From NCBI GenBank assembly GCA_020161265.1, contig JAIUOC010000001.1:1098176-1162175 (forward strand): 64,000 nucleotides of DNA, given 5' to 3'. The position numbers were made by a program, and so were the translations under genes. Below, in pieces: positions 1 to 64,000 of the stretch (the stretch's first letter is position 1; the number at the start of each line of letters is the position of its first letter). Source of the DNA: Chloroflexota bacterium. Lineage in GTDB: Bacteria; Chloroflexota; Chloroflexia; Chloroflexales; Herpetosiphonaceae. The notes under the pieces were generated by a model. The model ran no database searches, was not told where the DNA came from, and saw nothing but the letters and a program-made list of their open reading frames with translations.

Positions 1-2
1 CC

Positions 3-413
3 CTGCAAAACGATGCTCGCAACTTAATTCCTGGTTCGCAAAGTGCATTGGCTAGAGTTTGGTATAAAAAAGGCCAAATCCAACGGGCTTTCGAGCTTTT
101 GCGGCCCGTTTTTGATATCCAAGCTCAATTGCAAAATTTGGAGCAATCGGGTGAAGAGATGATCACCCTCGCCGCGATTTTGGCTGAACACTATCCAGCC
201 TTAGCCCAACAAGCGCTTGGGTTTGCTGAACACATGCAAGATCCTTATAATGAAGAACTTCGGCCTGATCCGGCAACGCTGCTCTTTTTCAAGCAAACTG
301 CCGAGCGGGTGAGCCATTTTGCGGGGCAAGTTGCAGCTCCATCAACCCTGCCAACAATTAGCGAATTTCTCGATTTAGTCGATCAAACGGTTGATCCACG
401 AGTTTTGGGCTAG
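3..413 (+). CDS. C-terminal part of an alpha-helical repeat (TPR-like) protein, 5' partial
   Basis: The frame is open from the left window edge (the first full codon begins at base 3) to a TAG at 411-413, so the true start lies outside. The visible 136 residues are almost wholly helical. They include a segment reading SALARVWYKKGQIQRAFELL that resembles a tetratricopeptide helix pair, and later leucine-rich helices ending in DPRVLG. No catalytic motif is visible. Helical-repeat scaffolds of this sort usually mediate protein contacts, but nothing here identifies the partner. It is followed by 177 bases of spacer before the antiporter gene, so co-transcription is uncertain. Confidence 0.6.
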   Translation: MQNDARNLIPGSQSALARVWYKKGQIQRAFELLRPVFDIQAQLQNLEQSGEEMITLAAILAEHYPALAQQALGFAEHMQDPYNEELRPDPATLLFFKQTAERVSHFAGQVAAPSTLPTISEFLDLVDQTVDPRVLG

Positions 414-590
414 TTGGGAAGCGGGGAGTTTTAACCATCAAGGCAAATGAGGCTATCGACTTTTGGCAGTGATGATCGTTTAGGAAACCAATGATTGTTC
501 CGCTAGCCTTTAGTCAATAGCCTCAAAACCTCATGTCACTACGTTAAATGGTAGTCCCAAAGTTTGGCCTAATTTAATAAGGAAACTCTG

Positions 591-1835
591 ATGATGCGAC
601 AGATTGGGCGCTGGACAGGCTTAGCAGTGATCATAGGCATTGCTGCAGGCCTTGCTAGCGCCTTTTTTTTAGTTAGTTTGGCTTGGGTGACCAGCCTGCA
701 AACCAACAACTGGTGGTTATTGCTCAGTTTGCCGTTGCTTGGTGGCGTGGTGACATGGCTCTATCAGCGTTTTGGCACGAGCGTGGCGGCGGGCAATAAT
801 CTGATCATTGAACAACTGCATAACCCTGATTCGGCGGGAATTCCCTTACGCATGGCTCCGTTGGTGTTGCTCGGAACCTTGTTGACCCATCTTGGTGGTG
901 GCTCAGCTGGGCGCGAAGGGACGGCAGTGCAAATGGGCGCGAGTTTGGCAGCGCGAATTGGGTGTTGGTGGCGCTTGCCCCAAGCTGAATGGCGCTTAGT
1001 AGTGATGATGGGCATCAGCGCAGGGTTTAGTAGCGTCTTTGGCACGCCGATTGCCGGCACAATTTTCGCCATGGAAGTGCTGGCATTTGGCGTTTTGCGC
1101 TACGAAGCGTTATTACCATGTTTGGTGGCAGCCTTGGTTGGCGATGGGGTGGTGCGTTGGCTAAATGTTGCGCATAGTCATTATCATGTGGCCGATGTGC
1201 CCGATTTGAGCATGATCTGGGCGATTTTAGTTGGAGCAGGAATTTGCTTTGGCTTAGCTAGCAGTGCCTTTGCGATCTGGACTGAATTGGTACAAACGTG
1301 GTCACGGCGTTGGTTGCCCAACCCAATTTTTCGGGCAATGGCTGGCGGTGGGCTGATTGTAGGTATTAGCTTTTTGTTGAATACTCGTGATTACAATGGG
1401 CTAAGTTTGCCGTTGTTGGCGCAGGCTTTCGAACCAAAAGGCGTTGTATTTTGGGCTTTTGCGCTCAAATTATTATTAACTGGCTTGACCTTGGGCGTGG
1501 GCTTTAAAGGTGGCGAAGTAACGCCATTGTTTGTGATTGGCGCGACGCTTGGCTCAGCTTTAGCCCCATTATTTGGTGTGCCAACTGATTTGTTGGCGGC
1601 ATTGGGCTTTATTGCAGTGTTTGCCGGGGCTGCTAATACCCCGATTGCTTGTGTTTTGATGGGAGTTGAATTATTTGGCTCGGCTTTGCTTGGGCCTTTG
1701 ATGCTCACAACCTGCATTGCCTACGCTATTTCGGGCCATCGCGGAATTTACGCAGCCCAACGGGTTGGCTTAGCCAAACGCCAGCATTTGGCACATCAAA
1801 CTGGCAAGCGGCTTGATCAACTGGATGCTGATTAA
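591..1835 (+). CDS. CLC-family antiporter, probably fluoride-exporting CLC-F type
   Basis: A 414-residue membrane protein with the CLC fold and about ten hydrophobic helices. CLC signatures are present: GREGT at residues 107-111, a helix reading GFSSVFGTPIAGTIFAMEV near 145-163, and GFKGGEVTP near 304. In chloride CLCs the ion-binding loop reads GSGIP and the glutamate motif GREGP. Here the first is GNNLI (68-72) and the second GREGT, which from memory of the family are features of the fluoride/proton antiporter branch. The predicted role is expulsion of cytoplasmic fluoride. There are no C-terminal CBS domains. The start is ATG with AAGGAA upstream; ATG 594 is an alternative. No convincing fluoride riboswitch is visible upstream. 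Its stop codon abuts the terminator of the oppositely transcribed RNA gene. Confidence 0.85.
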   Translation: MMRQIGRWTGLAVIIGIAAGLASAFFLVSLAWVTSLQTNNWWLLLSLPLLGGVVTWLYQRFGTSVAAGNNLIIEQLHNPDSAGIPLRMAPLVLLGTLLTHLGGGSAGREGTAVQMGASLAARIGCWWRLPQAEWRLVVMMGISAGFSSVFGTPIAGTIFAMEVLAFGVLRYEALLPCLVAALVGDGVVRWLNVAHSHYHVADVPDLSMIWAILVGAGICFGLASSAFAIWTELVQTWSRRWLPNPIFRAMAGGGLIVGISFLLNTRDYNGLSLPLLAQAFEPKGVVFWAFALKLLLTGLTLGVGFKGGEVTPLFVIGATLGSALAPLFGVPTDLLAALGFIAVFAGAANTPIACVLMGVELFGSALLGPLMLTTCIAYAISGHRGIYAAQRVGLAKRQHLAHQTGKRLDQLDAD

Positions 1836-1873
1836 AAAAATGAGGCCCGAACTCTAGCCTAGTGTCGGGCCTC
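1834..1873 (-). terminator. Intrinsic terminator of the permuted tRNA-like RNA
   Basis: A 9-bp perfect hairpin stem, GAGGCCCGA/TCGGGCCTC (1865-1873 with 1842-1850), is followed on the minus strand by ATTTTTTT. No T-run follows on the plus strand, so it works for the minus-strand RNA, not for the antiporter gene that ends at 1835. Confidence 0.85.
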
Positions 1874-1932
1874 GGCAGCGCTATTGATTTGCACACATCA
1901 ATACGTTTAAACTATCACGTCAGTCCTAAGAG

Positions 1933-2004
1933 CGCTGGGTTTTTCCATTAAACTACGGCCCCAAAGTTTGGCGGAGCTGGCTAGATTCGAACTAGCATCC
2001 AGCG
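1933..2004 (-). other. Permuted tRNA-like domain 2 with G3-U70 acceptor
   Basis: 3' half: CGCTG anticodon-stem strand (2004-2000), T-arm GCTAG-TTCGAAT-CTAGC (1996-1980), acceptor CAGCTCC (1979-1973), discriminator G, encoded CCA (1971-1969). The linker is AACTTT. 5' half: GGGGCCG (1962-1956), U8-A9, D-arm GTTT/AAAC with loop AATGGAA (1953-1939), then CAGCG (1937-1933). The acceptor has six pairs including G3-U70, and one C6 x A67 mismatch. G3-U70 is the alanyl identity element of tRNA-Ala and tmRNA. The anticodon stem extends through TGATAGT/ACTATCA (1911-1917 with 2014-2020) and TTGATG/CATCAA (1896-1901 with 2028-2033). A competing local hairpin (1882-1903) also exists. Confidence 0.72.
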
Positions 2005-2082
2005 GTATATGCATGATAGTGCTTGACTTGATGTTCAACAGCAAATACTGAATCTAGAGCGATAATCTGAATTTGAGTGGCT

Positions 2083-2161
2083 GTGTTAGCGCCTCTGCCA
2101 ATTGGGCTACCCAGCCTAGGTTGGTGGCTGGGGGAGGATTCGAACCTCCACTTTCTAACAC
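2083..2161 (-). other. Permuted tRNA-like domain 1
   Basis: The 3' half comes first: anticodon-stem strand GTTAG (2159-2155), variable loop AAAGT, T-stem GGAGG/CCTCC with loop TTCGAAT (2149-2133), acceptor strand CCCAGCC (2132-2126), discriminator A and encoded CCA (2124-2122). After the linker ACCTA the 5' half begins: acceptor strand GGCTGGG (2116-2110), U8-A9, D-arm with a GG-containing loop (2107-2091), then CTAAC (2089-2085). All seven acceptor pairs and five anticodon pairs are Watson-Crick, and the latter extends two more pairs. The helix then continues with GCC/GGC (2079-2081 with 2169-2171) and ATTCAG/CTGAAT (2067-2072 with 2173-2178). No anticodon loop exists in the linear RNA. Confidence 0.75.
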
Positions 2162-2217
2162 GACGTTTGCCGATTCAGCTTGAGCTTTAGTCTCAGCTTG
2201 CGCTCTTGCGCAGTGCT

Positions 2218-2246
2218 ATTGTAGGCTAGGTTCCAGGTTTGGGCAA
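2218..2246 (-). promoter_or_regulatory. Sigma-70 type promoter of the permuted tRNA-like RNA
   Basis: On the minus strand there is a -35 box TTGCCC (2241-2246), a 17-bp spacer and a -10 box TACAAT (2218-2223). This predicts transcription starting near 2211, just at the first hairpin of the RNA. Confidence 0.65.
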
Positions 2247-2276
2247 TCGTGCTTTAGGCTGATTCACGCGTGGCTA

Positions 2277-2495
2277 GGGGTCAGGGATCAGGGGCTAGGA
2301 ATCGATAGGGCAATCATGAAGGTTGTTTTGCCACAGATTGGCACAGATTTATTTGATTATGGTTTTGATCCACGAAGCACACGAAGGGGAGTTGGCTATC
2401 GGTTTGATTGTAACATCACAACATGTTCCGATAGCCTATAGCCTATAGCCATAACCTCTGATCCCTGGCCCCTAGCCTCTGACCCCTGCTCGATA
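2277..2495. repeat. Spacer built of dispersed intergenic words (copy 1)
   Basis: Between the RNA promoter and the glycosyltransferase gene lie short words that recur in other spacers of this window. They are variants of GGGATCAGGGGCTAGG, the CACGAAG word before 2395, repeated GATAGCCTATAGCC near 2430-2450, and again CCCTGGCCCCTAGCC near 2462-2490. The last block runs into the glycosyltransferase gene and supplies its stop codon. No gene is seen here. Confidence 0.6.
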
Positions 2496-3617
2496 CAACT
2501 CAAAAGTACGTTGCAACATTGTTTGCAATTCAAATTGCTGTTGAATGCGTTGGCGAGCAGCTTGGCGACAGGCTTGATTTAATGATTGATCGCTGAGCAT
2601 ACGCCCAATTGACTGCGCCAGCGCAACACTTTGGCCTGGCTCAACCAATAGACCTTGGATTCCATCGCTGATTGCTTCGCGTGTGCCGTCGGTGCTGCTG
2701 GCAACAATTGCTTGCCCACTGGCCATGGCTTCGAGCAAGGCAAACGATAAGCCTTCGTACAGCGATGGCAAGACAAAAACATCAAGCGCGGCCAATGCAG
2801 CAGGCATATTGGCTTGCTGGCCAACAAAATGAATCTGCTGCGACTTTGGTAGTTGTTGGGCAGCTTGGCGTAATTCGTCAGCTAAATCGCCCTCACCAAT
2901 TAATGCGACATGCAGATTCGGCTGCGCTTGCCACAGCTTTGGTAAGGCCTCGAATAAAATTTGGTGGCCTTTTTGGCGGCTCAAACGGCCAACCACGCCT
3001 AAAAGTGGTACATCGGCGGGAATTTGCCACGCTGCACGAGTCGCAGGATCACGCGGTTGCGGCTGCCAGCGCTGGCTATCAACCGCATTATAAATTGTGT
3101 GTAAACGCCGCTTAGGAAAACCAAATTGCTCCAATAACAATTGAGCATTGCCTTGCGAAACCGCGATGCCAGCGTGCAAAGTGGCGTATTGCCAACGCCG
3201 ATTGAGCAGCCGTAGATGGTGGGAAAGCCAATTGAAGCGCGGAATTGGCGTGACCAATTGGAAGGTGATAACTCGGCGTGGCACTCGCGCCAATGCTGCA
3301 CCCAATACCAATTCTGCGGCACGGCGCGGCGAGGGCACAACAAAATGCACAATATCAGGCCGTAATTGGCGAAAAAGCTGCACCGCTTGATTGACTGCCT
3401 TCAGTGATAACCCATGTTCGTGCACTACATCCAAGGTTGCGATGCTCGCTCCATGGGCTTTGGCTCGATCAATCAAGGGTTGGGTGGCTGGGCGCGGCGG
3501 CAGCAACAAGCCAAGCTCAAACTGCTGTTGATCGGCATTGAGCAGCAGGGTTTCTAAATAGCCCTCGGCTCCGCCAAGGGCTGTACTATCGCTAACAAAC
3601 CAGAGTCGCTGTTTCAC
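2472..3617 (-). CDS. Glycosyltransferase family 4 (GT-B), last gene of the glycan operon
   Basis: A 381-residue GT-B enzyme of the GT4 type, which transfers a sugar from a nucleotide-sugar donor with retention. The N-terminal Rossmann half opens with LWFVSDSTALGGAEGYLETL, where GGAE is the acceptor-side loop typical of GT4. The C-terminal half has VGRLSRQKGHQ and the donor-binding stretch FVLPSLYEGLSFALLEAMA with the EX7E glutamates. The GTG start overlaps the preceding methyltransferase stop by 4 nt (GTGA), showing translational coupling. The last residues (GVRG) and the TAG stop are encoded by a dispersed intergenic repeat word, so the original C-terminus may have been different. Acceptor and sugar cannot be told from sequence. 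Confidence 0.88.
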   Translation of the reverse strand: MKQRLWFVSDSTALGGAEGYLETLLLNADQQQFELGLLLPPRPATQPLIDRAKAHGASIATLDVVHEHGLSLKAVNQAVQLFRQLRPDIVHFVVPSPRRAAELVLGAALARVPRRVITFQLVTPIPRFNWLSHHLRLLNRRWQYATLHAGIAVSQGNAQLLLEQFGFPKRRLHTIYNAVDSQRWQPQPRDPATRAAWQIPADVPLLGVVGRLSRQKGHQILFEALPKLWQAQPNLHVALIGEGDLADELRQAAQQLPKSQQIHFVGQQANMPAALAALDVFVLPSLYEGLSFALLEAMASGQAIVASSTDGTREAISDGIQGLLVEPGQSVALAQSIGRMLSDQSLNQACRQAARQRIQQQFELQTMLQRTFELYRAGVRG

Positions 3618-4390
3618 GCGGGCACTCGATAGATCGCTAAACGAGTTTGTTTGATGCGGTAAATCGGCAAGCGCTCAGCCAATTCGTTGACGCAGCGGGT
3701 GACCCCAACACACTCAGGATGCGCATCGACCCAGGTATAATCATCCCAAACAACCACCCCACCAGGCCGCACCAATTTCAGCGCCACTTCGGTATCAGCC
3801 TTAACAAAGGGATACGAATGATCAGCATCAACCAAGACTAAATCCATTTGGCCATAATACGAGCTAAAATCGAATGGCTCTAAACCAAGCCAAAGCTGAG
3901 TGATTTTGCTGGCCTCAGGGGTATTGTGAAAATGCTGGCCTGGCGTGAAGCTTAATTCAAACTGATAGCCATTGCGCCGCAAATATTCGTTGCGGGTCTT
4001 AACATCAAGGTCAAGCGTGTAGATTTTGGTTTCAGGGCTGCTATGCTGAGCCATCATGCGCGTGGTTGCGCCCATGTAGGTGCCAAATTCAAAAATCGTT
4101 TTGGGTTGGCTAATTTGGGTCACACCGGCTAACGATAGCAATTCGGCCAAGGGCATTTCCATCGTGTCGTCGCGTACAATCGCAGCAACTGGCACTTCGA
4201 TGCTGGCTTGACGGCCTTCAGGAAACAGCTCAGGCAGTGATCGTTGAGTTAATGTATATTCGGCGTAGCGGCCATATTGCTCGAATAGGCGTTGGCGCAC
4301 AGTTTTTTGATTATTGGCAACCCGCCAAGCGATATAACGTTGCAACACTGGCTTGGGGATAAATGGCCGGACTCGGCTTTTCCACGACAT
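3614..4390 (-). CDS. Class I SAM-dependent methyltransferase of the glycan operon
   Basis: 258 residues. A helical N-terminal third is followed by a class I methyltransferase core. Motif I is IFEFGTYMGATTRMMA near residue 98, the acidic strand 2 end is YTLDLD near 124, and VLVDADHSYPFVKADTE near 190 resembles motif IV of the Methyltransf_24/CmcI group, with GGVVVWDDYTW after it. These enzymes methylate oxygens of small molecules or sugars. Position in an export operon suggests methylation of the glycan, which is inference. It starts 17 nt after the kinase gene and overlaps the next gene by 4 nt. Confidence 0.8.
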   Translation of the reverse strand: MSWKSRVRPFIPKPVLQRYIAWRVANNQKTVRQRLFEQYGRYAEYTLTQRSLPELFPEGRQASIEVPVAAIVRDDTMEMPLAELLSLAGVTQISQPKTIFEFGTYMGATTRMMAQHSSPETKIYTLDLDVKTRNEYLRRNGYQFELSFTPGQHFHNTPEASKITQLWLGLEPFDFSSYYGQMDLVLVDADHSYPFVKADTEVALKLVRPGGVVVWDDYTWVDAHPECVGVTRCVNELAERLPIYRIKQTRLAIYRVPA

Positions 4391-4407
4391 AGCGGTTCCT
4401 TTGATAA

Positions 4408-5385
4408 TTAATAAAGGCTGGTAACTGCTTGCGATAATTCGGCCAGATCGACGGTAGCCGTGCCAACTTTGCCCACCACAATTCCAGCTGCCAGATTGGC
4501 CAATTGCATGGCATGCTCCAAACTACTGCCACTGGCTAATGCCAAGGCCAAAATTGCCACAACCGTATCGCCTGCTCCAGTGACATCGTAAACGTTGCGG
4601 GCATGGGTTGGCAAAAAGACTGGGGCATGGTCGTTGCGATAGAGCGCCATGCCATCAGCGCTGCGGGTAATGATCAGCGCTGCGCCTTGCAGCAAATCCA
4701 ACAATTGATCAGCAGCATGGTGCAGTTGTTCAAGCGTTTGTAGGCTTAGCCCTGTTACAACTTGGGTTTCTTGCAGATTGGGCGTAATAACGCTGGCTTG
4801 GGCATAGCGCTGATAATTGATGCCCTTGGGATCAACCACCACCGGAATGTTGTAGTGCCGTGCCTGTTGAATGACATGTTGGCAAACTCGCTCGGTCAGC
4901 ACACCCTTGGCGTAATCTGAGAGAATACAAACCTGGCAATTAGCAATCTGTTGATCAACCCAAGCGCACAGTGCTGCTTCGCTAGCTGCATCAAGCGCCG
5001 TACTGACCTCGCTATCATAGCGCAACATCTGTTGGTTATGGGCGATGATGCGGGTTTTGAGCGTAGTTGGCCGTTGAGCACTGATTAAGCCTGTGCTATC
5101 GGCAACGCCCGCCTGTTGGAGGGCAATTTTGAGTTGTTGGCCCGCCAAATCGTCGCCGATCACCCCGCTAAGCAGCACTTCGGCATTGAGCGCGGCAATG
5201 CTGGCGGCAACATTGCTGGCTCCGCCTGGCCGATAGCTACGCGAACGCACATTGACGATTGGCACTGGCGCTTCGGGCGAAATGCGCGTCACATCGCCCC
5301 AAATATATTCATCGAGCATGACATCGCCAACAATTAAGACCCGTTGTTGGCTTAATTTGGCTAGCGTGGCAGTTAATTCATGCAC
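4408..5385 (-). CDS. rfaE1: D-glycero-beta-D-manno-heptose-7-phosphate kinase (PfkB fold)
   Basis: 325 residues matching the kinase half of HldE/RfaE: VGDVMLDEYIWGDVTRISPEAP near residue 20-40, GGASNVAASIAALN near 54, TTLKTRIIAHNQQMLRYDSE near 107 and the PfkB ATP/anion-hole motif VYDVTGAGDTVVA near 263. It phosphorylates heptose-7-phosphate at O1 on the way to NDP-heptose. The cytidylyl/adenylyltransferase domain of fused HldE is absent, so that step must be encoded elsewhere. It starts with GTG and overlaps the upstream GT9 gene by 8 nt. Its presence beside a heptosyltransferase-like gene argues for a heptose-containing glycan. Another PfkB sugar kinase is the main alternative, but the RISPEAPVPI motif favours RfaE1. 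Confidence 0.85.
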   Translation of the reverse strand: MHELTATLAKLSQQRVLIVGDVMLDEYIWGDVTRISPEAPVPIVNVRSRSYRPGGASNVAASIAALNAEVLLSGVIGDDLAGQQLKIALQQAGVADSTGLISAQRPTTLKTRIIAHNQQMLRYDSEVSTALDAASEAALCAWVDQQIANCQVCILSDYAKGVLTERVCQHVIQQARHYNIPVVVDPKGINYQRYAQASVITPNLQETQVVTGLSLQTLEQLHHAADQLLDLLQGAALIITRSADGMALYRNDHAPVFLPTHARNVYDVTGAGDTVVAILALALASGSSLEHAMQLANLAAGIVVGKVGTATVDLAELSQAVTSLY

Positions 5386-6415
5386 AATGAATCTCCAATT
5401 CGATCAATTCATGGGCTGGACGTGGCGTGATATAATCGATTTTCAATGGCTGGCCAACTAAATCTAATTGCTCTTCGACCGCCGCCAAAACCATTTCTGG
5501 CGTAATTTCCTGCATACATTGGCGCTCGATTGGGCAATTTTCCCAGAGCCAGCAGGGCGCACAACTTAATGGCGTGTACAAATTGCTATTGCAGCTATAA
5601 CCCGATTGAAACGGTGCTTCACGACCACCAAAAATAATCACCGAGCGGCAATCGACTGCCCGTGCCAAGTGCATTTGAAAGCCGACAAAGCCAATAAAGA
5701 GCTGCGCAGCCTGCAAAATTGCTGCCGATTCGCGGATGCTGGCTTTGCCACGCAGATCGATCACATGCTCAAGTTTGGGGTCGCTCGGCATACCAAGTTG
5801 CACAATCGTAAAGCGTTTGGCTAATTGATTGACTACAACTTGCATGCGTTCGGGATACCACTCTTTGGTTGCGATTGGATAGCGTGCTGCCAAAATTGAG
5901 CTTTGCACCGCAATATAGGGCTTGGAAATAATATGTTGAGTACGTTCAGCTTCAGTTAAATGCAGATAAGGCCGCACGCCCACCGGATAATCGATTCCCA
6001 AAACCGAAGCCATATTGGTAATCAGATGTTGCTGTGGTGGTAAATCGCGGGCTTGTTCTTTAATATGGGTCGTATAATTGAGCCGCTTGAATGGCAAGCC
6101 ATGCTGTTCAATGATTTTAAAATAATAGGGCATCACCGGAATTATTCCAGCAATGTCGGGGTTATGCGCGAATAATTCGGGATTATTAGTTTGCATCCAA
6201 AGATCGGCCTCGCCATGTTCGCGTAAGGCCCGAAAAATCGCTGTGCATAATAATTGATCGCCAAGCCCACCGCCAAACCCTAGCACTCGCCGAATCGTGG
6301 GTTTGCGTAAGTGTAAGTTTAAATGCCACCAGCGCGGCAAAAATTTGCTTTGCCAATCGTAGCGCAAGCGGCGCTGAACTCGCGCTAAAAATGAGATTTG
6401 GTTTGGATCTGCCAC
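5378..6415 (-). CDS. Glycosyltransferase family 9 (heptosyltransferase-like)
   Basis: 345 residues, GT-B fold. The N-terminal LGFGGGLGDQLLCTAIFRAL near 45-64 is the GT9 glycine-rich loop of ADP-heptose transferases. The C-terminal half has VQLGMPSDP, DLRGKASIRESAAILQAAQLFIGF and a cysteine-rich stretch CAPCWLWENCPIERQCM near 285-302 found in many heptosyltransferase-like proteins. It probably adds a heptose or related sugar from an ADP-sugar. It lies between the methyltransferase and rfaE1 (8-nt overlap with the latter; GTG start 2 nt after the previous stop), which fits a heptose pathway. Confidence 0.8.
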   Translation of the reverse strand: MADPNQISFLARVQRRLRYDWQSKFLPRWWHLNLHLRKPTIRRVLGFGGGLGDQLLCTAIFRALREHGEADLWMQTNNPELFAHNPDIAGIIPVMPYYFKIIEQHGLPFKRLNYTTHIKEQARDLPPQQHLITNMASVLGIDYPVGVRPYLHLTEAERTQHIISKPYIAVQSSILAARYPIATKEWYPERMQVVVNQLAKRFTIVQLGMPSDPKLEHVIDLRGKASIRESAAILQAAQLFIGFVGFQMHLARAVDCRSVIIFGGREAPFQSGYSCNSNLYTPLSCAPCWLWENCPIERQCMQEITPEMVLAAVEEQLDLVGQPLKIDYITPRPAHELIELEIHCA

Positions 6416-6417
6416 AA

Positions 6418-7092
6418 CTAGGCCTCAATTTTCTCGCACACCAGTTCCCACGAATAAATATCAACATCGGGGTTTTCATGAATAAATTTGGTTTGGCCTA
6501 ATTCACGCAGCAAGCCTTTGACAAACTCTAGCGAAAAATGGGCATGCTTGTGATGAGGATTATAGGGCTGGCCAGTTTTTTGGCAATGAACTCGAAAGCG
6601 TTGCTCATCGGGACAGAAAATCACCAAGCGACCACCAACTTTTAATACCCGCAACCATTCTTTTAGTGCAGCTTTGGTATCGTCGAAATCTTCGAGCAAA
6701 TGCGACGAATAAATATAATCGATCACATTATCAGCAAACCAATATAAATGATCGGCATCGCCACCCAATTGCACTGGATATTGGCCGACCGCCGTGTAGG
6801 GTTGCGGTAAATCGACCCGCACCGCCCGTGGATTAATTGGATCGCCACCAAAGCCTAAATCTAAGCCATAACCAACACAAAATGGGTCGAGTCGCGCACG
6901 GCATTTGGATGTTTCGCTGGCCCATGCCCATTTACTGGTGCGTTTAGCCTGAATTTTGGGCAAAATAGTGCGCATTGCTGAACGAGCAGCGTTTTCGATC
7001 CCTAAGGCACGGCTAACAGTTTTTAATGCTGGCAAAGCCCGCAGATAATTTTTCCAAACAATTTGGCGTGTGCGAGCAATATATTTAGTCAT
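6418..7092 (-). CDS. SAM-dependent methyltransferase (Methyltransf_11 type)
   Basis: 224 residues from the chosen ATG at 7092, preceded by AAGGA and overlapping the upstream GT4 stop by 8 nt; an upstream start at 7143 lacks a ribosome site. The core has YGLDLGFGGDPINPRAVRVDL (motif I region), VIDYIYSSHLLEDFDDTKAALKEWLRVLKVGGRLVIFCPDE, which is the classic Methyltransf_11 stretch with His-Leu-Leu-Glu, and an N-terminal basic helix. Likely a glycan-modifying methyltransferase of the operon; the target is unknown. Confidence 0.8.
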   Translation of the reverse strand: MTKYIARTRQIVWKNYLRALPALKTVSRALGIENAARSAMRTILPKIQAKRTSKWAWASETSKCRARLDPFCVGYGLDLGFGGDPINPRAVRVDLPQPYTAVGQYPVQLGGDADHLYWFADNVIDYIYSSHLLEDFDDTKAALKEWLRVLKVGGRLVIFCPDEQRFRVHCQKTGQPYNPHHKHAHFSLEFVKGLLRELGQTKFIHENPDVDIYSWELVCEKIEA

Positions 7093-8326
7093 GGCGCGAA
7101 TCCTTGTTACAGGCAGCATAGAGCGCTGCTTCAACCCGATCAATCATGGTGCTCATGCGAAACTCACGATCGACAATTTGGGTGGCTTGGTTATGGAGTT
7201 TTTGAGCTAAGTTTGGTTGGGTAAAGAGGGTTGCAATATGGGCAGCGCAGCTTGCAGCATCGTCGCGGGCAAACACCATGCCAGTTTGTTCATGCTTGAT
7301 AATTTCGGTTGTGCCGCCAGTATCCGAGGCCACAACCACCAACCCCATTGCCAACGCCTCAACTACCGTAATGCTAAATGGTTCGTCCCAACGCGATGGA
7401 AAGATCAAAATATCGTGGCTGGCGTAGATGTCGGGTAGCGCTTGGCGCGGTAATTTGCCCCGCCAAGCGACACTTTGGCTGATACCAAGAGTTTCGGCGT
7501 AGCGCTGCATCTCGCTGGTATATTCGGCGGAAAGCCCAGCCCCAACAATCGAGAGCGTTGCCTGCTCAAAACCATGCTTCTGTTGCACCAAGGCAAAAGC
7601 CTCAAGCAAGGTTTCCATGCCTTTGTGGCCAGAAATTTGGCCAACGAACAATAAACGCTGGCCCATGCCAGCTGAGCGTTCACGGCGCACAAATAAATCG
7701 TAATCAACGCCCCAACGAATCACTTGAGCATTGGGCATTGGGCCGATGGGTTGGGTTTGCTTGAGCAAAAAGTCGCTAGCAAAAATTGCATTGGCATAGC
7801 TCAATGGCAAATTATTGCGAAAGCCAGTTTTGCGCCCAAGCTTCCGGCCAAGCAGTTTGCGCCCAAGCCAACGCACAGGATGGCGCGGCATATAGTGCCA
7901 TGGATCGAAAATCCCAATCCGGATTGGCCAGTGATCGGAGATGAAAAAGGCTGTGCGATAACCGCGAGCTTGGAGCATACGCACTGCCGACATCGAGGCT
8001 TGGTAGAAACTCCAGACAAACACAATATCGGGTTTTAGTTCTTCAGCAAGGTCTAAAATGCGTGGCTGATTGTGCAATTCACGTTCGTATAAACGGCGTT
8101 GGTGGGCTAAAGTGGTTTGGGCCACGGGGTGAATATCGATCGTCAGCGAGCGCTCGATAAAGCCTTCGCGTACTTCGCGATCCACGCCGTAGGTGCTGGT
8201 TAACACTGTTACATCGTGGCCTTTGGCGCGTAAACCAGCAACCACATCGCCACAACCAACCTCGTAGCCACCGATATAGTGCGGTGGAAATAAGCTGGTC
8301 AACACCAGAATCTTTAATGGTTGCAT
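7085..8326 (-). CDS. Glycosyltransferase family 4 (GT-B)
   Basis: 413 residues. The N-terminal VLTSLFPPHYIGGYEVGCGDV is the usual GT4 opening with a GG(Y)E loop. The C-terminal half has LLFVGQISGHKGMETLLEAFALV near 229 and ILIFPSRWDEPFSITVVEALAMGLVVVASDTGG near 318, with the donor-binding E-x7-E. It should transfer a hexose or similar sugar onto a lipid-linked acceptor in the cytoplasm. Its start overlaps the Wzt gene by one base and its end overlaps the methyltransferase gene, so it is an internal operon gene. Confidence 0.88.
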   Translation of the reverse strand: MQPLKILVLTSLFPPHYIGGYEVGCGDVVAGLRAKGHDVTVLTSTYGVDREVREGFIERSLTIDIHPVAQTTLAHQRRLYERELHNQPRILDLAEELKPDIVFVWSFYQASMSAVRMLQARGYRTAFFISDHWPIRIGIFDPWHYMPRHPVRWLGRKLLGRKLGRKTGFRNNLPLSYANAIFASDFLLKQTQPIGPMPNAQVIRWGVDYDLFVRRERSAGMGQRLLFVGQISGHKGMETLLEAFALVQQKHGFEQATLSIVGAGLSAEYTSEMQRYAETLGISQSVAWRGKLPRQALPDIYASHDILIFPSRWDEPFSITVVEALAMGLVVVASDTGGTTEIIKHEQTGMVFARDDAASCAAHIATLFTQPNLAQKLHNQATQIVDREFRMSTMIDRVEAALYAACNKDSRHD

Positions 8327-9609
8327 TAATCGCGATCCTCTTGGGCCGTCTCAGGCCATTGCCATTGCCCGCCAAGCCGTACATTACCGGCATAATCCAA
8401 GCGGCTCATTGAGGCGGGTGTGGTCGGGCCAGGCAAAATTTCGACCTGAGCACACCCAGGCAGGTAATCCAAGGCACTACCATCGCCCGAACGCACCCCA
8501 ACATCAAGCAAATAAATGCCAGGTTGCAAGTTGAGCGTATCGAGGGTACTGGTGAGTTGGCCGTGTTGGCCGCGCTTAATAAGGTAGCGTGGTGCATTCA
8601 AATCGCTATCGACCGTCATCAGGCGCGTGCCTTCGAGCGAGGAGAACCCATAGCCAAACGACACACCATAGACATCGGCATAGGCTTCGTAGTTGAAACT
8701 TACGTTGAGCGTCTCGCCATGCAAAATTGGCTCGCCATGATTAAAGGTTAGGTCATTAATCTTAAAGCGTTTGCCATAATCATAATGACGAGTTGCCTCG
8801 CGCAAATCGACGCGTGAGCTACTCGAAGTGACGGTTTGCATCAAATATTCGTTGACAATCGCTGCCGAAGGGCCATCTTTGAGCACAGTGCCTTGGTTGA
8901 GCCAAACCACCCGTTGACACAAGCTGCGAATTGCCGCCATATTGTGGCTGACAAACAGCACAGTTCGGCCATTTTGGGCAACTTCGCCCATTTTGCCCAA
9001 GCACTTTTTTTGAAACTGCGCATCGCCAACCGCCAGAACCTCATCGACAATCAGAATTTCAGGCTCAAGGTGGGCCGCCACCGCAAAGGCTAAGCGTAAA
9101 TACATGCCGCTGGAATAATGTTTAACCATGGTGTCGATAAATTGCTCGACCTCAGCAAAGGCCACAATTTCATCGAACTTGCGGTTAATTTCGGCGCGGC
9201 TCATGCCCAGAATCGCTCCGTTGAGGTACATATTTTCGCGGCCTGTCAGGTCGGGATGGAAACCCGTACCAACTTCAAGCAGCGTCCCAACCCGCCCACG
9301 AATCAAGGCCGAACCAGTGGTTGGCTCGGTAATTCGCGAAAGCACTTTCAATAAGGTACTTTTGCCAGCGCCGTTGTGGCCGATAATCCCAACGACTTCG
9401 CCCTGCTTAACATCGAATGAAACATCACGCAGCGCCCAAAATTCCTTAGTGGCGGCTTGGCTGCCTTGACCACGCATGGCCGAACGCAAGCGGCGGGCCG
9501 GCGCTAACATCATATCGGACACTGTTTCGCGAAAGGTTTTTTGAAATGCATTCGCCCCAATGCGAAATTGCTTACTTAAATGCTCAACCTGAATCGCAAT
9601 CTCGCTCAT
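8326..9609 (-). CDS. wzt: ABC transporter ATPase for polysaccharide export (Wzt-type with C-terminal carbohydrate-binding domain)
   Basis: 427 residues. The ATPase domain spans about 1-250: Walker A GHNGAGKST (77-85), signature YSSGMYLRLAFA near 166, Walker B ILIVDEVLAVGD near 190 and switch His in FVSHN. The C-terminal 170 residues are beta-rich (KINDLTFNHG..., LDVGVRSGDG) and fit the Wzt C-terminal fold that binds the modified non-reducing end of the glycan before export. A methyl cap made by the operon's methyltransferases would be a natural signal, which is inference. It pairs with the permease gene 2 nt upstream. Confidence 0.92.
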   Translation of the reverse strand: MSEIAIQVEHLSKQFRIGANAFQKTFRETVSDMMLAPARRLRSAMRGQGSQAATKEFWALRDVSFDVKQGEVVGIIGHNGAGKSTLLKVLSRITEPTTGSALIRGRVGTLLEVGTGFHPDLTGRENMYLNGAILGMSRAEINRKFDEIVAFAEVEQFIDTMVKHYSSGMYLRLAFAVAAHLEPEILIVDEVLAVGDAQFQKKCLGKMGEVAQNGRTVLFVSHNMAAIRSLCQRVVWLNQGTVLKDGPSAAIVNEYLMQTVTSSSSRVDLREATRHYDYGKRFKINDLTFNHGEPILHGETLNVSFNYEAYADVYGVSFGYGFSSLEGTRLMTVDSDLNAPRYLIKRGQHGQLTSTLDTLNLQPGIYLLDVGVRSGDGSALDYLPGCAQVEILPGPTTPASMSRLDYAGNVRLGGQWQWPETAQEDRD

Positions 9610-9611
9610 TG

Positions 9612-10460
9612 TTACACCATATCTGCAAATTGTTTTTCAATTCGGCGGAAGTATAAAGCTCCGGTGAACAGCAGGAATAGGGCAATGCCCACCGATGGCA
9701 GCATGCTTGACCAACTGATTTGGCCTGTGCCCAGCAACGACCAACGAAAGCCATCAATTACGCCAGCCATTGGATTCAAGCCATAGAGCCAGCGCCATTC
9801 TTGAGGAATCAAGCTACTGGAGTAGGCCACCGGGCTACCATATTGCCAAAGCTGGGCCATAAACGGAATGACATAGCGAATATCGCGAAACTGCACATTT
9901 AATGCCGCTAGCCATAAACTCACACCTAAACCAGTGATCAGCACCAGCATAATGAATAATGGCAGCGCCAATATACGGAGGCTTGGCGTGATGCCAAACC
10001 ATAGCAGCATGCCAAACATCACGACAAAGGCAATCGCAAAATCGACCAAGCCACCAAGCACGGTTGAAATTGGCACAGTTAAGCGGGGAAAATAGACTTT
10101 TTTGATTAAGTTGGCGTTACCAACCAAGCTATTTGAGCCTTGGCTGAGTGCGTTGGCAAACAGCGCCCATGGCACGAGCGCCGTAATCGAAAAAGCTTCG
10201 TAGGCAATGCCATCGGAAGGCAATTTGGCCAACCTGCCAAAAATCAGCGTAAAGACAATCATCGAAAAAACTGGTTGGATGATGGCCCAAGCTGCGCCCA
10301 GCACCGTCTGTTTGTAGCGAACTTTAACATCGCGCCAAATCAGAAAAAACAGTAATTCACGGTAGGCCCAGAGTTCGCGTAATTGCAGCGAAACCCAGCC
10401 TTTGGATGGTTCTATCCGCGTGATGGGGGTTGTTTGTAACGTCGTGGAGGCTCTTTGCAC
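9612..10460 (-). CDS. wzm: ABC-2 type polysaccharide export permease (Wzm-type)
   Basis: About 282 residues with six hydrophobic helices and the ABC-2 permease pattern: a cytoplasmic FFLIWRDVKVRYKQTVLGAAW segment before TM1 and NPMAGVIDGFRWSLLG after TM5, both typical of Wzm/TagG. It forms the membrane channel with the Wzt ATPase and moves a lipid-linked glycan across the membrane. GTG 10460 is chosen because GGTGAG lies six bases upstream; a TTG at 10478 would add six residues but has no ribosome site. First gene of the eight-gene operon; the spacer upstream is filled with dispersed words. Confidence 0.9.
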   Translation of the reverse strand: MQRASTTLQTTPITRIEPSKGWVSLQLRELWAYRELLFFLIWRDVKVRYKQTVLGAAWAIIQPVFSMIVFTLIFGRLAKLPSDGIAYEAFSITALVPWALFANALSQGSNSLVGNANLIKKVYFPRLTVPISTVLGGLVDFAIAFVVMFGMLLWFGITPSLRILALPLFIMLVLITGLGVSLWLAALNVQFRDIRYVIPFMAQLWQYGSPVAYSSSLIPQEWRWLYGLNPMAGVIDGFRWSLLGTGQISWSSMLPSVGIALFLLFTGALYFRRIEKQFADMV

Positions 10461-10509
10461 TGTTTTCTCACCACACAATGTTTGTTAACAGACCAAGCCA
10501 TTATAGCAT

Positions 10510-10777
10510 ATTGGGTTTTGATTGACGAAGTGCACGAAGACCACAAAGGCCGAAACCACGAAGAGCGCGAAGAACGTGAAGACGAGGCTATAGACATTTG
10601 GCTATAGGCAATGGCAATCATTGTAATCCTACAAACGTTCCGATAGCCCAAAGCCACTAGCCTATAACCTTATTCGCTCTGCGCCTCTGCGTTAAAAAAG
10701 ATCGAGCTATTGCTAGCCCGATCCCCAATTCCTATGTTCTATGTTCTTTGCTCTATGTTCTTTGCTCTATGTTCTGA
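10510..10777. repeat. Spacer built of dispersed intergenic words (copy 2)
   Basis: Between wzm and the efflux gene: CACGAAG-type words (10527-10580), a GCTATAGAC/GATAGCC block (10588-10672), CGATCCCCAATTCC, then TATGTTCTTTGC-type words repeated three times (10732-10775). The same vocabulary in similar order occurs in other spacers. No gene is seen. Confidence 0.6.
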
Positions 10778-12463
10778 TTAATGAAACGCCGCCATGCCAG
10801 CTGAACCAGCTTCACCAGTTTGTTCGATTTGGGCCTCAGCTTTTTTGCGGCCACCACGCAACTCGATTTCTTTGAGGAAGAAGACTACCACAAAGCCCAA
10901 AAGTGTAATGCCAAAGCTGAAGATAAACACATGGTGAATGCCATCAACCAAGCCATATTTGACCGCGCCCAACAAGGTGTTATAAAGCGCTTCGCCTTGT
11001 TGGCCACCTTGGGCAAACTGGGCTTGAATTAGCGATTGGGTTTCGGGTGAAAGCAAAATTTGCGGGTTATTGAAGGCTGCTAAGCTTTCGGCTGGCACAT
11101 TTTGGGCAACTTCGGTTGGAATTGCCGCTTTGAAAGCTGGCAAATAGGCCGAATTCATTACCGAACCCATCGCCGCCAAAGCAATTGTGCTGCCAATTGA
11201 GCGGAAGAAGGTCAAGGCTGAGGTTGCCTGACCAATTTTGTTGGGCAAGGCATTTTGGGTAATCAAGGTATACAACGACATCCCCGCGCCCATGCCCAAA
11301 CCCAGCACCACCATATCAATCGCCACGTTGGTATTGGTCGAATTGATATCGAGTTGCAGCAGCAAGAAGCCACCTAACACGCTAATCGCCATCCCCACAA
11401 TTGCGATAATTTTGTATTTACCAGTTGCCGCCACAATTTGGCCTGCTACCACGCTACAAATAATCGCAGTTAGCATCAACGGGGTCATAATCAGGCCGCT
11501 ATTGGTAATCGAGGTGCCAATTACGCCTTGCACAAACAAAGGCAAGAAGAAAATATTGCCAAACAGCGCCATATTCGAGATGATCGTGATCAACACTGAG
11601 ATGCGGAAAATGCTATTTTTGAACAGGCTTGGCTCGATAATTGGCTGGCCATTGTTGCGTTCAAGCCATGCCTCAAAGGCAATGAATGCACCCAAAAATA
11701 CAATCGAAAGCCCAAACATGCTCAAAACTTGAGTTGAAAGCCAAGCGTATTGTGAACCAGCCCAAGTAAAGCCCAGCAACAGCGGCACTGTGCCAGCAAC
11801 CAACAAGATCGAGCCGATATAGTCGATTTTGACCCGTTGGGCTTTGCGGCCAAGGGTTGGCATCAAAAACACCAAAGTCAAGAGCGCGATAATGCCCAAC
11901 GGCAAATTAACGTAGAAAATCCAGCGCCATGAAACGTGTTCAGTCAACCAGCCACCAGCAGTTGGCCCAAGGATGGCCGAAATCCCAAAAACCCCACCAG
12001 TGATGCCTTGCCAGCGAGCGCGTTCGCGCGGCGTGAACAAATCGCCAACAATCGCCAAGGCAATTGGCATCAAGGCGGCTGCGCCTAAGCCTTGCAAGCC
12101 ACGAAAGATGATTAATTGGTTCATGCTCTGAGCCGCGCCACACAAACCTGAGCCAATTAAAAAGACAACTAAGCCAAAGATAAACAACGGCTTACGCCCG
12201 AACATATCCGAAAGCTTGCCATAAATTGGCACCATCACGGTTGAAGCCAACAGATAGGCCGTCGTAACCCAGGTATAGCGATCAAAGCCATGCAATTCGG
12301 TGATGACTTTGGGCATCGCCGTACCCACAATTGTTTGATCAAGTGAGGCCAAAAGCATCACCAAGAGCACGCTCAGCATGGTGAGCAAAGTTTCGCGCTT
12401 GGTATAGCGTGGCTGTTCAAATTCAACTGCTGCCGAAGCCGCTTGCTTAATTGCCGTTTCCAT
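10778..12463 (-). CDS. MFS multidrug efflux transporter, DHA2 (EmrB/QacA) family
   Basis: 561 residues with about 14 hydrophobic helices, the DHA2 number. Motifs: LASLDQTIVGTAMPKVITEL in helix 1 (DHA2 motif D1), GKLSDMFGRKPLF (motif A, near 81), RGLQGLGAAALMPIALAIV (motif B), and GISAILGPTAGGWLTE (motif C, antiporter signature). It exports hydrophobic drugs or dyes in exchange for protons. The gene lies 18 nt after a TetR regulator in the same direction, so the regulator probably represses both. The C-terminal 40 residues are cytoplasmic and charged. Confidence 0.92.
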   Translation of the reverse strand: METAIKQAASAAVEFEQPRYTKRETLLTMLSVLLVMLLASLDQTIVGTAMPKVITELHGFDRYTWVTTAYLLASTVMVPIYGKLSDMFGRKPLFIFGLVVFLIGSGLCGAAQSMNQLIIFRGLQGLGAAALMPIALAIVGDLFTPRERARWQGITGGVFGISAILGPTAGGWLTEHVSWRWIFYVNLPLGIIALLTLVFLMPTLGRKAQRVKIDYIGSILLVAGTVPLLLGFTWAGSQYAWLSTQVLSMFGLSIVFLGAFIAFEAWLERNNGQPIIEPSLFKNSIFRISVLITIISNMALFGNIFFLPLFVQGVIGTSITNSGLIMTPLMLTAIICSVVAGQIVAATGKYKIIAIVGMAISVLGGFLLLQLDINSTNTNVAIDMVVLGLGMGAGMSLYTLITQNALPNKIGQATSALTFFRSIGSTIALAAMGSVMNSAYLPAFKAAIPTEVAQNVPAESLAAFNNPQILLSPETQSLIQAQFAQGGQQGEALYNTLLGAVKYGLVDGIHHVFIFSFGITLLGFVVVFFLKEIELRGGRKKAEAQIEQTGEAGSAGMAAFH

Positions 12464-12481
12464 TCCGCGCCTTTCTTAAGC

Positions 12482-13120
12482 TTACTTCCGTGAAATCCCA
12501 TGGAAGAAAATTTGAATTATTTGAGGCAGCAACTCTTCAAACGCCACTGTTTGATCAGTTGTCAGATGATGGTAGTTGCGAGGAGAAAGCAAATTGAGAT
12601 ACATCACAATCATGACTTTGGTTGAGATTTGCGGATCAAATTCGCCCTGAGCTTTGCCTTGCTCGATAATTTCGCGTAGCAAATTGCGCACATGATCGAT
12701 AATCGGCTGGGTGCGTTCATGCTTTTCAGCAAACCGCGAACGCATATCAGCACTGCCAAACACCTCGAGAAAAATCTGCATCCGACGAGCTTCGCTAGGA
12801 TCGTAGGTGCGTTGCAAAATCGCTTCTAGGCGTTCGCGGGCACTGCTGGTGCTGGCTGCCACGGCTTCGATCACCTGTACAAAGTTTTGTAATTGCCGCT
12901 CCACCAGGGCAATCATCAAATCTTCTTTGCTAGGAAAGTGCAAATAGACTGTGCCTTTAGCAATGCCAACTTGGGCTGCAATATCGTCGATTGAGGTTTC
13001 GTGGTAGCCGCGCTCCAACAAAATGGTTTGGGCTGCCTCTAAAATCAGTCGAGCGCGTTCCTCGCGTTGGCGCTCTTTCAACGATCCAGCGGGCTTGGTT
13101 GGTTTCTCTAGGCTTGGCAT
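12482..13120 (-). CDS. TetR/AcrR family repressor of the efflux pump
   Basis: 212 residues. The N-terminal helix-turn-helix lies at about 20-66: RLILEAAQTILLERGYHETSIDDIAAQVGIAKGTVYLHFPSKEDL in full family form. The C-terminal ligand domain carries PSEARRMQIFLEVFG and a dimer helix. ATG 13120 is chosen because AAGGA sits 7-8 nt upstream; ATG 13144 and a TTG at 13162 lie further up without ribosome sites. It is co-directional with and 18 nt ahead of the DHA2 pump. A palindrome over the predicted start of transcription suggests autoregulation. Confidence 0.88.
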   Translation of the reverse strand: MPSLEKPTKPAGSLKERQREERARLILEAAQTILLERGYHETSIDDIAAQVGIAKGTVYLHFPSKEDLMIALVERQLQNFVQVIEAVAASTSSARERLEAILQRTYDPSEARRMQIFLEVFGSADMRSRFAEKHERTQPIIDHVRNLLREIIEQGKAQGEFDPQISTKVMIVMYLNLLSPRNYHHLTTDQTVAFEELLPQIIQIFFHGISRK

Positions 13121-13166
13121 GCTCAATTCCTTACGCTCAGCCATTATTTGACCATCAAACAATTTA

Positions 13167-13180
13167 TGACTGATAAGTCA
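13167..13180. promoter_or_regulatory. Candidate TetR operator
   Basis: Inverted repeat TGACT-GATA-AGTCA centred on the predicted transcription start of the tetR-efflux operon. The position fits autorepression by steric block. The assignment rests on position and symmetry only. Confidence 0.5.
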
Positions 13181-13181
13181 A

Positions 13182-13210
13182 ATAATAACCCTAACACTAT
13201 TCTATGTCAA
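13182..13210 (-). promoter_or_regulatory. Promoter of the tetR-efflux operon
   Basis: On the minus strand, -35 TTGACA (13205-13210), 17-bp spacer, -10 TATTAT (13182-13187). A near-consensus sigma-70 promoter with predicted start near 13175. Confidence 0.65.
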
Positions 13211-13239
13211 TTCAGTCAAAAGTCCTAGGACTTGGGGTT

Positions 13240-13270
13240 AAATAGTAACAGCGCCGAAGGTTGGCGCTGT
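13240..13270 (-). terminator. Probable terminator of the XRE/IrrE-like gene
   Basis: 8-bp hairpin ACAGCGCC/GGCGCTGT (13248-13255 with 13263-13270). On the minus strand it is followed by TTACTATTT, a weak T-tract. Confidence 0.55.
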
Positions 13271-13296
13271 CGTGGGTTAATTGGTCTTTTGGAACA

Positions 13297-14772
13297 TTAT
13301 GGCAACAACGTTCGGCGAATTTCGGCAATTGCGGCGTTACGCCGATCACGCAGTTGCTCGCCCCATAGTACCGTAGGCACAGATTTACGCACCGCACAAT
13401 CGTCAATCGGGCAACGCTGACAGGTTTCGTGAATTACCGCGCGATGAATTGCCGGATCATCGACAAACTTGATCACTTTAGCAAGCTCGGGCGTAAAGCG
13501 AAAACCAACCACCACACTGCTGCCAACGGTTGGCGTTAACACCAATGGCCGCGCAAACCCCAAATCTAAAAAGCGATCTTGACTTTCTAAAAACTCCGAG
13601 ATTTGCACATCGACCAAGGGTTGTTGCTGTCCATTATGATCAGCCAAATTGATCAAGAGCCGCGAGGCCAGCCAACGCCGACAGTAATGTTCGTGTAAAC
13701 CGATTCCACTTGGTAGCAACAAACGATTCATATTAATTCGTTTGATCAGTTTGTAGGAGCCTTCAACATTGTGGAAGCGCAAAAAGTGCAACGAAATACC
13801 AAAAGCCGCCGGAATTACCTCGCTGAAGCGATAGAGCAACATTTCGGGCGTAACATCATAGTGATTAAGCATCGCCAGCAGCGGCTCGGCGCTCCATGTC
13901 GTTTGATTGAACAAGGTTGCAATATCGGCGATCATCGGCTGACGCGGCATCAACAGCGCACCGCCAAAATATGAAGCCTTGAAATCGTTGGAAACTTGGC
14001 GAAACGACAGCACTTGATCAGGCGTCGAGGTGACTGAACGCTCATTCAAGCCGAGCGCTGCATAACCAAGCTCGCGAGCCAAAATAAATTTACGCTGCAA
14101 TTGATACAAATTCGGATTGATCAACAAGGTTTTGCGCGGTGTGTCAATATAAACAGCGCGATAGTGCGAGAGAATTTCGTGCTCGGCTAAGCTGGTTTCA
14201 TCAATGTGATAGCCAAATCGCTGCTGCAAAATCTGCTTGAGCTGGTCGATGCCGACCGGAAAGAGATTGAGCTGATATTTGGCGGCAAAGGCTTCGGCCT
14301 CTTCCTCAATTTCGGGAAAATAATTTTCATGAATTTCTTGATACGAACGCAGCGCCGCCCGAAAAAAATGCTCATCCTTCATATCATATTGGCGGGCAAT
14401 TTCCCAAATTGCGTGTAACAAGGCGCTAGCTTTATCGGGAGCTTTGGTAAATAAACCAACCAACTCATTCGGGTCAAGCTCAAATTCCTCGAAGGGAAAA
14501 TGGCGTAACAACGGTGAAGAAAGCATATTTTCAAGGTAGGCCAAGGCCGGATTCAGCTTGATCGAGACCAGCTCATCGTAGCCTTTACCCAAAACTTGGG
14601 CCATTTTAACAATTTTATCGGGCTTGGGATACTTACGCCCCTTCTCCATCTCAGTCACATACGACGGCGATAATTCAGCGCGTGCAGCAAATTCAGTCAG
14701 GCTTAAATTGGCTTCGAGGCGGGCTTGACGCAGTTTCATGCCAAAAATTAAATTAATTACATCAGTACTCAT
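13297..14772 (-). CDS. XRE regulator with degenerate IrrE/ImmA-like domain (ScfR-like architecture)
   Basis: 491 residues. An XRE helix-turn-helix lies at about 10-66 (LRQARLEANLSLTEFAARAE...SPSYVTEMEKGRKYPKPDKI). A central IrrE/ImmA-like segment follows, with FKASYFGGALLMPR near 264. Where metallopeptidases have HExxH, this protein has RELGY (233-237), so both metal histidines are missing and proteolysis is unlikely. The C-terminal third contains a cysteine cluster CQRCPIDDC near 450, as in regulators of short-chain acyl-CoA metabolism. Predicted role: DNA-binding regulator sensing a small ligand or metal through the C-terminal domain. It is divergent from the double GNAT gene and shares a 200-bp intergenic region with it. 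Confidence 0.75.
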   Translation of the reverse strand: MSTDVINLIFGMKLRQARLEANLSLTEFAARAELSPSYVTEMEKGRKYPKPDKIVKMAQVLGKGYDELVSIKLNPALAYLENMLSSPLLRHFPFEEFELDPNELVGLFTKAPDKASALLHAIWEIARQYDMKDEHFFRAALRSYQEIHENYFPEIEEEAEAFAAKYQLNLFPVGIDQLKQILQQRFGYHIDETSLAEHEILSHYRAVYIDTPRKTLLINPNLYQLQRKFILARELGYAALGLNERSVTSTPDQVLSFRQVSNDFKASYFGGALLMPRQPMIADIATLFNQTTWSAEPLLAMLNHYDVTPEMLLYRFSEVIPAAFGISLHFLRFHNVEGSYKLIKRINMNRLLLPSGIGLHEHYCRRWLASRLLINLADHNGQQQPLVDVQISEFLESQDRFLDLGFARPLVLTPTVGSSVVVGFRFTPELAKVIKFVDDPAIHRAVIHETCQRCPIDDCAVRKSVPTVLWGEQLRDRRNAAIAEIRRTLLP

Positions 14773-14976
14773 TCGGTTCCTTCATGCTGCAAAGTCTCGG
14801 AAAATAGCGTGAGGCAACCCACTCCCGCTTAACTATACCATCAGAATGAACTTGCCCAACTGTGCTCAGTCGCAAGGCGGAGATCTTAAATCGGCCTTAG
14901 GCTGATGGCAAACTGCGGCCAGCAAACGATACTTGGCAGCAGCAATACCAAATCAAGCAGGAGCAACCTTAGCATT

Positions 14977-15987
14977 ATGACTGAGCAACAAGTAGCAATC
15001 CAACTGAGTAATCCACCGCAAATTGATGGCTTTCAAGTACGCTTTTTTCGCGATGACACCGACTTTGCCGCAATGGCCGAGATCTATACCGCAGCATCCA
15101 AAGCCCTAGCTGAACGCAATATCACCACCGCCGAGGATATTCAACGCCAATATCGTAACACCCCAAATGCCGATTTATCCAAAGATTTGGTGATCATCGA
15201 AGTTGATCAGCAACCAGTTGGCTATGCATTTAGTCGTTGGTACGATGAAACTGCTGGCAATCGGATTTTACGAGCAATTGCTCATATTCGACCAGAATGG
15301 CTCAATCGCGGAATTGGCCGCGCAATTTTGCCCTATCAAGAGCAGCGTTTACGCGAAATTCATGCCGAAAATCCCACCACCAACATACCTTTCTTTCAAA
15401 CCTATGGCTTCGATCGTAACCCCTACAGTGCTAAGCTTTTCCAAAAATTTGGCTATGAGCCGGCCCGACAAGGTTTCAGCATGAAACGCGATTTGAGCCA
15501 GCCGATCGGCAGCCAAGAGTTACCCGCAGGGATCGAAACTCGCCCAAGCCCACCAGAAGTTTATCGTGAAGTTTGGCAAGCCGATGCTGAAGCCTTCCGC
15601 GACCACTGGGGCTATTCCGAGCCAACTGAAGCTGATTTTCAACGCTGGGTTCAATCACCCTTCTTCCAGCCGGAGCTTTGGCAAGTAGCATGGTCGGGTG
15701 ATCAGGTGGTGGGCATGGTGCTTAATTATATCGACCAAAACGAAAATGCCGAGTATAACCTCAAGCGTGGCTATACCGAAGGCATCAGCGTGCGACGGCA
15801 ATGGCGTAAACAAGGGGTAGCCTCAGGCTTGATCAACCGTAGTTTAGCGATCTTTCGTGATATGGGTATGACTGAGGCGGCCTTGGGCGTTGACAGCGAA
15901 AACCCAACGGGGGCACTGCGCGTCTATCAACAATGTGGTTTTGAAGTTGAATATACCTCAACCACCTATCGTAAACCGTTAAACTAG
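14977..15987 (+). CDS. Protein with two tandem GNAT acetyltransferase domains
   Basis: 336 residues from ATG 14977; an AGGAG lies 13 nt upstream, and a longer version from 14905 cannot be excluded. The first GNAT domain (about 12-165) has the acetyl-CoA loop region RPEWLNRGIGRAILPYQEQ. The second (about 190-335) has SVRRQWRKQGVASGLINRSL, with the Q/RxxGxA pyrophosphate-binding pattern and a final GFEVEYTSTTYRK strand. Tandem GNATs of this kind include mycothiol synthase-like and aminoglycoside-type enzymes, but the substrate is not evident here. Divergent from the XRE/IrrE-like regulator. Confidence 0.8.
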   Translation: MTEQQVAIQLSNPPQIDGFQVRFFRDDTDFAAMAEIYTAASKALAERNITTAEDIQRQYRNTPNADLSKDLVIIEVDQQPVGYAFSRWYDETAGNRILRAIAHIRPEWLNRGIGRAILPYQEQRLREIHAENPTTNIPFFQTYGFDRNPYSAKLFQKFGYEPARQGFSMKRDLSQPIGSQELPAGIETRPSPPEVYREVWQADAEAFRDHWGYSEPTEADFQRWVQSPFFQPELWQVAWSGDQVVGMVLNYIDQNENAEYNLKRGYTEGISVRRQWRKQGVASGLINRSLAIFRDMGMTEAALGVDSENPTGALRVYQQCGFEVEYTSTTYRKPLN

Positions 15988-16020
15988 AACCGCTATAAGC
16001 TATGTTCTTAAATATGTCCG

Positions 16021-16707
16021 CTAGATTCTTGATTTAACATACTGCCAACGCAACCAGATGCCACCAGCCAAACAGGTTAATCCCAGCAAAACCCACCAAA
16101 TTAATGGTAAACCTGCTTGGCTGGTCGCTGGCAGTTCGCGCGGTAATTGCGGCGTTGGTACGACAACCGTTGCGGGGTCGGCTGGCGTAGTGATTGGGAT
16201 CGATGTTGGATCAAGTGGCCCAGGCGTTGAGGGCAATGGTGCAACCGGCGGGCTGCCAACTGCGGCGATAATTTCGGCCACAAGCTCAGGGGTAACTTGG
16301 GCAATAGCATCGCCAGCACTCATATAGTGGGCTTCCCACTGGCCTTTTGGCCCAATTCGAACATAAAAAATGAGGCGATCACCGATTTTAACTTCTGCAC
16401 GACATGCCGCACTACTGCCAAAACCATCGATGTAAACAAAAGGCGCTCCAACCCCAGCCGTAACCCCTTTGAAATATTGAGTTACCTCAACAGTTGCAGT
16501 CAGAATGTAGGGGCTGTCGTTAGGTTGACCACCAACGACTGTTCCTTCTAAAACGATTGCGGCGGCATTGGTATGCTCGGTCGCAGTATAGCGTGGATGC
16601 CCACCAATTGGTTGGGTACAAGCCAAAGCGAAACTTGGCCAAAACGCTAGCATAACACCCAAAACCATGCCCCACCGTCGCGTGCTCGGCCATTGAATAG
16701 GTAGCAT
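16021..16707 (-). CDS. Secreted protein with C-terminal LPATS-type wall/membrane anchor
   Basis: 228 residues. There is a signal peptide at about 1-29 (GVMLAFWPSFALA then Cys), then a compact domain of about 110 residues with paired cysteines and AAIVLEGTVV..., which faintly resembles netrin/TIMP-like domains. A Pro/Thr-rich stalk (about 150-195) precedes LPATSQAG and a hydrophobic helix ending in Arg/Lys. That C-terminal triad (LPxT-like motif, hydrophobic span, basic tail) is the layout of sortase substrates, though the motif is not a strict LPXTG. ATG 16707 has GAGG eight bases upstream. It stands alone between the GNAT and cat genes. Confidence 0.7.
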   Translation of the reverse strand: MLPIQWPSTRRWGMVLGVMLAFWPSFALACTQPIGGHPRYTATEHTNAAAIVLEGTVVGGQPNDSPYILTATVEVTQYFKGVTAGVGAPFVYIDGFGSSAACRAEVKIGDRLIFYVRIGPKGQWEAHYMSAGDAIAQVTPELVAEIIAAVGSPPVAPLPSTPGPLDPTSIPITTPADPATVVVPTPQLPRELPATSQAGLPLIWWVLLGLTCLAGGIWLRWQYVKSRI

Positions 16708-16848
16708 ATGCCAAACCTCACAGTGCTAGCAACGCTTACGATTGCCAGTGCAAGCGTTGCACCTATCTACACACCTATTGATTTTAATCGATCGAAATGG
16801 ATGTAAAAAGGATGATTAAGCACTGTTTTGGCTGCTTGGTGTACAAAC

Positions 16849-17487
16849 TTAGCTCAAAAATTGCTCAGGATGATCGAGAATTGCCTGAACTCGCTCGTAG
16901 AAACGCCCAACATGTAAGCCATCCATCAAGCCATGATGAACTTGTACTGCTAGAGGCATCAAGCGGCGCTGGCCTTCAAGGGTGTGTTTGCCCCACGAAA
17001 TACGTGGAACTGAATCGATTGGGTTGAGATGAACAGGGTGCATCATACTGGTGAAGCTGACCCACGGAATGCTGGTCATATACAGCAAATTATCTTGGCC
17101 TGGCTCGTCGCTGATGGTTGGGTTGGCTTTGACTTCAGCGACCTTGGCTTCTGCTAAGGCTGAAAATTCATGATAATCAGCGCGATAGGGAATTACACAA
17201 AAGCTAAAGAGATCGTCATCGAGCAAGACGGTTGGCGAAGGATCAACCCGATCATGCTCAACCACACTATCCCCGCGAATTCGCCAACGAAAGGCCGTTT
17301 GTTCATTGGCGGCGCGGGCAAATACAAAGCTAAGGCTAGTGCTTAAACGCGCTTGGCGAGCCTTAATTGCTTGATACCAAATTTGAATATCGACATTGGC
17401 ACATAAACTAAAATGTGGGTAAGTCATGCTATGGTAGAGCTCGAAGTGCTGACGACGTGGCCAAGTAGCAAGATCAATTGTGCGCAT
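16849..17487 (-). CDS. cat: Chloramphenicol acetyltransferase, CAT-A family
   Basis: 212 residues, the usual length of the trimeric classical CAT. The catalytic motif is VQVHHGLMDGLHVGRF, with catalytic His at about 185 and the structural Asp at 189. Upstream are the substrate-binding PWVSFTSMMHPVHL segment and an N-terminal FELYHSMTYPHFSLCANVDI strand, all CAT-like. The enzyme acetylates the 3-hydroxyl of chloramphenicol with acetyl-CoA; some relatives act on other small alcohols, so resistance is a prediction. There is no mobile element nearby, so it looks chromosomal and native. Confidence 0.88.
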   Translation of the reverse strand: MRTIDLATWPRRQHFELYHSMTYPHFSLCANVDIQIWYQAIKARQARLSTSLSFVFARAANEQTAFRWRIRGDSVVEHDRVDPSPTVLLDDDLFSFCVIPYRADYHEFSALAEAKVAEVKANPTISDEPGQDNLLYMTSIPWVSFTSMMHPVHLNPIDSVPRISWGKHTLEGQRRLMPLAVQVHHGLMDGLHVGRFYERVQAILDHPEQFLS

Positions 17488-17569
17488 ATGGTTCCTCTAA
17501 ACTAAGCTGTGGCCTAGTATATCCAGCCGCATGGTCACGTCAATTCCCCTTCTTGGGGTAGGCCTCGGC

Positions 17570-20188
17570 TCAATTGGCCAACGCTAAACTTACCGCGCGT
17601 TGCAAACTCAGCTGTTGGCCTTGCTGGTAAGCCTGTTGCCATGCTGTGGTGCTTAAATGGGCCTGAATTTCTTGCCCAATTTGGTTATAGCCAGGTTCAT
17701 CGGCTGGGATAATTGGGTAGCCTTTGGTGCTACGCATCTGGGCGGCGTAGGCCATGAGTTGGGCAGCAGTCGTTGGCAACGTTTGGCTCAAGCAATGGGC
17801 TAGCCCTTCTAAGCCTTCAATAATTCCGCCATCAAAGCCGATTGCATGGGCTAACATGAGGCATTGACGGTAGCCAGCTTGGGCTTGGGCATAGTCGCCC
17901 TGCAGCCAGTGAGCATTGGAAATTCGGTTTTCGATCAGACACAATGATTGTTGATCACCCAAACGCTCAAAAATCTGTTTGGCTGTTTGATAATGCTCCA
18001 AGCCAAGTTTGGGCTGGTGCGTATCGATCGCAATGTTGCCCAAGTTGATTAAGGCCGTTGCTTCATTCCAATCGTCGCCCAACTCACGCGCCAAGTTGAG
18101 GCTTTGTTCAAACGAGGCTTGAGCTGCGTCTAAACGTTGTTCATCGCGGGCGATCACACCCAAGCCCAAGGCAATTAATGCCACGCCCGATTGATCACCC
18201 ATCTCCTGATAGATTTGCAAACATTCTTGATAGAGTTGGCTCGCCCGTTGATTTTCCGATTGTTGGCAATAGAGATTGCCGAGATTGTGCAACGTGGCAA
18301 CGACCCCCGATTGATCTTCAACAGCTTGATACAGCGGTAAACTTTGTTCGTAGTAAGCCGCAGCTTGAGCATAGGCTCCGGTATCCATCGCCACCAAGCC
18401 CAAATGGCCCAAAACTTGCGCCTGGCCAGCAGTGTGTTGCTTGGTTTGGTAGATGGCAAGCGCTTGCTGATACCATTGTTCAGCCTGCTGATAATCGCTT
18501 TGTCGCCAAGCCAAAATGCCTACCCCATCAAGTGCCCGGGCAAAATCAACATCAGCAGTTGGCTCATGGCTGATCAGTAGGTTTTCAAACCAACGCCGAC
18601 CTTCACGTAAATAGCCGCGCATATACCAAAAGCGCCATACATAGCCCACCAACTGAATGCCGCGTTGGTGGGCGTTGTGTTGCCAAGCCCAATTTAAGCC
18701 AGCCCGAATATTATCGTGCTCAGCCTCGATCCGCTGAATCCACATAGCTTGGTTATTGCCTGAACGCAGTGGTTGCTCGGCTTGCTGGGCTAGTTCAATC
18801 AAATAATCGAGCATGCGGCTCTTGAGCAAATCGTGTTCAGCATGCTTGTTGGCTTGCTCTTGGGCAAACGTCCGCACCATCGTCAACATACTCATTCGCG
18901 TCGAATCAGCGCTGGTTTGTTGTTGAATCAGGCTATGATCAAGCAGCACATTTAATTGTTCGATCAACTCATGGCGTTGATACTCTGGGCCACAAACCGC
19001 CAAGGCTGCTTCGACCGTCCAGCCGCTCACGAATACGCTCAGTCGCTCAAACAAGCGCTGGCTAGCCGAATCAAGCTGTTGATAACTCCATGCCAGCGCA
19101 GTTGTAACCGAGTAGTGGCGCGACGGTAAATCGCGGCCCCGCCGTCGCATGCTCAAAAAATGGCTGGCCAATTCGCTCAACAACGCTTCGGGGTCGAATA
19201 GGCGGCCTGAGGCAGCAACTAACTCTAGCGCCAAAGGCACACCATCGACGCGTACACACAAAGCAGCAAGCGCCAGTGCATTTTTCTCGGTCAATTCAAG
19301 TTTGGGGTTATGCACTTGCAAACGGGCCAACAACAAAGCCATCGCTTCGATTTGAGCTAATTCAGCCAAGGGCGGCAAGGCCAACAAGTTGGGAACGGCC
19401 AAGGGCGTGAGTTGTAGCACATGTTCGGCACTCAGACGCAAGGCTATTTGGCTGGTAACGATTAATTTGAGGGTTGGTACTTCGCTGAGCAATTGACTGA
19501 TCACACGACTGGCATCCTGAATCTGTTCACAATTATCCAAAAGTAAACAGCTTGGTTGCTGCTCAAGCTGGCTAATTGCCAAACTCAGGGGGTGCTCATC
19601 GGGGCTTTCGCTGATTTCAAGCGCCTTGTTGATCGCCTGAACCATCGATTCAGGATCGTTGGCAGTCACCAGATCAACAAAAACACATTGCTGCTCGCTT
19701 TGGCTGGCAAATTGATGCAAACATTGCAAGCCAAGTTGGGTTTTGCCAATGCCCGCCAAGCCCACAATGCTGATTAAGCGAATCGTAGAATTATTCAGCC
19801 ATTGCAATATGCGTTGTTGTTCAGCGCCACGGCCTAAAAAGTGGCTGGTTGGGCTGGGCAAATGGCTGGCCAAGGTTGGTAGCGCTTGATTGAGCGCACC
19901 ATGATTGTTCTGGCTTGGCTCAGCAATTAATTCCTCGCGGGCGATCGCGGCTAATTCTAAAAGCTGCTGAGCTTCGTGCGATTGAGCTTCAATATCGAGT
20001 GCTGGCAAAAACAGCGCAATCAACGTCGTTAAGTCAGGTGGGCGACGGCCTGTTTCCAGCCGACAAATTTGGGCATCGCTATAACCCACGGCAATCCCTA
20101 ATTCGGCTTGGGTTAGGCGAGCACGGCGGCGCAACAAGCGCAATTGCTTGCCAAAAGCCGCTGGTGAATTAACTGCAGTTTGAGTCAT
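17570..20188 (-). CDS. XRE-STAND ATPase-TPR regulator
   Basis: 872 residues from ATG 20188, with GAGGAAG upstream; a longer start at 20284 has no support. An XRE helix-turn-helix lies at about 12-66 (LRLLRRRARLTQAELGIAVGYSDAQICRLE). A STAND NTPase follows with P-loop GLAGIGKT (143-150), Walker B CLLLDNCEQ near 238 and a winged-helix region with LPSRHYSVTTALAWSY near 370. About eight tetratricopeptide repeats (AQVLGHLGLVAMDTGAYAQAAAYYEQ and kin) fill the rest. Proteins of this build act as ligand-gated transcription regulators. It is divergent from the secreted beta-helix protein gene, which is a plausible target, but no operator is evident. Confidence 0.82.
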   Translation of the reverse strand: MTQTAVNSPAAFGKQLRLLRRRARLTQAELGIAVGYSDAQICRLETGRRPPDLTTLIALFLPALDIEAQSHEAQQLLELAAIAREELIAEPSQNNHGALNQALPTLASHLPSPTSHFLGRGAEQQRILQWLNNSTIRLISIVGLAGIGKTQLGLQCLHQFASQSEQQCVFVDLVTANDPESMVQAINKALEISESPDEHPLSLAISQLEQQPSCLLLDNCEQIQDASRVISQLLSEVPTLKLIVTSQIALRLSAEHVLQLTPLAVPNLLALPPLAELAQIEAMALLLARLQVHNPKLELTEKNALALAALCVRVDGVPLALELVAASGRLFDPEALLSELASHFLSMRRRGRDLPSRHYSVTTALAWSYQQLDSASQRLFERLSVFVSGWTVEAALAVCGPEYQRHELIEQLNVLLDHSLIQQQTSADSTRMSMLTMVRTFAQEQANKHAEHDLLKSRMLDYLIELAQQAEQPLRSGNNQAMWIQRIEAEHDNIRAGLNWAWQHNAHQRGIQLVGYVWRFWYMRGYLREGRRWFENLLISHEPTADVDFARALDGVGILAWRQSDYQQAEQWYQQALAIYQTKQHTAGQAQVLGHLGLVAMDTGAYAQAAAYYEQSLPLYQAVEDQSGVVATLHNLGNLYCQQSENQRASQLYQECLQIYQEMGDQSGVALIALGLGVIARDEQRLDAAQASFEQSLNLARELGDDWNEATALINLGNIAIDTHQPKLGLEHYQTAKQIFERLGDQQSLCLIENRISNAHWLQGDYAQAQAGYRQCLMLAHAIGFDGGIIEGLEGLAHCLSQTLPTTAAQLMAYAAQMRSTKGYPIIPADEPGYNQIGQEIQAHLSTTAWQQAYQQGQQLSLQRAVSLALAN

Positions 20189-20387
20189 CGTCACTTCCTC
20201 GTCGCTGGGATTGCCCACGTCAAGCTGATCGTAACAGGTTAACGCTGATTGTCGATTGATAAAAAGGTCATGGTTTTTGGTCAAATCATTCAGCTTTGGT
20301 TAGACTTGGTAGGAAATGTCAAGTTTTTTGCCAAGGCTGCTGGTATAAATCCTTCAGAATGAGTCAAAGCCAACTCTGGAGGAAATT

Positions 20388-22013
20388 ATGCACTTTTTAA
20401 AAGCTTTGTTGATCGTTTGTTGTACGTTAGCTGCGGCAATTCAGGTTCAGGCTGCGCCCTCTGCTGGCGTGGTTGGCACTGGTACGCCTGCTAGTTGTAC
20501 CGAGGCTGCGCTGGATGCAGCGCTGAGCAACGGTGGCACTATTAGCTTTAATTGCGGCGGAGCAGCCACAATTAATCTTACAAGCGATAAGATTTTGGTT
20601 AGTTCTACCACGATTGATGGGGCAAATCAAATTACGCTGAGCGGGCGTAATCTCAATCGATTGTTTGTAGCCAACGGTGCAATTCAGCTGAATCTACGAA
20701 ATTTGACGCTAGAAGCAGGTTTTTCGGCGGTTGGCGGCGGGGCATTGGAGTTAGTTGGAGCCGAGGTTGTGCTCGATAAGGTGATTCTCAAAAATCATCA
20801 AGCAACCGATCAAGGCGGGGCGATCTATTGCTTTCAAGGCAGCGGTGGCAGCCTAATAATTCGCAATAGCAGCTTTCAGGGCAATCGCTCGGCTTCGGGC
20901 GGCGCGATTTATAACGATGGCTGCGATTTGGCTATTGACAACAGTGATTTTACTGCCAATATAGCTCCGACCAACACAGTTACTTCATTTGGGGGAGCGA
21001 TTTATAGCGTTGGCCCAACCACAATCACCAACAGCCGTTTTTATCGCAATCAAGCCCGTGATGGCGGTGCGATCTTCATTCACACTCAAGCCTCGGCGAC
21101 CATTCGTTATAGCAACTTTCTCGAAAATACTGGCGGTTATGGCGGTGCGCTCGAAAACACTGGCGGCCTGACGATCACCGATAGTTTATTACAAGCTAAT
21201 ACGGTTAGTGGCACTGGCGGTGCAATTTGGAATAGCGGCGGGCGTTTATTGCTCAAACGCTCGCGTTTGCTGAACAATCAGGCCGACGAGGGTGGCGCGA
21301 TCAGTAGTTATGGCACGCATGCCGAACTCGTCGATCTGTTAATCGAGGCGAATCAAGCAACTGGAACAAACGGCGGTGGGGCAATTTTTCATTCTAGTGG
21401 CACGCTGTTTATCAGCAATGCCAGCCTGATTCGCAATCGCGCCAGCGCTGGTCATGGCGGCGCAATTTACCAAAATTCCGACGATAACCTGACGTTGACC
21501 AACGTGACGCTAGCCGAAAATCAGGCCGATCAATTTGGTGGTGGCCTTTATCACAAAGCCCGTTATGCGGTGATTACCAACAGCACTTTTTACAATAACA
21601 CCGCTTTGGCTGGTAGTGAATGGTACGAAGATTCGCCGCTGACCAGCGAACAACCAGGCATTATTCAAATTGGCAATAGTGTCGTGGCTGGCGCTAGCAA
21701 TAATTGTGGCGGCAGCGCTGTCCAATCGTTGGGATTCAATTTTAGCGACGGTACATGCGCTGGGCTCGATACGACCAGCGATCAGCAAAATACCAATAAT
21801 CTGCTGCTTTCGGCGCTCCAAGTGAATGGCGGGCGCGTTGCCATGCCAGTTTATACGCCGCTGACGGGCAGCCCATTAATTGATAGTGCCGATCCTAATC
21901 TTTGCCCAACGACTGATCAACGGGGCGCAGCGCGGGTGGCGAGCTGTGATGTCGGTTCGGTCGAAGCGGCGGTGCAATTACCCCAAGTTTATTTGCCATT
22001 AGCAATCCGTTAA
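20388..22013 (+). CDS. Secreted right-handed beta-helix protein with YLPLAIR C-terminus
   Basis: 541 residues. A signal peptide (about 1-22, ending in VQAAPSAG) is followed by many imperfect repeats of the form GGAI(Y/W)...(I/L)xNSxFxxNxA, as in polymorphic outer-membrane-protein and pectate-lyase-like beta-helices. The C-terminus reads LPQVYLPLAIR, a short motif also seen in variant form in the lamin-tail protein of this window. Such proteins are extracellular and often bind or degrade polysaccharides; no catalytic triad can be named. The start has GGAGG five bases upstream. The heparinase-like lipoprotein follows 18 nt downstream, so they form a two-gene operon likely aimed at a polysaccharide. 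Confidence 0.78.
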   Translation: MHFLKALLIVCCTLAAAIQVQAAPSAGVVGTGTPASCTEAALDAALSNGGTISFNCGGAATINLTSDKILVSSTTIDGANQITLSGRNLNRLFVANGAIQLNLRNLTLEAGFSAVGGGALELVGAEVVLDKVILKNHQATDQGGAIYCFQGSGGSLIIRNSSFQGNRSASGGAIYNDGCDLAIDNSDFTANIAPTNTVTSFGGAIYSVGPTTITNSRFYRNQARDGGAIFIHTQASATIRYSNFLENTGGYGGALENTGGLTITDSLLQANTVSGTGGAIWNSGGRLLLKRSRLLNNQADEGGAISSYGTHAELVDLLIEANQATGTNGGGAIFHSSGTLFISNASLIRNRASAGHGGAIYQNSDDNLTLTNVTLAENQADQFGGGLYHKARYAVITNSTFYNNTALAGSEWYEDSPLTSEQPGIIQIGNSVVAGASNNCGGSAVQSLGFNFSDGTCAGLDTTSDQQNTNNLLLSALQVNGGRVAMPVYTPLTGSPLIDSADPNLCPTTDQRGAARVASCDVGSVEAAVQLPQVYLPLAIR

Positions 22014-22031
22014 TTGATTGTGGAGGAACCT

Positions 22032-24476
22032 ATGCGACGTATTTCAATGTTGATCTTGCTGATGATTCTGGTCGGCTGTGGGGTGGCTGCTCCAGCGCCC
22101 ACGAACCCTGCCGCAACCAGTGTGAGCGGCGAGGCCACCAATTTGCCGCCCGATTCAACCAAAACCAGTTTGCCAGTGATCATGACTGGAGATCCGAATG
22201 CTCACCCACGTTTGTGGCTAACTCAAGCCGATTTACCGCGACTGCGAGCGTGGGCCAGTGATACCAACCCAATGTATCGCGATGGCTTGAAGTTGGTGGC
22301 TGAAGAGGCCAAAATCACCATGGATGCTGGCGATGTGCCAACCCGCGATTGTGGTAGCACCGAATACGAAGAGTTTCCAACTGAAATGTATGCTGAACTC
22401 TTCGCATTTATGTCGTTGATTGATCCCAATGAGGCGGCTCGTGCCGATTATGCGCAACGAGCACGAACCCTGTTGATGTACATCATTAATATTGCGGCCC
22501 AAGGCCCAGCTGAAAATGATGATTATCTGTGCCCTGAAACTCAATCGACAGGCTACCCACCATTTCGTAGCCCACGCTTTTTCACCGAGGATTCAAACCG
22601 TGCCCGCTGGCATGGCGAGGCCTTTCCCTTAGTCGTCGATTGGATTTATCCAGTCTTGAGTGCAAGCGATAAAGCGGCGATTCGCGGGGTCTTTTTACGC
22701 TGGTCAGATGAAATTGTCCAACGCGCCTATCATCATCCTGAGCCAGTTGGCGTGATCAACGATCCAAGCTTAATTGCCGATACGGCTCAAGTTCGTTGGT
22801 CGGGCAACAACTATTTTGTGGCCCATATGCGCAATTTGGGCATGATGGCGCTAGCATTTGATGCCAATGATGATGCCAATAACCAACTGCGCGATTATTT
22901 GAACAACGCCACAGGTGCTTGGCTCTATATTTTTGATCATCTGACCCGCACCGATAGCAAGGGTGGCCTGTTGCCTGAAGGCTTTGAGTATAGCCCACAA
23001 ACCGCCAGCTATGCGATTCAATTTTTGTTAGCTTTGCAAACCGCAGGCAAAGATAGCTGTGGCACGCACTGCAAACTCACCGAAAATCCATTTTGGGATG
23101 ATTTTGTTACCAGCTATTTACACTCGTTGAGTTCCAATCCCACCGAAGATCCTAACCATGGTTTGGTTTATCAGCCAGCATGGTATGGCGATGCCCAGAG
23201 CTATCACTTGGTCGATTTTATCAACGCTTTTGGTTCATTGGGGATTTACGATCAACGGACTGGTAATGCTGCCCGTTTGGCCAAAGTGCGCTGGATCGAA
23301 ACCGTCACCCCGCCAGGTGGGGCTGAGGGCTTGATCGAACGGGTTGGCAACCCTAACGATTTTCGCGATGCAATTATCTATTTTATGCTGTTTGATCCGA
23401 CGGCTGCTGTGGCGAGCGACCCACGCCCAAGCCTACCGCTGGATTTCTACGCTGAAGGTATGCACAAAATTTTCTCGCGCACCAGTTGGGCCGATGATAC
23501 AGGTTGGTTCAATTTCAGCCTAAGTTGGAATTTTATTGACCATCAACAGGCTGATGGCAATCATTTTGAGTGGTTTCGCAACGGCGAATGGCTAACCAAA
23601 GCTCGCACTGGCTACGCTGATATCGCCGAGGGTATCGCCAGCTCAGAGTTTCGCAACCTGATCGCGCTCGAAAACGATCAGCCTGATCGCGATCCATCCG
23701 ATTGGCGGATCGATCTATGGCAACGTGGCTCACAATGGAATTTAGTGCCTACTGGCGATCCAACCTTAGTCGCGCATAGCCTTGATAGCCGTTTTACCTA
23801 TGCTTTGGGCGATGCAACCAACCTCTACAATAGCGAAAACGAGGCGACGACCGATATTAGCCACGCGAGTCGTTCGATTGTCTGGCTCAAGCCCGACACA
23901 ATCGTCACCTATGATCGCGGCACATCACAAACCGCTAACCGCTTCAAACGCTGGTGGTTACAATTACCCACACCAGCGACGATTAATGGTAATCGCGCCA
24001 CGATGACGACTGCTGGTGGACAGACGTTGAATGTAACCAGTTTATTGCCAGCAGGTGCGACATTAACCGCCGTCAACATAGCCGACCAACAAGCGGAAAA
24101 TACTGCGGCCAGCGACGACCCGATGAAAGTGCGGTTGCGAATTGATGCTCCTGGCAACCCACAGGATGTACGCTTTTTGCAGATATTACAAGCCGCCAAC
24201 AGTGGAGTCACGCCAGCCAATGTCAGCTTAATTCAAGCCAGTTCTGGCAATTATGCTGGAGCCCAAATTGGCTCGCAGGTGGTGCTCTTCCCAATTAATC
24301 TTGATCAGGCCTTTGCCACAATCGAATATAGCACTGCGAATACTGCCAACCTGCAATTAATCACTGGTTTGCAACCAAACACTGGCTATACAATCCAGCG
24401 TAACGGCAACAATGTCAGCATCAGCCAAGGCGGCTCGCAAATGAGCGATAGTGGTGGAGTTTTGGTAATTGAGTAA
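22032..24476 (+). CDS. Lipoprotein with heparinase II/III-like fold (putative polysaccharide lyase)
   Basis: 814 residues from ATG 22032 (GGAGG five bases upstream). The N-terminus is a lipoprotein signal with lipobox LVGCG near residue 16-20, so it should be tethered outside the membrane. HPRLWLTQADLPRLRAWA near 59 begins an alpha-toroid domain, as in heparinase II/III and alginate lyase families. The beta-sandwich half carries MHKIFSRTSWADDTGWFNF and DHQQADGNHFEWFRNGEWL, the typical heparinase II/III-like stretch. The likely role is beta-elimination of a uronate-containing polysaccharide; the substrate is unknown. Co-transcribed with the beta-helix protein gene. Confidence 0.75.
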   Translation: MRRISMLILLMILVGCGVAAPAPTNPAATSVSGEATNLPPDSTKTSLPVIMTGDPNAHPRLWLTQADLPRLRAWASDTNPMYRDGLKLVAEEAKITMDAGDVPTRDCGSTEYEEFPTEMYAELFAFMSLIDPNEAARADYAQRARTLLMYIINIAAQGPAENDDYLCPETQSTGYPPFRSPRFFTEDSNRARWHGEAFPLVVDWIYPVLSASDKAAIRGVFLRWSDEIVQRAYHHPEPVGVINDPSLIADTAQVRWSGNNYFVAHMRNLGMMALAFDANDDANNQLRDYLNNATGAWLYIFDHLTRTDSKGGLLPEGFEYSPQTASYAIQFLLALQTAGKDSCGTHCKLTENPFWDDFVTSYLHSLSSNPTEDPNHGLVYQPAWYGDAQSYHLVDFINAFGSLGIYDQRTGNAARLAKVRWIETVTPPGGAEGLIERVGNPNDFRDAIIYFMLFDPTAAVASDPRPSLPLDFYAEGMHKIFSRTSWADDTGWFNFSLSWNFIDHQQADGNHFEWFRNGEWLTKARTGYADIAEGIASSEFRNLIALENDQPDRDPSDWRIDLWQRGSQWNLVPTGDPTLVAHSLDSRFTYALGDATNLYNSENEATTDISHASRSIVWLKPDTIVTYDRGTSQTANRFKRWWLQLPTPATINGNRATMTTAGGQTLNVTSLLPAGATLTAVNIADQQAENTAASDDPMKVRLRIDAPGNPQDVRFLQILQAANSGVTPANVSLIQASSGNYAGAQIGSQVVLFPINLDQAFATIEYSTANTANLQLITGLQPNTGYTIQRNGNNVSISQGGSQMSDSGGVLVIE

Positions 24477-24477
24477 A

Positions 24478-24695
24478 AGAACATAGAGCGAAGAACATAG
24501 AACATAAGTATGTGGGATTTGGTTGTTGGGGGTCAGGAATCAAAACCTAAGCCCTAGTCCCTGACAACTGAACCCTACATCCTGCGTGTCCTTCGTGGAT
24601 CAAAATCAGAAACCCATAGCCGATAGCCAAAAGCCGATAGCCAAACTTCGTGTCACTTCGTTTCCTTCGTGGATCAAAATCATGTTGATTCTCAC
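24478..24695. repeat. Spacer built of dispersed intergenic words (copy 3)
   Basis: After the lyase gene: AACATAGAGCGAAGAAC-type words, GGGGTCAGGAATC, AAGCCCTAGTCCCTGAC, TCCTTCGTGGATCAAAATC twice (near 24590 and 24668), and CATAGCCGATAGCC repeated. It shares the vocabulary of the other spacers. The last 70 bases before the PspC gene are free of it and should hold that gene's promoter. Confidence 0.6.
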
Positions 24696-24767
24696 TGCAA
24701 CAATTCAAAATGGCCTAGCGTCCTAGCTACCAGATAATCAATCAATTGCTTTTGAAGGAGCTAGACA

Positions 24768-25340
24768 ATGACAACCCAAGTTTCTAACCGTTTGACCCGC
24801 AGCGCTACCGACCGCCGTTTTGCTGGCGTTTGTGGTGGGATTGCCGAATACTTAGCTATCGATTCAATCTGGGTTCGCTTAGCCTTTGTATTCTTGGTGA
24901 TGACGGGGATTAGTATTTTACTGTACCCATTGTTGTGGTTCATTATGCCACGCGGCGCAGTCAGCTACTTGGCTCAAACAACTCAAGCCGTCCAACAACC
25001 AGTTAGCTATCAAGTGGCCCAAAGCGTCGGCGTACAACCAAGCGTCAATGCTCGCTTCGACCCAATGACTGGCCAAGCCATCAAAGCCGAACCATATCGC
25101 TTTGATCCAGTGACCGGCCAACCAATCGGCCAAAGCATTCCCGTGAGCAACCTCGCAACCCCAGTTGCCACGGTTAGCCCAGATGTGATCAAAGCTCGCC
25201 GCAACTTGTGGCTCAAGAGCGCCTTGGTCATCGGTGGTGCCTTGTTCCTGAGCAGCATCTTGGTCGAAATCGCTCCAGTGCTGATTCCAGTTGGTTTGGT
25301 CGTCGCTGGTGTTTGGTTGATCCGCAACAACAAAATCTAA
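24768..25340 (+). CDS. PspC-domain membrane protein
   Basis: 190 residues. The PspC domain spans about 5-62: NRLTRSATDRRFAGVCGGIAEYLAIDSIWVRLAFVFLVM, with one transmembrane helix ending in LLWFIMPRG. A middle linker contains two copies of FDPMTGQ/FDPVTGQ-type repeats (about 100-125). A C-terminal pair of hydrophobic helices (about 145-187) follows, with Arg-Lys at its start. PspC proteins sense envelope stress with phage-shock or LiaF-type systems. AAGGAG lies eight bases before the ATG. It is a single-gene unit closed by a strong terminator. Confidence 0.85.
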   Translation: MTTQVSNRLTRSATDRRFAGVCGGIAEYLAIDSIWVRLAFVFLVMTGISILLYPLLWFIMPRGAVSYLAQTTQAVQQPVSYQVAQSVGVQPSVNARFDPMTGQAIKAEPYRFDPVTGQPIGQSIPVSNLATPVATVSPDVIKARRNLWLKSALVIGGALFLSSILVEIAPVLIPVGLVVAGVWLIRNNKI

Positions 25341-25353
25341 TTTACTCAATTCA

Positions 25354-25388
25354 ACCGCCCTTGGTGTCAAGCACTAAGGGCGGTTTTT
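25354..25388 (+). terminator. Terminator of the PspC gene
   Basis: Hairpin with stem ACCGCCCTT/AAGGGCGGT and an inner GTG/CAC pair, followed by TTTTTT. Confidence 0.85.
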
Positions 25389-25496
25389 TGCGTTCACAAA
25401 TGGCAATGCTTGAACACTTGACGAGCCTAGGCTATGCTATGATAGCATTCAGCCCAGTGCTTTCGATTGAATTTTGTTTTGGAGGAACACCGACTC

Positions 25497-25916
25497 ATGC
25501 AAACGTTTCTGCTGAGCGCTCACTCAGGTTGGCGTTGGATTGTTATGTTGGCGGTCTTGGTTGCCATCGGCTATGGTTTGTGGGGTTGGCTCACCAAACA
25601 ACCATGGAACGATCTCGCCCGCAAAATTATGCTCTACACCACAATTGCGATCGATATTCAATTGCTTGGTGGCTTAGCCTTGTATGTAGCCCGCGAATCG
25701 TGGAGCCAACTCAACCCAGCTCAAGTGCGCTTTGAGCACCCAACCATGATGGTACTGGCCTTGGGCTTGGCCCATGTGGTCAGTGTCAAAGTTAAACGTG
25801 GCAAAGTTCCAGCAACCCGCTATACCTGGATGGCTTTGGGCACACTGGCGGTTTTGGTTTTGGTTGTAGTAGGGATTTTGCGCTTGCCAGGCGATCGTTT
25901 GTTCGCAATGTCGTAA
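25497..25916 (+). CDS. Small four-helix membrane protein of unknown function
   Basis: 140 residues from ATG 25497; GGAGGAAC lies 10-12 bases upstream. There are four hydrophobic segments: near 12-32 (WRWIVMLAVLVAIGYGLWGW), 45-65, 80-100 and 113-132. A conserved-looking HSGWRW sits at residues 8-13 and several histidines lie in or near helices (H8, H77, H89), which could ligate metal or heme, but this is speculation. I do not recognise a family with confidence. It is followed by a bidirectional terminator. Confidence 0.6.
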   Translation: MQTFLLSAHSGWRWIVMLAVLVAIGYGLWGWLTKQPWNDLARKIMLYTTIAIDIQLLGGLALYVARESWSQLNPAQVRFEHPTMMVLALGLAHVVSVKVKRGKVPATRYTWMALGTLAVLVLVVVGILRLPGDRLFAMS

Positions 25917-25937
25917 ATCGAGGTTCAAAACCCACAA

Positions 25938-25983
25938 AAATGCCCTGTTGCGTGTGCCAATGCAACAGGGCATTTGGTTTTTA
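25938..25983. terminator. Bidirectional terminator between convergent genes
   Basis: 14-bp perfect stem AAATGCCCTGTTGC/GCAACAGGGCATTT (25938-25951 with 25962-25975), T-tract on the plus side (GGTTTTT) and on the minus side (TTTTGTGGG). It serves both the small membrane protein gene and the GGDEF-EAL gene. Confidence 0.85.
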
Positions 25984-27771
25984 GAGGCTCAAGGGTTGGC
26001 TATGCAGCCACGAGGTAATATCGGGCGCAGTCATGGGGCGGCTGAAATGGTAGCCCTGACCATAATCACAGCCCAAATCGCGCAAGGTGGCCGCTTCTTC
26101 AATTGTTTCGATGCCCTCAGCAATCACATTCATGGCCAATTGCTGCGAGAGCATAATAATTGCCCGCACAATTTCGACGTTGCGGCTGCCATCGCTCATA
26201 GCATTGACGAATGAGCGATCAACTTTGAGCGTATCCAAGGGGAAGTGGTGCAAATAGCTTAATGATGAATAGCCTGTGCCAAAATCATCAATCGCCAGCT
26301 TTACCCCCAAATTTTTAATTGCGCCCAACTGTGCCCGCGCCAATTCAACGCCATGAATTACCATACTTTCGGTAATTTCTAGCTCCAACTGAGCCGGATT
26401 GATGCCGGTGCGCTGAATAATATCGCCCAAGGTTTGAACTAAAGCTGGGCTGGCCAATTGACGCGCCGAGAGATTGACCGAAAGCACTTGTAAGCGGGGC
26501 CGCGAATGGTCTGCTTGCCAAGCCAAAAATTGCTGACAGGCAGTTTCTAAAGCCCAAAAACCAATTGGCACAATTAAGCCACTTTCCTCGGCCAAATGAA
26601 TAAACTCGTTGGGCAGGATCATGCCGCGCTGCGGGTGATGCCAGCGCAACAAAGCCTCAACCCCAACCATCTGGCCGGTTGGTAAAGCCGTAATTGGCTG
26701 ATAATGCAAAATTAATTCGTGGCGCTCTAAGGCTCCGCGCAAATCAATTTCCAGTTGCCAACGCTCAGCCAGTGCCGCATGCAACGCTCGATCAAACAAA
26801 AAGATTTGGCTAATGCCATTGGTTTTGGCCTGATACATAGCGGTATCGGCCTCACGCAGCAAGGTTTCGGCCTGGGCTTGACCATCGCCCAAGGTCACAC
26901 CAATACCGAGGGTGGTATAAATTGGCTTATCGTGTAGCACAATTGGCTGGCTAAATTGCTCTTGAATTCGTTGGGCATGCTCAAGCGCTTGCTGAGCATG
27001 GTGCACATGACCAAGCACAACCACAAATTCATCGCCACCTAAACGGGCAGCTAAATCATTGGGGCCAAGCGTCGCTTGAAGACGTTGGGCTATCGTTTGC
27101 AGCACTTGATCGCCAACATCGTAGCCCAAGGCATCGTTAATCGCACTAAATCGATCAACTTCAACAAACAAGACAGCAAAGTGTTGTTGATCGAGTTGGC
27201 GCTGGGCGATCAGGCGTTGGAGTTGAATAACCAAGCTATGGCGATTGGGCAAGCCCGTCAGCCAATCGCAGGCTGGTGGTGTCCGTTGCGCCGTTGCAAC
27301 AGGCTCAGTTTCACGGCAGTTGAGTAGCCAATAGCGGCCAACTTGATGCCGACAAAACTCCAGCTCACGCCACGAGCCATCAGCATGGCGACAGCGTAAC
27401 ATTTGCCAGTGAATTTGGGCAGTTTGGGTATGCAGCAGTTGTTCAAAATGGTTGAATGAATCAGGATGTAGGAGGTGCTTGAATGATTGACCGTTGAGGT
27501 CAAGGGCCGGGTAGCCAAGCTGTTGATTCAGCAGCGGGCTGATTGCAATAATCGTCGCCTGCTGATCGATAATCACTGTTTGTTGACTTTGCGGCCAGTG
27601 CCACAAGCCTAATTGGGTGCTAATGCGCTGAGCGGTGCGGCGGCGCTGCCAACGCCAGCACAACCAGATTCCCAGCCCGCAAACTAAGCCGATTAATAAC
27701 CATTCGGTTGGCAACATGGCCGCTTGGGCAGCCGAATCGGGCAATCGGACGTTGGGCGTTTGAACACTCAT
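25981..27771 (-). CDS. PAS-GGDEF-EAL protein (c-di-GMP turnover)
   Basis: 596 residues. One transmembrane helix (about 22-42), a PAS domain (about 60-155), GGDEF domain (about 165-325, motif RLGGDEF with GGDEF at 245-249) and EAL domain (about 335-590, motif VEALLRW at 371-377, plus DDFGTGYSS and EGIE). Both motifs are intact, so it may make and/or degrade cyclic di-GMP. The allosteric RxxD site ahead of GGDEF is absent (GPND there). The PAS sensor is cytoplasmic. A monocistronic unit on the minus strand. The net activity cannot be told from sequence. Confidence 0.92.
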   Translation of the reverse strand: MSVQTPNVRLPDSAAQAAMLPTEWLLIGLVCGLGIWLCWRWQRRRTAQRISTQLGLWHWPQSQQTVIIDQQATIIAISPLLNQQLGYPALDLNGQSFKHLLHPDSFNHFEQLLHTQTAQIHWQMLRCRHADGSWRELEFCRHQVGRYWLLNCRETEPVATAQRTPPACDWLTGLPNRHSLVIQLQRLIAQRQLDQQHFAVLFVEVDRFSAINDALGYDVGDQVLQTIAQRLQATLGPNDLAARLGGDEFVVVLGHVHHAQQALEHAQRIQEQFSQPIVLHDKPIYTTLGIGVTLGDGQAQAETLLREADTAMYQAKTNGISQIFLFDRALHAALAERWQLEIDLRGALERHELILHYQPITALPTGQMVGVEALLRWHHPQRGMILPNEFIHLAEESGLIVPIGFWALETACQQFLAWQADHSRPRLQVLSVNLSARQLASPALVQTLGDIIQRTGINPAQLELEITESMVIHGVELARAQLGAIKNLGVKLAIDDFGTGYSSLSYLHHFPLDTLKVDRSFVNAMSDGSRNVEIVRAIIMLSQQLAMNVIAEGIETIEEAATLRDLGCDYGQGYHFSRPMTAPDITSWLHSQPLSL

Positions 27772-27934
27772 GACACCTACGTGAATCAGCCGAAACCTGC
27801 GGTCAGGGCAGATTTTGGCATTAGGAACTCAGAGCTACATACTACCTGAGTTCGTAGCTTTGTCGAGTAGTATTTTTAAGCTTCTAGAGGCGGTTTTTTC
27901 TTCACCTCATGCGTACCGCTAGCCATTGCTTGGG

Positions 27935-29059
27935 TCACTCGTTACTGGGATCGTTAGGGGTATCAGGGCTACGCACTTTTTCAAGAATTTGGTCGAGTCG
28001 GGCGCGGGTATCACTAATATTCAGCACTTCGCGCAACATCGGCCACAATGGGCTAACCGCTAAAGCTGGCTCATCGGCTTTACCATTGAACACCGCTTCG
28101 GCCAAATTCGAGTGACGGCTGGCCAATAGTTCGCGGCCCTTGATTTGGTCGATAAAGGCTTGATGTTTGAGCATCAAAGCGGCCACATTATTGGGAGCCA
28201 AATGCTCGCGATACAACTCCAATGGTGCTCGCGGGTTAAGATTCAGCTCTTCAAAACGTCCCAAAATATCGCGATGCATCTCGCGGCGATACTCTAGGCT
28301 GGGCTGCATATCCTTGCCATACAATTCACGATAATACGAGGCTGGATAATTGCCTAAGCGTGAAAGCAAATCGGTGATTCGTTGGCGATGGCGTTCATTC
28401 GGCTGCCACAGATATTCCCAAACCACAAAATCTGGCTGAACATTGGCGATCGCATTCAAGGTCAAAGGCAATTGGCGATCAGTGTCGGTCAGATACGGAA
28501 TGACTGGCAACATCGCCACGCCAGTTGGAATGCCTGCACGTTTGAGGGTATTCAAGGCTTCCAAACGAGCTGAGGGTGGGGCAACTTTGCCCTCTAATTT
28601 TTCCGAGAGCAAGGGATCAATCGTCGGAATGCTCATCACCACAATCGCCAAGCCCTGCTCATTCATGCGTTGCAGCAAGCTCAAATCATCCATCACTGCC
28701 AAGCTTTTGGTCAAAATTAACACTGGTTGCTTGGCAACTTGGCAAGCCTGGAGCATCTGGCGGGTTAGGCGATAGGTTTTTTCGGCAGGTTGATAGGCAT
28801 CGCCAAGGCTGAAGGCAATCAGATCGCCGCGCGAAACCACGCTCAGTTGCTCGGCAAAGCGATCAGGCAAATCAACATTAGCGCGGATAACCTCGTTAAA
28901 TGGCCGCTGACTGAACGACCAGCCATCGCAATAGGCACACCCAAACTCGCAGCCCACATATGGACCAACTTGATAGGTCGAGAGAAAAAATTCATTAATT
29001 GTGGGGCGACGAGGTGCTAGCGCTGGCCCACCTGGGCGCTCTTCAACATAATAGGCCAT
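27935..29059 (-). CDS. Radical SAM protein (spore photoproduct lyase-like)
   Basis: 374 residues. The iron-sulfur motif CEFGCAYC (Cys37, 41, 44) in the CxxxCxxC pattern follows TYQVGPYVG, and GDLIAFSLGDAYQPAEK near 78-94 recalls the SplB group (rv2578c/SplB-like COG1533). The remaining barrel includes SLAVMDDLSLLQ and an extended C-terminal helical part with RREMHRDILGRFEEL. Members of this group are often annotated as DNA repair photolyases without proof; the reaction here is unknown. The start is ATG 29059. It stands alone. Confidence 0.78.
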   Translation of the reverse strand: MAYYVEERPGGPALAPRRPTINEFFLSTYQVGPYVGCEFGCAYCDGWSFSQRPFNEVIRANVDLPDRFAEQLSVVSRGDLIAFSLGDAYQPAEKTYRLTRQMLQACQVAKQPVLILTKSLAVMDDLSLLQRMNEQGLAIVVMSIPTIDPLLSEKLEGKVAPPSARLEALNTLKRAGIPTGVAMLPVIPYLTDTDRQLPLTLNAIANVQPDFVVWEYLWQPNERHRQRITDLLSRLGNYPASYYRELYGKDMQPSLEYRREMHRDILGRFEELNLNPRAPLELYREHLAPNNVAALMLKHQAFIDQIKGRELLASRHSNLAEAVFNGKADEPALAVSPLWPMLREVLNISDTRARLDQILEKVRSPDTPNDPSNE

Positions 29060-29318
29060 AGGTTGACTCCATGGTGTAGTTATTCCTGCGCATTATACCC
29101 AAACTTTGGCTAGGCGAATTGCACCATACGTTGTAAAACCACGGTTGCTCGCGGTGTTAACTCAACGCTAATATAGCAACCCGCCCATGCCAATGCTCGT
29201 ACTTAAGGACGAGGCTCGGTTGCAAATTTTACAGTTCCGATTGGCCCCAGATTCGGATGTATAATCCAACAGCCTCGTTTATAGTAGGATTCAAGCTTTG
29301 TAGTCGTTGGAGGATACC

Positions 29319-29786
29319 ATGCTTCAAGCTCAGTATAGTAGTTGGACTGGCCGAAAACTTGAAATTCGTAGCGCCTATGCCAACCAAATTACCGTTGAAT
29401 TTAAAGGTTGGCGTAATAGTGCGCAATGGCAAATTGAGCACACAAATTACACCCTCAGCCGAGCCAAAGGCAAGGGCTACCCACTTGTTATGAGCGCCAA
29501 TGGTCAAGAAATTATGCGAGTTGCCCGCGTGAGTATCTGGAAAACCACGCTTGAAGGCCATTATGCCAACCAACCCTTACGCTTCGAGCGGCCTTCAATC
29601 TGGAAAAGTGGCTATCAGGTGTATCTCAATGGGGTCATCATTGGCGAAGTTAAAGCTGAAGGCTTTTGGCAACGCACCATGACCGCTAGCTTCAACAGCC
29701 AACAGCCCTATGATTTTCAACTTGGCTGTTTGATGATTGCAATCAGCATTTGGCGACAAGAGGCAGCGAGTGCAGCAGCATCGTAA
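29319..29786 (+). CDS. Small beta-rich protein of unknown function
   Basis: 155 residues from ATG 29319, which has GGAGG six bases upstream. Alternating beta strands rich in Trp/Arg (SSWTGRKLEIRSAYANQITVEF, then AQWQIEHTNYTLSR, LEGHYANQPLRFERPSIWKSGY) suggest a tubby/LURP-like or beta-barrel fold, but I cannot place it. There is a weakly hydrophobic C-terminal segment (FQLGCLMIAISIW). Its end overlaps the GTG of the histidine kinase by 17 nt, so it is probably translated with the two-component system and might be its accessory. Confidence 0.6.
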   Translation: MLQAQYSSWTGRKLEIRSAYANQITVEFKGWRNSAQWQIEHTNYTLSRAKGKGYPLVMSANGQEIMRVARVSIWKTTLEGHYANQPLRFERPSIWKSGYQVYLNGVIIGEVKAEGFWQRTMTASFNSQQPYDFQLGCLMIAISIWRQEAASAAAS

Positions 29787-31410
29787 ATTAACCCTCGTTC
29801 AACGCTTTGGCCAGCGCTTTGGCACGCTACGCTGGAAACTTACATGGTCGTATGTGTGGATCAGCGTAGCGTTGACCTTATTGATTAATGGTTTGGCGTT
29901 TGGTTTAGTGATGGGCGCTGCGCCACCGCTCAATGCTCCCGCCTTGCTTAGCGCAGCCCAAAATCATGCCGCCGAGTTCAGCGAGGTTTTGCAAGAGCCA
30001 ACCGATCAGCGCACAATCCAGCAGTTGTTGCGCTATCGCTTTGGTTCGTTGCGCGGCCAATTTCTGCAAAATAACCTTGAATTGGCGATTAGTAATACGA
30101 TTAATAATTCTCCCAGCGATCTTTCGCAGGAAATTATTTTGATGCCAGCTGAGGTATTTTTGCCTGAAGCGACCAATGTGTTTAGCGAGAGCTATCACCT
30201 CTTGTTGCTTGATGCCCAAGGCAATGTGCTCGGCGGAACCTTTCCCAGCCGTACTCCGGCGGGCCAGCCATGGAATGATGCGATAGTGGGCAATGATCGA
30301 CGGGTTGTGCAGGCAGCACTGGCAGGCAGCAACGATATCGATCAATTAACTTGGAGGTATGAGAATTATTTAGTGATTGCCACGCCAGTTCGCGATCAAG
30401 CCAACCAAGTGATCGGGGCACTGTATGTACGTTCGCGGCCACTCAGCCAAAATCAAGTGATTGTTGCATTGTTGATGTTTGTTATTTTTATTGCCAGTTC
30501 AATTATTTCGATTATCGCCAATGCCTTAATTGGCATGGTCTATGGCTGGTTTGTGGCCCGTAATTTTGTGCGCCGTTTGGTGCATCTCACCCAAGCTACC
30601 GATAGTTTGGCTGCTGGCGATTTGAGCGTGCGGGTCAACGATGGAGCGATCGACGAAATTGGGCATTTGGCGCGGCGCTTCGACAGCATGGCCCAACAGC
30701 TTGAATCAAATGTCAAAATGTTACGTCAACTAGCCGATCGCAATGCTGCCTTAGTTGAGCAAGCAGGCCAATTGGCAATCGTTGAGGAGCGTAATCGGTT
30801 GGCTCGCGATTTGCACGATAGCGTTAGCCAAGAGTTATTTAGCGTCACGATGTTGGCGGCGGCTGCGCGTAATTTATTGCCAGCCCAGCCCGACAAAGCG
30901 CGTAGCCAAGTTGAACAACTCAGCCAAATGGCCCAACGCGCCTTGCACGAAACCCGTGGCTTGATCTTCGCACTCCGACCTGCTGCGCTCGGTGATCAAG
31001 GTTTAGTACCAGCGTTACGTCAACTTACCGAAGAGGCAGCGCGTCGCCAAGGCTTGCAGATTGAACTAAATACCAACGGCGAACGACGCATTCCCTTAGA
31101 TCACGAGCAGGCGCTCTATCGGATTTGTCAAGAAGCCTTGGCCAATGTTACCAAGCATAGCGGCGTGAACAGCGCCAGCGTAAGCCTTGAATATGAAGCC
31201 CATTGCACCACATTAGAGGTGCGTGATCGTGGCCGTGGCTTTGATCAAGATAAACCACGCAATTCGCACTCGCTAGGCTTGATTAGCATTCAAGAACGGG
31301 CCAAAGCGGTTGGCGGCACAGTTGCATTAACTGCTGCACCAGGCCAAGGCACAAGCCTACGCATCGTTGTACCACGAACCCAAACTGGGCTACTAGTCGA
31401 GCCACGTTGA
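29770..31410 (+). CDS. NarX/LiaS-type sensor histidine kinase
   Basis: 546 residues from GTG 29770 (AAGAGG upstream). TM1 (about 29-50), an extracytoplasmic domain of about 170 residues, TM2 (about 228-252), HAMP (about 255-310), HisKA_3 dimerisation helix with phospho-acceptor in [15 protein letters not shown] near 345, and an HATPase with N-box [13 protein letters not shown] and G-box [20 protein letters not shown]. The Asp after His is typical of HisKA_3 kinases, which also dephosphorylate their regulator. It is followed by a cognate LuxR-type regulator and an ABC exporter, the usual envelope-stress arrangement. Confidence 0.9.
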
Positions 31411-31430
31411 TAGCCAAGAAGGAAAGCACC

Positions 31431-32087
31431 ATGCAAGAGCAGATCCGAGTTGTTTTAGTTGATGATCATGTCGTGGTACGGGTAGGTTTACGTGCCTTCT
31501 TGGATACCCAGCCAGATATCGAGATTGTGGGCGAGGCCGCTTCGGGAGAAGAAGGCGTGCAGGTTGTGAGCCAAGTCTTGCCCGATGTAGTACTCATGGA
31601 TTTGCTGATGCCTGGAATCGATGGGGTTGAAGCGACGCGCCAGGTGCGCGGAGCTTCGCCACATACCCAAGTGATCGTACTGACATCGTATAGCGAAGAT
31701 GAGCGCATTTTTCCAGCGATCAAGGCCGGAGCACTCTCATATTTGCTCAAAGATGTTGGGCCTGATGCCTTGGTGGCAGCAATTCGGGCAGCGCGACGGG
31801 GCGAGGCCACCTTACATCCAATGGTTGCTTCACGCTTGATGACTGAACTTACCAGCTCACGCCGCTCGCCCTTGGACACCCTGACCGAGCGCGAGCGCGA
31901 AGTATTGACGTGCATTGCCCGGGGCATGAGCAACGCCGAAATTGCCGAACATTTGGTGATCGGTGAGCGCACGGTCAAAACCCATGTCAGCAATATTTTA
32001 TCTAAATTACACCTGCAAGATCGAACTCAAGCAGCAATTATGGCCTTACGTGAACGCTTAGTGCCGCTTGATGACGAACAAAAATAA
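31431..32087 (+). CDS. NarL/LuxR-type response regulator
   Basis: 218 residues from ATG 31431 (AAGGAAAG upstream). Receiver domain with Asp11-Asp12, phospho-acceptor Asp57 ([11 protein letters not shown]), Thr/Ser in VLTSYS and Lys in SYLLKDVG. LuxR helix-turn-helix at about 150-210 ([43 protein letters not shown]). It is 20 nt downstream of the kinase gene and 68 nt upstream of the ABC transporter genes, which it probably activates. Confidence 0.93.
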
Positions 32088-32155
32088 TAAATACTTGCAA
32101 CAATTCAGCGATTGTTAACGTTGTATCAACACCGCAGCTAGATTAGGAGCATTGT

Positions 32156-33118
32156 ATGAGTGGAATCGCAATTACTGCTGAAGGATTGACGAAAGTCTAT
32201 AAAAATATCCCCGCAGTTAATAATTTAAGTTTACATATTCCTGAAGGCACGATTTATGGTTTTTTAGGCCCAAATGGTGCAGGTAAAACCACCACAATCC
32301 GCATGTTATTGGGGCTTATTCGACCAACCGCAGGCAAAGCAACCATTTTTGGCCACGATATTTTGCATGCTCGCAAACATATTGCACCTTACGTTGGAGC
32401 AATTGTCGAATCGCCAGCATTTTATACCTATATGTCGGGCTTAGAAAATTTACGCGTTCTAGCACGATCAGGCGGCCAAGATTTACCGCAAGCACGCTAT
32501 GATGAATTAATTGAGTTTGTAGGCTTGCGTGGCCGTGAAAAAGATAAAGTTAAAACCTATTCATTGGGTATGAAGCAACGGCTTGGGGTTGCCGCAACCT
32601 TGCTCAACGACCCCAAAATCGTGTTTCTTGATGAGCCGACCAACGGGCTTGATCCGGCTGGCACGGTCGAAATGCGTAACTTAATTTTGCGTATGGGTCA
32701 AGAAGGTCGCACAGTCTTCCTTTCAAGCCACTTGCTCTACGAAGTTGAACAAGTTTGCTCGGATGTGGCGATCATCCAAAAGGGCGTGACGATCAAACAA
32801 GGGCGGGTACGCGACTTGCTGGCAACCGAAGGCGGCCCAGGCTATGCGATCGAAGCCGCGCCATTTGAACGAGCCATGGCGATTTTACAAGAACTACCAC
32901 AATTAAAAGCTCATAGCTTCGACCAACACTGGATTAACATCAATGCGGAGCCGCAAGATGTGCCAAATGTCATGCGCAAATTGGTACAGGCTGATGTTGA
33001 TGTATTTCAGGTGGTGGTGCGCCAGCGCTCGCTCGAATCGTTGTTCTTAGAAATTACTGGGACTGGCGGCGCGTCAGCCCAACAACCCTTGGCTGAAGTT
33101 GTGGTAGGAGGTCGCTAA
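32156..33118 (+). CDS. ABC exporter ATP-binding protein (ABC-2/BcrA type)
   Basis: 320 residues. Walker A GPNGAGKTT near 39, Q-loop near IVESPAFYTYMSGLENL, signature YSLGMKQRLGVA near 137, Walker B KIVFLDEPTNGLDPAGT near 158 and switch His in SSHLL. The C-terminal 100 residues form the accessory domain seen in bacitracin/lantibiotic-type exporters. Its stop codon overlaps the permease ATG (TAATG), so the two are coupled. Likely exports a peptide antibiotic or lipid under control of the upstream two-component system; this is inferred from context. Confidence 0.9.
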   Translation: MSGIAITAEGLTKVYKNIPAVNNLSLHIPEGTIYGFLGPNGAGKTTTIRMLLGLIRPTAGKATIFGHDILHARKHIAPYVGAIVESPAFYTYMSGLENLRVLARSGGQDLPQARYDELIEFVGLRGREKDKVKTYSLGMKQRLGVAATLLNDPKIVFLDEPTNGLDPAGTVEMRNLILRMGQEGRTVFLSSHLLYEVEQVCSDVAIIQKGVTIKQGRVRDLLATEGGPGYAIEAAPFERAMAILQELPQLKAHSFDQHWININAEPQDVPNVMRKLVQADVDVFQVVVRQRSLESLFLEITGTGGASAQQPLAEVVVGGR

Positions 33119-33957
33119 TGTGGAATTTATTTCGAGCTGAATGGACAAAAACCTATAAACGCCCAGCCAATATTGGGCTATTGCTAATCACTTTGGCGAT
33201 TATTTTGATCACCTTTGTGGCGCAAACTGGGATTGCCTTGTACAACGGCAAAGATGATATAGGGTGGACAGCAGCCCAATTCGCGATGATGTTTCCAAAT
33301 GGGTTTCTCTTCCCTTCGATTATTTTGAGTGCAATTGGTTCAATGCTGGCTGTGGTGTTTATGGGCAATAGCATCGGCTCAGAGTATAGCCGTGATACCT
33401 GGAAAGTGCTCTTGCCACGCCGTGCTCGTCGCAGCGATTTCATCATTGTTAAAATTGCCATCTGCTTGTTATTTATGATCTGTCTGATCATCATTTCGCT
33501 GATTTTCGGGCAACTGATGGGCTTGATTGGCACAGCAATCTTAGGTGGAACACTATTTGATTTTGATAGCTTTTCGCTGGGTACCTTGCTAAAATCGTTG
33601 ATTCCAGTCTTATTGCAATTAGTGGTCTTTTCATCAATTACCTTGTTGGTAACTATGGCAGGCCGCTCGACGATTATGGGGATAGTCTTTGGGATCGTTG
33701 GTAATACGATTTTCAACCTGGCCATGAGCTTTTCAACCTTGGCAGCCAAAATCTTACCAAATGCCCATATTAGCAATCTTGAAGCCAATTGGTTGTACAC
33801 GGGCGATGAACAAAAATTAATGTTTGAAGGGGTCGATCGAGTTTTTGGCACACATATTTCATTAAGCACCAGCTTGATGGTGGTAGCAGCCTATATCTTT
33901 GGCTCAATTATGTTGGGGATTCTCTTGTTCCAACGGCGCGATATGGCAGGTCAATAG
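33118..33957 (+). CDS. ABC-2 type exporter permease
   Basis: 279 residues with six hydrophobic helices (about 17-40, 66-88, 117-145, 160-185, 190-215, 250-270). The N-terminal FRAEWTKTYKRPANIGLLLIT and SEYSRDTWKVLLPRRARRSDFIIVKI segments are typical of ABC-2/BcrB permeases. It forms the membrane half of the exporter with the preceding ATPase, which it overlaps by one base. Closed by a strong terminator. Confidence 0.88.
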   Translation: MWNLFRAEWTKTYKRPANIGLLLITLAIILITFVAQTGIALYNGKDDIGWTAAQFAMMFPNGFLFPSIILSAIGSMLAVVFMGNSIGSEYSRDTWKVLLPRRARRSDFIIVKIAICLLFMICLIIISLIFGQLMGLIGTAILGGTLFDFDSFSLGTLLKSLIPVLLQLVVFSSITLLVTMAGRSTIMGIVFGIVGNTIFNLAMSFSTLAAKILPNAHISNLEANWLYTGDEQKLMFEGVDRVFGTHISLSTSLMVVAAYIFGSIMLGILLFQRRDMAGQ

Positions 33958-33982
33958 TTCACAGTTATCAAGAGGGTTTGAG

Positions 33983-34009
33983 CCGTGGTCGTCATTGACC
34001 ACGGTTTTT
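33983..34009 (+). terminator. Terminator of the two-component/ABC exporter operon
   Basis: 8-bp stem CCGTGGTC/GACCACGG with loop GTCATT followed by TTTTT. Confidence 0.88.
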
Positions 34010-34011
34010 GT

Positions 34012-35016
34012 TTAACGAAGGGCCAAAAGATCAAACAAGACTGCTGAGGCGGTCACCTCGACTCCTGCACCAGGCCCGCGCACCACCAACGGGCGCTCTT
34101 GGTAACGGTTGGTTGTCCAAGCCACCATATTATCTGGCCCTTTGAGCGAGCCAAGCGGGCTATCTTTGGCGACTGCTTGCAAGCCAACTCGCGCCCCATC
34201 AGGCGTAATCGCCGCCACATAGCGCAGGGTTTGGCCTTGGGCAACAGCTTCGGCTTGGCGTTGAGCATAGCCAGCATCAAGTTGCTCAAGTTGCACCATA
34301 AATTCAACAATGCTCAAATCAGCAAACGCAGCTGGATACAATGGCTCAATTGTAATATCGCTTAAGTTCCATTGATAACCCAAAGTACGCGCTAAAATCA
34401 AAGCTTTACGGGCAACATCAACACCGCCCAAATCATCACGTGGGTCGGGTTCTGTCCAGCCCAAGGCTTTAGCTTCACGCACAGCCGCCGAATAAGGCTG
34501 GCCTTGTTCGATTGATGAGAGCAAAAAGCCCAGTGTACCACTCAAACAGCCTTCGATGCGCTGAACCTGATCGCCAGTATCGCGCAGCAAATTGGTGGTC
34601 ACCACAATTGGCAAGCCAGCCCCAACTGTGGCCTCGTAGCGGGTGCGGCGCTCAGCAACCAAGGCTTGAAACAACGTTAAATCTTCGCACAACGGTTTTT
34701 TATTGGCCAAGGCCAAACTCATGCCACGCTCAACCAATTCAACCAACTGGGCAGCATTGGCTTCAGCGGTCGTATCAGCCACCAAACAGCCAGCGGGCAA
34801 GGCGGCTCGCCAATCGCCGCTGCTTCCCTCGGGCAAACTGGCTAGGGCTGTGCCTTGGGCTTTGGCTGTCGCCACCGCCAACCAGCGCTCGTTGCTCAAT
34901 GGTCCCGCCACATACCCAGAACGATCAGCCACCAAGGCAAGGTTGAAGTGCGGCAAAGCTTGGGCCAACACCGCCCGACCGACTCCACCAAAGCCATAAA
35001 TTGCTAAATTGTGCAT
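34012..35016 (-). CDS. hom: Homoserine dehydrogenase, short form without ACT domain
   Basis: 334 residues. N-terminal Rossmann loop IYGFGGVGRAVL, the cofactor-side ANKKPL near 103-108, then the catalytic domain with YEATVGAGLPIV, CLSGTLGFLLS, GWTEPDPRDDLGGVDVARKALILAR (active-site Glu/Asp/Lys region) and GPGAGVEVTA at the end. It reduces aspartate semialdehyde to homoserine with NAD(P)H for threonine and methionine synthesis. The regulatory ACT domain of longer Hom proteins is absent, so threonine feedback through ACT is not expected. AAGGAAG lies before the ATG. A single gene; no threonine genes nearby. Confidence 0.9.
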   Translation of the reverse strand: MHNLAIYGFGGVGRAVLAQALPHFNLALVADRSGYVAGPLSNERWLAVATAKAQGTALASLPEGSSGDWRAALPAGCLVADTTAEANAAQLVELVERGMSLALANKKPLCEDLTLFQALVAERRTRYEATVGAGLPIVVTTNLLRDTGDQVQRIEGCLSGTLGFLLSSIEQGQPYSAAVREAKALGWTEPDPRDDLGGVDVARKALILARTLGYQWNLSDITIEPLYPAAFADLSIVEFMVQLEQLDAGYAQRQAEAVAQGQTLRYVAAITPDGARVGLQAVAKDSPLGSLKGPDNMVAWTTNRYQERPLVVRGPGAGVEVTASAVLFDLLALR

Positions 35017-35124
35017 CGTAGAGCTTCCTTAATCTGATGTGTCGGGCTGTATTGTACGGGTTAGCCAGCTATTTAGGCAAAAAATGCTGAGCACGAGGAA
35101 GCAAACTTGGCGTAAATTCGATAG

Positions 35125-35991
35125 TTAATGATCTTTGCGCTGCTTTTTGAGCAACTTTCGCACTTTTTCTTCTTCGGCAATCACCGCCTCAACTGCTTTG
35201 GCCGAGAGTTTGCCAGCATCAACCAAGGCATAAGCGCCCGATCGATCGAGCACCAAGGTATTAGCATCGTCAAATTCAAACGGCATATCAGCGACTAACA
35301 TTTCGACCACCGCCTTGAGAATCGCAATCCGTGCCCAGCGTTTGTCGTTGGCGGCAATCACTTGCCATGGGGCGTTTTCGCTGGATGTTCGGGCTAGCAT
35401 TTCATCAATTGCAATCGCATATTCCGACCATTTCTCACGATTGCGCCAATCTTCTTCGGTTAATTTCCAGATTTTCAGCGGATCATTTTCGCGCTCACGA
35501 AAACGCTTTTCTTGCTCGTCGCTCGAAATATGTAGGAAAAATTTCAAGACCGAAGTACGATCGTTATGTAAAATTCGTTCAAAATCGTTGATTTCACCGT
35601 ACGCTTGGCTCCACTCGCGCATGGTAGCAAAGCCTTCAACCCGCTCTACTAGCACGCGGCCATACCAAGAACGGTCAAATAAAACAATCTGGCCATCGCG
35701 GGGCAGGCGGTTCCAAAAACGCCAAAGATAATTGTGGGCGCGTTCTTCGGGCGTGGGTGCAGCAATTGGGTGCACCACAAACCCACGTGGATCGAGCGCC
35801 TCGGTCAGGCGTTTGATCGCACCACCCTTGCCGCTCGCATCCCAGCCTTCAAACACCAAAACCATGCGATGGCCAATTTGGGTCACGGCGCGTTGCAAAC
35901 GCAACATTTTAAATTGCAAATCGGTGAGTTGGCGCTCATAGCTTTTTTTGCCCAAATCCAACGATAAATCAACTTGATCAAGCAGCGACAT
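35125..35991 (-). CDS. ppk2: Polyphosphate kinase 2 family enzyme
   Basis: 288 residues from ATG 35991 (AAGGAG seven bases upstream). Walker A GWDASGKGG at about 49-57, the DPRGFVVHPIAAPTPEER segment, the LWRFWNRLPRDGQIVLFDRSWYGRVLVERVEGF stretch with the catalytic Asp-Arg and lid arginines, and RFREREND. These are diagnostic of PPK2, which transfers phosphate between polyphosphate and nucleoside mono- or diphosphates. Whether it uses AMP or ADP cannot be read safely. A terminator separates it from the upstream ArsR-type gene. Confidence 0.9.
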   Translation of the reverse strand: MSLLDQVDLSLDLGKKSYERQLTDLQFKMLRLQRAVTQIGHRMVLVFEGWDASGKGGAIKRLTEALDPRGFVVHPIAAPTPEERAHNYLWRFWNRLPRDGQIVLFDRSWYGRVLVERVEGFATMREWSQAYGEINDFERILHNDRTSVLKFFLHISSDEQEKRFRERENDPLKIWKLTEEDWRNREKWSEYAIAIDEMLARTSSENAPWQVIAANDKRWARIAILKAVVEMLVADMPFEFDDANTLVLDRSGAYALVDAGKLSAKAVEAVIAEEEKVRKLLKKQRKDH

Positions 35992-36008
35992 TGCAAGCTC
36001 CTTTAAAA

Positions 36009-36036
36009 GCAAAACGCCCCGTTGTAGCGGAGCGTT
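36009..36036 (-). terminator. Terminator between the ArsR-type gene and ppk2
   Basis: On the minus strand AACGCTCCG/CGGGGCGTT (36028-36036 with 36013-36021, one mismatch) is followed by TTGCTTTT. Confidence 0.65.
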
Positions 36037-36047
36037 GGCTGGTCGAT

Positions 36048-37127
36048 TTAGACAAATTCGCGTAGGCGAGCGGAAATTTCTTCAATCCGTTGGCGATTGA
36101 TCGAATAATATTTTGCGCCCTTGTCGCGGCGCACATTCAGCACACCTGAGGTTTCCATCAGCTTCAAATGGCGCGAAACCGCCGATTGATGAATATCGAG
36201 CAAATTGACAATTTCTTGGGCATACAATTCGCGGCCATGCAACAACGTCATAATTTGCAGTCGCGTTTTATCGGCCAACGCTGCTAATGGCTGATACAGG
36301 CTTTGAGTGCGTTCAGTTTGCTCATCACCTTCAGCTGGTGTGGTGCTGCTATTATAAAACACCGTAAGTAATGATCCATTGAAAAGAAACGACAAGTATG
36401 GCCCAATATATTGCGATGGCACAAAACGCACAGTGCTAATCGTGCCAAGTCGTTCATGAATATGGTCGGGCAAGCGGCGACCAGTCACTCCAGCAAATAA
36501 ATCGCGGAAGTTGACGCTATATTGATGAGTCCGATGATAATGGGCATTCCGTTCGCGGCGGACTTGTTGCAGTTCATATTGCTCACGATAAATTCGATCC
36601 CAAAAACGCTGAATCGTTGAGACCAACAAATCGCGCCATTCGGTTGGTTGTTGCAATAATTCAATTAGCTCATCGGTATCAACCGGAAACTGCATTTTAG
36701 CCAATAATTCTTCTAATTGCTCTTGATCGGCAATAATTTCGGCTGGTGTGTGCAATAATTCAACATCAGCATTAGCGGCGGTGCGTTGCACAATTTTATG
36801 CACCATCGCGGCACATTCTTGCGGCGAAAGCGCCTTGAGATCGTCAATCAAGCCATTAAAATCATCGTGACCCGTTGCACCTGGCGGTAAAATTTGGCCT
36901 GAAACAGTTTCGACCACCACATAAGGATAAACACCCATGCGCATTGCCAGCTGAATATCGTGGCGTAAGCGCGGGGGCACACTCGCAGCAGCCTCAACCA
37001 GCCATGCATCCAAACCCTCAAAATCGTGGACAATTCCAATCAGACCCATTGTCGAAAGTAGATCCAACCCAAGTGATGGGACAAAATCAACTTTAAATGC
37101 CGGTTGAGCGCGAACGAGTTCAGTCAT
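36048..37127 (-). CDS. ArsR-type transcription regulator with large N-terminal sensory region
   Basis: 359 residues from ATG 37127 (AGGAG nine bases upstream; ATG 37133 is too close to it). The last 90 residues are a winged helix of the ArsR/SmtB class: PLAALADKTRLQIMTLLHGRELYAQEIVNLLDIHQSAVSRHLKLMETSGVLNVRRDKGAKYYSI. No ArsR metal-site cysteines are seen. The first 260 residues are helical and unlike any sensor I recognise (DFVPSLGLDLLSTMGL at the start). ArsR proteins repress stress or efflux genes. It stands alone, with a 300-bp spacer upstream. Confidence 0.75.
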   Translation of the reverse strand: MTELVRAQPAFKVDFVPSLGLDLLSTMGLIGIVHDFEGLDAWLVEAAASVPPRLRHDIQLAMRMGVYPYVVVETVSGQILPPGATGHDDFNGLIDDLKALSPQECAAMVHKIVQRTAANADVELLHTPAEIIADQEQLEELLAKMQFPVDTDELIELLQQPTEWRDLLVSTIQRFWDRIYREQYELQQVRRERNAHYHRTHQYSVNFRDLFAGVTGRRLPDHIHERLGTISTVRFVPSQYIGPYLSFLFNGSLLTVFYNSSTTPAEGDEQTERTQSLYQPLAALADKTRLQIMTLLHGRELYAQEIVNLLDIHQSAVSRHLKLMETSGVLNVRRDKGAKYYSINRQRIEEISARLREFV

Positions 37128-37425
37128 AACCATCGACTCCTACTTTTAAGATGCGTTCCCACCATTTGGGGTGATCAAGCTAGCGTATACAATCCCTGCA
37201 TGAGGGAGCATACTCCCCCGCATTCGACAACGCTCTGAAAGATGGGTTATGCAGGCTTGTACATTTTAGCATATTCTGAGTAACTTGGGCTAGGCGCTGG
37301 ATTAAGGTTAACCAACGTTTATGATTGGCAGTTGGTTGCTGCGCCCAAGCCAGCTCCTACAGCGGCAAGCGCGGAATTGTGTGAGCTGATTCTCAGCTTT
37401 TTGGCAGTGGGAATTTAACTTAGGG
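37128..37425. other. Spacer without visible genes
   Basis: Contains only the leader of the ArsR-type gene and short imperfect palindromes such as GGGAGCATACTCCC near 37204-37217. No reading frame, RNA fold or repeat word that I can support. Confidence 0.4.
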
Positions 37426-38970
37426 TTAGCGGAGGGCCGCTTGCATACCAGCAGCCAGCGTTTGATAGATCGCAATTTGACCAAGATCGATATTGGCAGC
37501 GACAATTTCTTCGGCAATCGCTGGATTTGCTCCAGTCAGCAACAAGCGTGCCCCAAGCAATTGCACTGCTTGGGCCGTTTGGCCGAGCGCAACCGCTGCC
37601 CGTTGTTCAAGCTGTGAAATCCCAGTCAGATCGAGGATAACCGTGCGAGCACGATAGGTTTCAATTCCATGCAAAATCGTGGTTTGCAAACGCTCAGCCC
37701 GATTGAGATCGATTTGACCGATCAAGGGCATTGCTAAAACCTCACGCGAAACCGGAATCAACGGCAAGGCTTGTTCGGCCAAACTTTGCTCTTGGAGTTC
37801 GAGCAAAGCCGCTTGGGTTTGCAATTGGCTTTGCTGATTTTGCAGCATTTCGGCTTGCAAGGCACTGCGTTTAGCCTCAGCCGCCAGTTGTTCACGCTGG
37901 GCAATGGCCAACGAATCAAGTGCTTGATTGACAGTTTTAGCCAATAAGCCTAGCTCATCGGGGCTAGCAAAGTTAATCTGATGTTGATCAGGCTGACTAG
38001 GATCGATCTGGCGCAAATCGCCAACCATCGAAGCAAGAGGATAGAAAATAAAGCGTCGCAAAGCCCAAAAGAGGCTCAACAACCCCAAACAGCCAGCAAT
38101 CCCCACCACACTAGCGATTAACCAGAAGGTACGTTCACCTTGAATATAAATTGTACGAGGCAGGGCTAAAGTTGCCACCAACAAAGGTTTACCGTCGATT
38201 GACGGAAAAACCACAAAACCTTCGAGGGTATTATCGTTGAAAGCTCGCGAAACCAGGCGCTGCTCATTAGCCAATTCGCTGACAATCTGCTGCCGCGTTG
38301 GCGCAAGCAAGCGATAATCACTCAACTCAACTGGTAACAAGGTTTGGTAATTAATCCGATCAACCACCGCTTGATCGACCATCCGCCCATAAATCAATGT
38401 GCCACGCGATGGACCTTGGGCATCGCTGGTGAGAATCGGTCGCGCCGCCAAAAGCCATAGTTTGGTGCCAGCCCGTACCACACTCGTTTTGCCTTGATCA
38501 AGTTGGGGATGATTGAGTAATTGGGGATAGAAATTGTTGATATCAAAAAACTCAAATGGCACGGCAACCGGCTTGCCTTGTTGGGGATCATAGGTTTTGG
38601 CGAACACAATTGTGCCGTTCTGATCGGTATAGAGCATCGCTTGCACATTATACAGCTCAAATACTTCGTCGTTGGTATTTTCTTCAATATAGGTGGGCGT
38701 GCGCTGATTGATAAAATCATACGATTCATCCCAAGTTGCCATTGATAAGACCAAGGCATCGATCTGGGACAGCTCGCTATCGATTGCTCGCCGCACCCGT
38801 TCGAGGTGATCTTGCATTTCCTGTTGTTCAGCAAAAAGGCTTGAGCTATTGACGATATAGCGTAACGGAATCAACAAAACCAGCACAACGATCAACATAA
38901 TGCCCAATAAAGCAAGGCTAATTTTGCCACGAACACTTTTATGCACATATTGTTGATAGGCTGCTTTCAT
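37426..38970 (-). CDS. CHASE4-HAMP-STAS signalling protein
   Basis: 514 residues. TM1 (about 17-40), a CHASE4 extracytoplasmic domain (about 45-270: LVLSMATWDESYDFINQ... and VQAMLYTDQNGTIVFAKTYDP), TM2 (about 280-303), HAMP (about 305-365), a short coiled coil, then a C-terminal STAS domain (about 395-512) with VILDLTGISQLEQRAAVALGQ. The DLTGI region is where RsbR/RsbS-type STAS proteins carry the phosphorylated Ser/Thr. It is likely a membrane sensor feeding a stressosome-like partner switch. A single-domain receiver gene is divergent, 226 bp away, and may be part of the same circuit; that is inference. Confidence 0.8.
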   Translation of the reverse strand: MKAAYQQYVHKSVRGKISLALLGIMLIVVLVLLIPLRYIVNSSSLFAEQQEMQDHLERVRRAIDSELSQIDALVLSMATWDESYDFINQRTPTYIEENTNDEVFELYNVQAMLYTDQNGTIVFAKTYDPQQGKPVAVPFEFFDINNFYPQLLNHPQLDQGKTSVVRAGTKLWLLAARPILTSDAQGPSRGTLIYGRMVDQAVVDRINYQTLLPVELSDYRLLAPTRQQIVSELANEQRLVSRAFNDNTLEGFVVFPSIDGKPLLVATLALPRTIYIQGERTFWLIASVVGIAGCLGLLSLFWALRRFIFYPLASMVGDLRQIDPSQPDQHQINFASPDELGLLAKTVNQALDSLAIAQREQLAAEAKRSALQAEMLQNQQSQLQTQAALLELQEQSLAEQALPLIPVSREVLAMPLIGQIDLNRAERLQTTILHGIETYRARTVILDLTGISQLEQRAAVALGQTAQAVQLLGARLLLTGANPAIAEEIVAANIDLGQIAIYQTLAAGMQAALR

Positions 38971-39196
38971 CGCTGAACTTCCTTATGCCATCGTTGGCTT
39001 TGATGCGAATTGGAATGCAACGCATAGAATTGTGGTTAGGCTAACTATACACCATCTCAAAACCACCTTTCGGGTGAGCAATATCCCCCGAAAGTAACTA
39101 TTTACAGCTAGGACTTCATGGTATACAACAACACTAGAGTATCAATCATTGGTAGCGATTTCAATTAATCGTGCCGATTGACAGCAGGAGCAAGCT

Positions 39197-39592
39197 ATGC
39201 ACATTTTAATTGTCGATGACGACCAAGACAATCGCACCATCCTTACAACTCGCTTGCAACGGCGCGGTTTTCAAATTAGCACCGCCAAAACTGGGATCGA
39301 GGGCTTGATGATGGCGTTGCAATTAAAGCCCGACTTAATTCTGATGGATATGTCGATGCCCGAATTGCATGGTTGGGGTGCAACCGCCCAACTTAAGGCC
39401 TCACCGCAAACCCGCTCAATTCCGGTGATTGCGATTACCGCCTATACCCTCTCTGGTGATCGCGAACGCTGTATGGCGGTTGGTTGTGATGCCTATGTCG
39501 AAAAGCCTATCGATTTTAATCATTTGCTCTCAACGATTCAGCGGGTGGCTGAACGCCATAGCATTGCCCTTGAGATCAAGCTAGGTGGGTAG
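39197..39592 (+). CDS. Single-domain response regulator (CheY-like)
   Basis: 131 residues, receiver only. Acidic triad Asp7-Asp9, phospho-acceptor Asp51 (LILMDMSMPELHGW), Thr/Ala in AITAYT and the invariant Lys in YVEKPIDF near 108. No output domain, so it acts by protein contacts or as a phosphate relay. It is divergent from the CHASE4-STAS gene and carries AGGAGCAAGC before the ATG. Confidence 0.9.
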   Translation: MHILIVDDDQDNRTILTTRLQRRGFQISTAKTGIEGLMMALQLKPDLILMDMSMPELHGWGATAQLKASPQTRSIPVIAITAYTLSGDRERCMAVGCDAYVEKPIDFNHLLSTIQRVAERHSIALEIKLGG

Positions 39593-39791
39593 AAATGTAC
39601 CCACCTAGCCATAGTATACCAACATTCAACCACGATGCTAGCTGCTTGTCGCTATGGTTGGGGATAGTAGGCAGCAAACACGGATCATGCGACTTGTGTA
39701 ACGTGCATTATACACCGTTCCAGCCTCATTCTTGTGCTTCGCCATTACACAACCCCTTGATTAAACATCACATTTAAGCTGCTGCCAAGGG

Positions 39792-41672
39792 CTATTTGCT
39801 AGCCCATGGTAAGAACACGTTGTACTGCTGAGCAATTGGCGTATTGGTAACGGTTGGCGTATTCGTCGCCGTTGATGTCGCCGTATTGGTTGGCGTATTC
39901 GTTGCTGTGCGCGTTGGCGTTACCGTATTAGTTGGCGTGTTGGTTGCCGTGCGCGTTGGCGTTGCCGTATTGGTTGGTGTGTTGCTCGCCGTTGGCGTAG
40001 CGGTATCAGTTGGCGTATTAGTTGGCGTGTTGGTCGCCGTTGGCGTAGCGGTATCGGTCGGCGTATTGGTTGGCGTATTGGTCGCCGTTGGCGTTGCCGT
40101 ATCGGTTGCGGTTGGAACAACTGGCGTGTTGGTTGGCGTTGCCGTATCGGTCGGCGTATTGGTTGGCGTGTTCGTCGCCGTTGGCGTTGCCGTATCGGTT
40201 GCCGTTGGAACAACTGGCGTGTTGGTTGGCGTAGCGGTATCGGTTGGTGTATTGGTTGGCGTGTTCGTCGCCGTTGGCGTAGCGGTATCGGTTGGTGTAT
40301 TGGTTGGCGTGTTCGTCGCCGTTGGTGTTGCCGTATCGGTCGGCGTATTGGTTGGGGTAGCAGTTGGGTTTGCCGCTAAAACCGTGTAGCTATAATCATC
40401 AGGATCATCATTAAAGCCTCGCACATGTTGACCAAGCGGATTCACATATTGGCCATTATTGTGCTTCAGATAGGCTGAGGCTGAGCCATCCTGGGCAATT
40501 ACCCGATAGAAAATGGTTGTGCCGATTGGCTGAGCTGGAATGCTGGCCTGCCACAAATCGTAGCTATGGATTGGCTGGCTGCGAAAACTTGCGCTCAACG
40601 ATTTGATTCGCGTCATTGGAATGGTGGTCGAATTTGCTCCATCCCAATAGCGCAGGCTAACCGTTTGCACATCAAGCGCATCAGTCAATGCCGAGATCGT
40701 CACAGCCGTAGTTTCGTCGATTGTGCCACTAGCACTATGCAAAAAGCTGTAGCTCTCGTTTGGCACAAGCTCAAGTTGGGGATTGACCGCATTAGCGCTG
40801 TGATAGAGTTGATCCCACAAAATATTATTATCGCCACCAAGCACGATTGGCGTGCTGGTCGCGGTGTTCGTTGGTGTGTTCGTTGGGGTATTGGTCGGCG
40901 TGTTCGTTGGGGTATTGGTTGGTGTGTTCGTCGGTGTGTTCGTTGGTGTGTTCGTTGGGGTATTGGTGGCCGCTGAACAGCTCAACGTAGTGCTGGCAGT
41001 ATTACGTGGGTTTGGCGTACCCACGCTAAATTCAGTGGCATTATCATCAGCATCAATACATGGATTGGTACGAATAGCACTTGTTGTATTACTTGGCGCA
41101 CCTGTTGCCCCACTCCCCTCGAAGTAATTCGCACTCCCGAAACCAACCAGATCGACAATTTGGCCTTGTTGGGTAGCATTACAAGGTGTAGAAGAGCCAT
41201 TACAAGCTAAACCTGTTGCAACATTCGCCAAAATTACTTTGCCACCAGTACCAGACATTGCGATTGATCCGAGGGCATCAGGGGTTGGTAATGCAACACC
41301 ATTTGCTCCACCACCTAAACGCACGAGATAGTATTGACCAGGAGCAATTGAGGCATTTGGTAGTGCCATAACATTTGTACTGAAATTACCAGTACCCGTC
41401 GCTGATGTATATTGGATTGACCAGCCATTAATTGAAACACTCGCGTTACTCAAATTGAATAACTCAACAAAATCATGAGTATAGGTAGCACCAGTATTTC
41501 CGCCGCCCCCATACACTTGGCTAATCACAACGGTGCTTGATGCAGCAAACGCAGGCTGAGCATTGGTCTGCGGCAGCAGCCAAGCCAACAAGCCTACCAA
41601 TAAAACACTTAATAATGAGCCGACGCGGGCACGATCAACAGTCAACAACGACCGCAATGAGCGCAATTGCAT
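39792..41672 (-). CDS. Secreted lamin-tail-domain protein with long Thr-Asn-Thr-Pro repeats
   Basis: 626 residues from ATG 41672 (GGGGAG seven bases upstream). Signal peptide at about 18-42 ending in AFA-AS. A lamin tail (LTD) domain lies at about 45-190 ([41 protein letters not shown]). There is a first TNTP repeat block at about 238-270, a second beta domain to about 435, then a 170-residue block of TNTP/DTATPT repeats, ending in [13 protein letters not shown] domains in bacteria sit on extracellular proteins, often nucleases or adhesins; no nuclease motif is visible here. The repeat blocks act as spacers and are likely length-variable. The end motif resembles YLPLAIR of the beta-helix protein. 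Confidence 0.8.
39834..40375 (-). repeat. Coding minisatellite: TNTP / DTATPT repeats
   Basis: A long in-frame array based on 18-bp units encoding TNTPTN and TDTATP in the secreted lamin-tail protein. Larger blocks with TNTPVVPTA inserts (near 40110 and 40207) are themselves duplicated, showing recent unit expansion. Confidence 0.85.
40850..40975 (-). repeat. Second TNTP coding repeat
   Basis: About ten 12-bp units (codons for TNTP) between the lamin-tail domain and the following beta domain of the same protein. Confidence 0.8.
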
Positions 41673-41854
41673 ACCAACACTCCCCAAGACACAGATTTGG
41701 CTAAAACGTAAGGATCACTAGCGATCTTGCCACGCGGCCTAGCCCAACGTCAATGCTATTTAGTCCTATCAATGGCCTAGTTCTTTGGGCGATTATTGGC
41801 GTGATTGGTGGTAATAAAGTTTGATAATTAATTTAATTTTAGCCCTTTGGAATG

Positions 41855-41888
41855 CAAAAAAACAGCTATAGCCAAGCCATAGCTGTTT
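41855..41888 (-). terminator. Terminator of the gamma-glutamyltransferase gene
   Basis: On the minus strand AAACAGCTAT...ATAGCTGTTT with an inner GGC-type pairing, followed by TTTTG. Confidence 0.75.
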
Positions 41889-41918
41889 GAACTAGGTTAG
41901 ATCTAGGACTAGCTTGAT

Positions 41919-43523
41919 TTAGAAGCCCAAAGCACAGCCATCAGCCCGCATATCGCTGCCACCGATCAACGAGCCATTGGGCAAGCGCCAGATAATTTGG
42001 CCGCGCCCAAACATGCCACCTTCAGCATGAATTTCGACATCGTGGCCCATGGCGCGTAAACCTTCAGCGATAAATTGGGGCACGCCATATTCCAAATAAA
42101 CCTTACGGCCAGCGCCAACTTGCCAGCGTGGTGCATCGAGGCTAGCTTGCGGATTAAGCTGCCAATCAACACGGTTCAAAATCATTTGGGCATGGCCTTG
42201 AGGTTGCATCGCGCCGCCCATCACCCCAAACGGCCCAACCGCCTCGCCATCGCGGGTCAAAAATGAGGGAATAATCGTGTGGAAGGGCCGTTTGTTGGGC
42301 GCTAAAACATTGGGGTGTTGCGGATCAAGCGAGAAGTTCGCGCCACGATTTTGTAGCGCAATCCCAGTTTCGGGCACAACCACGCCTGAACCAAAGCCCA
42401 TATAGTTTGATTGAATAAAGCTGACCATCATGCCATCGCCATCGACCGCACACAGATAGACCGTGCCACCTTGGGGCAACTGACCATGCTGTGGGTCAAG
42501 CGCATACTCGCCAATCAGGCTGCGGCGGCTAGCAGCATAGCGCTTAGAAAGCAATTGTTTGGTTGGCACTTCAACATGCTCAGGGTCGGCAATGTAGCGA
42601 TAGGCATCAGCAAAGGCTAATTTCATGGCTTCGATTTGCATATGATACGCTTGAATGGTATCGCGGGTGGTATGGCTCAGATCAAAGCCTTCTAGAATAT
42701 TCAGCGCCATCAGTGCTGCCAAACCTTGACCATTCGGCGGAATTTCCCAGACTTGATAGCCGCGATAGCTAGTGTTGATTGGCTCAACCCAAGTGCTGGT
42801 ATGTTGCGCTAAATCGGCGGCGCTGATAAAACCGCCAGTTTGCTGCGCCCATTCGACAATTTGCCCAGCCAATTCACCGGTGTAAAAATCGTCAGCGCCA
42901 GTTTGAGCAATCCGGCGCAAGGTACGCGATTGTCGCCGCGAACGCCACATGTCGCCAGCGCCAGGCGCACGCCCACGGTAGGAAAAGGTGTTAAGCCAAG
43001 CACTGGTTGCGGGGTCGGTCATGGCTTCGTAGCGGCGCAAGGCCAAATTCCAATAATGCGAGACTATCGGCGTAACCGCAAAGCCATCTTCGGCGGCACT
43101 AATTGCTGGCATCAGCACTTCTTCAAAATTTAAGCGCCCAAATCGTTGATGCAGATCGTGCCAAGCTCGCGGCGTACCAGGCACAGTTACGCTCGGCCAA
43201 CCATAGGCTGGCATCTGTTGATGGCCTGCTTGGAGCATGGTTTCTAGGCTGAGCGCTTGCGGCGCACGCCCTGAGCCATTGAGGCCATGCAATTTGCGGC
43301 CATCCCAGACCAAGGCAAAAGCATCGCTGCCAATTCCGTTCGATGTCGGCTCGACGACCGTCAACATTGCGGCGGCGGCAATCGCTGCATCGACGGCATT
43401 GCCGCCACGTTCAAGCATCGATAAGCCAGCCAAAACCGCCTGTGGCTGGCTGGTCGCTACCATCGAACGCCGCGCAATCGCTGGCATGCGCCGTGAGCTA
43501 TAGGGTAAATCGATCAACTTCAT
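41919..43523 (-). CDS. ggt: Gamma-glutamyltransferase family protein (Ntn hydrolase)
   Basis: 534 residues. The N-terminal MVATSQPQAVLAGLSMLERGGNAVDAAIAAAAMLTVVEP is the family signature. The self-cleavage/nucleophile Thr is in QGGTVYLCAVDGDGMMVSFIQSN near 350, followed by QNRGANFSL and PFHTIIPSFL, with GGAMQPQGHAQM (the oxyanion GG and substrate region) near 430. It makes or breaks gamma-glutamyl bonds (glutathione, polyglutamate) or acts as a cephalosporin acylase-type enzyme. There is no signal peptide, unlike E. coli Ggt, so it is probably cytoplasmic. Monocistronic with its own terminator. Confidence 0.88.
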   Translation of the reverse strand: MKLIDLPYSSRRMPAIARRSMVATSQPQAVLAGLSMLERGGNAVDAAIAAAAMLTVVEPTSNGIGSDAFALVWDGRKLHGLNGSGRAPQALSLETMLQAGHQQMPAYGWPSVTVPGTPRAWHDLHQRFGRLNFEEVLMPAISAAEDGFAVTPIVSHYWNLALRRYEAMTDPATSAWLNTFSYRGRAPGAGDMWRSRRQSRTLRRIAQTGADDFYTGELAGQIVEWAQQTGGFISAADLAQHTSTWVEPINTSYRGYQVWEIPPNGQGLAALMALNILEGFDLSHTTRDTIQAYHMQIEAMKLAFADAYRYIADPEHVEVPTKQLLSKRYAASRRSLIGEYALDPQHGQLPQGGTVYLCAVDGDGMMVSFIQSNYMGFGSGVVVPETGIALQNRGANFSLDPQHPNVLAPNKRPFHTIIPSFLTRDGEAVGPFGVMGGAMQPQGHAQMILNRVDWQLNPQASLDAPRWQVGAGRKVYLEYGVPQFIAEGLRAMGHDVEIHAEGGMFGRGQIIWRLPNGSLIGGSDMRADGCALGF

Positions 43524-43701
43524 CGTTTGCTGCCCTCTGATGCTAAAATTTAAATGTTGCTGCTTGTCTCTATCCTCATCAAGTTTAAATCAATAGGATT
43601 ACAGACTAGTTAATCAATTGAGGTTTATTGGCCACTTGGACTCTGAGTGATCACCATCCTTCCGTCCCGCCTCAAGTCAGAAATATGGCCTCACCCACAG
43701 C

Positions 43702-45774
43702 CTATTCCACAACAATCCAATCGACACGCAGCCCTAAATCGCGTCCATCGGGATTGGTTGGCTCTAGATCGTGCGGTACAAAGGTGCTACTGCTACGTAA
43801 TTCAATTGCTAATGGTATGTTACGTAAACTATTTGGCAAAGCAATTTCATGGGTCGCCCACGCTGAGTCGATGGCGATTTCGGCTAAAAATTGCCCATTA
43901 GCGAAGATACTCACGTTTGGTGCGGCCAAGCTGGTTGGACGTTGGCTAGCAATCCGCAAGCGCAACAAATTGGCATCACTAGGCGCTTGCAACCAGATTG
44001 TGGCCTGATCGCCAAACCAGCGGCTACCATCCTCGGCAGCATACCAATCGTCAATCAAGCCCAAATCAAGGCCATTGCCCAAATCGAGCGTACTGGTGAT
44101 GGGAATAAATTGCATACGTTGGCGTGACCATGCTTGCAGATCTTCGGTCGAACTGGTTTCGTAGGCCAATTCAGCCGTAGCCGCCTCAAGCTGGCCTTGC
44201 TGGCGCAGATAATCGCCTAACAATAAATGAGCATAGGCATGGGCTGGCAAATAGTCAATCGCCAAACGCAATTGCTCTGCGCCAACGCTTGGTTGCTGGC
44301 TGACAAAGGCGATTCGCGCCAACACCACCCGTGCTAACGCTGATTCAGGATCGTAGCGCAAGGCATTGCTGGCCGCCGATTGGGCCTCAAAAATCGCCAC
44401 ACCTGAGCTAGCTTGCTCGTTCATGGTAGCTGGCAAGGCGGTCGCATCAGCTAAATGTTGCTCGGCCTGCCACAAATACCAATGTTTTTGGCCTAAACGC
44501 CAAGCCTGTTGGGGATAATTGGCATAGCTCAAACTCAAGGCTACCACGCTTGCGCCGGTTGCCAGCGCCAACCATTGGCGTGGTCGCGGCCAAGCCCAAC
44601 GCAATTGGTGGATTTGCCAAGCAGCAGCGGGCAAAAGCACAGGCAACAACGGCAAACGATAGCGATATTCCACATGAAACAGGCAGGCCGTAAACACGGT
44701 ATAGCCAACCCACGCCGCGAGCAGGAGCTTGAGATTACGCTCGCAGGGCAGCGACCACATACCAGCCAAGCCCAAACCAATCAGCAACAACCACCAAGCA
44801 TCACCCAAGAGCAAGCGCAACCAAACTTCACTAGCTGGTCGCCAAATCGCTCGTCGCGCAAGCAAATCGTCGCTATGCTCTAAGCCCCAACTATGCCAAA
44901 ATTCGCGTCCAACCTTGGCCAAAAACCAATCAGGGTTCTGGGTTATCGCCGCGATGCCTTGTTGTGAGGCCAATTGGCTGCGCTCAATTCGCGCATCGCC
45001 CATTGCATATAACTCTGCTTTAACCAGATCGCGGCCACGTGGATCGTTATCAAGCCAGAGATTTTCCTGACCAGTCGTATCAATCAGAATAAAGCCATCA
45101 TAGGTCAGAGCGTTGCGAATTGTCCATGGAGCAAGCGTCAGAATGGTTGCGGCCAGCAAACCAAGCATCTGCCGCCAGCGCTGCGGATTATCGCTACGCC
45201 ATAGCAATAATAAGGCTAATGGCAACAACGGCAATGCCACCGAGCGAATTAAACTAACAAGCGCAATCGCCACGCCAGCGGCAATACTCCAGCGCAATTG
45301 TGGGCGACGCAAGGCCAACATCAACAAGCCAAACACCAGCATCAAGCCCGCCAACGTAACGGTTTCGCTGAGCAATTCGGTTGCATTCAAGGCCAAAGTA
45401 AATGAGCCAGCAGTCAAACCAGCGGCGATCAAAGCCAAATCGTTGCGGCGTAGCAACAGCCGTGCCCACCACCAAACCAAGGGAATCGTGGCGGTGCTGA
45501 TCAAGGCGTTGATCAGCCGCAAGCCCTGTAAATCGCCATCGAACAGCCAAACCAACGCTGCCAAGCCCATGGGAAACAACGGTGGCCGCATAAATTGCAA
45601 ATCGTAGTATTCTTTGCCTTGGGCCAAGGCAATTGCCAAATCCAAATATTCGCGCTCATCGCCGCCCAGTGGCCGAAATTCATGCCAATGCCACGCAGCG
45701 AGTCGCAGCCCCAAGCCCAAACCCATCAGGCCAAAAAGAATCGCAAAGCTGAGCCAAGAACGCTGCAAACGCAT
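43702..45774 (-). CDS. GT-C type membrane glycosyltransferase (ArnT/PMT-like) with C-terminal extension
   Basis: About 690 residues. The start is uncertain: ATG 45774 has GATGGA six bases upstream, and ATGs at 45780 and 45795 precede it. The N-terminal GT-C core has LAAWHWHEFRPLGGDEREYLDLA, with the catalytic Asp-Glu after helix 1, and about ten hydrophobic helices to about residue 430. It transfers a sugar from polyprenyl-phosphate on the outer face. The C-terminus has TPR-like helices (about 460-560) and a final beta domain (NLLRLRIASQRPTSLAAPNVSIFANG...) that looks carbohydrate-binding. It is divergent from the methyltransferase gene. Confidence 0.75.
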   Translation of the reverse strand: MRLQRSWLSFAILFGLMGLGLGLRLAAWHWHEFRPLGGDEREYLDLAIALAQGKEYYDLQFMRPPLFPMGLAALVWLFDGDLQGLRLINALISTATIPLVWWWARLLLRRNDLALIAAGLTAGSFTLALNATELLSETVTLAGLMLVFGLLMLALRRPQLRWSIAAGVAIALVSLIRSVALPLLPLALLLLWRSDNPQRWRQMLGLLAATILTLAPWTIRNALTYDGFILIDTTGQENLWLDNDPRGRDLVKAELYAMGDARIERSQLASQQGIAAITQNPDWFLAKVGREFWHSWGLEHSDDLLARRAIWRPASEVWLRLLLGDAWWLLLIGLGLAGMWSLPCERNLKLLLAAWVGYTVFTACLFHVEYRYRLPLLPVLLPAAAWQIHQLRWAWPRPRQWLALATGASVVALSLSYANYPQQAWRLGQKHWYLWQAEQHLADATALPATMNEQASSGVAIFEAQSAASNALRYDPESALARVVLARIAFVSQQPSVGAEQLRLAIDYLPAHAYAHLLLGDYLRQQGQLEAATAELAYETSSTEDLQAWSRQRMQFIPITSTLDLGNGLDLGLIDDWYAAEDGSRWFGDQATIWLQAPSDANLLRLRIASQRPTSLAAPNVSIFANGQFLAEIAIDSAWATHEIALPNSLRNIPLAIELRSSSTFVPHDLEPTNPDGRDLGLRVDWIVVE

Positions 45775-45866
45775 AATCATTCCATCAATAGCCATGCACC
45801 AGAACAATGCATCAGGCGGTATTATACCGAGGGTCAGCAATTAATTGATAGCACACAAGGAATAAT

Positions 45867-46541
45867 ATGGCTTGGATTCCTCAACGTTCACAAGCAGTTG
45901 AGTTGCTCGACGCATTAACTGAGCATCCTGAATTGAGCGCCAATTTGGCCGAAATGGCTTGGCTCTATCGTTTGAGCGGTGGTTATCGTTTAGGTTGGCG
46001 CTTGTTGCAGCCATTCTTACAAAACCACACGAGTTTGCTCGATCTTGGGTCGGGCAATGGCCAAATTGGGCGTTGGCTCCAAGCAGCGAGCCAGCAGCAA
46101 AGCCAATCATTACAAACGCTCAGCCTTGATCTCAACCACACGATTGTTGCCAGCAATCAGCAAGCTTTGGTTGGTGCAGGCCAAGCGTTGCCATTCGCCG
46201 ATCAAAGCATCGACATCGTTTTTTGTGCCCAAATGCTGCATCATTGCAGCAGCGATCACGTGATTGGCCTGTTGCGTGAAGCACAACGGGTGGCTCGCCG
46301 TGGCATTGTAATTGTTGATCTTCAGCGCAGTTGGTTGGGCTATTGGGGTGCACGGTTGGTTGGATTAGGCCCGCTGACCAGCCTTGGCAAGCATGATGGC
46401 CCACTATCAGTGCTACGCGCCTGGCGCAGCAGCGAAATTCAATCAATGCTGCAAGCAGCAGGCATTCAACACTACCACATCGAACAAACTAGTTTATATT
46501 GGGGTTTAGCGATTGAACCAACTGCTCAAGCCAAAGCCTAG
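45867..46541 (+). CDS. Class I SAM-dependent methyltransferase
   Basis: 224 residues. Motif I SLLDLGSGNGQIGRWL near 50-65, acidic strand SLDLN, post-I ALPFADQSIDIVFCAQMLHHCSS and LLREAQRVARRGIVIVDL: a typical Methyltransf_11 protein. AAGGAATA lies before the ATG. The substrate is unknown. It is divergent from the GT-C gene (92 bp between starts) and its last 36 bases overlap, tail to tail, the end of the minus-strand membrane protein gene. Confidence 0.82.
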   Translation: MAWIPQRSQAVELLDALTEHPELSANLAEMAWLYRLSGGYRLGWRLLQPFLQNHTSLLDLGSGNGQIGRWLQAASQQQSQSLQTLSLDLNHTIVASNQQALVGAGQALPFADQSIDIVFCAQMLHHCSSDHVIGLLREAQRVARRGIVIVDLQRSWLGYWGARLVGLGPLTSLGKHDGPLSVLRAWRSSEIQSMLQAAGIQHYHIEQTSLYWGLAIEPTAQAKA

Positions 46542-47303
46542 CAATCCAACCAGTGCTCCGCTCCACATCCACGCCCCAGCTTGCGACTGCGAATAGCGTC
46601 GTAACCAAGAGGTCAAGCCAAGCAGCAGCAACCATAAACCCAACAACAAAGCGCCAAAACCCCAAATTGAGCCAAGCCAAGCCAACTTAAATTGGGTTTG
46701 CAATAGCCAAGCCAGCAGTGCCAAATGACCCAAACGGCGTGCCCCCAAGGCCCAAGCCAACGCCCCTTGGGTTGGTGCAGTTTCCCAAGCACCAAGTTGG
46801 AGATAGGGCAACAAGCCAGCCAACCAGAGTGCTAATGCCAGCCAACCCAGCCAACCCTCGCCCAAAATCAACAGATCATTAGGCAGCAAACCACCATGCA
46901 AACTGGCAATGATCCAGCCAACCAAGCCCAGCAGCGGCCAACCAGTAATCAAACCAACCAACCAACGCGCCGCACGTAAGCCCGCCAAGGCTCCATTACG
47001 CCAATCTTGGCCAATCGCCCAGAGCAATGGCGCATCGAGCAACAACCAATAACTCAACAAATCAAGCGTCGCCCGCAGTTCACTGGATTCAGCAAATGGC
47101 CAGAGGCTAAGCGCCAACAATGGCAATGGCACAAGCAGCCAATCAAATGGGTGCTCAGTGCCAACCGGATTTTGACGTGGGGTCAGCCAACGCCAAACCA
47201 ACCAACCCAAGCCAACCATCACCAGCGCACTCAAGCCACCAGGGTAGAGCAACAAACGCTGCCACTGGCCTGCCACGCCCAAACGCCATGCTTCGCTACT
47301 CAT
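46506..47303 (-). CDS. Polytopic membrane protein, last gene of the LysM envelope operon
   Basis: 265 residues from ATG 47303, which overlaps the previous stop by 8 nt (an upstream start at 47384 would overlap more and is disfavoured). About seven hydrophobic helices very rich in Leu and Trp. RPGDxx-type motifs and known families are not evident; the layout and Leu/Trp richness faintly recall subunits of complex-I-like or hydrogenase membrane arms, but I see no conserved lysine or glutamate pattern to support it. Its 3' end overlaps the plus-strand methyltransferase gene. Confidence 0.6.
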   Translation of the reverse strand: MSSEAWRLGVAGQWQRLLLYPGGLSALVMVGLGWLVWRWLTPRQNPVGTEHPFDWLLVPLPLLALSLWPFAESSELRATLDLLSYWLLLDAPLLWAIGQDWRNGALAGLRAARWLVGLITGWPLLGLVGWIIASLHGGLLPNDLLILGEGWLGWLALALWLAGLLPYLQLGAWETAPTQGALAWALGARRLGHLALLAWLLQTQFKLAWLGSIWGFGALLLGLWLLLLGLTSWLRRYSQSQAGAWMWSGALVGLLGFGLSSWFNR

Positions 47304-48471
47304 CGCGTGATTTGCTCCCCCATGGCAAACCACGCCGCACCAATTGCCAAACGGTTTGCTCACGCAACGGCTCACGGTCGGCATTGGTCATATGGCTGCG
47401 CCAACGATGGGCCAAATAGCTGATGGCAATGCCAACGAGCAACAAGCCTGCGAGCACCACCGAAGGCAAGGTTGCCACCACCTGCGAGCCAGGATTACGC
47501 GTCGCTAAGCCTGTCCATGGTGCAATATCGAGCCGCCCAAACACGGTCAAGCCCGCCCCAAGCTCACGCCAAACCGGCGTGAGCAACAATTCAAGCAAGA
47601 AAGGCATACCCAAACCAGCCGCCAGTTGTAGCGCCATCAAGGGCCATTGCCAGCGCGAAATTTGGGGCGGCAAGCGAAACGTACTCAGGGTCAGCAGCAT
47701 AAGCACCAGCCAGCACAGCCAGCTCAATAAAGCCAAACCACCAGCTAAACTAGCCGCCGCCGTCAGCCAGAGCGCCATCCACAATGGAACGAGGCTTGCC
47801 ACATTGCTATATTGTTGCAACAACGGATGCGCCAAACATGCCACCAAGGCCAAGGCCCATGTCGCCGCGATTCCGGCTTCGCTGGCCAACAAACTAGTAG
47901 CCAACACCAAACACCACAGCACTTGGGCAACCAAACGGCGGCGTTGCTCTAAAGCTTGCGGCGGCAACAATTGCCAAGCAAACCACAGTGCCGAGCCAGC
48001 TCCGATCAGGGCCGCGACCGCTGTCCAAGCCCAATCTAAGGGCACAAGGCTATACAAGCGCAATACGATTGTAAGGTTAGCTAAGGCCAATGTGCTAGCA
48101 GGTGGTGTTGCCTGCTCGGGCCATGGCCAGCAGCCAAAAGCCAAAGCAGCCCCTACAAGAATCAGGCCGATATGGATTGAGTTGAGCTGAACCGCCACAC
48201 TCGCAGCTTGCCACGACCAACTATCAGCATTTAAGCCGAGCCAAGCAAGACCCAACGCCGAGGGAACTCCACTCAAGCGTTGCGCCCAGGTTTGGCCAAG
48301 CAAACCACCAACGAGTAATAAAGCTAACGCCGAAAGCGCTAGGTTCGGGCTAAGCACACTCGCCAACCCAATCAACCAAGCCAAAGCCACCTGCCAACGC
48401 TTGGCGGCAACTAAGCCATCGGCCACGAGTGCCAAGCCAAACAACGGCAACAGTGCCAACAACAAACTCAT
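47296..48471 (-). CDS. Polytopic membrane protein of the LysM envelope operon
   Basis: 391 residues with about eleven to twelve hydrophobic helices and a basic cytoplasmic tail (RWRSHMTNADREPLREQTVWQLVRRGL). Extremely rich in Leu, Ala and Trp. A segment LTIVLRLYSLVPLDWAWTAVAALIG vaguely resembles antiporter-like subunits (NuoN family), though the key Lys/Glu residues are not clear. It overlaps the LysM-deacetylase-like gene by 4 nt (ATGA) and the next membrane gene by 8 nt, so the three are translationally coupled. Confidence 0.6.
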   Translation of the reverse strand: MSLLLALLPLFGLALVADGLVAAKRWQVALAWLIGLASVLSPNLALSALALLLVGGLLGQTWAQRLSGVPSALGLAWLGLNADSWSWQAASVAVQLNSIHIGLILVGAALAFGCWPWPEQATPPASTLALANLTIVLRLYSLVPLDWAWTAVAALIGAGSALWFAWQLLPPQALEQRRRLVAQVLWCLVLATSLLASEAGIAATWALALVACLAHPLLQQYSNVASLVPLWMALWLTAAASLAGGLALLSWLCWLVLMLLTLSTFRLPPQISRWQWPLMALQLAAGLGMPFLLELLLTPVWRELGAGLTVFGRLDIAPWTGLATRNPGSQVVATLPSVVLAGLLLVGIAISYLAHRWRSHMTNADREPLREQTVWQLVRRGLPWGSKSRDE

Positions 48472-49418
48472 GGCTGCATCATTTCCGCAATACTGCGCAG
48501 CTGCAAACCAGCTTGCTGTAAGCGCTCAATGATTAACGGCAAGGCTTCAGCCAGCGCAGGGTCAGCACAATCAAGCACAAGCAATTCCCCACGATACGTT
48601 GCTGCTTGCTCAGGCTGAATTAACTGCTCGGCCAATGCCAATGCATCGCGTGCTTGGGCGTTATCGAGCAACAAATAGCCGTTTTGAGCGGCAAGTTCAG
48701 CTAAGGCTTGGCTACTCGGTTGCTGCCAAATTCGCAAATAGGGGCGCAGCGAGGCATCCATTCCAAGTTGGTTAGTCAAAGCAGTTTCGGTTTGATTCAA
48801 AGCTTGGGCTACTGTTTCAGGCTCAATTTGCGCAAGCGCAAGGCCACTCGCCAGTTCATGGCCAGCCGCAGCGAGTTGTTGCAACGCTTGCGGGTTTTGC
48901 TCAATCCAAGCAGCATCCAGAAAAAAAGTCATCGTGATCGATTGGCTAGCAAGGGTTTTTAATAGTGGTTCGATTGGTGCGGCTGCCACACTCAAATCAC
49001 AGCTTAGTCCAACCCATGCTTGGCTAGTAAAGCCACGGCTGATCAACAGAGGAGTTGAAGGCAAACTATTCGGCTGATCGCTTTCCAAACGTGGCACAAT
49101 CAACAACTGGCCCGCCCCAATTGGGCGATTCAGTCGATTGTAACGGCTAATAAATAAGGGGAAGCTTGCCCCACGTTCAGCAATTGATTCCAAACTATCG
49201 CCAGCCTCAACCCGATAAACTGTGTAGGATTGCCACGTCAAGGCCAAAGCCATCGGCGTAGCGGTTAAGCTGATCGGCGTTGGAGCATGCGCCGTTGCGG
49301 TTATGCTAAAAGTCGTTGGGGTAGCAATTGCCACAGCTGGGCTAGCTGTGGGATTTGGCGCAGCGGATGCACAACCAACCAAGCAGCACAAGCCCAGCAA
49401 TAAGCCAATAATGCGCAC
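48468..49418 (-). CDS. Lipoprotein with LysM and degenerate polysaccharide-deacetylase (NodB-like) domain
   Basis: 316 residues, GTG start. Lipobox LVGCA near 13-17. A Thr/Pro-rich linker, then one LysM domain (about 66-112: TVYRVEAGDSLESIAERGASFPLFISRYNRLN...GQLLIVP), then a NodB-like barrel (about 125-314) recognisable from MTFFLDAAWIEQNPQALQQLAAAGHELASG. Active deacetylases have a TFDDG motif and His-x3-His at these places. Here the first reads LSCDLS and the second SGLAL, so metal binding and catalysis are probably lost. It may bind peptidoglycan as a lectin-like scaffold. Second gene of the operon. Confidence 0.7.
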   Translation of the reverse strand: MRIIGLLLGLCCLVGCASAAPNPTASPAVAIATPTTFSITATAHAPTPISLTATPMALALTWQSYTVYRVEAGDSLESIAERGASFPLFISRYNRLNRPIGAGQLLIVPRLESDQPNSLPSTPLLISRGFTSQAWVGLSCDLSVAAAPIEPLLKTLASQSITMTFFLDAAWIEQNPQALQQLAAAGHELASGLALAQIEPETVAQALNQTETALTNQLGMDASLRPYLRIWQQPSSQALAELAAQNGYLLLDNAQARDALALAEQLIQPEQAATYRGELLVLDCADPALAEALPLIIERLQQAGLQLRSIAEMMQP

Positions 49419-49427
49419 AAAACCTCA

Positions 49428-50000
49428 CTAAGGAATAATCAACACATCGCCTGGCTGAAGCTGATCAGCTTGTTGCGGCGTGAGATCATTGGCTTCGAGC
49501 AATTCAGCAATCGTTACATCAAAAGCTTCAGCAATTGAGCGTAACGTGTCGCCATCTTCAACCGTGTAGGTACGGCGTTCGGCAGTTGGCGTAGTGCTTG
49601 GCTCACTGGTTGCGGTTGGTTCAGCGGTAGCTTCGGTAGTTGCGGTTGGTTGGTCGGTTGGCGTAGCGCTTGGGCGGGTTGTTGCGGTTGGAGCTAAACG
49701 GGTTGCAGTAGCCGCCAAGGTTGGTAATACTTGGGTTGGCATAGCGGTTGGTTCGGCCTCAGGCGGTACTTCCAAATCGATACCTTGCTGTTGGATAAGC
49801 ACCAAACTGCCAAGCTGAACATTGGCTTGATGCTGACTGACCAGCCAAATCGCGGCAACTGCCGCCAGCCCGAAAAGCACTCCTGCAATCGAATAAAATG
49901 GCAAAGCACTTAGGCGGGTGCGCAGAAACCGCAGCAAAATCGCAGTCAAAATGGGGCTAAGCAAGACAAAAAAGAGGGCAAAAGCAATACTTGTTGACAC
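49428..50000 (-). CDS. Membrane-anchored LysM protein, first gene of the envelope operon
   Basis: 190 residues, GTG start. Two hydrophobic helices (about 5-23 and 35-55), then a Thr/Pro/Ala/Glu-rich linker of about 60 residues (TATTRPSATPTDQPTATTEA...). The C-terminal LysM domain (about 143-190) reads RTYTVEDGDTLRSIAEAFDVTIAELLEANDL...GDVLIIP. LysM binds N-acetylglucosamine in peptidoglycan, so this protein should tether the membrane to the wall. It is followed after 9 nt by the LysM-NodB-like lipoprotein gene. Confidence 0.78.
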   Translation of the reverse strand: MSTSIAFALFFVLLSPILTAILLRFLRTRLSALPFYSIAGVLFGLAAVAAIWLVSQHQANVQLGSLVLIQQQGIDLEVPPEAEPTAMPTQVLPTLAATATRLAPTATTRPSATPTDQPTATTEATAEPTATSEPSTTPTAERRTYTVEDGDTLRSIAEAFDVTIAELLEANDLTPQQADQLQPGDVLIIP

Positions 50001-50036
50001 GGTTCAGTCTCCTACAGACACGCCCCAAGTATAGCA

Positions 50037-50265
50037 TATTGAAGAACAGAGATTGAGTTTTGATCCACGAAGGGTGAGGGGATTTAGGGATCAGGGGCTA
50101 GGGATCAGATTTGAATTAGCTAGCCCAAGCACCAATCCTGATTCCTAATTACTAGCCCCTGATCCCTAAATCCCCTCTGCGCTGCTACGTTAACATCTAA
50201 CCCCTGATCCCTGAATCCTGATCCCTTTATGCTTTTGACTTTTGACTTTTGACTTCTGACTTTTC
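50037..50265. repeat. Spacer built of dispersed intergenic words (copy 4), entering tetR
   Basis: TTGATCCACGAAGG, then GGGATCAGGGGCTAGGGATCAG, AATCCTGATTCC..., CCTGATCCCTAAATCCC, and finally GACTTTTGACTT words (50230-50262). The last block encodes the C-terminus of the TetR protein on the minus strand. Confidence 0.65.
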
Positions 50266-50865
50266 ACCTGGCCATGCACTCAGCGCAAGATCGGCAACCG
50301 CAATCAAATCGGCGCTGCTGGCCCCATCGATTGCTTGCACCGACATCCCTTGGAGAACCGCAGTATAGAAATTGGCCAATGCCAGCGAATTGCTGGTCGC
50401 TGGCAATTCATGATTATGTTTTGCTAAGTCAAGCTGCTCGACGAATACCACAAACATTTCGTGCCGAATCCGCGCTACTGCTTGGACGATTGATTGGTTT
50501 TCGACCGCACATTGTAAAGCCGCCGTAGAAACCATACAGCCAGCCGGGGTGGTTGGGTCGGTAAAACTCTCGGCAGCAGCATATAAATAGTAGCGCAACA
50601 TAGCATAGGCACTAGGTTGATTCAAGGCCGCTTCTAGGCGTTGGTATTCGCTGCGCAGCAAAAAATGCTGAATCACCTCGCGATATAAATCTTCTTTCGA
50701 GCCAAATGCTGCATACAAGGTCGGCGGCGTAAAGCCCATCGCCGCAGTCAAATCGGCAATTGATGTGCCTTCGTAGCCATAGCGCCAAAACAGTTCCATC
50801 GCCGCATCAAGGGCTGCTTGCCGATCAAAGGTGCGCGGTCGGCCTCGCGCTCTGGTTGCTGCCAT
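50227..50865 (-). CDS. TetR family regulator divergent from an SDR gene
   Basis: 212 residues. Helix-turn-helix at about 12-58 (FDRQAALDAAMELFWRYGYEGTSIADLTAAMGFTPPTLYAAFGSKEDLYREVI), then a C-terminal domain with DPTTPAGCMVSTAALQCA, typical of the YxaF/AcrR_C group. The last 12 residues (EKSEVKSQKSKA) are encoded by a dispersed intergenic word, so the end of the protein appears to be an acquired tail. The gene faces away from the SDR gene across a 95-bp region containing a large palindrome, and probably represses that gene and itself. Confidence 0.85.
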   Translation of the reverse strand: MAATRARGRPRTFDRQAALDAAMELFWRYGYEGTSIADLTAAMGFTPPTLYAAFGSKEDLYREVIQHFLLRSEYQRLEAALNQPSAYAMLRYYLYAAAESFTDPTTPAGCMVSTAALQCAVENQSIVQAVARIRHEMFVVFVEQLDLAKHNHELPATSNSLALANFYTAVLQGMSVQAIDGASSADLIAVADLALSAWPGEKSEVKSQKSKA

Positions 50866-50891
50866 AATTATCTATCGATCACTATAAAAAT

Positions 50892-50920
50892 TTGACATTC
50901 CACAAAACATCCAGTAGATT
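50892..50920 (+). promoter_or_regulatory. Promoter of the SDR gene
   Basis: -35 TTGACA (50892-50897), 17-bp spacer, -10 TAGATT (50915-50920), with the palindromic operator starting inside the -10 box. Confidence 0.6.
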
Positions 50921-50948
50921 TATTTTATAGCGTTCTATAAAATAAATC
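50917..50948. promoter_or_regulatory. 32-bp palindromic operator between tetR and the SDR gene
   Basis: A perfect 14-bp inverted repeat, GATTTATTTTATAG/CTATAAAATAAATC, around the 4-base centre CGTT. It overlaps the SDR promoter -10 box and start point. Size and position fit a TetR dimer-pair operator. Confidence 0.75.
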
Positions 50949-50960
50949 AATGGAGCATCT

Positions 50961-51803
50961 ATGCCAAGCCAATCGCCATCAAAAACCGCCTTGATCACCG
51001 GAGCAAACTCAGGTATTGGCCTCGAACTGACCAAACGGCTGCTCGGCGAAGGCTGGGCAGTCATTGGATTGATGCGTTCACAGTTTCCCATGAACGAGCC
51101 AATTCTTCAAGCAGCGCAAACTGCGGGCAAACTCCGCAGCTATCAAGCCGAAATCAGCGATTTTGCTCAGCTTCGCGCTGCCTTACAAACAATTAAACAG
51201 CAAGAAACTAGCCTCGATTTGCTATTCAACAATGCTGGAAGGGCAACTGAGCAACTGGTTTTTTCGCCGCAAGGGCGCGAATTAAGCTTCGAATTACAGA
51301 GCGTCGTGCCGTATATCATCGCTATGGAGCTGAAAGAATTGCTGTTACGTGGCCAGCACAAAACGATCATTAATACCTCATCGAATGTGCTGTTGGCACT
51401 TCGAAAACTGGAGATCGCTCAACTTGAACGACCGCAAAGCTTCAAAAAGCTCTTTGGGCCATATGCAACATCCAAATTAGCGCTCTCGCTCTGGAACCAA
51501 GCGCTTGCGCCACAACTGGCAAAAGAAGGCATTAAACTCTACAGTGTTTGTCCTGGGGGTAATCGAGGATCGATCAAAACCAATAATGGCTTGCCTTGGT
51601 GGCTGCGACCTTTTCACGGCTTGCTGTTTAAACATCCTAGTAATGGCGCTGAACGTTTGTATAACGCTGCCTTCAATCCGCAGCAATTTCCAAGTGGCAG
51701 TTTCATCAATAAAGGTAAGCCGACGGCACTTCCCGCAGCACAGCAAGCCCACGCAGTTTTGAGCAAAGTTCAAGCAATTTATCAGCAGGAGTTTGCACAC
51801 TAG
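50961..51803 (+). CDS. Short-chain dehydrogenase/reductase
   Basis: 280 residues. Cofactor loop TALITGANSGIGLEL (TGxxxGIG) near 9-23, NNAG near 90, Ser in INTSSN near 137 and catalytic YATSK near 170. Classical SDR fold with NAD(P)H. The product of the reaction is unknown. TGGAG lies six bases before the ATG. It is controlled most likely by the divergent TetR protein through the palindrome, an arrangement common for detoxifying reductases. A dispersed word block begins directly after the stop codon. Confidence 0.88.
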   Translation: MPSQSPSKTALITGANSGIGLELTKRLLGEGWAVIGLMRSQFPMNEPILQAAQTAGKLRSYQAEISDFAQLRAALQTIKQQETSLDLLFNNAGRATEQLVFSPQGRELSFELQSVVPYIIAMELKELLLRGQHKTIINTSSNVLLALRKLEIAQLERPQSFKKLFGPYATSKLALSLWNQALAPQLAKEGIKLYSVCPGGNRGSIKTNNGLPWWLRPFHGLLFKHPSNGAERLYNAAFNPQQFPSGSFINKGKPTALPAAQQAHAVLSKVQAIYQQEFAH

Positions 51804-52038
51804 GATTCAGGGGCTGGGAATCAGGGGCCAGTTTTAACCACGAAGGGCACAAAGAGCACGAAAAAGAGGCTATGGGCTGATGGCTATAGACTATCGGACA
51901 TTCCTTGCTATTCCAATGCTGTAAATCCAATAGCCTATAGCCTGTAGCCATTCACCCTCTACGCCACTACGTTAACATCTAGCCCCTGATCCCTGAATCC
52001 TAATCCCTTTTGACTTTTGCCCTCTGACTTTTGACTTT
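51803..52038. repeat. Spacer built of dispersed intergenic words (copy 5)
   Basis: GGATTCAGGGGCTGGG, AACCACGAAGGGCACAAAG, a GATGGCTATAGACTATCGG block, CCAATAGCCTATAGCC, CCCCTGATCCCTGAATCC and TTTTGACTTTTGCC/TGACTTTTGAC in this order, between the convergent SDR and YiaA-type genes. Confidence 0.65.
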
Positions 52039-52040
52039 CA

Positions 52041-52325
52041 TTAGACTGAAGCGCGGATCTCATAATTGGAGATGATTTGCTCGGTTTTGGCATCGGCATA
52101 ACGATTAATCATTTTGCTGGCTTCCGAGTTATCACGAATAGTTTTGGCCAAGGTAAAGGTGCTACCAATCGCAAACAAGGCAGCAACCGCCAAAAAACTC
52201 TTGACCCAAATATCGACTGGCGCATGATAAATGCCCAAGAGCAACGCCACAATCGAAATGAAGAACGAAATCCAGGTAAAGGCGATCCATGCACCAGTAT
52301 CTTTTTGAATGGTTGGGTGGTTCAT
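52041..52325 (-). CDS. YiaA/YiaB-type two-helix membrane protein
   Basis: 94 residues from ATG 52325 (AAGGAG eight bases upstream; the longer frame to 52445 is not supported). The YiaAB two-helix pattern is ...DTGAWIAFTWISFFISIVALLLGIYHAPVDIWVKSFLAVAALFAIGSTFTLAKTIRD: two transmembrane helices with a short loop and a charged C-terminal tail. The function of this family is unknown. Divergent from serA. Confidence 0.8.
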   Translation of the reverse strand: MNHPTIQKDTGAWIAFTWISFFISIVALLLGIYHAPVDIWVKSFLAVAALFAIGSTFTLAKTIRDNSEASKMINRYADAKTEQIISNYEIRASV

Positions 52326-52435
52326 ATTGCTCGCTCCTTGTGTTGATGCTGGCAGTATAAATCGGCGCAAGTGGCAGCACATACACCGCGAGATACATTG
52401 GCCGATACATTGCGCCAACAGCGTGGTTTGTGGCT

Positions 52436-52446
52436 TGTGATACAAT
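52436..52446 (+). promoter_or_regulatory. Candidate extended -10 promoter of serA
   Basis: TGATACAAT (TG at 52438-52439, TACAAT at 52441-52446). No good -35 box at the right distance. It would place the transcript start near 52453, about 80 nt before the serA ATG. Confidence 0.4.
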
Positions 52447-52478
52447 ACACAAAACTCCCATCAGCCAGTGCTGGCAGC

Positions 52479-52507
52479 GGCAGAGCGTGTCCATCTGCCC
52501 TTTTTTG
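52479..52507 (+). terminator. Terminator-like hairpin in the serA leader (attenuator candidate)
   Basis: Stem GGCAGA/TCTGCC (52479-52484 with 52494-52499) followed by C and six T, 27 nt before the serA ATG. The only gene upstream runs the other way, so there is no other transcript for it to stop. A small GCCA/TGGC hairpin lies just before it. Confidence 0.6.
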
Positions 52508-52533
52508 TTTACTACCACAGGAGTAACTACCTC

Positions 52534-54108
52534 ATGGATCGTATCCTGGTCACGGAGAAGATTGGTGCCGAAGGCCTTGCGGCGCTTAAAGAGGTCGCCG
52601 AGGTTGATGTTCGTCTTGATCTAACACCAGAAACCCTGTTGGAGGCTTTGCCACAGTACGATGCCTTGATCGTGCGATCGCAAACCAAAGTTACCGCTAA
52701 AGTGCTTGCAGCAGGCACCAAACTTCGAGTTGTTGGCCGCGCCGGGACGGGTGTTGACAACATCGATTTGGCTGCCGCCAATCAGCAAGGAATTTTGGTG
52801 GTCAACGCTCCAGCATCAAACAGTATTGCAGTCGCCGAACTGACAATTGGTTTGATGATTGGTCTCGCCCGCAACATTCCCCAAGCCCACACTGCCTTGC
52901 AAAATGGCAAATGGGAACGCAGCAAATATGGCGGTTGGGAAGTTCGCGGCAAAACTCTAGGATTGGTCGGTTTTGGCCGAATCGCCTCAGAAGTTGCCCG
53001 TCGCGCCCGCGCCTTGGAAATGAATATTATTGCCTACGACCCAATTATCAATGCTGAACGTGCAGCTCAACTTGGCGTGACCCCAGTGACGCTTGATGAA
53101 TTAACCAGCCGCGCTGATGTTATTTCATTGCACATTCCATTGATCGATGCCACGCGCAATTTGTTCGATGCCCAACGCTTGAGCCAAATGAAAAAAGGCA
53201 GCTATATCATCAATTGTGCCCGTGGCGGCGTGATCGATGAAGAAGCCTTGTTTGAAGCCTTGGAATCAGGCCACCTTGGCGGCGCAGCCCTTGACGTATT
53301 TGCCAAGGAGCCACCAACTGGCCCCATCGTCACCCACCCCAAAGCTATTGTCTTGCCACACTTAGGCGCTTCAACCGAAGAAGCTCAAGCCTTGACCGCC
53401 GCCGATGTGGCCGAAGGGATCGTTGATGTATTGGCTGGCCGCTCGCCACGCTATGCCGTCAACGCGCCGTTTGTCGCTCCTGAAGAGTGGGCAATCGTTG
53501 GGCCATATCTCGATCTTGGCCGCAAATTAGCTCGGCTCAGCACTCAATTGGTCGATCTGCCAGCCCAATCGTATCAAATTGTCTACAACGGTGCCTTGGC
53601 AGGCCTGACCAGCGAACCAATTAAGTTAGCAGTTTTGCAAGGCTTGCTCGAAGGTGGCTCAGAAGGTCGGGTTACTCCGGTTAATGCGCCATTCTTGGCT
53701 CGCGAACGCGGCTTAACCATCAACGAAACTCATCGCCCCGATGCTGAAACCTACACCGAATTGTTGCAATTGGTGGTGACCACCAGCGATGGTGTGGTGC
53801 ATACCTTCGGTGGAACGGTAGTACGTGGCGAGGCTCATATCGTCCAAATCAACGAATTTTGGCTCGATTTGGTGCCAACCAGCTCAATGTTATTCACTTT
53901 TCACCAAGATCGGCCTGGCTTTATCGGGCGGATTGGCACATTGCTGGGCACGGCTGATATCAACATTTCGGCGATGCACGTTGGCCGTTCAAGCCCACGC
54001 GGCACAGCAATTATGGTGCTCACGGTTGATGAAGCCATTCCAAGCGAGACCCTAACCGATATTAACAACCAAGCCGATATTGAACGCGCCTACAGCGTGC
54101 TGCTCTAA
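52534..54108 (+). CDS. serA: D-3-phosphoglycerate dehydrogenase, long form with ACT domain
   Basis: 524 residues from ATG 52534 (AGGAG ten bases upstream). Substrate-binding start RILVTEKIGAEGLAAL, VVGRAGTGVDNIDLAAA near 70, NAD loop LGLVGFGRIASEVARRA near 148, catalytic Arg in NCARGGVIDEEAL near 230, Glu in DVFAKEPP near 260 and catalytic His in LPHLGASTEEAQ near 280. Residues about 310-450 form the intervening ASB domain and 455-524 an ACT domain (HQDRPGFIGRIGTLLGTADINISAMHVGRS) for serine feedback. It catalyses the first step of serine synthesis. A terminator-like hairpin in its leader suggests attenuation. Confidence 0.95.
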   Translation: MDRILVTEKIGAEGLAALKEVAEVDVRLDLTPETLLEALPQYDALIVRSQTKVTAKVLAAGTKLRVVGRAGTGVDNIDLAAANQQGILVVNAPASNSIAVAELTIGLMIGLARNIPQAHTALQNGKWERSKYGGWEVRGKTLGLVGFGRIASEVARRARALEMNIIAYDPIINAERAAQLGVTPVTLDELTSRADVISLHIPLIDATRNLFDAQRLSQMKKGSYIINCARGGVIDEEALFEALESGHLGGAALDVFAKEPPTGPIVTHPKAIVLPHLGASTEEAQALTAADVAEGIVDVLAGRSPRYAVNAPFVAPEEWAIVGPYLDLGRKLARLSTQLVDLPAQSYQIVYNGALAGLTSEPIKLAVLQGLLEGGSEGRVTPVNAPFLARERGLTINETHRPDAETYTELLQLVVTTSDGVVHTFGGTVVRGEAHIVQINEFWLDLVPTSSMLFTFHQDRPGFIGRIGTLLGTADINISAMHVGRSSPRGTAIMVLTVDEAIPSETLTDINNQADIERAYSVLL

Positions 54109-54263
54109 ACCGCAAACTGAACACTCAAGCCGCCACGATTCAATGGCGAAACGTGGCTTTTGCTATTGGTAAGGATTTTAACACCATTTGGTTATCCTCT
54201 CTTAACCCGATTGACAGGCTATCCGTTCTACACTATCTACAGTGATAACAAGGATAGCAGGCC

Positions 54264-55613
54264 ATGAGCTACTCAATCGTGATCATTGACCCAGATCAAG
54301 GTTCAGCCCAAACAACTGCCGCGCGATTTCAGCGGCGTTGGGGCCAGAACGTCCAAGTCAATATTGTTAAACAAGCTGATTGGGCTAGTGTTCAGGCTTA
54401 TAGCCCCAACCTAGTCGTGATTGACCCCGCGCCATATCGGCTGCATGGGTTGCGCTTACTCGAACAACTTTGCGAAGAGCAACCTTCCACAGCCATTGCC
54501 GTGGTCGCTTCGGGTAGCTCCCCAAGCATGCGGCAACGCCTACGCAACTTGCCAATCACTTCATATTTGGAAAAACCTAGCTCGTTAGCCCCCCTACTCG
54601 GTGAACTTGATCACCTTGTTGAGAGCAATGTCGCTCTCCAATCCAAAGGAGGATTGGTTATGGAACGCCAAATGTTGATTCCACTTGATGGTTCACTGTT
54701 AGCGGAACAAGCTTTGGATTATGCGGTGGTTTTAGCTCGCCGCAACAGCAGTGTTTTGCATTTAGTTCGGGTGATTGGCTATCCACCGCTAGTTCCGGCT
54801 TACGAATGGCCAGTGCCAAGCGCTGTCGATAGCCGTCAATGGTTAGCCGACGAACGTCAAGCCGCCCAAACCTACCTTGATGAACTCAAAGCTCGTTATG
54901 AGCAACAAGGCTTGGCGATCCGAACAACCGTGCTTGATGGCGAACCAGCCCAAGCAATTGTCCAATTTGCGACCGAACAAAATAGCGTGCGCGAAATTGT
55001 GCTCGCCAGCCATGGTCGCAGTGGGTTTGGGCGTTGGGTACTCGGCAGTATTGCGGAAAAATTAGTCCAAGCTACGCCAGTGCCAATTTTGGTCATCCAT
55101 GGCGATGAACGCAAAGTCGAAACCTTTAAAATTCCGCCAGAATTGCGCACGATTGTTGTGCCACTCGACGGCTCAGCCATTGCTGAACAAGCCTTGCCCT
55201 TGGCCAGTCAACTAGCCGAGGCCCATAGCGCTGAGCTGGTCTTGCTAAGTGTCACCCCAGGCATCGACGATCCAGGTTTGATCGAATCGGGGATTGTGCC
55301 AATGTGGAGCGCTGGCGAAAAAGCCCAAGCCCGCGACCAAGCTCAGAAATATTTGCAACAGCTTGAGCAATCACTACAAACGCCACGGCTACGCATCCGC
55401 CATCTCGTCGTGAGCGGCACACCCGCCGAAATGATCGACGAAATTGCCCAAGAAGCAGTTGCCAGCATGATCGTTATGGCAACCCACGGTCGCAGTGGCT
55501 TCAGCCGCATGTGGATGGGCAGCGTAGCAACCAAGCTGATTCGCAGCAGCCAACGGCCAATCTTCTTGGTTCGGGCGGTCGAACAAGCTGCCGAACGCGG
55601 CCAACCACTCTAA
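54264..55613 (+). CDS. Receiver-UspA-UspA fusion (universal stress protein)
   Basis: 449 residues. An N-terminal receiver-like domain (about 1-120) keeps Asp9/Asp11, a candidate phospho-acceptor Asp54 (LVVIDPAP) and Lys104 (YLEKPSS). Two UspA domains follow (about 133-285 and 292-440), each with the ATP-type motif G-2x-G-9x-G(S/T): ASHGRSGFGRWVLGSIAEKLV and ATHGRSGFSRMWMGSVATKLI. The fusion would couple phosphorelay input to stress response. A strong ribosome site AAAGGAGG stands before an in-frame ATG at 54660, exactly at the start of the first UspA domain, so a short 317-residue product is plausible. Closed by a terminator. Confidence 0.8.
   Translation: MSYSIVIIDPDQGSAQTTAARFQRRWGQNVQVNIVKQADWASVQAYSPNLVVIDPAPYRLHGLRLLEQLCEEQPSTAIAVVASGSSPSMRQRLRNLPITSYLEKPSSLAPLLGELDHLVESNVALQSKGGLVMERQMLIPLDGSLLAEQALDYAVVLARRNSSVLHLVRVIGYPPLVPAYEWPVPSAVDSRQWLADERQAAQTYLDELKARYEQQGLAIRTTVLDGEPAQAIVQFATEQNSVREIVLASHGRSGFGRWVLGSIAEKLVQATPVPILVIHGDERKVETFKIPPELRTIVVPLDGSAIAEQALPLASQLAEAHSAELVLLSVTPGIDDPGLIESGIVPMWSAGEKAQARDQAQKYLQQLEQSLQTPRLRIRHLVVSGTPAEMIDEIAQEAVASMIVMATHGRSGFSRMWMGSVATKLIRSSQRPIFLVRAVEQAAERGQPL
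54648..54662 (+). promoter_or_regulatory. Internal ribosome binding site and ATG within the receiver-UspA gene
   Basis: AAAGGAGG sits at the optimal distance before ATG 54660, in frame with the rest of the gene and at the domain boundary. Confidence 0.55.
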
Positions 55614-55635
55614 ACTTTTTCGCTTGAGAAGGAGC

Positions 55636-55681
55636 CATGCCCCAGCATCACTTAATTTTGGGTGGTGTTGGGGCATTTTTT
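55636..55681 (+). terminator. Terminator of the receiver-UspA gene
   Basis: Long hairpin ATGCCCCA-CATCAC/GTG-TGTTGGGGCAT with small interruptions, followed by TTTTTT. Confidence 0.8.
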
Positions 55682-55682
55682 A

Positions 55683-55805
55683 AAGCACGAAGGTAAATTT
55701 TTTAGCCACGAATTACACGAAAAATACTCCGATAGCCCAGAGCCATTCATTTCATTCCTCAGTCTTATTTTCTGCGTTACACTCCGATCCCCGATCCCCT
55801 ATGTT
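55683..55805. repeat. Spacer built of dispersed intergenic words (copy 6)
   Basis: GCACGAAGG, CACGAATTACACGAAA, CCGATAGCCCAGAGCC, CCGATCCCCGATCCCC and TATGTTCTTATC in this order. No gene. Confidence 0.55.
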
Positions 55806-55827
55806 CTTATCACAAAACAATAGTTAT

Positions 55828-55857
55828 TTGCACACTACTGTTAGTCTATGGTAGGAT
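55828..55857 (+). promoter_or_regulatory. Candidate promoter of the zinc-ribbon membrane protein gene
   Basis: -35 TTGCAC (55828-55833), 18-bp spacer, -10 TAGGAT (55852-55857). Confidence 0.4.
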
Positions 55858-55890
55858 AGCCATATCGCCACTTAGTTGAGAGAGAACCAT

Positions 55891-56199
55891 ATGGCTAGCA
55901 AATCATGCCCACACTGCCAGGCACCAATCGGTTTAAACACCTTCTTGATGAGTACCAATCCGTTTCAGCTTAAATGCCCCAACTGCCAACAGATGCTTAA
56001 GTATAAAACCTGGGTTAAGGCATTGAATGGGATGTTAATTGTAGCGTTCTTAGGCCTACTTATCTATCTTATCCCGCAGATTATTGCCGATCCACGCGGT
56101 TTTCGCACAACCATGCGTCTCATGATGCTGAGTTCCTTAGTCATTCTAGTAATGATCTTTGGTATCACCTATATGGCTGATCCATTCGAACGGTCGTAA
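55891..56199 (+). CDS. Small zinc-ribbon membrane protein
   Basis: 102 residues from ATG 55891 (GAGAGA upstream). The N-terminal CPHCQ...LKCPNC (Cys6, Cys9, Cys29, Cys32) is a four-cysteine zinc ribbon. Two hydrophobic helices follow (about 45-65 and 76-97) with a short basic loop (DPRGFRTTMR). Similar zinc-ribbon/two-helix proteins are widespread and uncharacterised. No operon partner. Confidence 0.7.
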   Translation: MASKSCPHCQAPIGLNTFLMSTNPFQLKCPNCQQMLKYKTWVKALNGMLIVAFLGLLIYLIPQIIADPRGFRTTMRLMMLSSLVILVMIFGITYMADPFERS

Positions 56200-56204
56200 A
56201 CGAG

Positions 56205-56395
56205 GATGCAGTTGTTAGGGGTCAGGGGTCAGCAGCATATCGTGTAGAGCGCTAGATCTTCGTGATCTTCGCGTTCTTCGCGGTTAACATCTCCCTGAAC
56301 GCTGAATCCTGATCCCTTGCATCTTATCTAGATTAACCACCGCCCCCCGATCCCCAACAACCAATCCCCAAACACAACAAAAGTAGCCAAACAAC
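56205..56395. repeat. Spacer built of dispersed intergenic words (copy 7)
   Basis: AGGGGTCAGGGGTCAG, CTTCGTGATCTTCGCGTTCTTCG, CCCTGAACGCTGAATCC, CCCCCGATCCCCAAC. The last 100 bases before the oxidase gene (56396-56497) are free of these words and should carry its promoter. Confidence 0.55.
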
Positions 56396-56497
56396 AACGA
56401 ACGGTAGACAAATCTTATAGTTTGGGCTGGGCATTGGCAAGTACACTACATCCATATCAAGGACGATATACCGTGTAATTTAGGGGGACACACGATC

Positions 56498-57619
56498 ATG
56501 GATCGCAATGAACAACAACCTATCGAACAAGTATTAAATGCCCCAACCTCGCGCCGCAGCTTCTTGCGCTGGACAGGGATGGCGGCAGCCGCAGGAACCA
56601 TGGTCGCATGTGGCCGCGAAAGTGCGCTAACTGTTGAGCCAGCAACCGTACCACCAGCAAGTGCCACGACCGCTGCCGCAGGCACCGATCATAGCAATGG
56701 TGGCCATAATAGCACTGGCAATGCTGGAACTCCTACCACCGACAGCGGGCTAAAAGCATGGGAAGAAATGGACAAGATGCATGAAGCCGGGGTTAAGCTG
56801 TTCCCAGCAAAAACCGAAGGCCTGAGCATGCAGCCCCTCGAATATCGCATGGAAGGCGATGTAAAAGTTTTTGAATTGACCTGCGAAAAAACCATGTGGG
56901 AAGTTGAACCAGGCCGCAAACTTGAAGCTTGGACCTATAACGGTCAATTGCCTGGCCCAGAAATTCGCGTCACCGAAGGCGACAAAGTGCGGATTTTGGT
57001 CACCAATAAGCTTGATGAAAGCACCGCCGTTCACTGGCACGGTTTGTATGTGCCCAACAATCAAGATGGTGTGCCATTTATCACTCAGCCGCCAATCACG
57101 CCTGGCTCAACCTATACCTATGAGTTTACGGTGCGCAACTCTGGCTCGCATATGTATCACTCGCACCATAACTCGACCAAACAAGTTTCAATGGGCTTGC
57201 TTGGGCCATTTATCGTTGAGCCAAAAGATAAGAGCAAAGATCCTGCATCCGACAAAGAATTTATCTTGGTGCTGAATGATACAGCCCAAGGCTTCACCAT
57301 CAACGGCAAAGGCTTCCCAGCAACCCAACCATTGACCGCCAAATTGGGGCAAAAAATTCGCATTCGCTATATGAATGAAGGCTTGATGATTCACCCAATG
57401 CACTTGCACGGCTTGCCCCAGTTGGTGTTTGCCAAAGATGGCTGGAACTTACCCCAACCATACATGTGCGATACGCTCAACGTCGCACCAGGCGAACGCT
57501 GGGATGTGATTGTTGATTGTACTGACCCAGGTGTCTGGGCCTTCCACTGCCACATTTTGTCACACGCCGAAAGCGAACACGGCATGTTTGGGATGGTTAC
57601 AGCGCTAATCGTCGAATAG
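56498..57619 (+). CDS. Multicopper oxidase, two cupredoxin domains, Tat-exported lipoprotein
   Basis: 373 residues. The Tat signal SRRSFLRWTG (18-27) is followed by a lipobox-like TMVACG, so it is probably exported folded and lipid-anchored. A His/Thr-rich linker leads to the first cupredoxin domain with HWHG (179-182) and HMYHSHH (218-224). The second has HPMHLHG (299-305) and HCHILSH (350-356) with Met363. This is a complete set of type 1, 2 and 3 copper ligands. Family members oxidise Cu(I), Mn(II), phenols, or act as nitrite reductases; the substrate is not evident. AGGGGG lies ten bases before the ATG. A flavoprotein gene follows after 10 nt. Confidence 0.88.
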   Translation: MDRNEQQPIEQVLNAPTSRRSFLRWTGMAAAAGTMVACGRESALTVEPATVPPASATTAAAGTDHSNGGHNSTGNAGTPTTDSGLKAWEEMDKMHEAGVKLFPAKTEGLSMQPLEYRMEGDVKVFELTCEKTMWEVEPGRKLEAWTYNGQLPGPEIRVTEGDKVRILVTNKLDESTAVHWHGLYVPNNQDGVPFITQPPITPGSTYTYEFTVRNSGSHMYHSHHNSTKQVSMGLLGPFIVEPKDKSKDPASDKEFILVLNDTAQGFTINGKGFPATQPLTAKLGQKIRIRYMNEGLMIHPMHLHGLPQLVFAKDGWNLPQPYMCDTLNVAPGERWDVIVDCTDPGVWAFHCHILSHAESEHGMFGMVTALIVE

Positions 57620-57629
57620 GAGCGCGACC

Positions 57630-58598
57630 ATGAGTATCGTGTACGATATTTTGATCATTGGCGGCGGACCATCGGCATTGGCTGCGGCATTTTATGCCCA
57701 AAACAAGCAATTACGCACGCTGATGATTTACGCCGACCTCGGCGGCAAAGCTGGCTGGGCGCATAACCGTACCGTCAACGGCACGATCAACGTTCTGCCC
57801 GGACACGATCTAGTGGAACGGCTGATTAGCCAGCTTTCGAATCACCAATCGTCGGTCGCCCACATTAATGATCGGGTTGTCGGGCTGCGCAAAACTAATG
57901 GCATGTTTGTGGTCGATACCCAACAATACGGCGAACGCTATGCCCGTTCGGTCGTAGTTGCCAGCGGTGCAGCTCCCAATCGCTTGCCCTTACCAGGCAT
58001 TCAACATTTGTTCGGGGTGGGTTTGGGTTATTCAATCACAACCTTTGCCCATCAAACCCAAGGCCAACGGGTGGCAGTCTATGGCGTAACTCCCCGCACA
58101 ATTCGCGGGGTCGCCGAAATCGTCTTAGGCTCAAACCATATCTATTGGGTCAGCCCAGATGAAGATTTGCCCGAAGTGCCTTTAGTCGATGCCATTCGGC
58201 GCATGCCCAATGTCACAATTATTCCCCAAGCCACCATCCGTGATGTCGTGGGGATCAATTCGGTCAAGCAGATTGTGATTGAACGCGGCACATCGTTGCA
58301 GCATATTCCGGTTGATCGGCTATTTGTCGATATTGGCATTCAGCCAAATACTGGCTTCCTGAACAATGGCAACGTCGATGTGCTCGATGAAGATGGCTTT
58401 GTGATTGTTGATGAATATAATAGCTCGCCCTGCCACGGTATTTTTGCCGCTGGCGATGTGAGCAACAGTGTTCTTGGTGAACAAGTGTTAATCGCGATTG
58501 GCGATGGCGTTCGCGCTGCCGTCAGTGCCTACGAATACCTGCTTGTTCATAAGCTCACGCTTGAAGAAGTGAGCCATGCAGCCAGCAAGACTGCTTAA
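57630..58598 (+). CDS. Thioredoxin-reductase-like FAD oxidoreductase lacking the redox disulfide
   Basis: 322 residues. FAD loop ILIIGGGPSALAAAFYA (8-24), a second dinucleotide region near RVAVYGVTPRTIRGVAEI and the C-terminal FAD motif GIFAAGDVSNSV near 270. The overall length and order match thioredoxin reductase. At the position of the CxxC disulfide the protein reads GVGLGYSITTFAH with no cysteine, so it cannot reduce thioredoxin in the usual way. Relatives include ferredoxin-NADP reductases and TrxR-like oxidases. Its gene is 10 nt downstream of the multicopper oxidase gene, so the two may work together. A strong terminator follows. Confidence 0.82.
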   Translation: MSIVYDILIIGGGPSALAAAFYAQNKQLRTLMIYADLGGKAGWAHNRTVNGTINVLPGHDLVERLISQLSNHQSSVAHINDRVVGLRKTNGMFVVDTQQYGERYARSVVVASGAAPNRLPLPGIQHLFGVGLGYSITTFAHQTQGQRVAVYGVTPRTIRGVAEIVLGSNHIYWVSPDEDLPEVPLVDAIRRMPNVTIIPQATIRDVVGINSVKQIVIERGTSLQHIPVDRLFVDIGIQPNTGFLNNGNVDVLDEDGFVIVDEYNSSPCHGIFAAGDVSNSVLGEQVLIAIGDGVRAAVSAYEYLLVHKLTLEEVSHAASKTA

Positions 58599-58622
58599 TC
58601 TCGCTTAGCTCGGTTCCCCACC

Positions 58623-58655
58623 AAGGACACAGGCATACCTGTGTCCTTATTTTGT
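58623..58655 (+). terminator. Terminator of the oxidase-flavoprotein operon
   Basis: 11-bp perfect stem AAGGACACAGG/CCTGTGTCCTT with loop CATA, followed by ATTTTG. Confidence 0.85.
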
Positions 58656-58706
58656 CCACGGCATAATCTTTGCTTGTTCAGAGTCAGCATAATCAAGGAG
58701 GATTGT

Positions 58707-59078
58707 ATGACTGAGCATGAAGAACGTCACTTTAGCCCCGAAGTTGTCGCCGCTGAACGGGCGGCGTTTGAACGCAAAAATGCAGTTATCGCCGCCAAAC
58801 ACGAGCAACTTGAAAAAATCGTTGCGCCTGTGCTCAACCACATTGCCGAAGAGGCCGCTGAAGCAGCCAAAAATCCCGCTCATCAAGCCTTTTTAGCCGA
58901 GCAGCATGACCATACGCACGACCAGCCTGCAACAACTGCTGGCAAAGAACGCCCGCAGGCCGTGCCACCGCAATTGGCGGGCAATCCAGCACCACAGCCA
59001 ATCGACCGCCACGAGCTGCACGATGATAACGCTCCACAGCTCAAACCTCAAGGTAGCTCGCTGCGCAGCGATAATTAA
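58707..59078 (+). CDS. Small hydrophilic protein of unknown function
   Basis: 123 residues from ATG 58707 (AAGGAGG six bases upstream). The first half is a charged, alanine/glutamate-rich helix (AAERAAFERKNAVIAAKHEQLEKI). The second half is disordered, rich in Pro, Gln, His and Asp (AEQHDHTHDQPATT, DRHELHDDNAPQLKPQ), with six or more histidines that could bind metal. No known domain, no signal peptide. It has its own ribosome site and terminator and looks genuinely expressed. Confidence 0.6.
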   Translation: MTEHEERHFSPEVVAAERAAFERKNAVIAAKHEQLEKIVAPVLNHIAEEAAEAAKNPAHQAFLAEQHDHTHDQPATTAGKERPQAVPPQLAGNPAPQPIDRHELHDDNAPQLKPQGSSLRSDN

Positions 59079-59093
59079 CTCATAAACAGCGAC

Positions 59094-59136
59094 AACCCCG
59101 CCGCAACCTCAATAGTTGCGGCGGGGTTATGGTTTT
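59094..59136 (+). terminator. Terminator of the small hydrophilic protein gene
   Basis: 14-bp stem AACCCCGCCGCAAC/GTTGCGGCGGGGTT with loop CTCAATA, then ATGGTTTTT. Confidence 0.85.
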
Positions 59137-59148
59137 TAATAGATAAGT

Positions 59149-59260
59149 TCCCTCACCCCAACCCCTCTCCCACTGCGGCAGGCGATGGGCATCCCATCAG
59201 TCATGCGACGCTGATTCCCCCTCGCCTCGCGTGCGGGAGAGGGGGGCAGGGGGTGAGGGC
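59149..59260. repeat. Palindromic CCCTCACCCC-type repeat element
   Basis: A roughly 110-bp element whose ends are inverted copies: CCCTCACCCCAACCCCTCTC on the left, GAGAGGGGGGCAGGGGGTGAGGG on the right in reverse sense, with a GC-rich middle containing GGCATCCC. It resembles the REP/MITE-like palindromes found between genes in many bacteria. It ends directly at the stop codon of the ROK gene. Confidence 0.75.
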
Positions 59261-59262
59261 AA

Positions 59263-60219
59263 CTATTGATTGAGGCTTTGCAAAGCCAAGGCCAAACCAC
59301 CAATCGCCACAGCTTCGGCTCCCAACAACGAGTGCACAACTGCAATATGGCGCGGAGGCGTTGGGCTAATTAATTGATTAACTTGGGTTTCGACCGCGCT
59401 GCACAGCGCATCACCACCCTTGCGCGTGACAATCCCGCCAAGCACCAACAAGGCTGGATCAAGCAATTGCACCACGCCAGCCAAGCCTAAACCAAGCACT
59501 TCAACTGCTTCGCTAATCGTTTTAGCTCCAGCATTGGCATCATTGAACAACACATCAAGATCATCGGTTTGTAGGCCAAGTTCATTGGCGCGGGCTAATA
59601 AGCCGCGAATCGAGAGCAAATCTTCAATTTCGCGCTGATGGTTCAAGGAATAACGGGCATGGCCGATTTCGCCTGCGCTGGTGGTTATGCCGCGATGCAG
59701 TTGGCCATTCAGCACCAAACCACTACCAACACCTGTGCTCAAATGCAAATAATATAAATCTTGGACATCACGGCCAGCGCCAAACATATATTCGCCAAAA
59801 GCAATCAAGCTCGCATCATTTTCGATCAATGTTTGAGCATCAAAAGCGGCTTCAAATTGCTCGCAAACATTCAAATCGTTCCAACCAGCCATGCGATATG
59901 AACGACGCGTAACCCCACGTAGCGCATCGACCGGGCCACCAAAGCCCACGCCAATCCGCACCAATTGCTGGCTTGGCACATTATTGGTTTCAAGCAATTC
60001 GTGAATCAAACTAAAACTTTGTTCAAGCACGGTTGTGGCGGTGCTTTCAGGAGCAAGCTCGGTGGCGGCATGGAACAGGTGTTGCCCACAAATATCAGTG
60101 ACAACCGCACGAATGCCATAACTGCCTAAATCAACCCCCAGCACATAGCTCGTTGGCCCAAATAATCCCCAATTGTGCTGGGCAATTTGTTGCTTAAGGC
60201 TATTCCAGAGTTCAGACAT
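59263..60219 (-). CDS. ROK-family sugar kinase/regulator-like protein
   Basis: 318 residues. ATP loop YVLGVDLGSYGIRAVVTD near 26-43, catalytic region LIENDASLIAFGE near 130-142, STGVGSGLVLNGQLHRGITTSAGEIGHARY near 162-191, and VLGGIV near 265. No N-terminal winged helix, so it is a kinase rather than a NagC-type repressor. After GEIGH the usual CxCGxxGCxE zinc site is missing. It probably phosphorylates a hexose such as glucose or N-acetyl sugar; the substrate is unknown. It stands alone, with a palindromic repeat at its 3' end. Confidence 0.8.
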   Translation of the reverse strand: MSELWNSLKQQIAQHNWGLFGPTSYVLGVDLGSYGIRAVVTDICGQHLFHAATELAPESTATTVLEQSFSLIHELLETNNVPSQQLVRIGVGFGGPVDALRGVTRRSYRMAGWNDLNVCEQFEAAFDAQTLIENDASLIAFGEYMFGAGRDVQDLYYLHLSTGVGSGLVLNGQLHRGITTSAGEIGHARYSLNHQREIEDLLSIRGLLARANELGLQTDDLDVLFNDANAGAKTISEAVEVLGLGLAGVVQLLDPALLVLGGIVTRKGGDALCSAVETQVNQLISPTPPRHIAVVHSLLGAEAVAIGGLALALQSLNQ

Positions 60220-60545
60220 TGAACACCTCCTTGTGCTATGGTTGATCCCACAGTCCGATTATAGCACGTTGCCCGCCGACCAACCGAGCATTTCACCAGC
60301 AATTAGGCAGAGATCCGTTAACCAATCCAGGCTGATTGTTGGCGTTTCACCACCAATAATCTGACAGAAGAGTCATTTTTACAACCTTTTAATGATTGAA
60401 TAAGGGCGAATTATTGTTGCCAGATCGCCGCAAAATCATCAGGATGGGTGAGCAACAATCGGCAAAATCCTGCTGTCTAATGGTTGCGCCATCTGCTATA
60501 CTGCACACACATTGATCAGGCAACAACCTAGTAGGAAAGAACTTC
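60220..60545. other. Divergent spacer between the ROK kinase and cyclase genes
   Basis: No reading frame, RNA fold or dispersed word that I can support. CTATACT near 60497 could be a -10 box for the cyclase gene, but no matching -35 is clear. Confidence 0.35.
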
Positions 60546-62087
60546 ATGGCACGTTTGCTTGCGACCATCGATGGGCAATCGCTGAATATTCCAATTACCA
60601 GCCGCGGCCTACAAATTGGTCGTTCGCGGCAAAACGATATTGTATTGAATCATCCGCATGTCTCGCGTCATCACGCCTCGCTTGAAACCCGTGGCCGCGA
60701 TATTTTTGTGCGCGATACTGGTAGCTCCAACGGCACATTCGTCAATGGGCTACGGGTGAAGGAAGCCGCTCTGCGAGCTAACGATTTAATTAGCATCGGG
60801 CCATTCGAGCTTAAATTTGATGATCGAGCTGCGGCCAGCGTGATTATCTCCGATGAAGAGCTTGTGCCGCTGCAAAGCAACAGTCGCTCAGTCTCATCGG
60901 GCAAGCTCCCCGAACTCAATCTCGATGCTAACGATATTTTGCAAAATTTCTATCAAGTCAGCAGTCGCCTCAACATGATTCTCGATTTGGGCGAATTGCT
61001 CGACACGATTATGGATGAAGTGCTGCGTTTGGTTCCCGCCGAACGTGGTTTATTGCTGATGACGCGCCAAGATGGGCTGGTGCCGATGGTCGTCCGAGCG
61101 CCGAGCGAAACCCAATCGCTGACGATTAGCTCGACGATTGCGCGGCGGGTGTTGCGCGAAGGCGTGGCGCTGCTCACATCCGATGCACGGGTGGAATTTG
61201 GCTCACAGGAGAGCATCATCAGCCAAAATATTCACTCAGTCTTGTGTGTACCGTTAATTGGGAGAGCTGGCGTTTTGGGCTTGATTCACCTCGATAGCCC
61301 GGGCCTAGAGCGATTTAGCATCCGCGATCGCGAATTATTGACGGCAGTCGCCTATCAAGCCTCACTGGGCATCGAGCGGGCTAATCTGACCGATCAAATT
61401 CGCAACGAAGAAAAATTACGTCAACAATATGCCCGTTTTCTCTCGCCCGACGTAGCGCGAACCGTAGCCCAGCAAATTAACGAAACTGGCGAAATTTTCA
61501 TGAAGCCAGTTGAGCAAGATGCTAGCGTGTTGTTCTCGGATATTCAAGGTTTTACCACGATGACTGAAACCTTGCCGCCGCTGGAGCTACAAAACCTCTT
61601 AAACGAATATCTAAGCGTCATGACTGATGTGATTTTCGAGCATGGCGGCACACTCGATAAATTTATTGGCGATGGCATCATGGCGCTTTTTGGCGCTCCC
61701 GTGTATTATGAAGATCACGCCCAACGTGCAATCGATACAGCGCTAGATATGCTGGTACAACATCAAAAGCTTATGGCTAAAATTGATGCCAGCAAACACT
61801 TCCGCATCCGAATTGGAGTCAACACTGGGCGGGTTATTTCAGGCCTCGTCGGCACACGCGAACGTTTAGAGTATACTGTCCATGGCGACACCGTAAATAC
61901 TGCCTCGCGGCTTGAAGGCAAAGCCGAACCAAACAGCGTCTACACCAGCGAAGCCACGATTGCCAAGCTCGGTGAGAGCTACCAAGTACAGGAAGTTGGG
62001 CCATTGCAACTCAAAGGCAAAGCCCTAACTGTCCAAGTCTTCCGCGTCATGGGGAAAAACCTCCCAAGCGAAGGCTTTGAAGGATAA
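60546..62087 (+). CDS. FHA-GAF-class III adenylate/guanylate cyclase
   Basis: 513 residues. FHA domain (about 1-95) with GRSRQNDIVL, HVSRHHASL and SSNGTFVNG, the phosphothreonine-binding set. GAF domain (about 140-285: GELLDTIMDEVLRLVPAERGLLLM...). Cyclase domain (about 315-505) with both metal aspartates in VLFSDIQGF and IGDGIMALFGAP. Substrate-specifying residues Lys in LDKFIGDG and the TVHGDTVNTASRLEG stretch favour ATP. It should make cAMP in response to a phosphoprotein partner (FHA) and a small ligand (GAF). AGGAAAG lies before the ATG. No neighbouring effector is evident. Confidence 0.92.
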   Translation: MARLLATIDGQSLNIPITSRGLQIGRSRQNDIVLNHPHVSRHHASLETRGRDIFVRDTGSSNGTFVNGLRVKEAALRANDLISIGPFELKFDDRAAASVIISDEELVPLQSNSRSVSSGKLPELNLDANDILQNFYQVSSRLNMILDLGELLDTIMDEVLRLVPAERGLLLMTRQDGLVPMVVRAPSETQSLTISSTIARRVLREGVALLTSDARVEFGSQESIISQNIHSVLCVPLIGRAGVLGLIHLDSPGLERFSIRDRELLTAVAYQASLGIERANLTDQIRNEEKLRQQYARFLSPDVARTVAQQINETGEIFMKPVEQDASVLFSDIQGFTTMTETLPPLELQNLLNEYLSVMTDVIFEHGGTLDKFIGDGIMALFGAPVYYEDHAQRAIDTALDMLVQHQKLMAKIDASKHFRIRIGVNTGRVISGLVGTRERLEYTVHGDTVNTASRLEGKAEPNSVYTSEATIAKLGESYQVQEVGPLQLKGKALTVQVFRVMGKNLPSEGFEG

Positions 62088-62092
62088 TTATT

Positions 62093-62265
62093 CAAAGGAT
62101 GAAGGATGAGGGATGAAGGATGAATCATCTCGAATCACTTCAATCAATTATTCCAAGCACTCATTTATAGGATTGTGCAACCAACTATCTACGCTCATTG
62201 ATTATGGGAATATTCTGATAGTTTTAATATTCTTCCTTCCTCATCCTTCATCCTTCATACTTTTT
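62093..62265. repeat. Inverted pair of GGATGAAGGATGAGG repeats around an AT-rich core
   Basis: The left arm (62093-62132) has repeated GGATGAAGGATGA words. The right arm (62237-62262) carries the reverse complement (TCATCCTTCATCC). The 100-bp AT-rich middle has no frame worth keeping. The structure could be a degraded mobile or fold-back element. Confidence 0.5.
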
Positions 62266-62276
62266 AGGATCGATTT

Positions 62277-63797
62277 ATGCCCTTGGTTGTTGGAGTTAAG
62301 TTTAAAGATTCGGGCAAAATTTACCATTTTGACCCTAATCAACATCATTTAGAGCTAGGCGATGCCGTGGTAGTTGAAACGGTACGCGGGCTAGAACTAG
62401 GCAAAGTGGCAGCACCGATCGAAGATCTGCCCGATTCTGATTTGATTGCTGAACTCAAACCTGTGATTCGCCAGCCCACCACCGAAGATTACGACCGCAT
62501 GCGAGTGCTAGCTGAGCGCCGCGATGATGTATTGCGGATTTGTGCCGAACGAATTAGCGTGCATCGCTTGCCAATGCGCCTGATTCGCAGCGATTGGAAT
62601 TTTGATGGCACCCGTTTGACGATCTATTTCACCTCGCAGCAGCGGGTTGATTTTCGCCATTTAGTGCGCGAACTAGCGCGAATTTTCCATGCACGGATCG
62701 AATTACGGCAAATTGGGGCACGCGACGAAGCCAAACTGTTGGGTGGATTAGGTCCATGTGGTCGGCCATTGTGCTGCTCAACCTTCTTGCCCGACTTTGC
62801 CCGTGTTTCGGTCAAAATGGCCAAAGATCAAGATTTGCCGCTCAATCCCTCAAAAATCTCGGGGGTTTGTGGGCGCTTGCTCTGCTGTCTTTCATATGAA
62901 CAAGAGCAATATCTTGAGATTAAAGCCGAGCTGCCAACCCGTGGCGAGCAGGTCAAAACTCCCGAAGGCATTGGCTATGTGGTTGCCGTCAATACCATTC
63001 GCGAAACCGTTACCGTTGATATTGAAAGTAATTACCACGATTTCAAAGCTGATCAACTTGAAACCCTGACAGGCGCTGCCGGGGCGATTGCCCGCGAACG
63101 GCTCGAACAAGGCGAGGCCGCACCAATTGCCCAAAAACGCTTCAACCGTCCAGTCGGCGAAACGATTAAATCCACGCTGAACAACTGGGATAACGAAGAT
63201 TGGGGCTTGGATGAGCTACGCTCCTTCGAGGAAGATCCTGAAAATTCAGGTGATAAGCCCAAACCACGCCCCAAACCAGCCCAACAAACTCGGCCAAATC
63301 CAGAGCCACGCGAACAACGTACAAATCCGAACGAGCAACGGCCACGCTTTGATCGTGCGGAGCGCCAGAAGCGCTTTAATCGCTCAGAAGCGGCCAATGC
63401 TGAGGCTAGCGCAGCCCCAACACCAAGCAACGAGCCTAGCGAACGCAAACCACGCCATGCCTTCAAGCGCAAAGGCGATACGACCCCAACGCCTGAGCGG
63501 CCAAAACTACCAGCGACAGTGCGTCAGCAATCGCTTGGTGGCGTGCCTGAGCAACTAACCCCGCGTGGTCGTCAGCCCTCTACGAATGACCCTGATGAAC
63601 CGAAGCAACCAAATCGCCGCCGACGGCGCGGCAATGGTGGTAATGGCAATCATCAAGGGCAACAGCAAGTCCAGTCCAACCAGCCGCAAGCAGCATCAAA
63701 CAAGCCACCTGCGATCGAGAAAAACGAATCAGAATCAGCGAAGCCAGAGGCGAATAACGAGCGTCGTTCGCCAAGGCGACGCAAACGCCGCAGCTAA
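62277..63797 (+). CDS. ricT: RicT/YaaT-family PSP1 protein with long disordered C-terminal tail
   Basis: 506 residues. The PSP1 domain fills about 1-270: GVKFKDSGKIYHFDP, VETVRGLELGKV and cysteine clusters GPCGRPLCC (161, 166, 167) and GVCGRLLCC (198, 203, 204), the iron-sulfur ligands of RicT/YaaT. RicT with RicA and RicF stimulates RNase Y-dependent mRNA maturation in Bacillus. The ordinary length is near 275 residues; this one has an extra 230-residue tail rich in Pro, Arg, Asn and Gln with RRRRG and PRRRKRRS motifs, suggestive of RNA binding. AGGA lies before the ATG. Closed by a terminator; the rRNA operon converges on it. Confidence 0.88.
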   Translation: MPLVVGVKFKDSGKIYHFDPNQHHLELGDAVVVETVRGLELGKVAAPIEDLPDSDLIAELKPVIRQPTTEDYDRMRVLAERRDDVLRICAERISVHRLPMRLIRSDWNFDGTRLTIYFTSQQRVDFRHLVRELARIFHARIELRQIGARDEAKLLGGLGPCGRPLCCSTFLPDFARVSVKMAKDQDLPLNPSKISGVCGRLLCCLSYEQEQYLEIKAELPTRGEQVKTPEGIGYVVAVNTIRETVTVDIESNYHDFKADQLETLTGAAGAIARERLEQGEAAPIAQKRFNRPVGETIKSTLNNWDNEDWGLDELRSFEEDPENSGDKPKPRPKPAQQTRPNPEPREQRTNPNEQRPRFDRAERQKRFNRSEAANAEASAAPTPSNEPSERKPRHAFKRKGDTTPTPERPKLPATVRQQSLGGVPEQLTPRGRQPSTNDPDEPKQPNRRRRRGNGGNGNHQGQQQVQSNQPQAASNKPPAIEKNESESAKPEANNERRSPRRRKRRS

Positions 63798-63805
63798 ATG
63801 CAAAA

Positions 63806-63838
63806 GCTCCTTGGTTTTGTACCAAGGAGTTTTTTTTA
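63806..63838 (+). terminator. Terminator of ricT
   Basis: Stem CTCCTTGG/CCAAGGAG (63807-63814 with 63822-63829) followed by eight T. Confidence 0.88.
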
Positions 63839-63860
63839 ATATTTGCTAAAACAATAAAAA

Positions 63861-63889
63861 ATCCCACTGGATAGTGTCCAGTGGGATTT
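63861..63889 (-). terminator. Terminator at the end of the rRNA operon
   Basis: Perfect stem ATCCCACTGG/CCAGTGGGAT with loop ATAGTGT immediately 3' of the 5S rRNA on the minus strand, followed by TTTTTATTG. Confidence 0.8.
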
Positions 63890-63891
63890 CT

Positions 63892-64000
63892 ATGGAGCGG
63901 TACGCATCCCCCTACGTTCCCACAGCGGGTGCTGCAGTAGCCTCGGTGTGTGTCGCGTTCACGGCCTGGTTCGGGATGGAGCAGCGTGGGGCACAACCAC
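63892..64000 (-). rRNA. rrf: 5S ribosomal RNA, 5' end outside the window
   Basis: On the minus strand the sequence runs GTGGTTGTGCCCCACGC...CATCCCGAAC...GTGAACGCGACACAC...GTAGGGGGATGCG..., matching the conserved loop B/C (CATCCCGAAC) and the helix IV-V region of bacterial 5S rRNA. The end near CCGCTCCA is the 3' strand of helix I. About 20 nt of the 5' end lie beyond the window edge. It is the distal gene of an rRNA operon transcribed toward ricT. Confidence 0.9.

Follow-up and report, generated by a model that had tools for sequence, protein, structure and literature searches.

A putative Herpetosiphonaceae RNA with two predicted circularly permuted tRNA-like modules, and its company with DUF7873

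The window, i.e., the whole stretch of 64,000 nucleotides that was analysed, comes from a Chloroflexota bacterium of the Herpetosiphonaceae (assembly GCA_020161265.1, contig JAIUOC010000001.1, positions 1,098,176 to 1,162,175). We confirm that it carries a putative RNA gene whose predicted fold comprises two tRNA-like modules, each circularly permuted. The whole locus, including a promoter-like site, lies on the minus strand from 2246 to 1834, and all elements named in an earlier note on this DNA are present. The features, given in window positions, are as follows:

2218–2246, minus strand: promoter-like site TTGCCC-17-TACAAT, 9/12 consensus matches
1834–2217, minus strand: putative non-coding RNA gene, ends inferred from the sequence
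2043–2199, minus strand: module 1, stem P1 with a predicted circularly permuted tRNA-like domain on top (R2 score, covariation)
2122–2161, minus strand: module 1 tRNA 3' half, by sequence reading (anticodon-stem 3' strand 2161–2155; T arm 2149–2133; acceptor 3' strand plus ACCA 2132–2122)
2083–2116, minus strand: module 1 tRNA 5' half, by sequence reading (acceptor 5' strand 2116–2110; UA plus D arm 2109–2091; anticodon-stem 5' strand 2089–2083)
2055–2068, minus strand: AGAYUAUYGCUCYA segment facing the 5' arm of P1, highly conserved in alignments
1887–2036, minus strand: module 2, helices P3 and P2 with a second predicted circularly permuted tRNA-like domain on top (R1 score, covariation)
1969–2006, minus strand: module 2 tRNA 3' half, by sequence reading (anticodon-stem strand 2006–1999; T arm 1996–1980; acceptor 3' strand plus GCCA 1979–1969)
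1932–1962, minus strand: module 2 tRNA 5' half, by sequence reading (acceptor 5' strand 1962–1956; UA plus D arm 1955–1939; anticodon-stem strand 1939–1932)
2028–2033, minus strand: P3 5' strand, partner 1901–1896 (covariation at 6/6 pairs, 98.3% of cells paired)
1896–1910, minus strand: conserved UUAAACG (1910–1904) and P3 3' strand (1901–1896)
1834–1873, minus strand: terminator-like 3' hairpin (1873–1842) with GGCUA in its loop, then a T run

Several features go beyond the earlier note, namely the long-range helix 2033–2028/1901–1896, the stems that join the modules, the AGAYUAUYGCUCYA segment (2068–2055), the GGNYA hairpin loop and a family outside Chloroflexota. The promoter it had read was recovered as a promoter-like site. 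The match to consensus is weak evidence alone, because shuffles give 0.6 equally good sites, but the six Herpetosiphon genomes preserve its two hexamers with a single −35 change (L022). What it described as a strong terminator is terminator-like in the window, where a T run follows the hairpin; L023 and L025 retain the hairpin and have no T run. Among 51 hand-picked loci the hairpin is found in 50, and all 50 carry a GGNYA loop, L079 only if one stem base is counted; the window's own slice was too short for this count, and its GGCUA was read by eye. A reading frame is partly kept in the middle segment (alignment judged by eye), but a protein-coding reading appears unlikely, as the segment is conserved at the nucleotide level and partly paired.

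The permuted fold is carried by covariation. In MAFFT alignments that were not fitted to the structure, 36 of 38 pairs of module 2 and 21 of 35 pairs of module 1 show two-sided changes, and 88.1% (20 sequences) and 90.2% (19 sequences) of their respective cells are paired. Sliding one partner by 1–3 columns lowers the pairing to 36–47%, and none of 500 shuffles reached the level of covariation. Alignment A1 (module 2) holds 20 of 26 sequences (omitting L042, L047, L054, L063, L089 and L150) and is therefore flattered by the omission of the low-scoring L089 and L150. Alignment A2 (module 1) holds 19 of 24, omitting L031, L042, L054, L063 and L089; L031 was left out as its P1 register deviates by eye, and L055 and L066 had been dropped earlier as misaligned. 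A4 and A5 were drawn from 35 hand-picked loci, A5 being the 31 that pass E 1e-12. Both modules also covary in model-fitted alignments, which lean towards the model for that reason. The window scores 131.4 bits against the covariance model of module 2 (R1) and 133.3 bits against that of module 1 (R2), values that are so by construction because its sequence is in both training sets. Folding of the RNA gives an MFE z-score of −3.35, i.e., beyond chance.

The earlier note had stated that the acceptors pair only in permuted order, and this is borne out by the 17 sequences common to both alignments, in which 119/119 and 113/119 positions pair in permuted order and only 73/119 and 76/119 (61–64%) when the acceptors are crossed. 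It had also named mutations that break the acceptor and anticodon helices without compensation as evidence against the fold. Homologous loci keep these pairings through compensatory changes, so the fold stands on this point; chance and tRNA pseudogenes are likewise ruled out by covariation. ARAGORN gave no match at the RNA locus in the window, and Rfam at its gathering cut-offs gave none on the RNA in the window or in nine other loci.

The modules depart from tRNA in two respects. The anticodon stems run on into P1 in module 1 and P2/P3 in module 2, leaving no anticodon loop, and the CCA ends, both encoded in the window as the note had read them, are not a family feature (5/19 sequences in module 1, 9/20 in module 2). 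In some homologues the acceptor is closed by short loops of the CUUCGG type in place of a CCA end. At 21 of 94 RNA loci the head of module 1 is absent and its stem retained.

The RNA occurs in 6/6 Herpetosiphon genomes examined, the window copy being 93–99% identical to those of five congeners, in other Chloroflexota, in many actinomycetes and in phages, in several of which it lies among tRNA genes; the Chloroflexota setting given by the earlier note is thus correct but too narrow. The covariance-model search it had proposed found the RNA in 12 of 181 sampled Chloroflexota genomes, a sample that includes the six Herpetosiphon. For Actinomycetota the count was 6 of 198, with R1 matches listed only at E 1e-7 or better, searches over 40 genomes having stricter filters. 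The sample centres, G000 and G223, both bear the RNA. Only matches spanning model positions 1–148 were counted, although G149 and G011 were included despite weak genome-search scores (44.1 and 33.6 bits); scored as a locus with R1, that of G011 reaches 95.9 bits. A further 46 Chloroflexota genomes have partial matches only, at E 0.001 or better and up to 42.4 bits (the best in G218, positions 25–116), most of which cover positions 41–97, like ordinary tRNA neighbours; G255 has one of 46.8 bits at positions 37–98. A Vibrio phage match (27.6 bits, positions 31–113) is no stronger than these discounted ones and was accepted by eye because its acceptor halves pair and it follows a DUF7873 gene. 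Used as a search pattern for RNA loci, AGAYUAUYGCUCYA hit 118 contigs; R1 matched 89 of them at E 0.01 or better, and the remaining 29 were discarded as chance pattern matches.

The RNA keeps close company with the protein family DUF7873 (PF25283). Among the 379 sampled genomes, 18 have both and 361 have neither: the 12 Chloroflexota and the 6 Actinomycetota with a DUF7873 gene are the identical genomes that bear the RNA, and none of the 47 genomes with partial matches (the 46 Chloroflexota and G255) has the gene. At 88 of 94 RNA loci the gene lies directly upstream on the same strand, at 84 of these 137–399 nt from the start of module 2. Four of the six exceptions are Herpetosiphon loci (L072, L077, L081 and L153, whose contigs have the lengths of those of G002, G001, G004 and G005), and in these genomes the gene is elsewhere. 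The other two (L108, L047) are slices with only 144 or 217 nt of upstream sequence; in L243, a longer slice of the contig of L047, the gene precedes the RNA. A full-length module 2 of 50 bits or more is present in 74 of 80 viral DUF7873 loci, and the gene is followed by permuted tRNA-like matches, some of them weak, in all seven distant phages opened. Divergent copies come from Rhizobium, Vibrio and Klebsiella phages. In the source genome (G000) the gene is at C1:172111–172836 (393.7 bits against a Pfam cut-off of 27), outside the window and far from the RNA at C1:1100009. The window RNA thus has both permuted modules (R1 and R2) together with a DUF7873 gene in the genome, and throughout the six Herpetosiphon the two are unlinked yet retained together. 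In the draft genomes G135 and G149 they are on different contigs.

DUF7873 is conserved across two phyla: the other 27 members of A3 are 49–81% identical to the Herpetosiphon protein, with phages lowest. One search gave 7,435 homologues at E 0.001 or better among 7,999 candidates scored, and the 120 listed are named hypothetical, uncharacterised or DUF7873, with one apparent misnaming. The predicted fold is a good model (pLDDT 89.2, pTM 0.63). Its comparison with known folds gave no convincing relative, and TROVE is not among the matches listed, which excludes nothing. A PDB sequence search with A3 gave no relative, NCBIfam gave no match to two phage proteins, and PHROGs gave one weak, unnamed match for the same two. 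In a literature search that covers few subscription journals, the term DUF7873 was not found and no description of this RNA was among the best matches listed.

Given that relatives in bacteria and phages co-occur with DUF7873, we propose that the two form an unstudied RNA–protein particle. The reading we prefer, and hold to be about evenly balanced, is that this RNA is the RNA half of a Y-RNA-like ribonucleoprotein with DUF7873, its two tRNA-like heads serving as enzyme bait. The RNA would fold into two permuted tRNA look-alikes on linked stems, the step that covariation backs, and DUF7873 would bind it, probably at the AGAYUAUYGCUCYA segment, the P3/P2 internal loop with UUAAACG and the GGNYA loop, because these conserved non-tRNA parts persist where the head of module 1 is lost. 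In the heads, the working part would be the T-loop/D-loop elbow, with neither an amino acid nor a codon involved, as suggested by the unconserved CCA and by anticodon stems that continue without an anticodon loop. The heads may thereby bait enzymes that grip the tRNA elbow and, by analogy with YrlA as described in an excerpt of PMC8394870, recruit a nuclease or tRNA-modifying enzyme to whatever DUF7873 holds. More broadly, and with a shade under even confidence, the pair could represent a ribonucleoprotein class not described before, present in two or more bacterial phyla and in the phages of several others; here two permuted tRNA mimics on one RNA would use both elbows at once, without Ro60, charging or decoding; both elbows might, e.g., clamp a dimeric tRNA-handling enzyme or bridge two such enzymes.

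The alternative that survives best, though we consider it unlikely, is a decoy, in which free heads absorb enzymes that cut or modify tRNA and so shield the real tRNAs (for phages, from host defence), with DUF7873 merely stabilising the RNA. Its location among phage tRNA genes and the retention of both elbows while CCA varies would suit a decoy, and inhibition of an anticodon nuclease, by competition, has been proposed as a possibility for YrlA (PMC7790460, in part). However, the RNA has no anticodon loop that could imitate the site cut by such a nuclease, and it appears more particle-like than sponge-like, given the good conservation of the protein and the loss of the module 1 head at some loci.

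We regard it as rather improbable that the RNA is strictly a bacterial Y RNA, i.e., a doubled YrlA holding Ro60 and linking it to a nuclease. The YrlA model RF02553 matches both modules at full length with 25.3 and 22.1 bits, and up to 31.4 bits in L028, scores far under its gathering cut-off of 69. A Ro60 (TROVE) gene about 4 kb from the RNA in the source genome had suggested this partner, and TROVE is found in 7 of 10 RNA-bearing genomes searched in a separate count. Across the 181 Chloroflexota, however, TROVE occurs in 10, of which six are among the 12 RNA-bearing genomes, all Herpetosiphon, and four have no full-length match to the RNA; this phyletic pattern rules out Ro60 as an obligate partner. 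Moreover, some 141 kb separate the RNA from TROVE in G001, and three other tRNA-like RNAs directly adjoin TROVE upstream.

The gene order at the 88 adjacent loci would also suit a cis-acting, autoregulatory 3' element of the DUF7873 mRNA with no free RNA, but this is highly improbable: in Herpetosiphon the RNA is closely conserved among congeners at a distance from the gene and has a promoter-like site and a 3' hairpin of its own, and in the two split drafts it is on another contig. Very improbable, too, is a type III-like toxin–antitoxin pair, with DUF7873 neutralised by the RNA: phages carry the pair, and a protein search of a plasmid collection found DUF7873 on four Streptomyces/Nonomuraea replicons, but the RNA is on the 3' side of the gene, whereas known type III systems have theirs on the 5' side, the protein is conserved across two phyla, the partners are unlinked in six Herpetosiphon genomes, and a scan of two phage proteins matched no nuclease family. 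The processing proposed by the earlier note, a transcript cut into three helix-held pieces with aminoacylated CCA ends, has both CCA ends of the window in its favour and is scarcely credible as a general function, given the lack of CCA conservation and the loops that close some acceptors.

DUF7873, a common family without known function, gains from this work an RNA companion and therefore a testable function, and laboratory Streptomyces and their phages would open the pair to genetics.

Among known systems, the permuted tRNA genes of algae and archaea also place the 3' half ahead of the 5' half, yet they yield a functional tRNA that has an anticodon and CCA, whereas here joining leaves no anticodon loop and CCA is inconstant. 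Permuted tmRNA (RF04321) likewise has the acceptor and T arm before the 5' half in the gene. To our knowledge, tmRNA has no second tRNA-like domain. A tmRNA identity was rejected on a partial RF04321 match of only 15 bits against a cut-off of 47 and on the presence of ordinary tmRNA elsewhere in 10/10 genomes checked; one-piece tmRNA (RF00023) does not reach its gathering cut-off anywhere in the window. A tmRNA would also carry a tag-peptide frame; the middle segment has the partly kept frame noted above, judged by eye.

The closest known system is the bacterial Y RNA YrlA (Rfam RF02553; structure 6CU1), whose closing stem carries a tRNA-like module that is a circular permutation of tRNA (PMC11472068, in part) and has D, T and acceptor arms. 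A circularly permuted tRNA-like RNA was thus already on record in bacteria, which leaves the earlier note incomplete on this point. According to an excerpt of PMC8394870, YrlA has one module, about 90–150 nt and Ro60 as partner, its stem binding Ro60 and its tRNA-like domain binding PNPase and being modified by TruB and DusA. In contrast, the RNA described here has two modules, about 380 nt with its 3' hairpin, DUF7873 as companion, and conserved segments and a GGNYA hairpin that are absent from the YrlA consensus. Circularly permuted tRNA mimicry, for which Y RNA is the bacterial precedent, has a second form that is two-headed, widespread and not tied to Ro60.

On the minus strand, the region 1834-2246 reads, from its sequence, as an RNA gene with two permuted tRNA-like modules (module 1, 2199-2043; module 2, 2036-1887), and it opens with the following feature.

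2246-2218, minus strand: promoter-like site

In minus-strand order, module 1 runs from a stem strand into a tRNA 3' half (anticodon-stem strand, T arm, acceptor and ACCA) and, across a 5-nt link, into the matching 5' half (acceptor, UA, D arm and anticodon-stem strand, in that order). This is followed by a conserved middle segment, the second permuted domain with GCCA, UUAAACG, a hairpin and a T run. Within the RNA region of the window, ARAGORN made no call and no Rfam family matched at gathering thresholds; under permissive settings the Rfam model of YrlA, a bacterial Y RNA, matched each domain over its full length, scoring 25.3 and 22.1 bits against a cut-off of 69. Just upstream of the promoter-like site, short repeats of the type GGGGTCAGGGATCAGGGGCTAGG were seen by eye in opposite orientations (window 2270-2300 and 2440-2485).

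The structure was assessed on MAFFT alignments of module 2 (20 sequences) and module 1 (19 sequences), neither fitted to structure, from which RNAalifold recovered every helix except the anticodon stems, which were added by hand. In module 2, 88.1% of cells were paired, compared with 38-44% when slid, and two-sided changes occurred at 36 of 38 pairs (shuffle mean 25.7; 0/500 shuffles as high). The corresponding values for module 1 were 90.2%, 36-47% and 21 of 35 pairs (shuffle mean 13.5; 0/500). The earlier note had claimed that the acceptors pair only in permuted order, and this is borne out: pairing reached 100% and 95% in that order, but 61% when 5' half 1 was matched with 3' half 2, as ordinary order would require, and 64% in the other crossed combination, and covariation was found across homologues at 7/7 acceptor pairs in each module. 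In the anticodon stems only approximately 66% of cells were paired in the unfitted alignments, partly because rows were offset by one column, and 83% and 82% after refitting to the covariance models, although refitted alignments lean to structure. The long-range helix P3, in which the middle segment meets the 3' tail, was 98.3% paired with 6/6 pairs covarying. P1, the stem of module 1, is more weakly supported, as few of its pairs varied on both sides (3/12 unfitted, 7/12 refitted).

The RNA was 93-99% identical in five further Herpetosiphon genomes and 68-71% identical in three genomes from other families of the order. Complete two-module copies, unannotated and near tRNA genes, were present in the phages NiceHouse (Rhodococcus) and Racecar (Arthrobacter). 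A pattern search with the middle-segment AGAYTATYGCTCYANNNTNAGNA returned 17 viral and 101 genome contigs, and 89 of these 118 had a module 2 match; Streptomyces predominated, joined by Micromonosporaceae, Actinomadura, Nocardia, Glycomyces, Planomonospora, Herpetosiphon and one Anaerolineae MAG. Possible extra copies were observed in L253, a slice with three full-length module 2 matches (3443-3591, 4603-4745 and 4971-5113) downstream of a single DUF7873 gene, and in genome G135 (contigs C3 and C5), with a second full-length match.

The RNA keeps company with the uncharacterised protein DUF7873 (PF25283), whose gene lies directly upstream in both NiceHouse and Racecar. DUF7873 was above cut-off in all nine RNA-bearing genomes then known and absent from G007, a genome also without a full-length RNA match. 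With full-length module 2 matches taken as the RNA, the two occurred in the identical 12/181 genomes of the Chloroflexota sample and 6/198 of the Actinomycetota sample. The DUF7873 gene was upstream on the same strand at 88 of 94 RNA loci, and the protein-side search found it on 236 viral stretches, the best 80 of which included 74 with full-length module 2 at at least 50 bits, locus counts that include many near-duplicates and are not independent events. Exceptions within the 74 were L260 (RNA on the opposite strand) and L254 (RNA upstream of the gene); of the other six, one was cut by a contig end, two looked degenerate and three showed no module 2. DUF7873 was encoded by 73 of 50,697 named phages, and all seven examined had downstream permuted tRNA-like matches, strong in Gordonia (two phages) and Pseudanabaena, moderate in Klebsiella and Microcoleus (the latter ~1.8 kb off), and weak, with one module convincing by eye, in Rhizobium and Vibrio. 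In the window's own genome the gene lies ~0.93 Mb from the RNA, therefore their company is not just a by-product of adjacency. The Kibdelosporangium DUF7873 protein P0061 is publicly named ornithine carbamoyltransferase, apparently a misannotation.

Three non-tRNA elements are conserved. AGAYUAUYGCUCYA forms the middle segment and UUAAACG sits in the P3/P2 loop; the third is a hairpin loop, GGNYA, present in 50/50 hairpins found (51 hand-picked loci) on stems of varying sequence. Module 1 scored just 46-56 bits at 21 of the 94 RNA loci, every one of them actinobacterial; its stem was retained there and its tRNA-like head lost or replaced, and module 2 remained wholly or mostly.

L059, L061, L064, L070, L080, L082, L083, L085, L086, L088, L093: actinobacterial loci with the module 1 head lost or replaced (first 11)
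L109, L117, L119, L126, L128, L130, L137, L152, L156, L157: the other 10 such actinobacterial loci

The earlier note had suggested aminoacylated carriers, but CCA is encoded in only 5/19 module 1 and 9/20 module 2 sequences, which makes charging or decoding improbable as a general function. Once these are set aside, the feature left over is the T-loop/D-loop elbow. In YrlA, a protein is held by the stem, whereas PNPase binds the permuted tRNA head, which TruB and DusA modify (PMC8394870). On this precedent, DUF7873 would sit on the conserved stems and loops, with the two heads drawing in enzymes that bind the tRNA elbow. The permuted order (T arm, acceptor, D arm) would be a matter of geometry, since a tRNA mimic that hangs by its anticodon stem, where both ends of the RNA lie, has to run that way.

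Ro60, with a gene near the window, was the first suspect as constant partner given that proximity and the YrlA-like topology, and was dropped on the distribution and distance of its TROVE domain. TROVE occurred in 7 of 10 RNA-bearing genomes searched; in the Chloroflexota sample it was found in 6/12 RNA genomes, all six Herpetosiphon, and in four without a full-length RNA match, and in genome G001 it lies ~141 kb from the RNA. Ro60 is thus not a constant partner, but may use the RNA in some hosts. Among 14 control genomes, Deinobacterium chartae was the sole carrier of DUF7873 and of TROVE. Outside the window, a Ro60 gene (L002 6595-8193) has three tRNA-like RNAs just upstream of it (contig slice L002, 5756-5887, 6046-6177 and 6349-6456, plus strand; 108-132 nt; Rfam tRNA 43-53 bits; none called by ARAGORN by default). 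Their halves follow the ordinary order, their anticodon arms have long inserts, and text like the GGGGTCAGGGATCAGGGGCTAGG repeats was seen by eye between them. G007 and the five other Herpetosiphon genomes also have comparable long tRNA matches close to TROVE, and such RNAs may be the Y RNAs that Ro60 binds in Herpetosiphon.

Bacteria were already known to have permuted tRNA mimicry, since bacterial Y RNA superposes on tRNA with circular permutation (PMC11472068). Neither Rfam nor the literature searched held a prior description of the two heads in tandem, the company of DUF7873 or the range across taxa, and as far as those searches show these are new; there is a fair chance that the RNA is a class of its own. 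It shares with YrlA the circularly permuted tRNA-like topology, but differs in its two tandem heads and its DUF7873 company.
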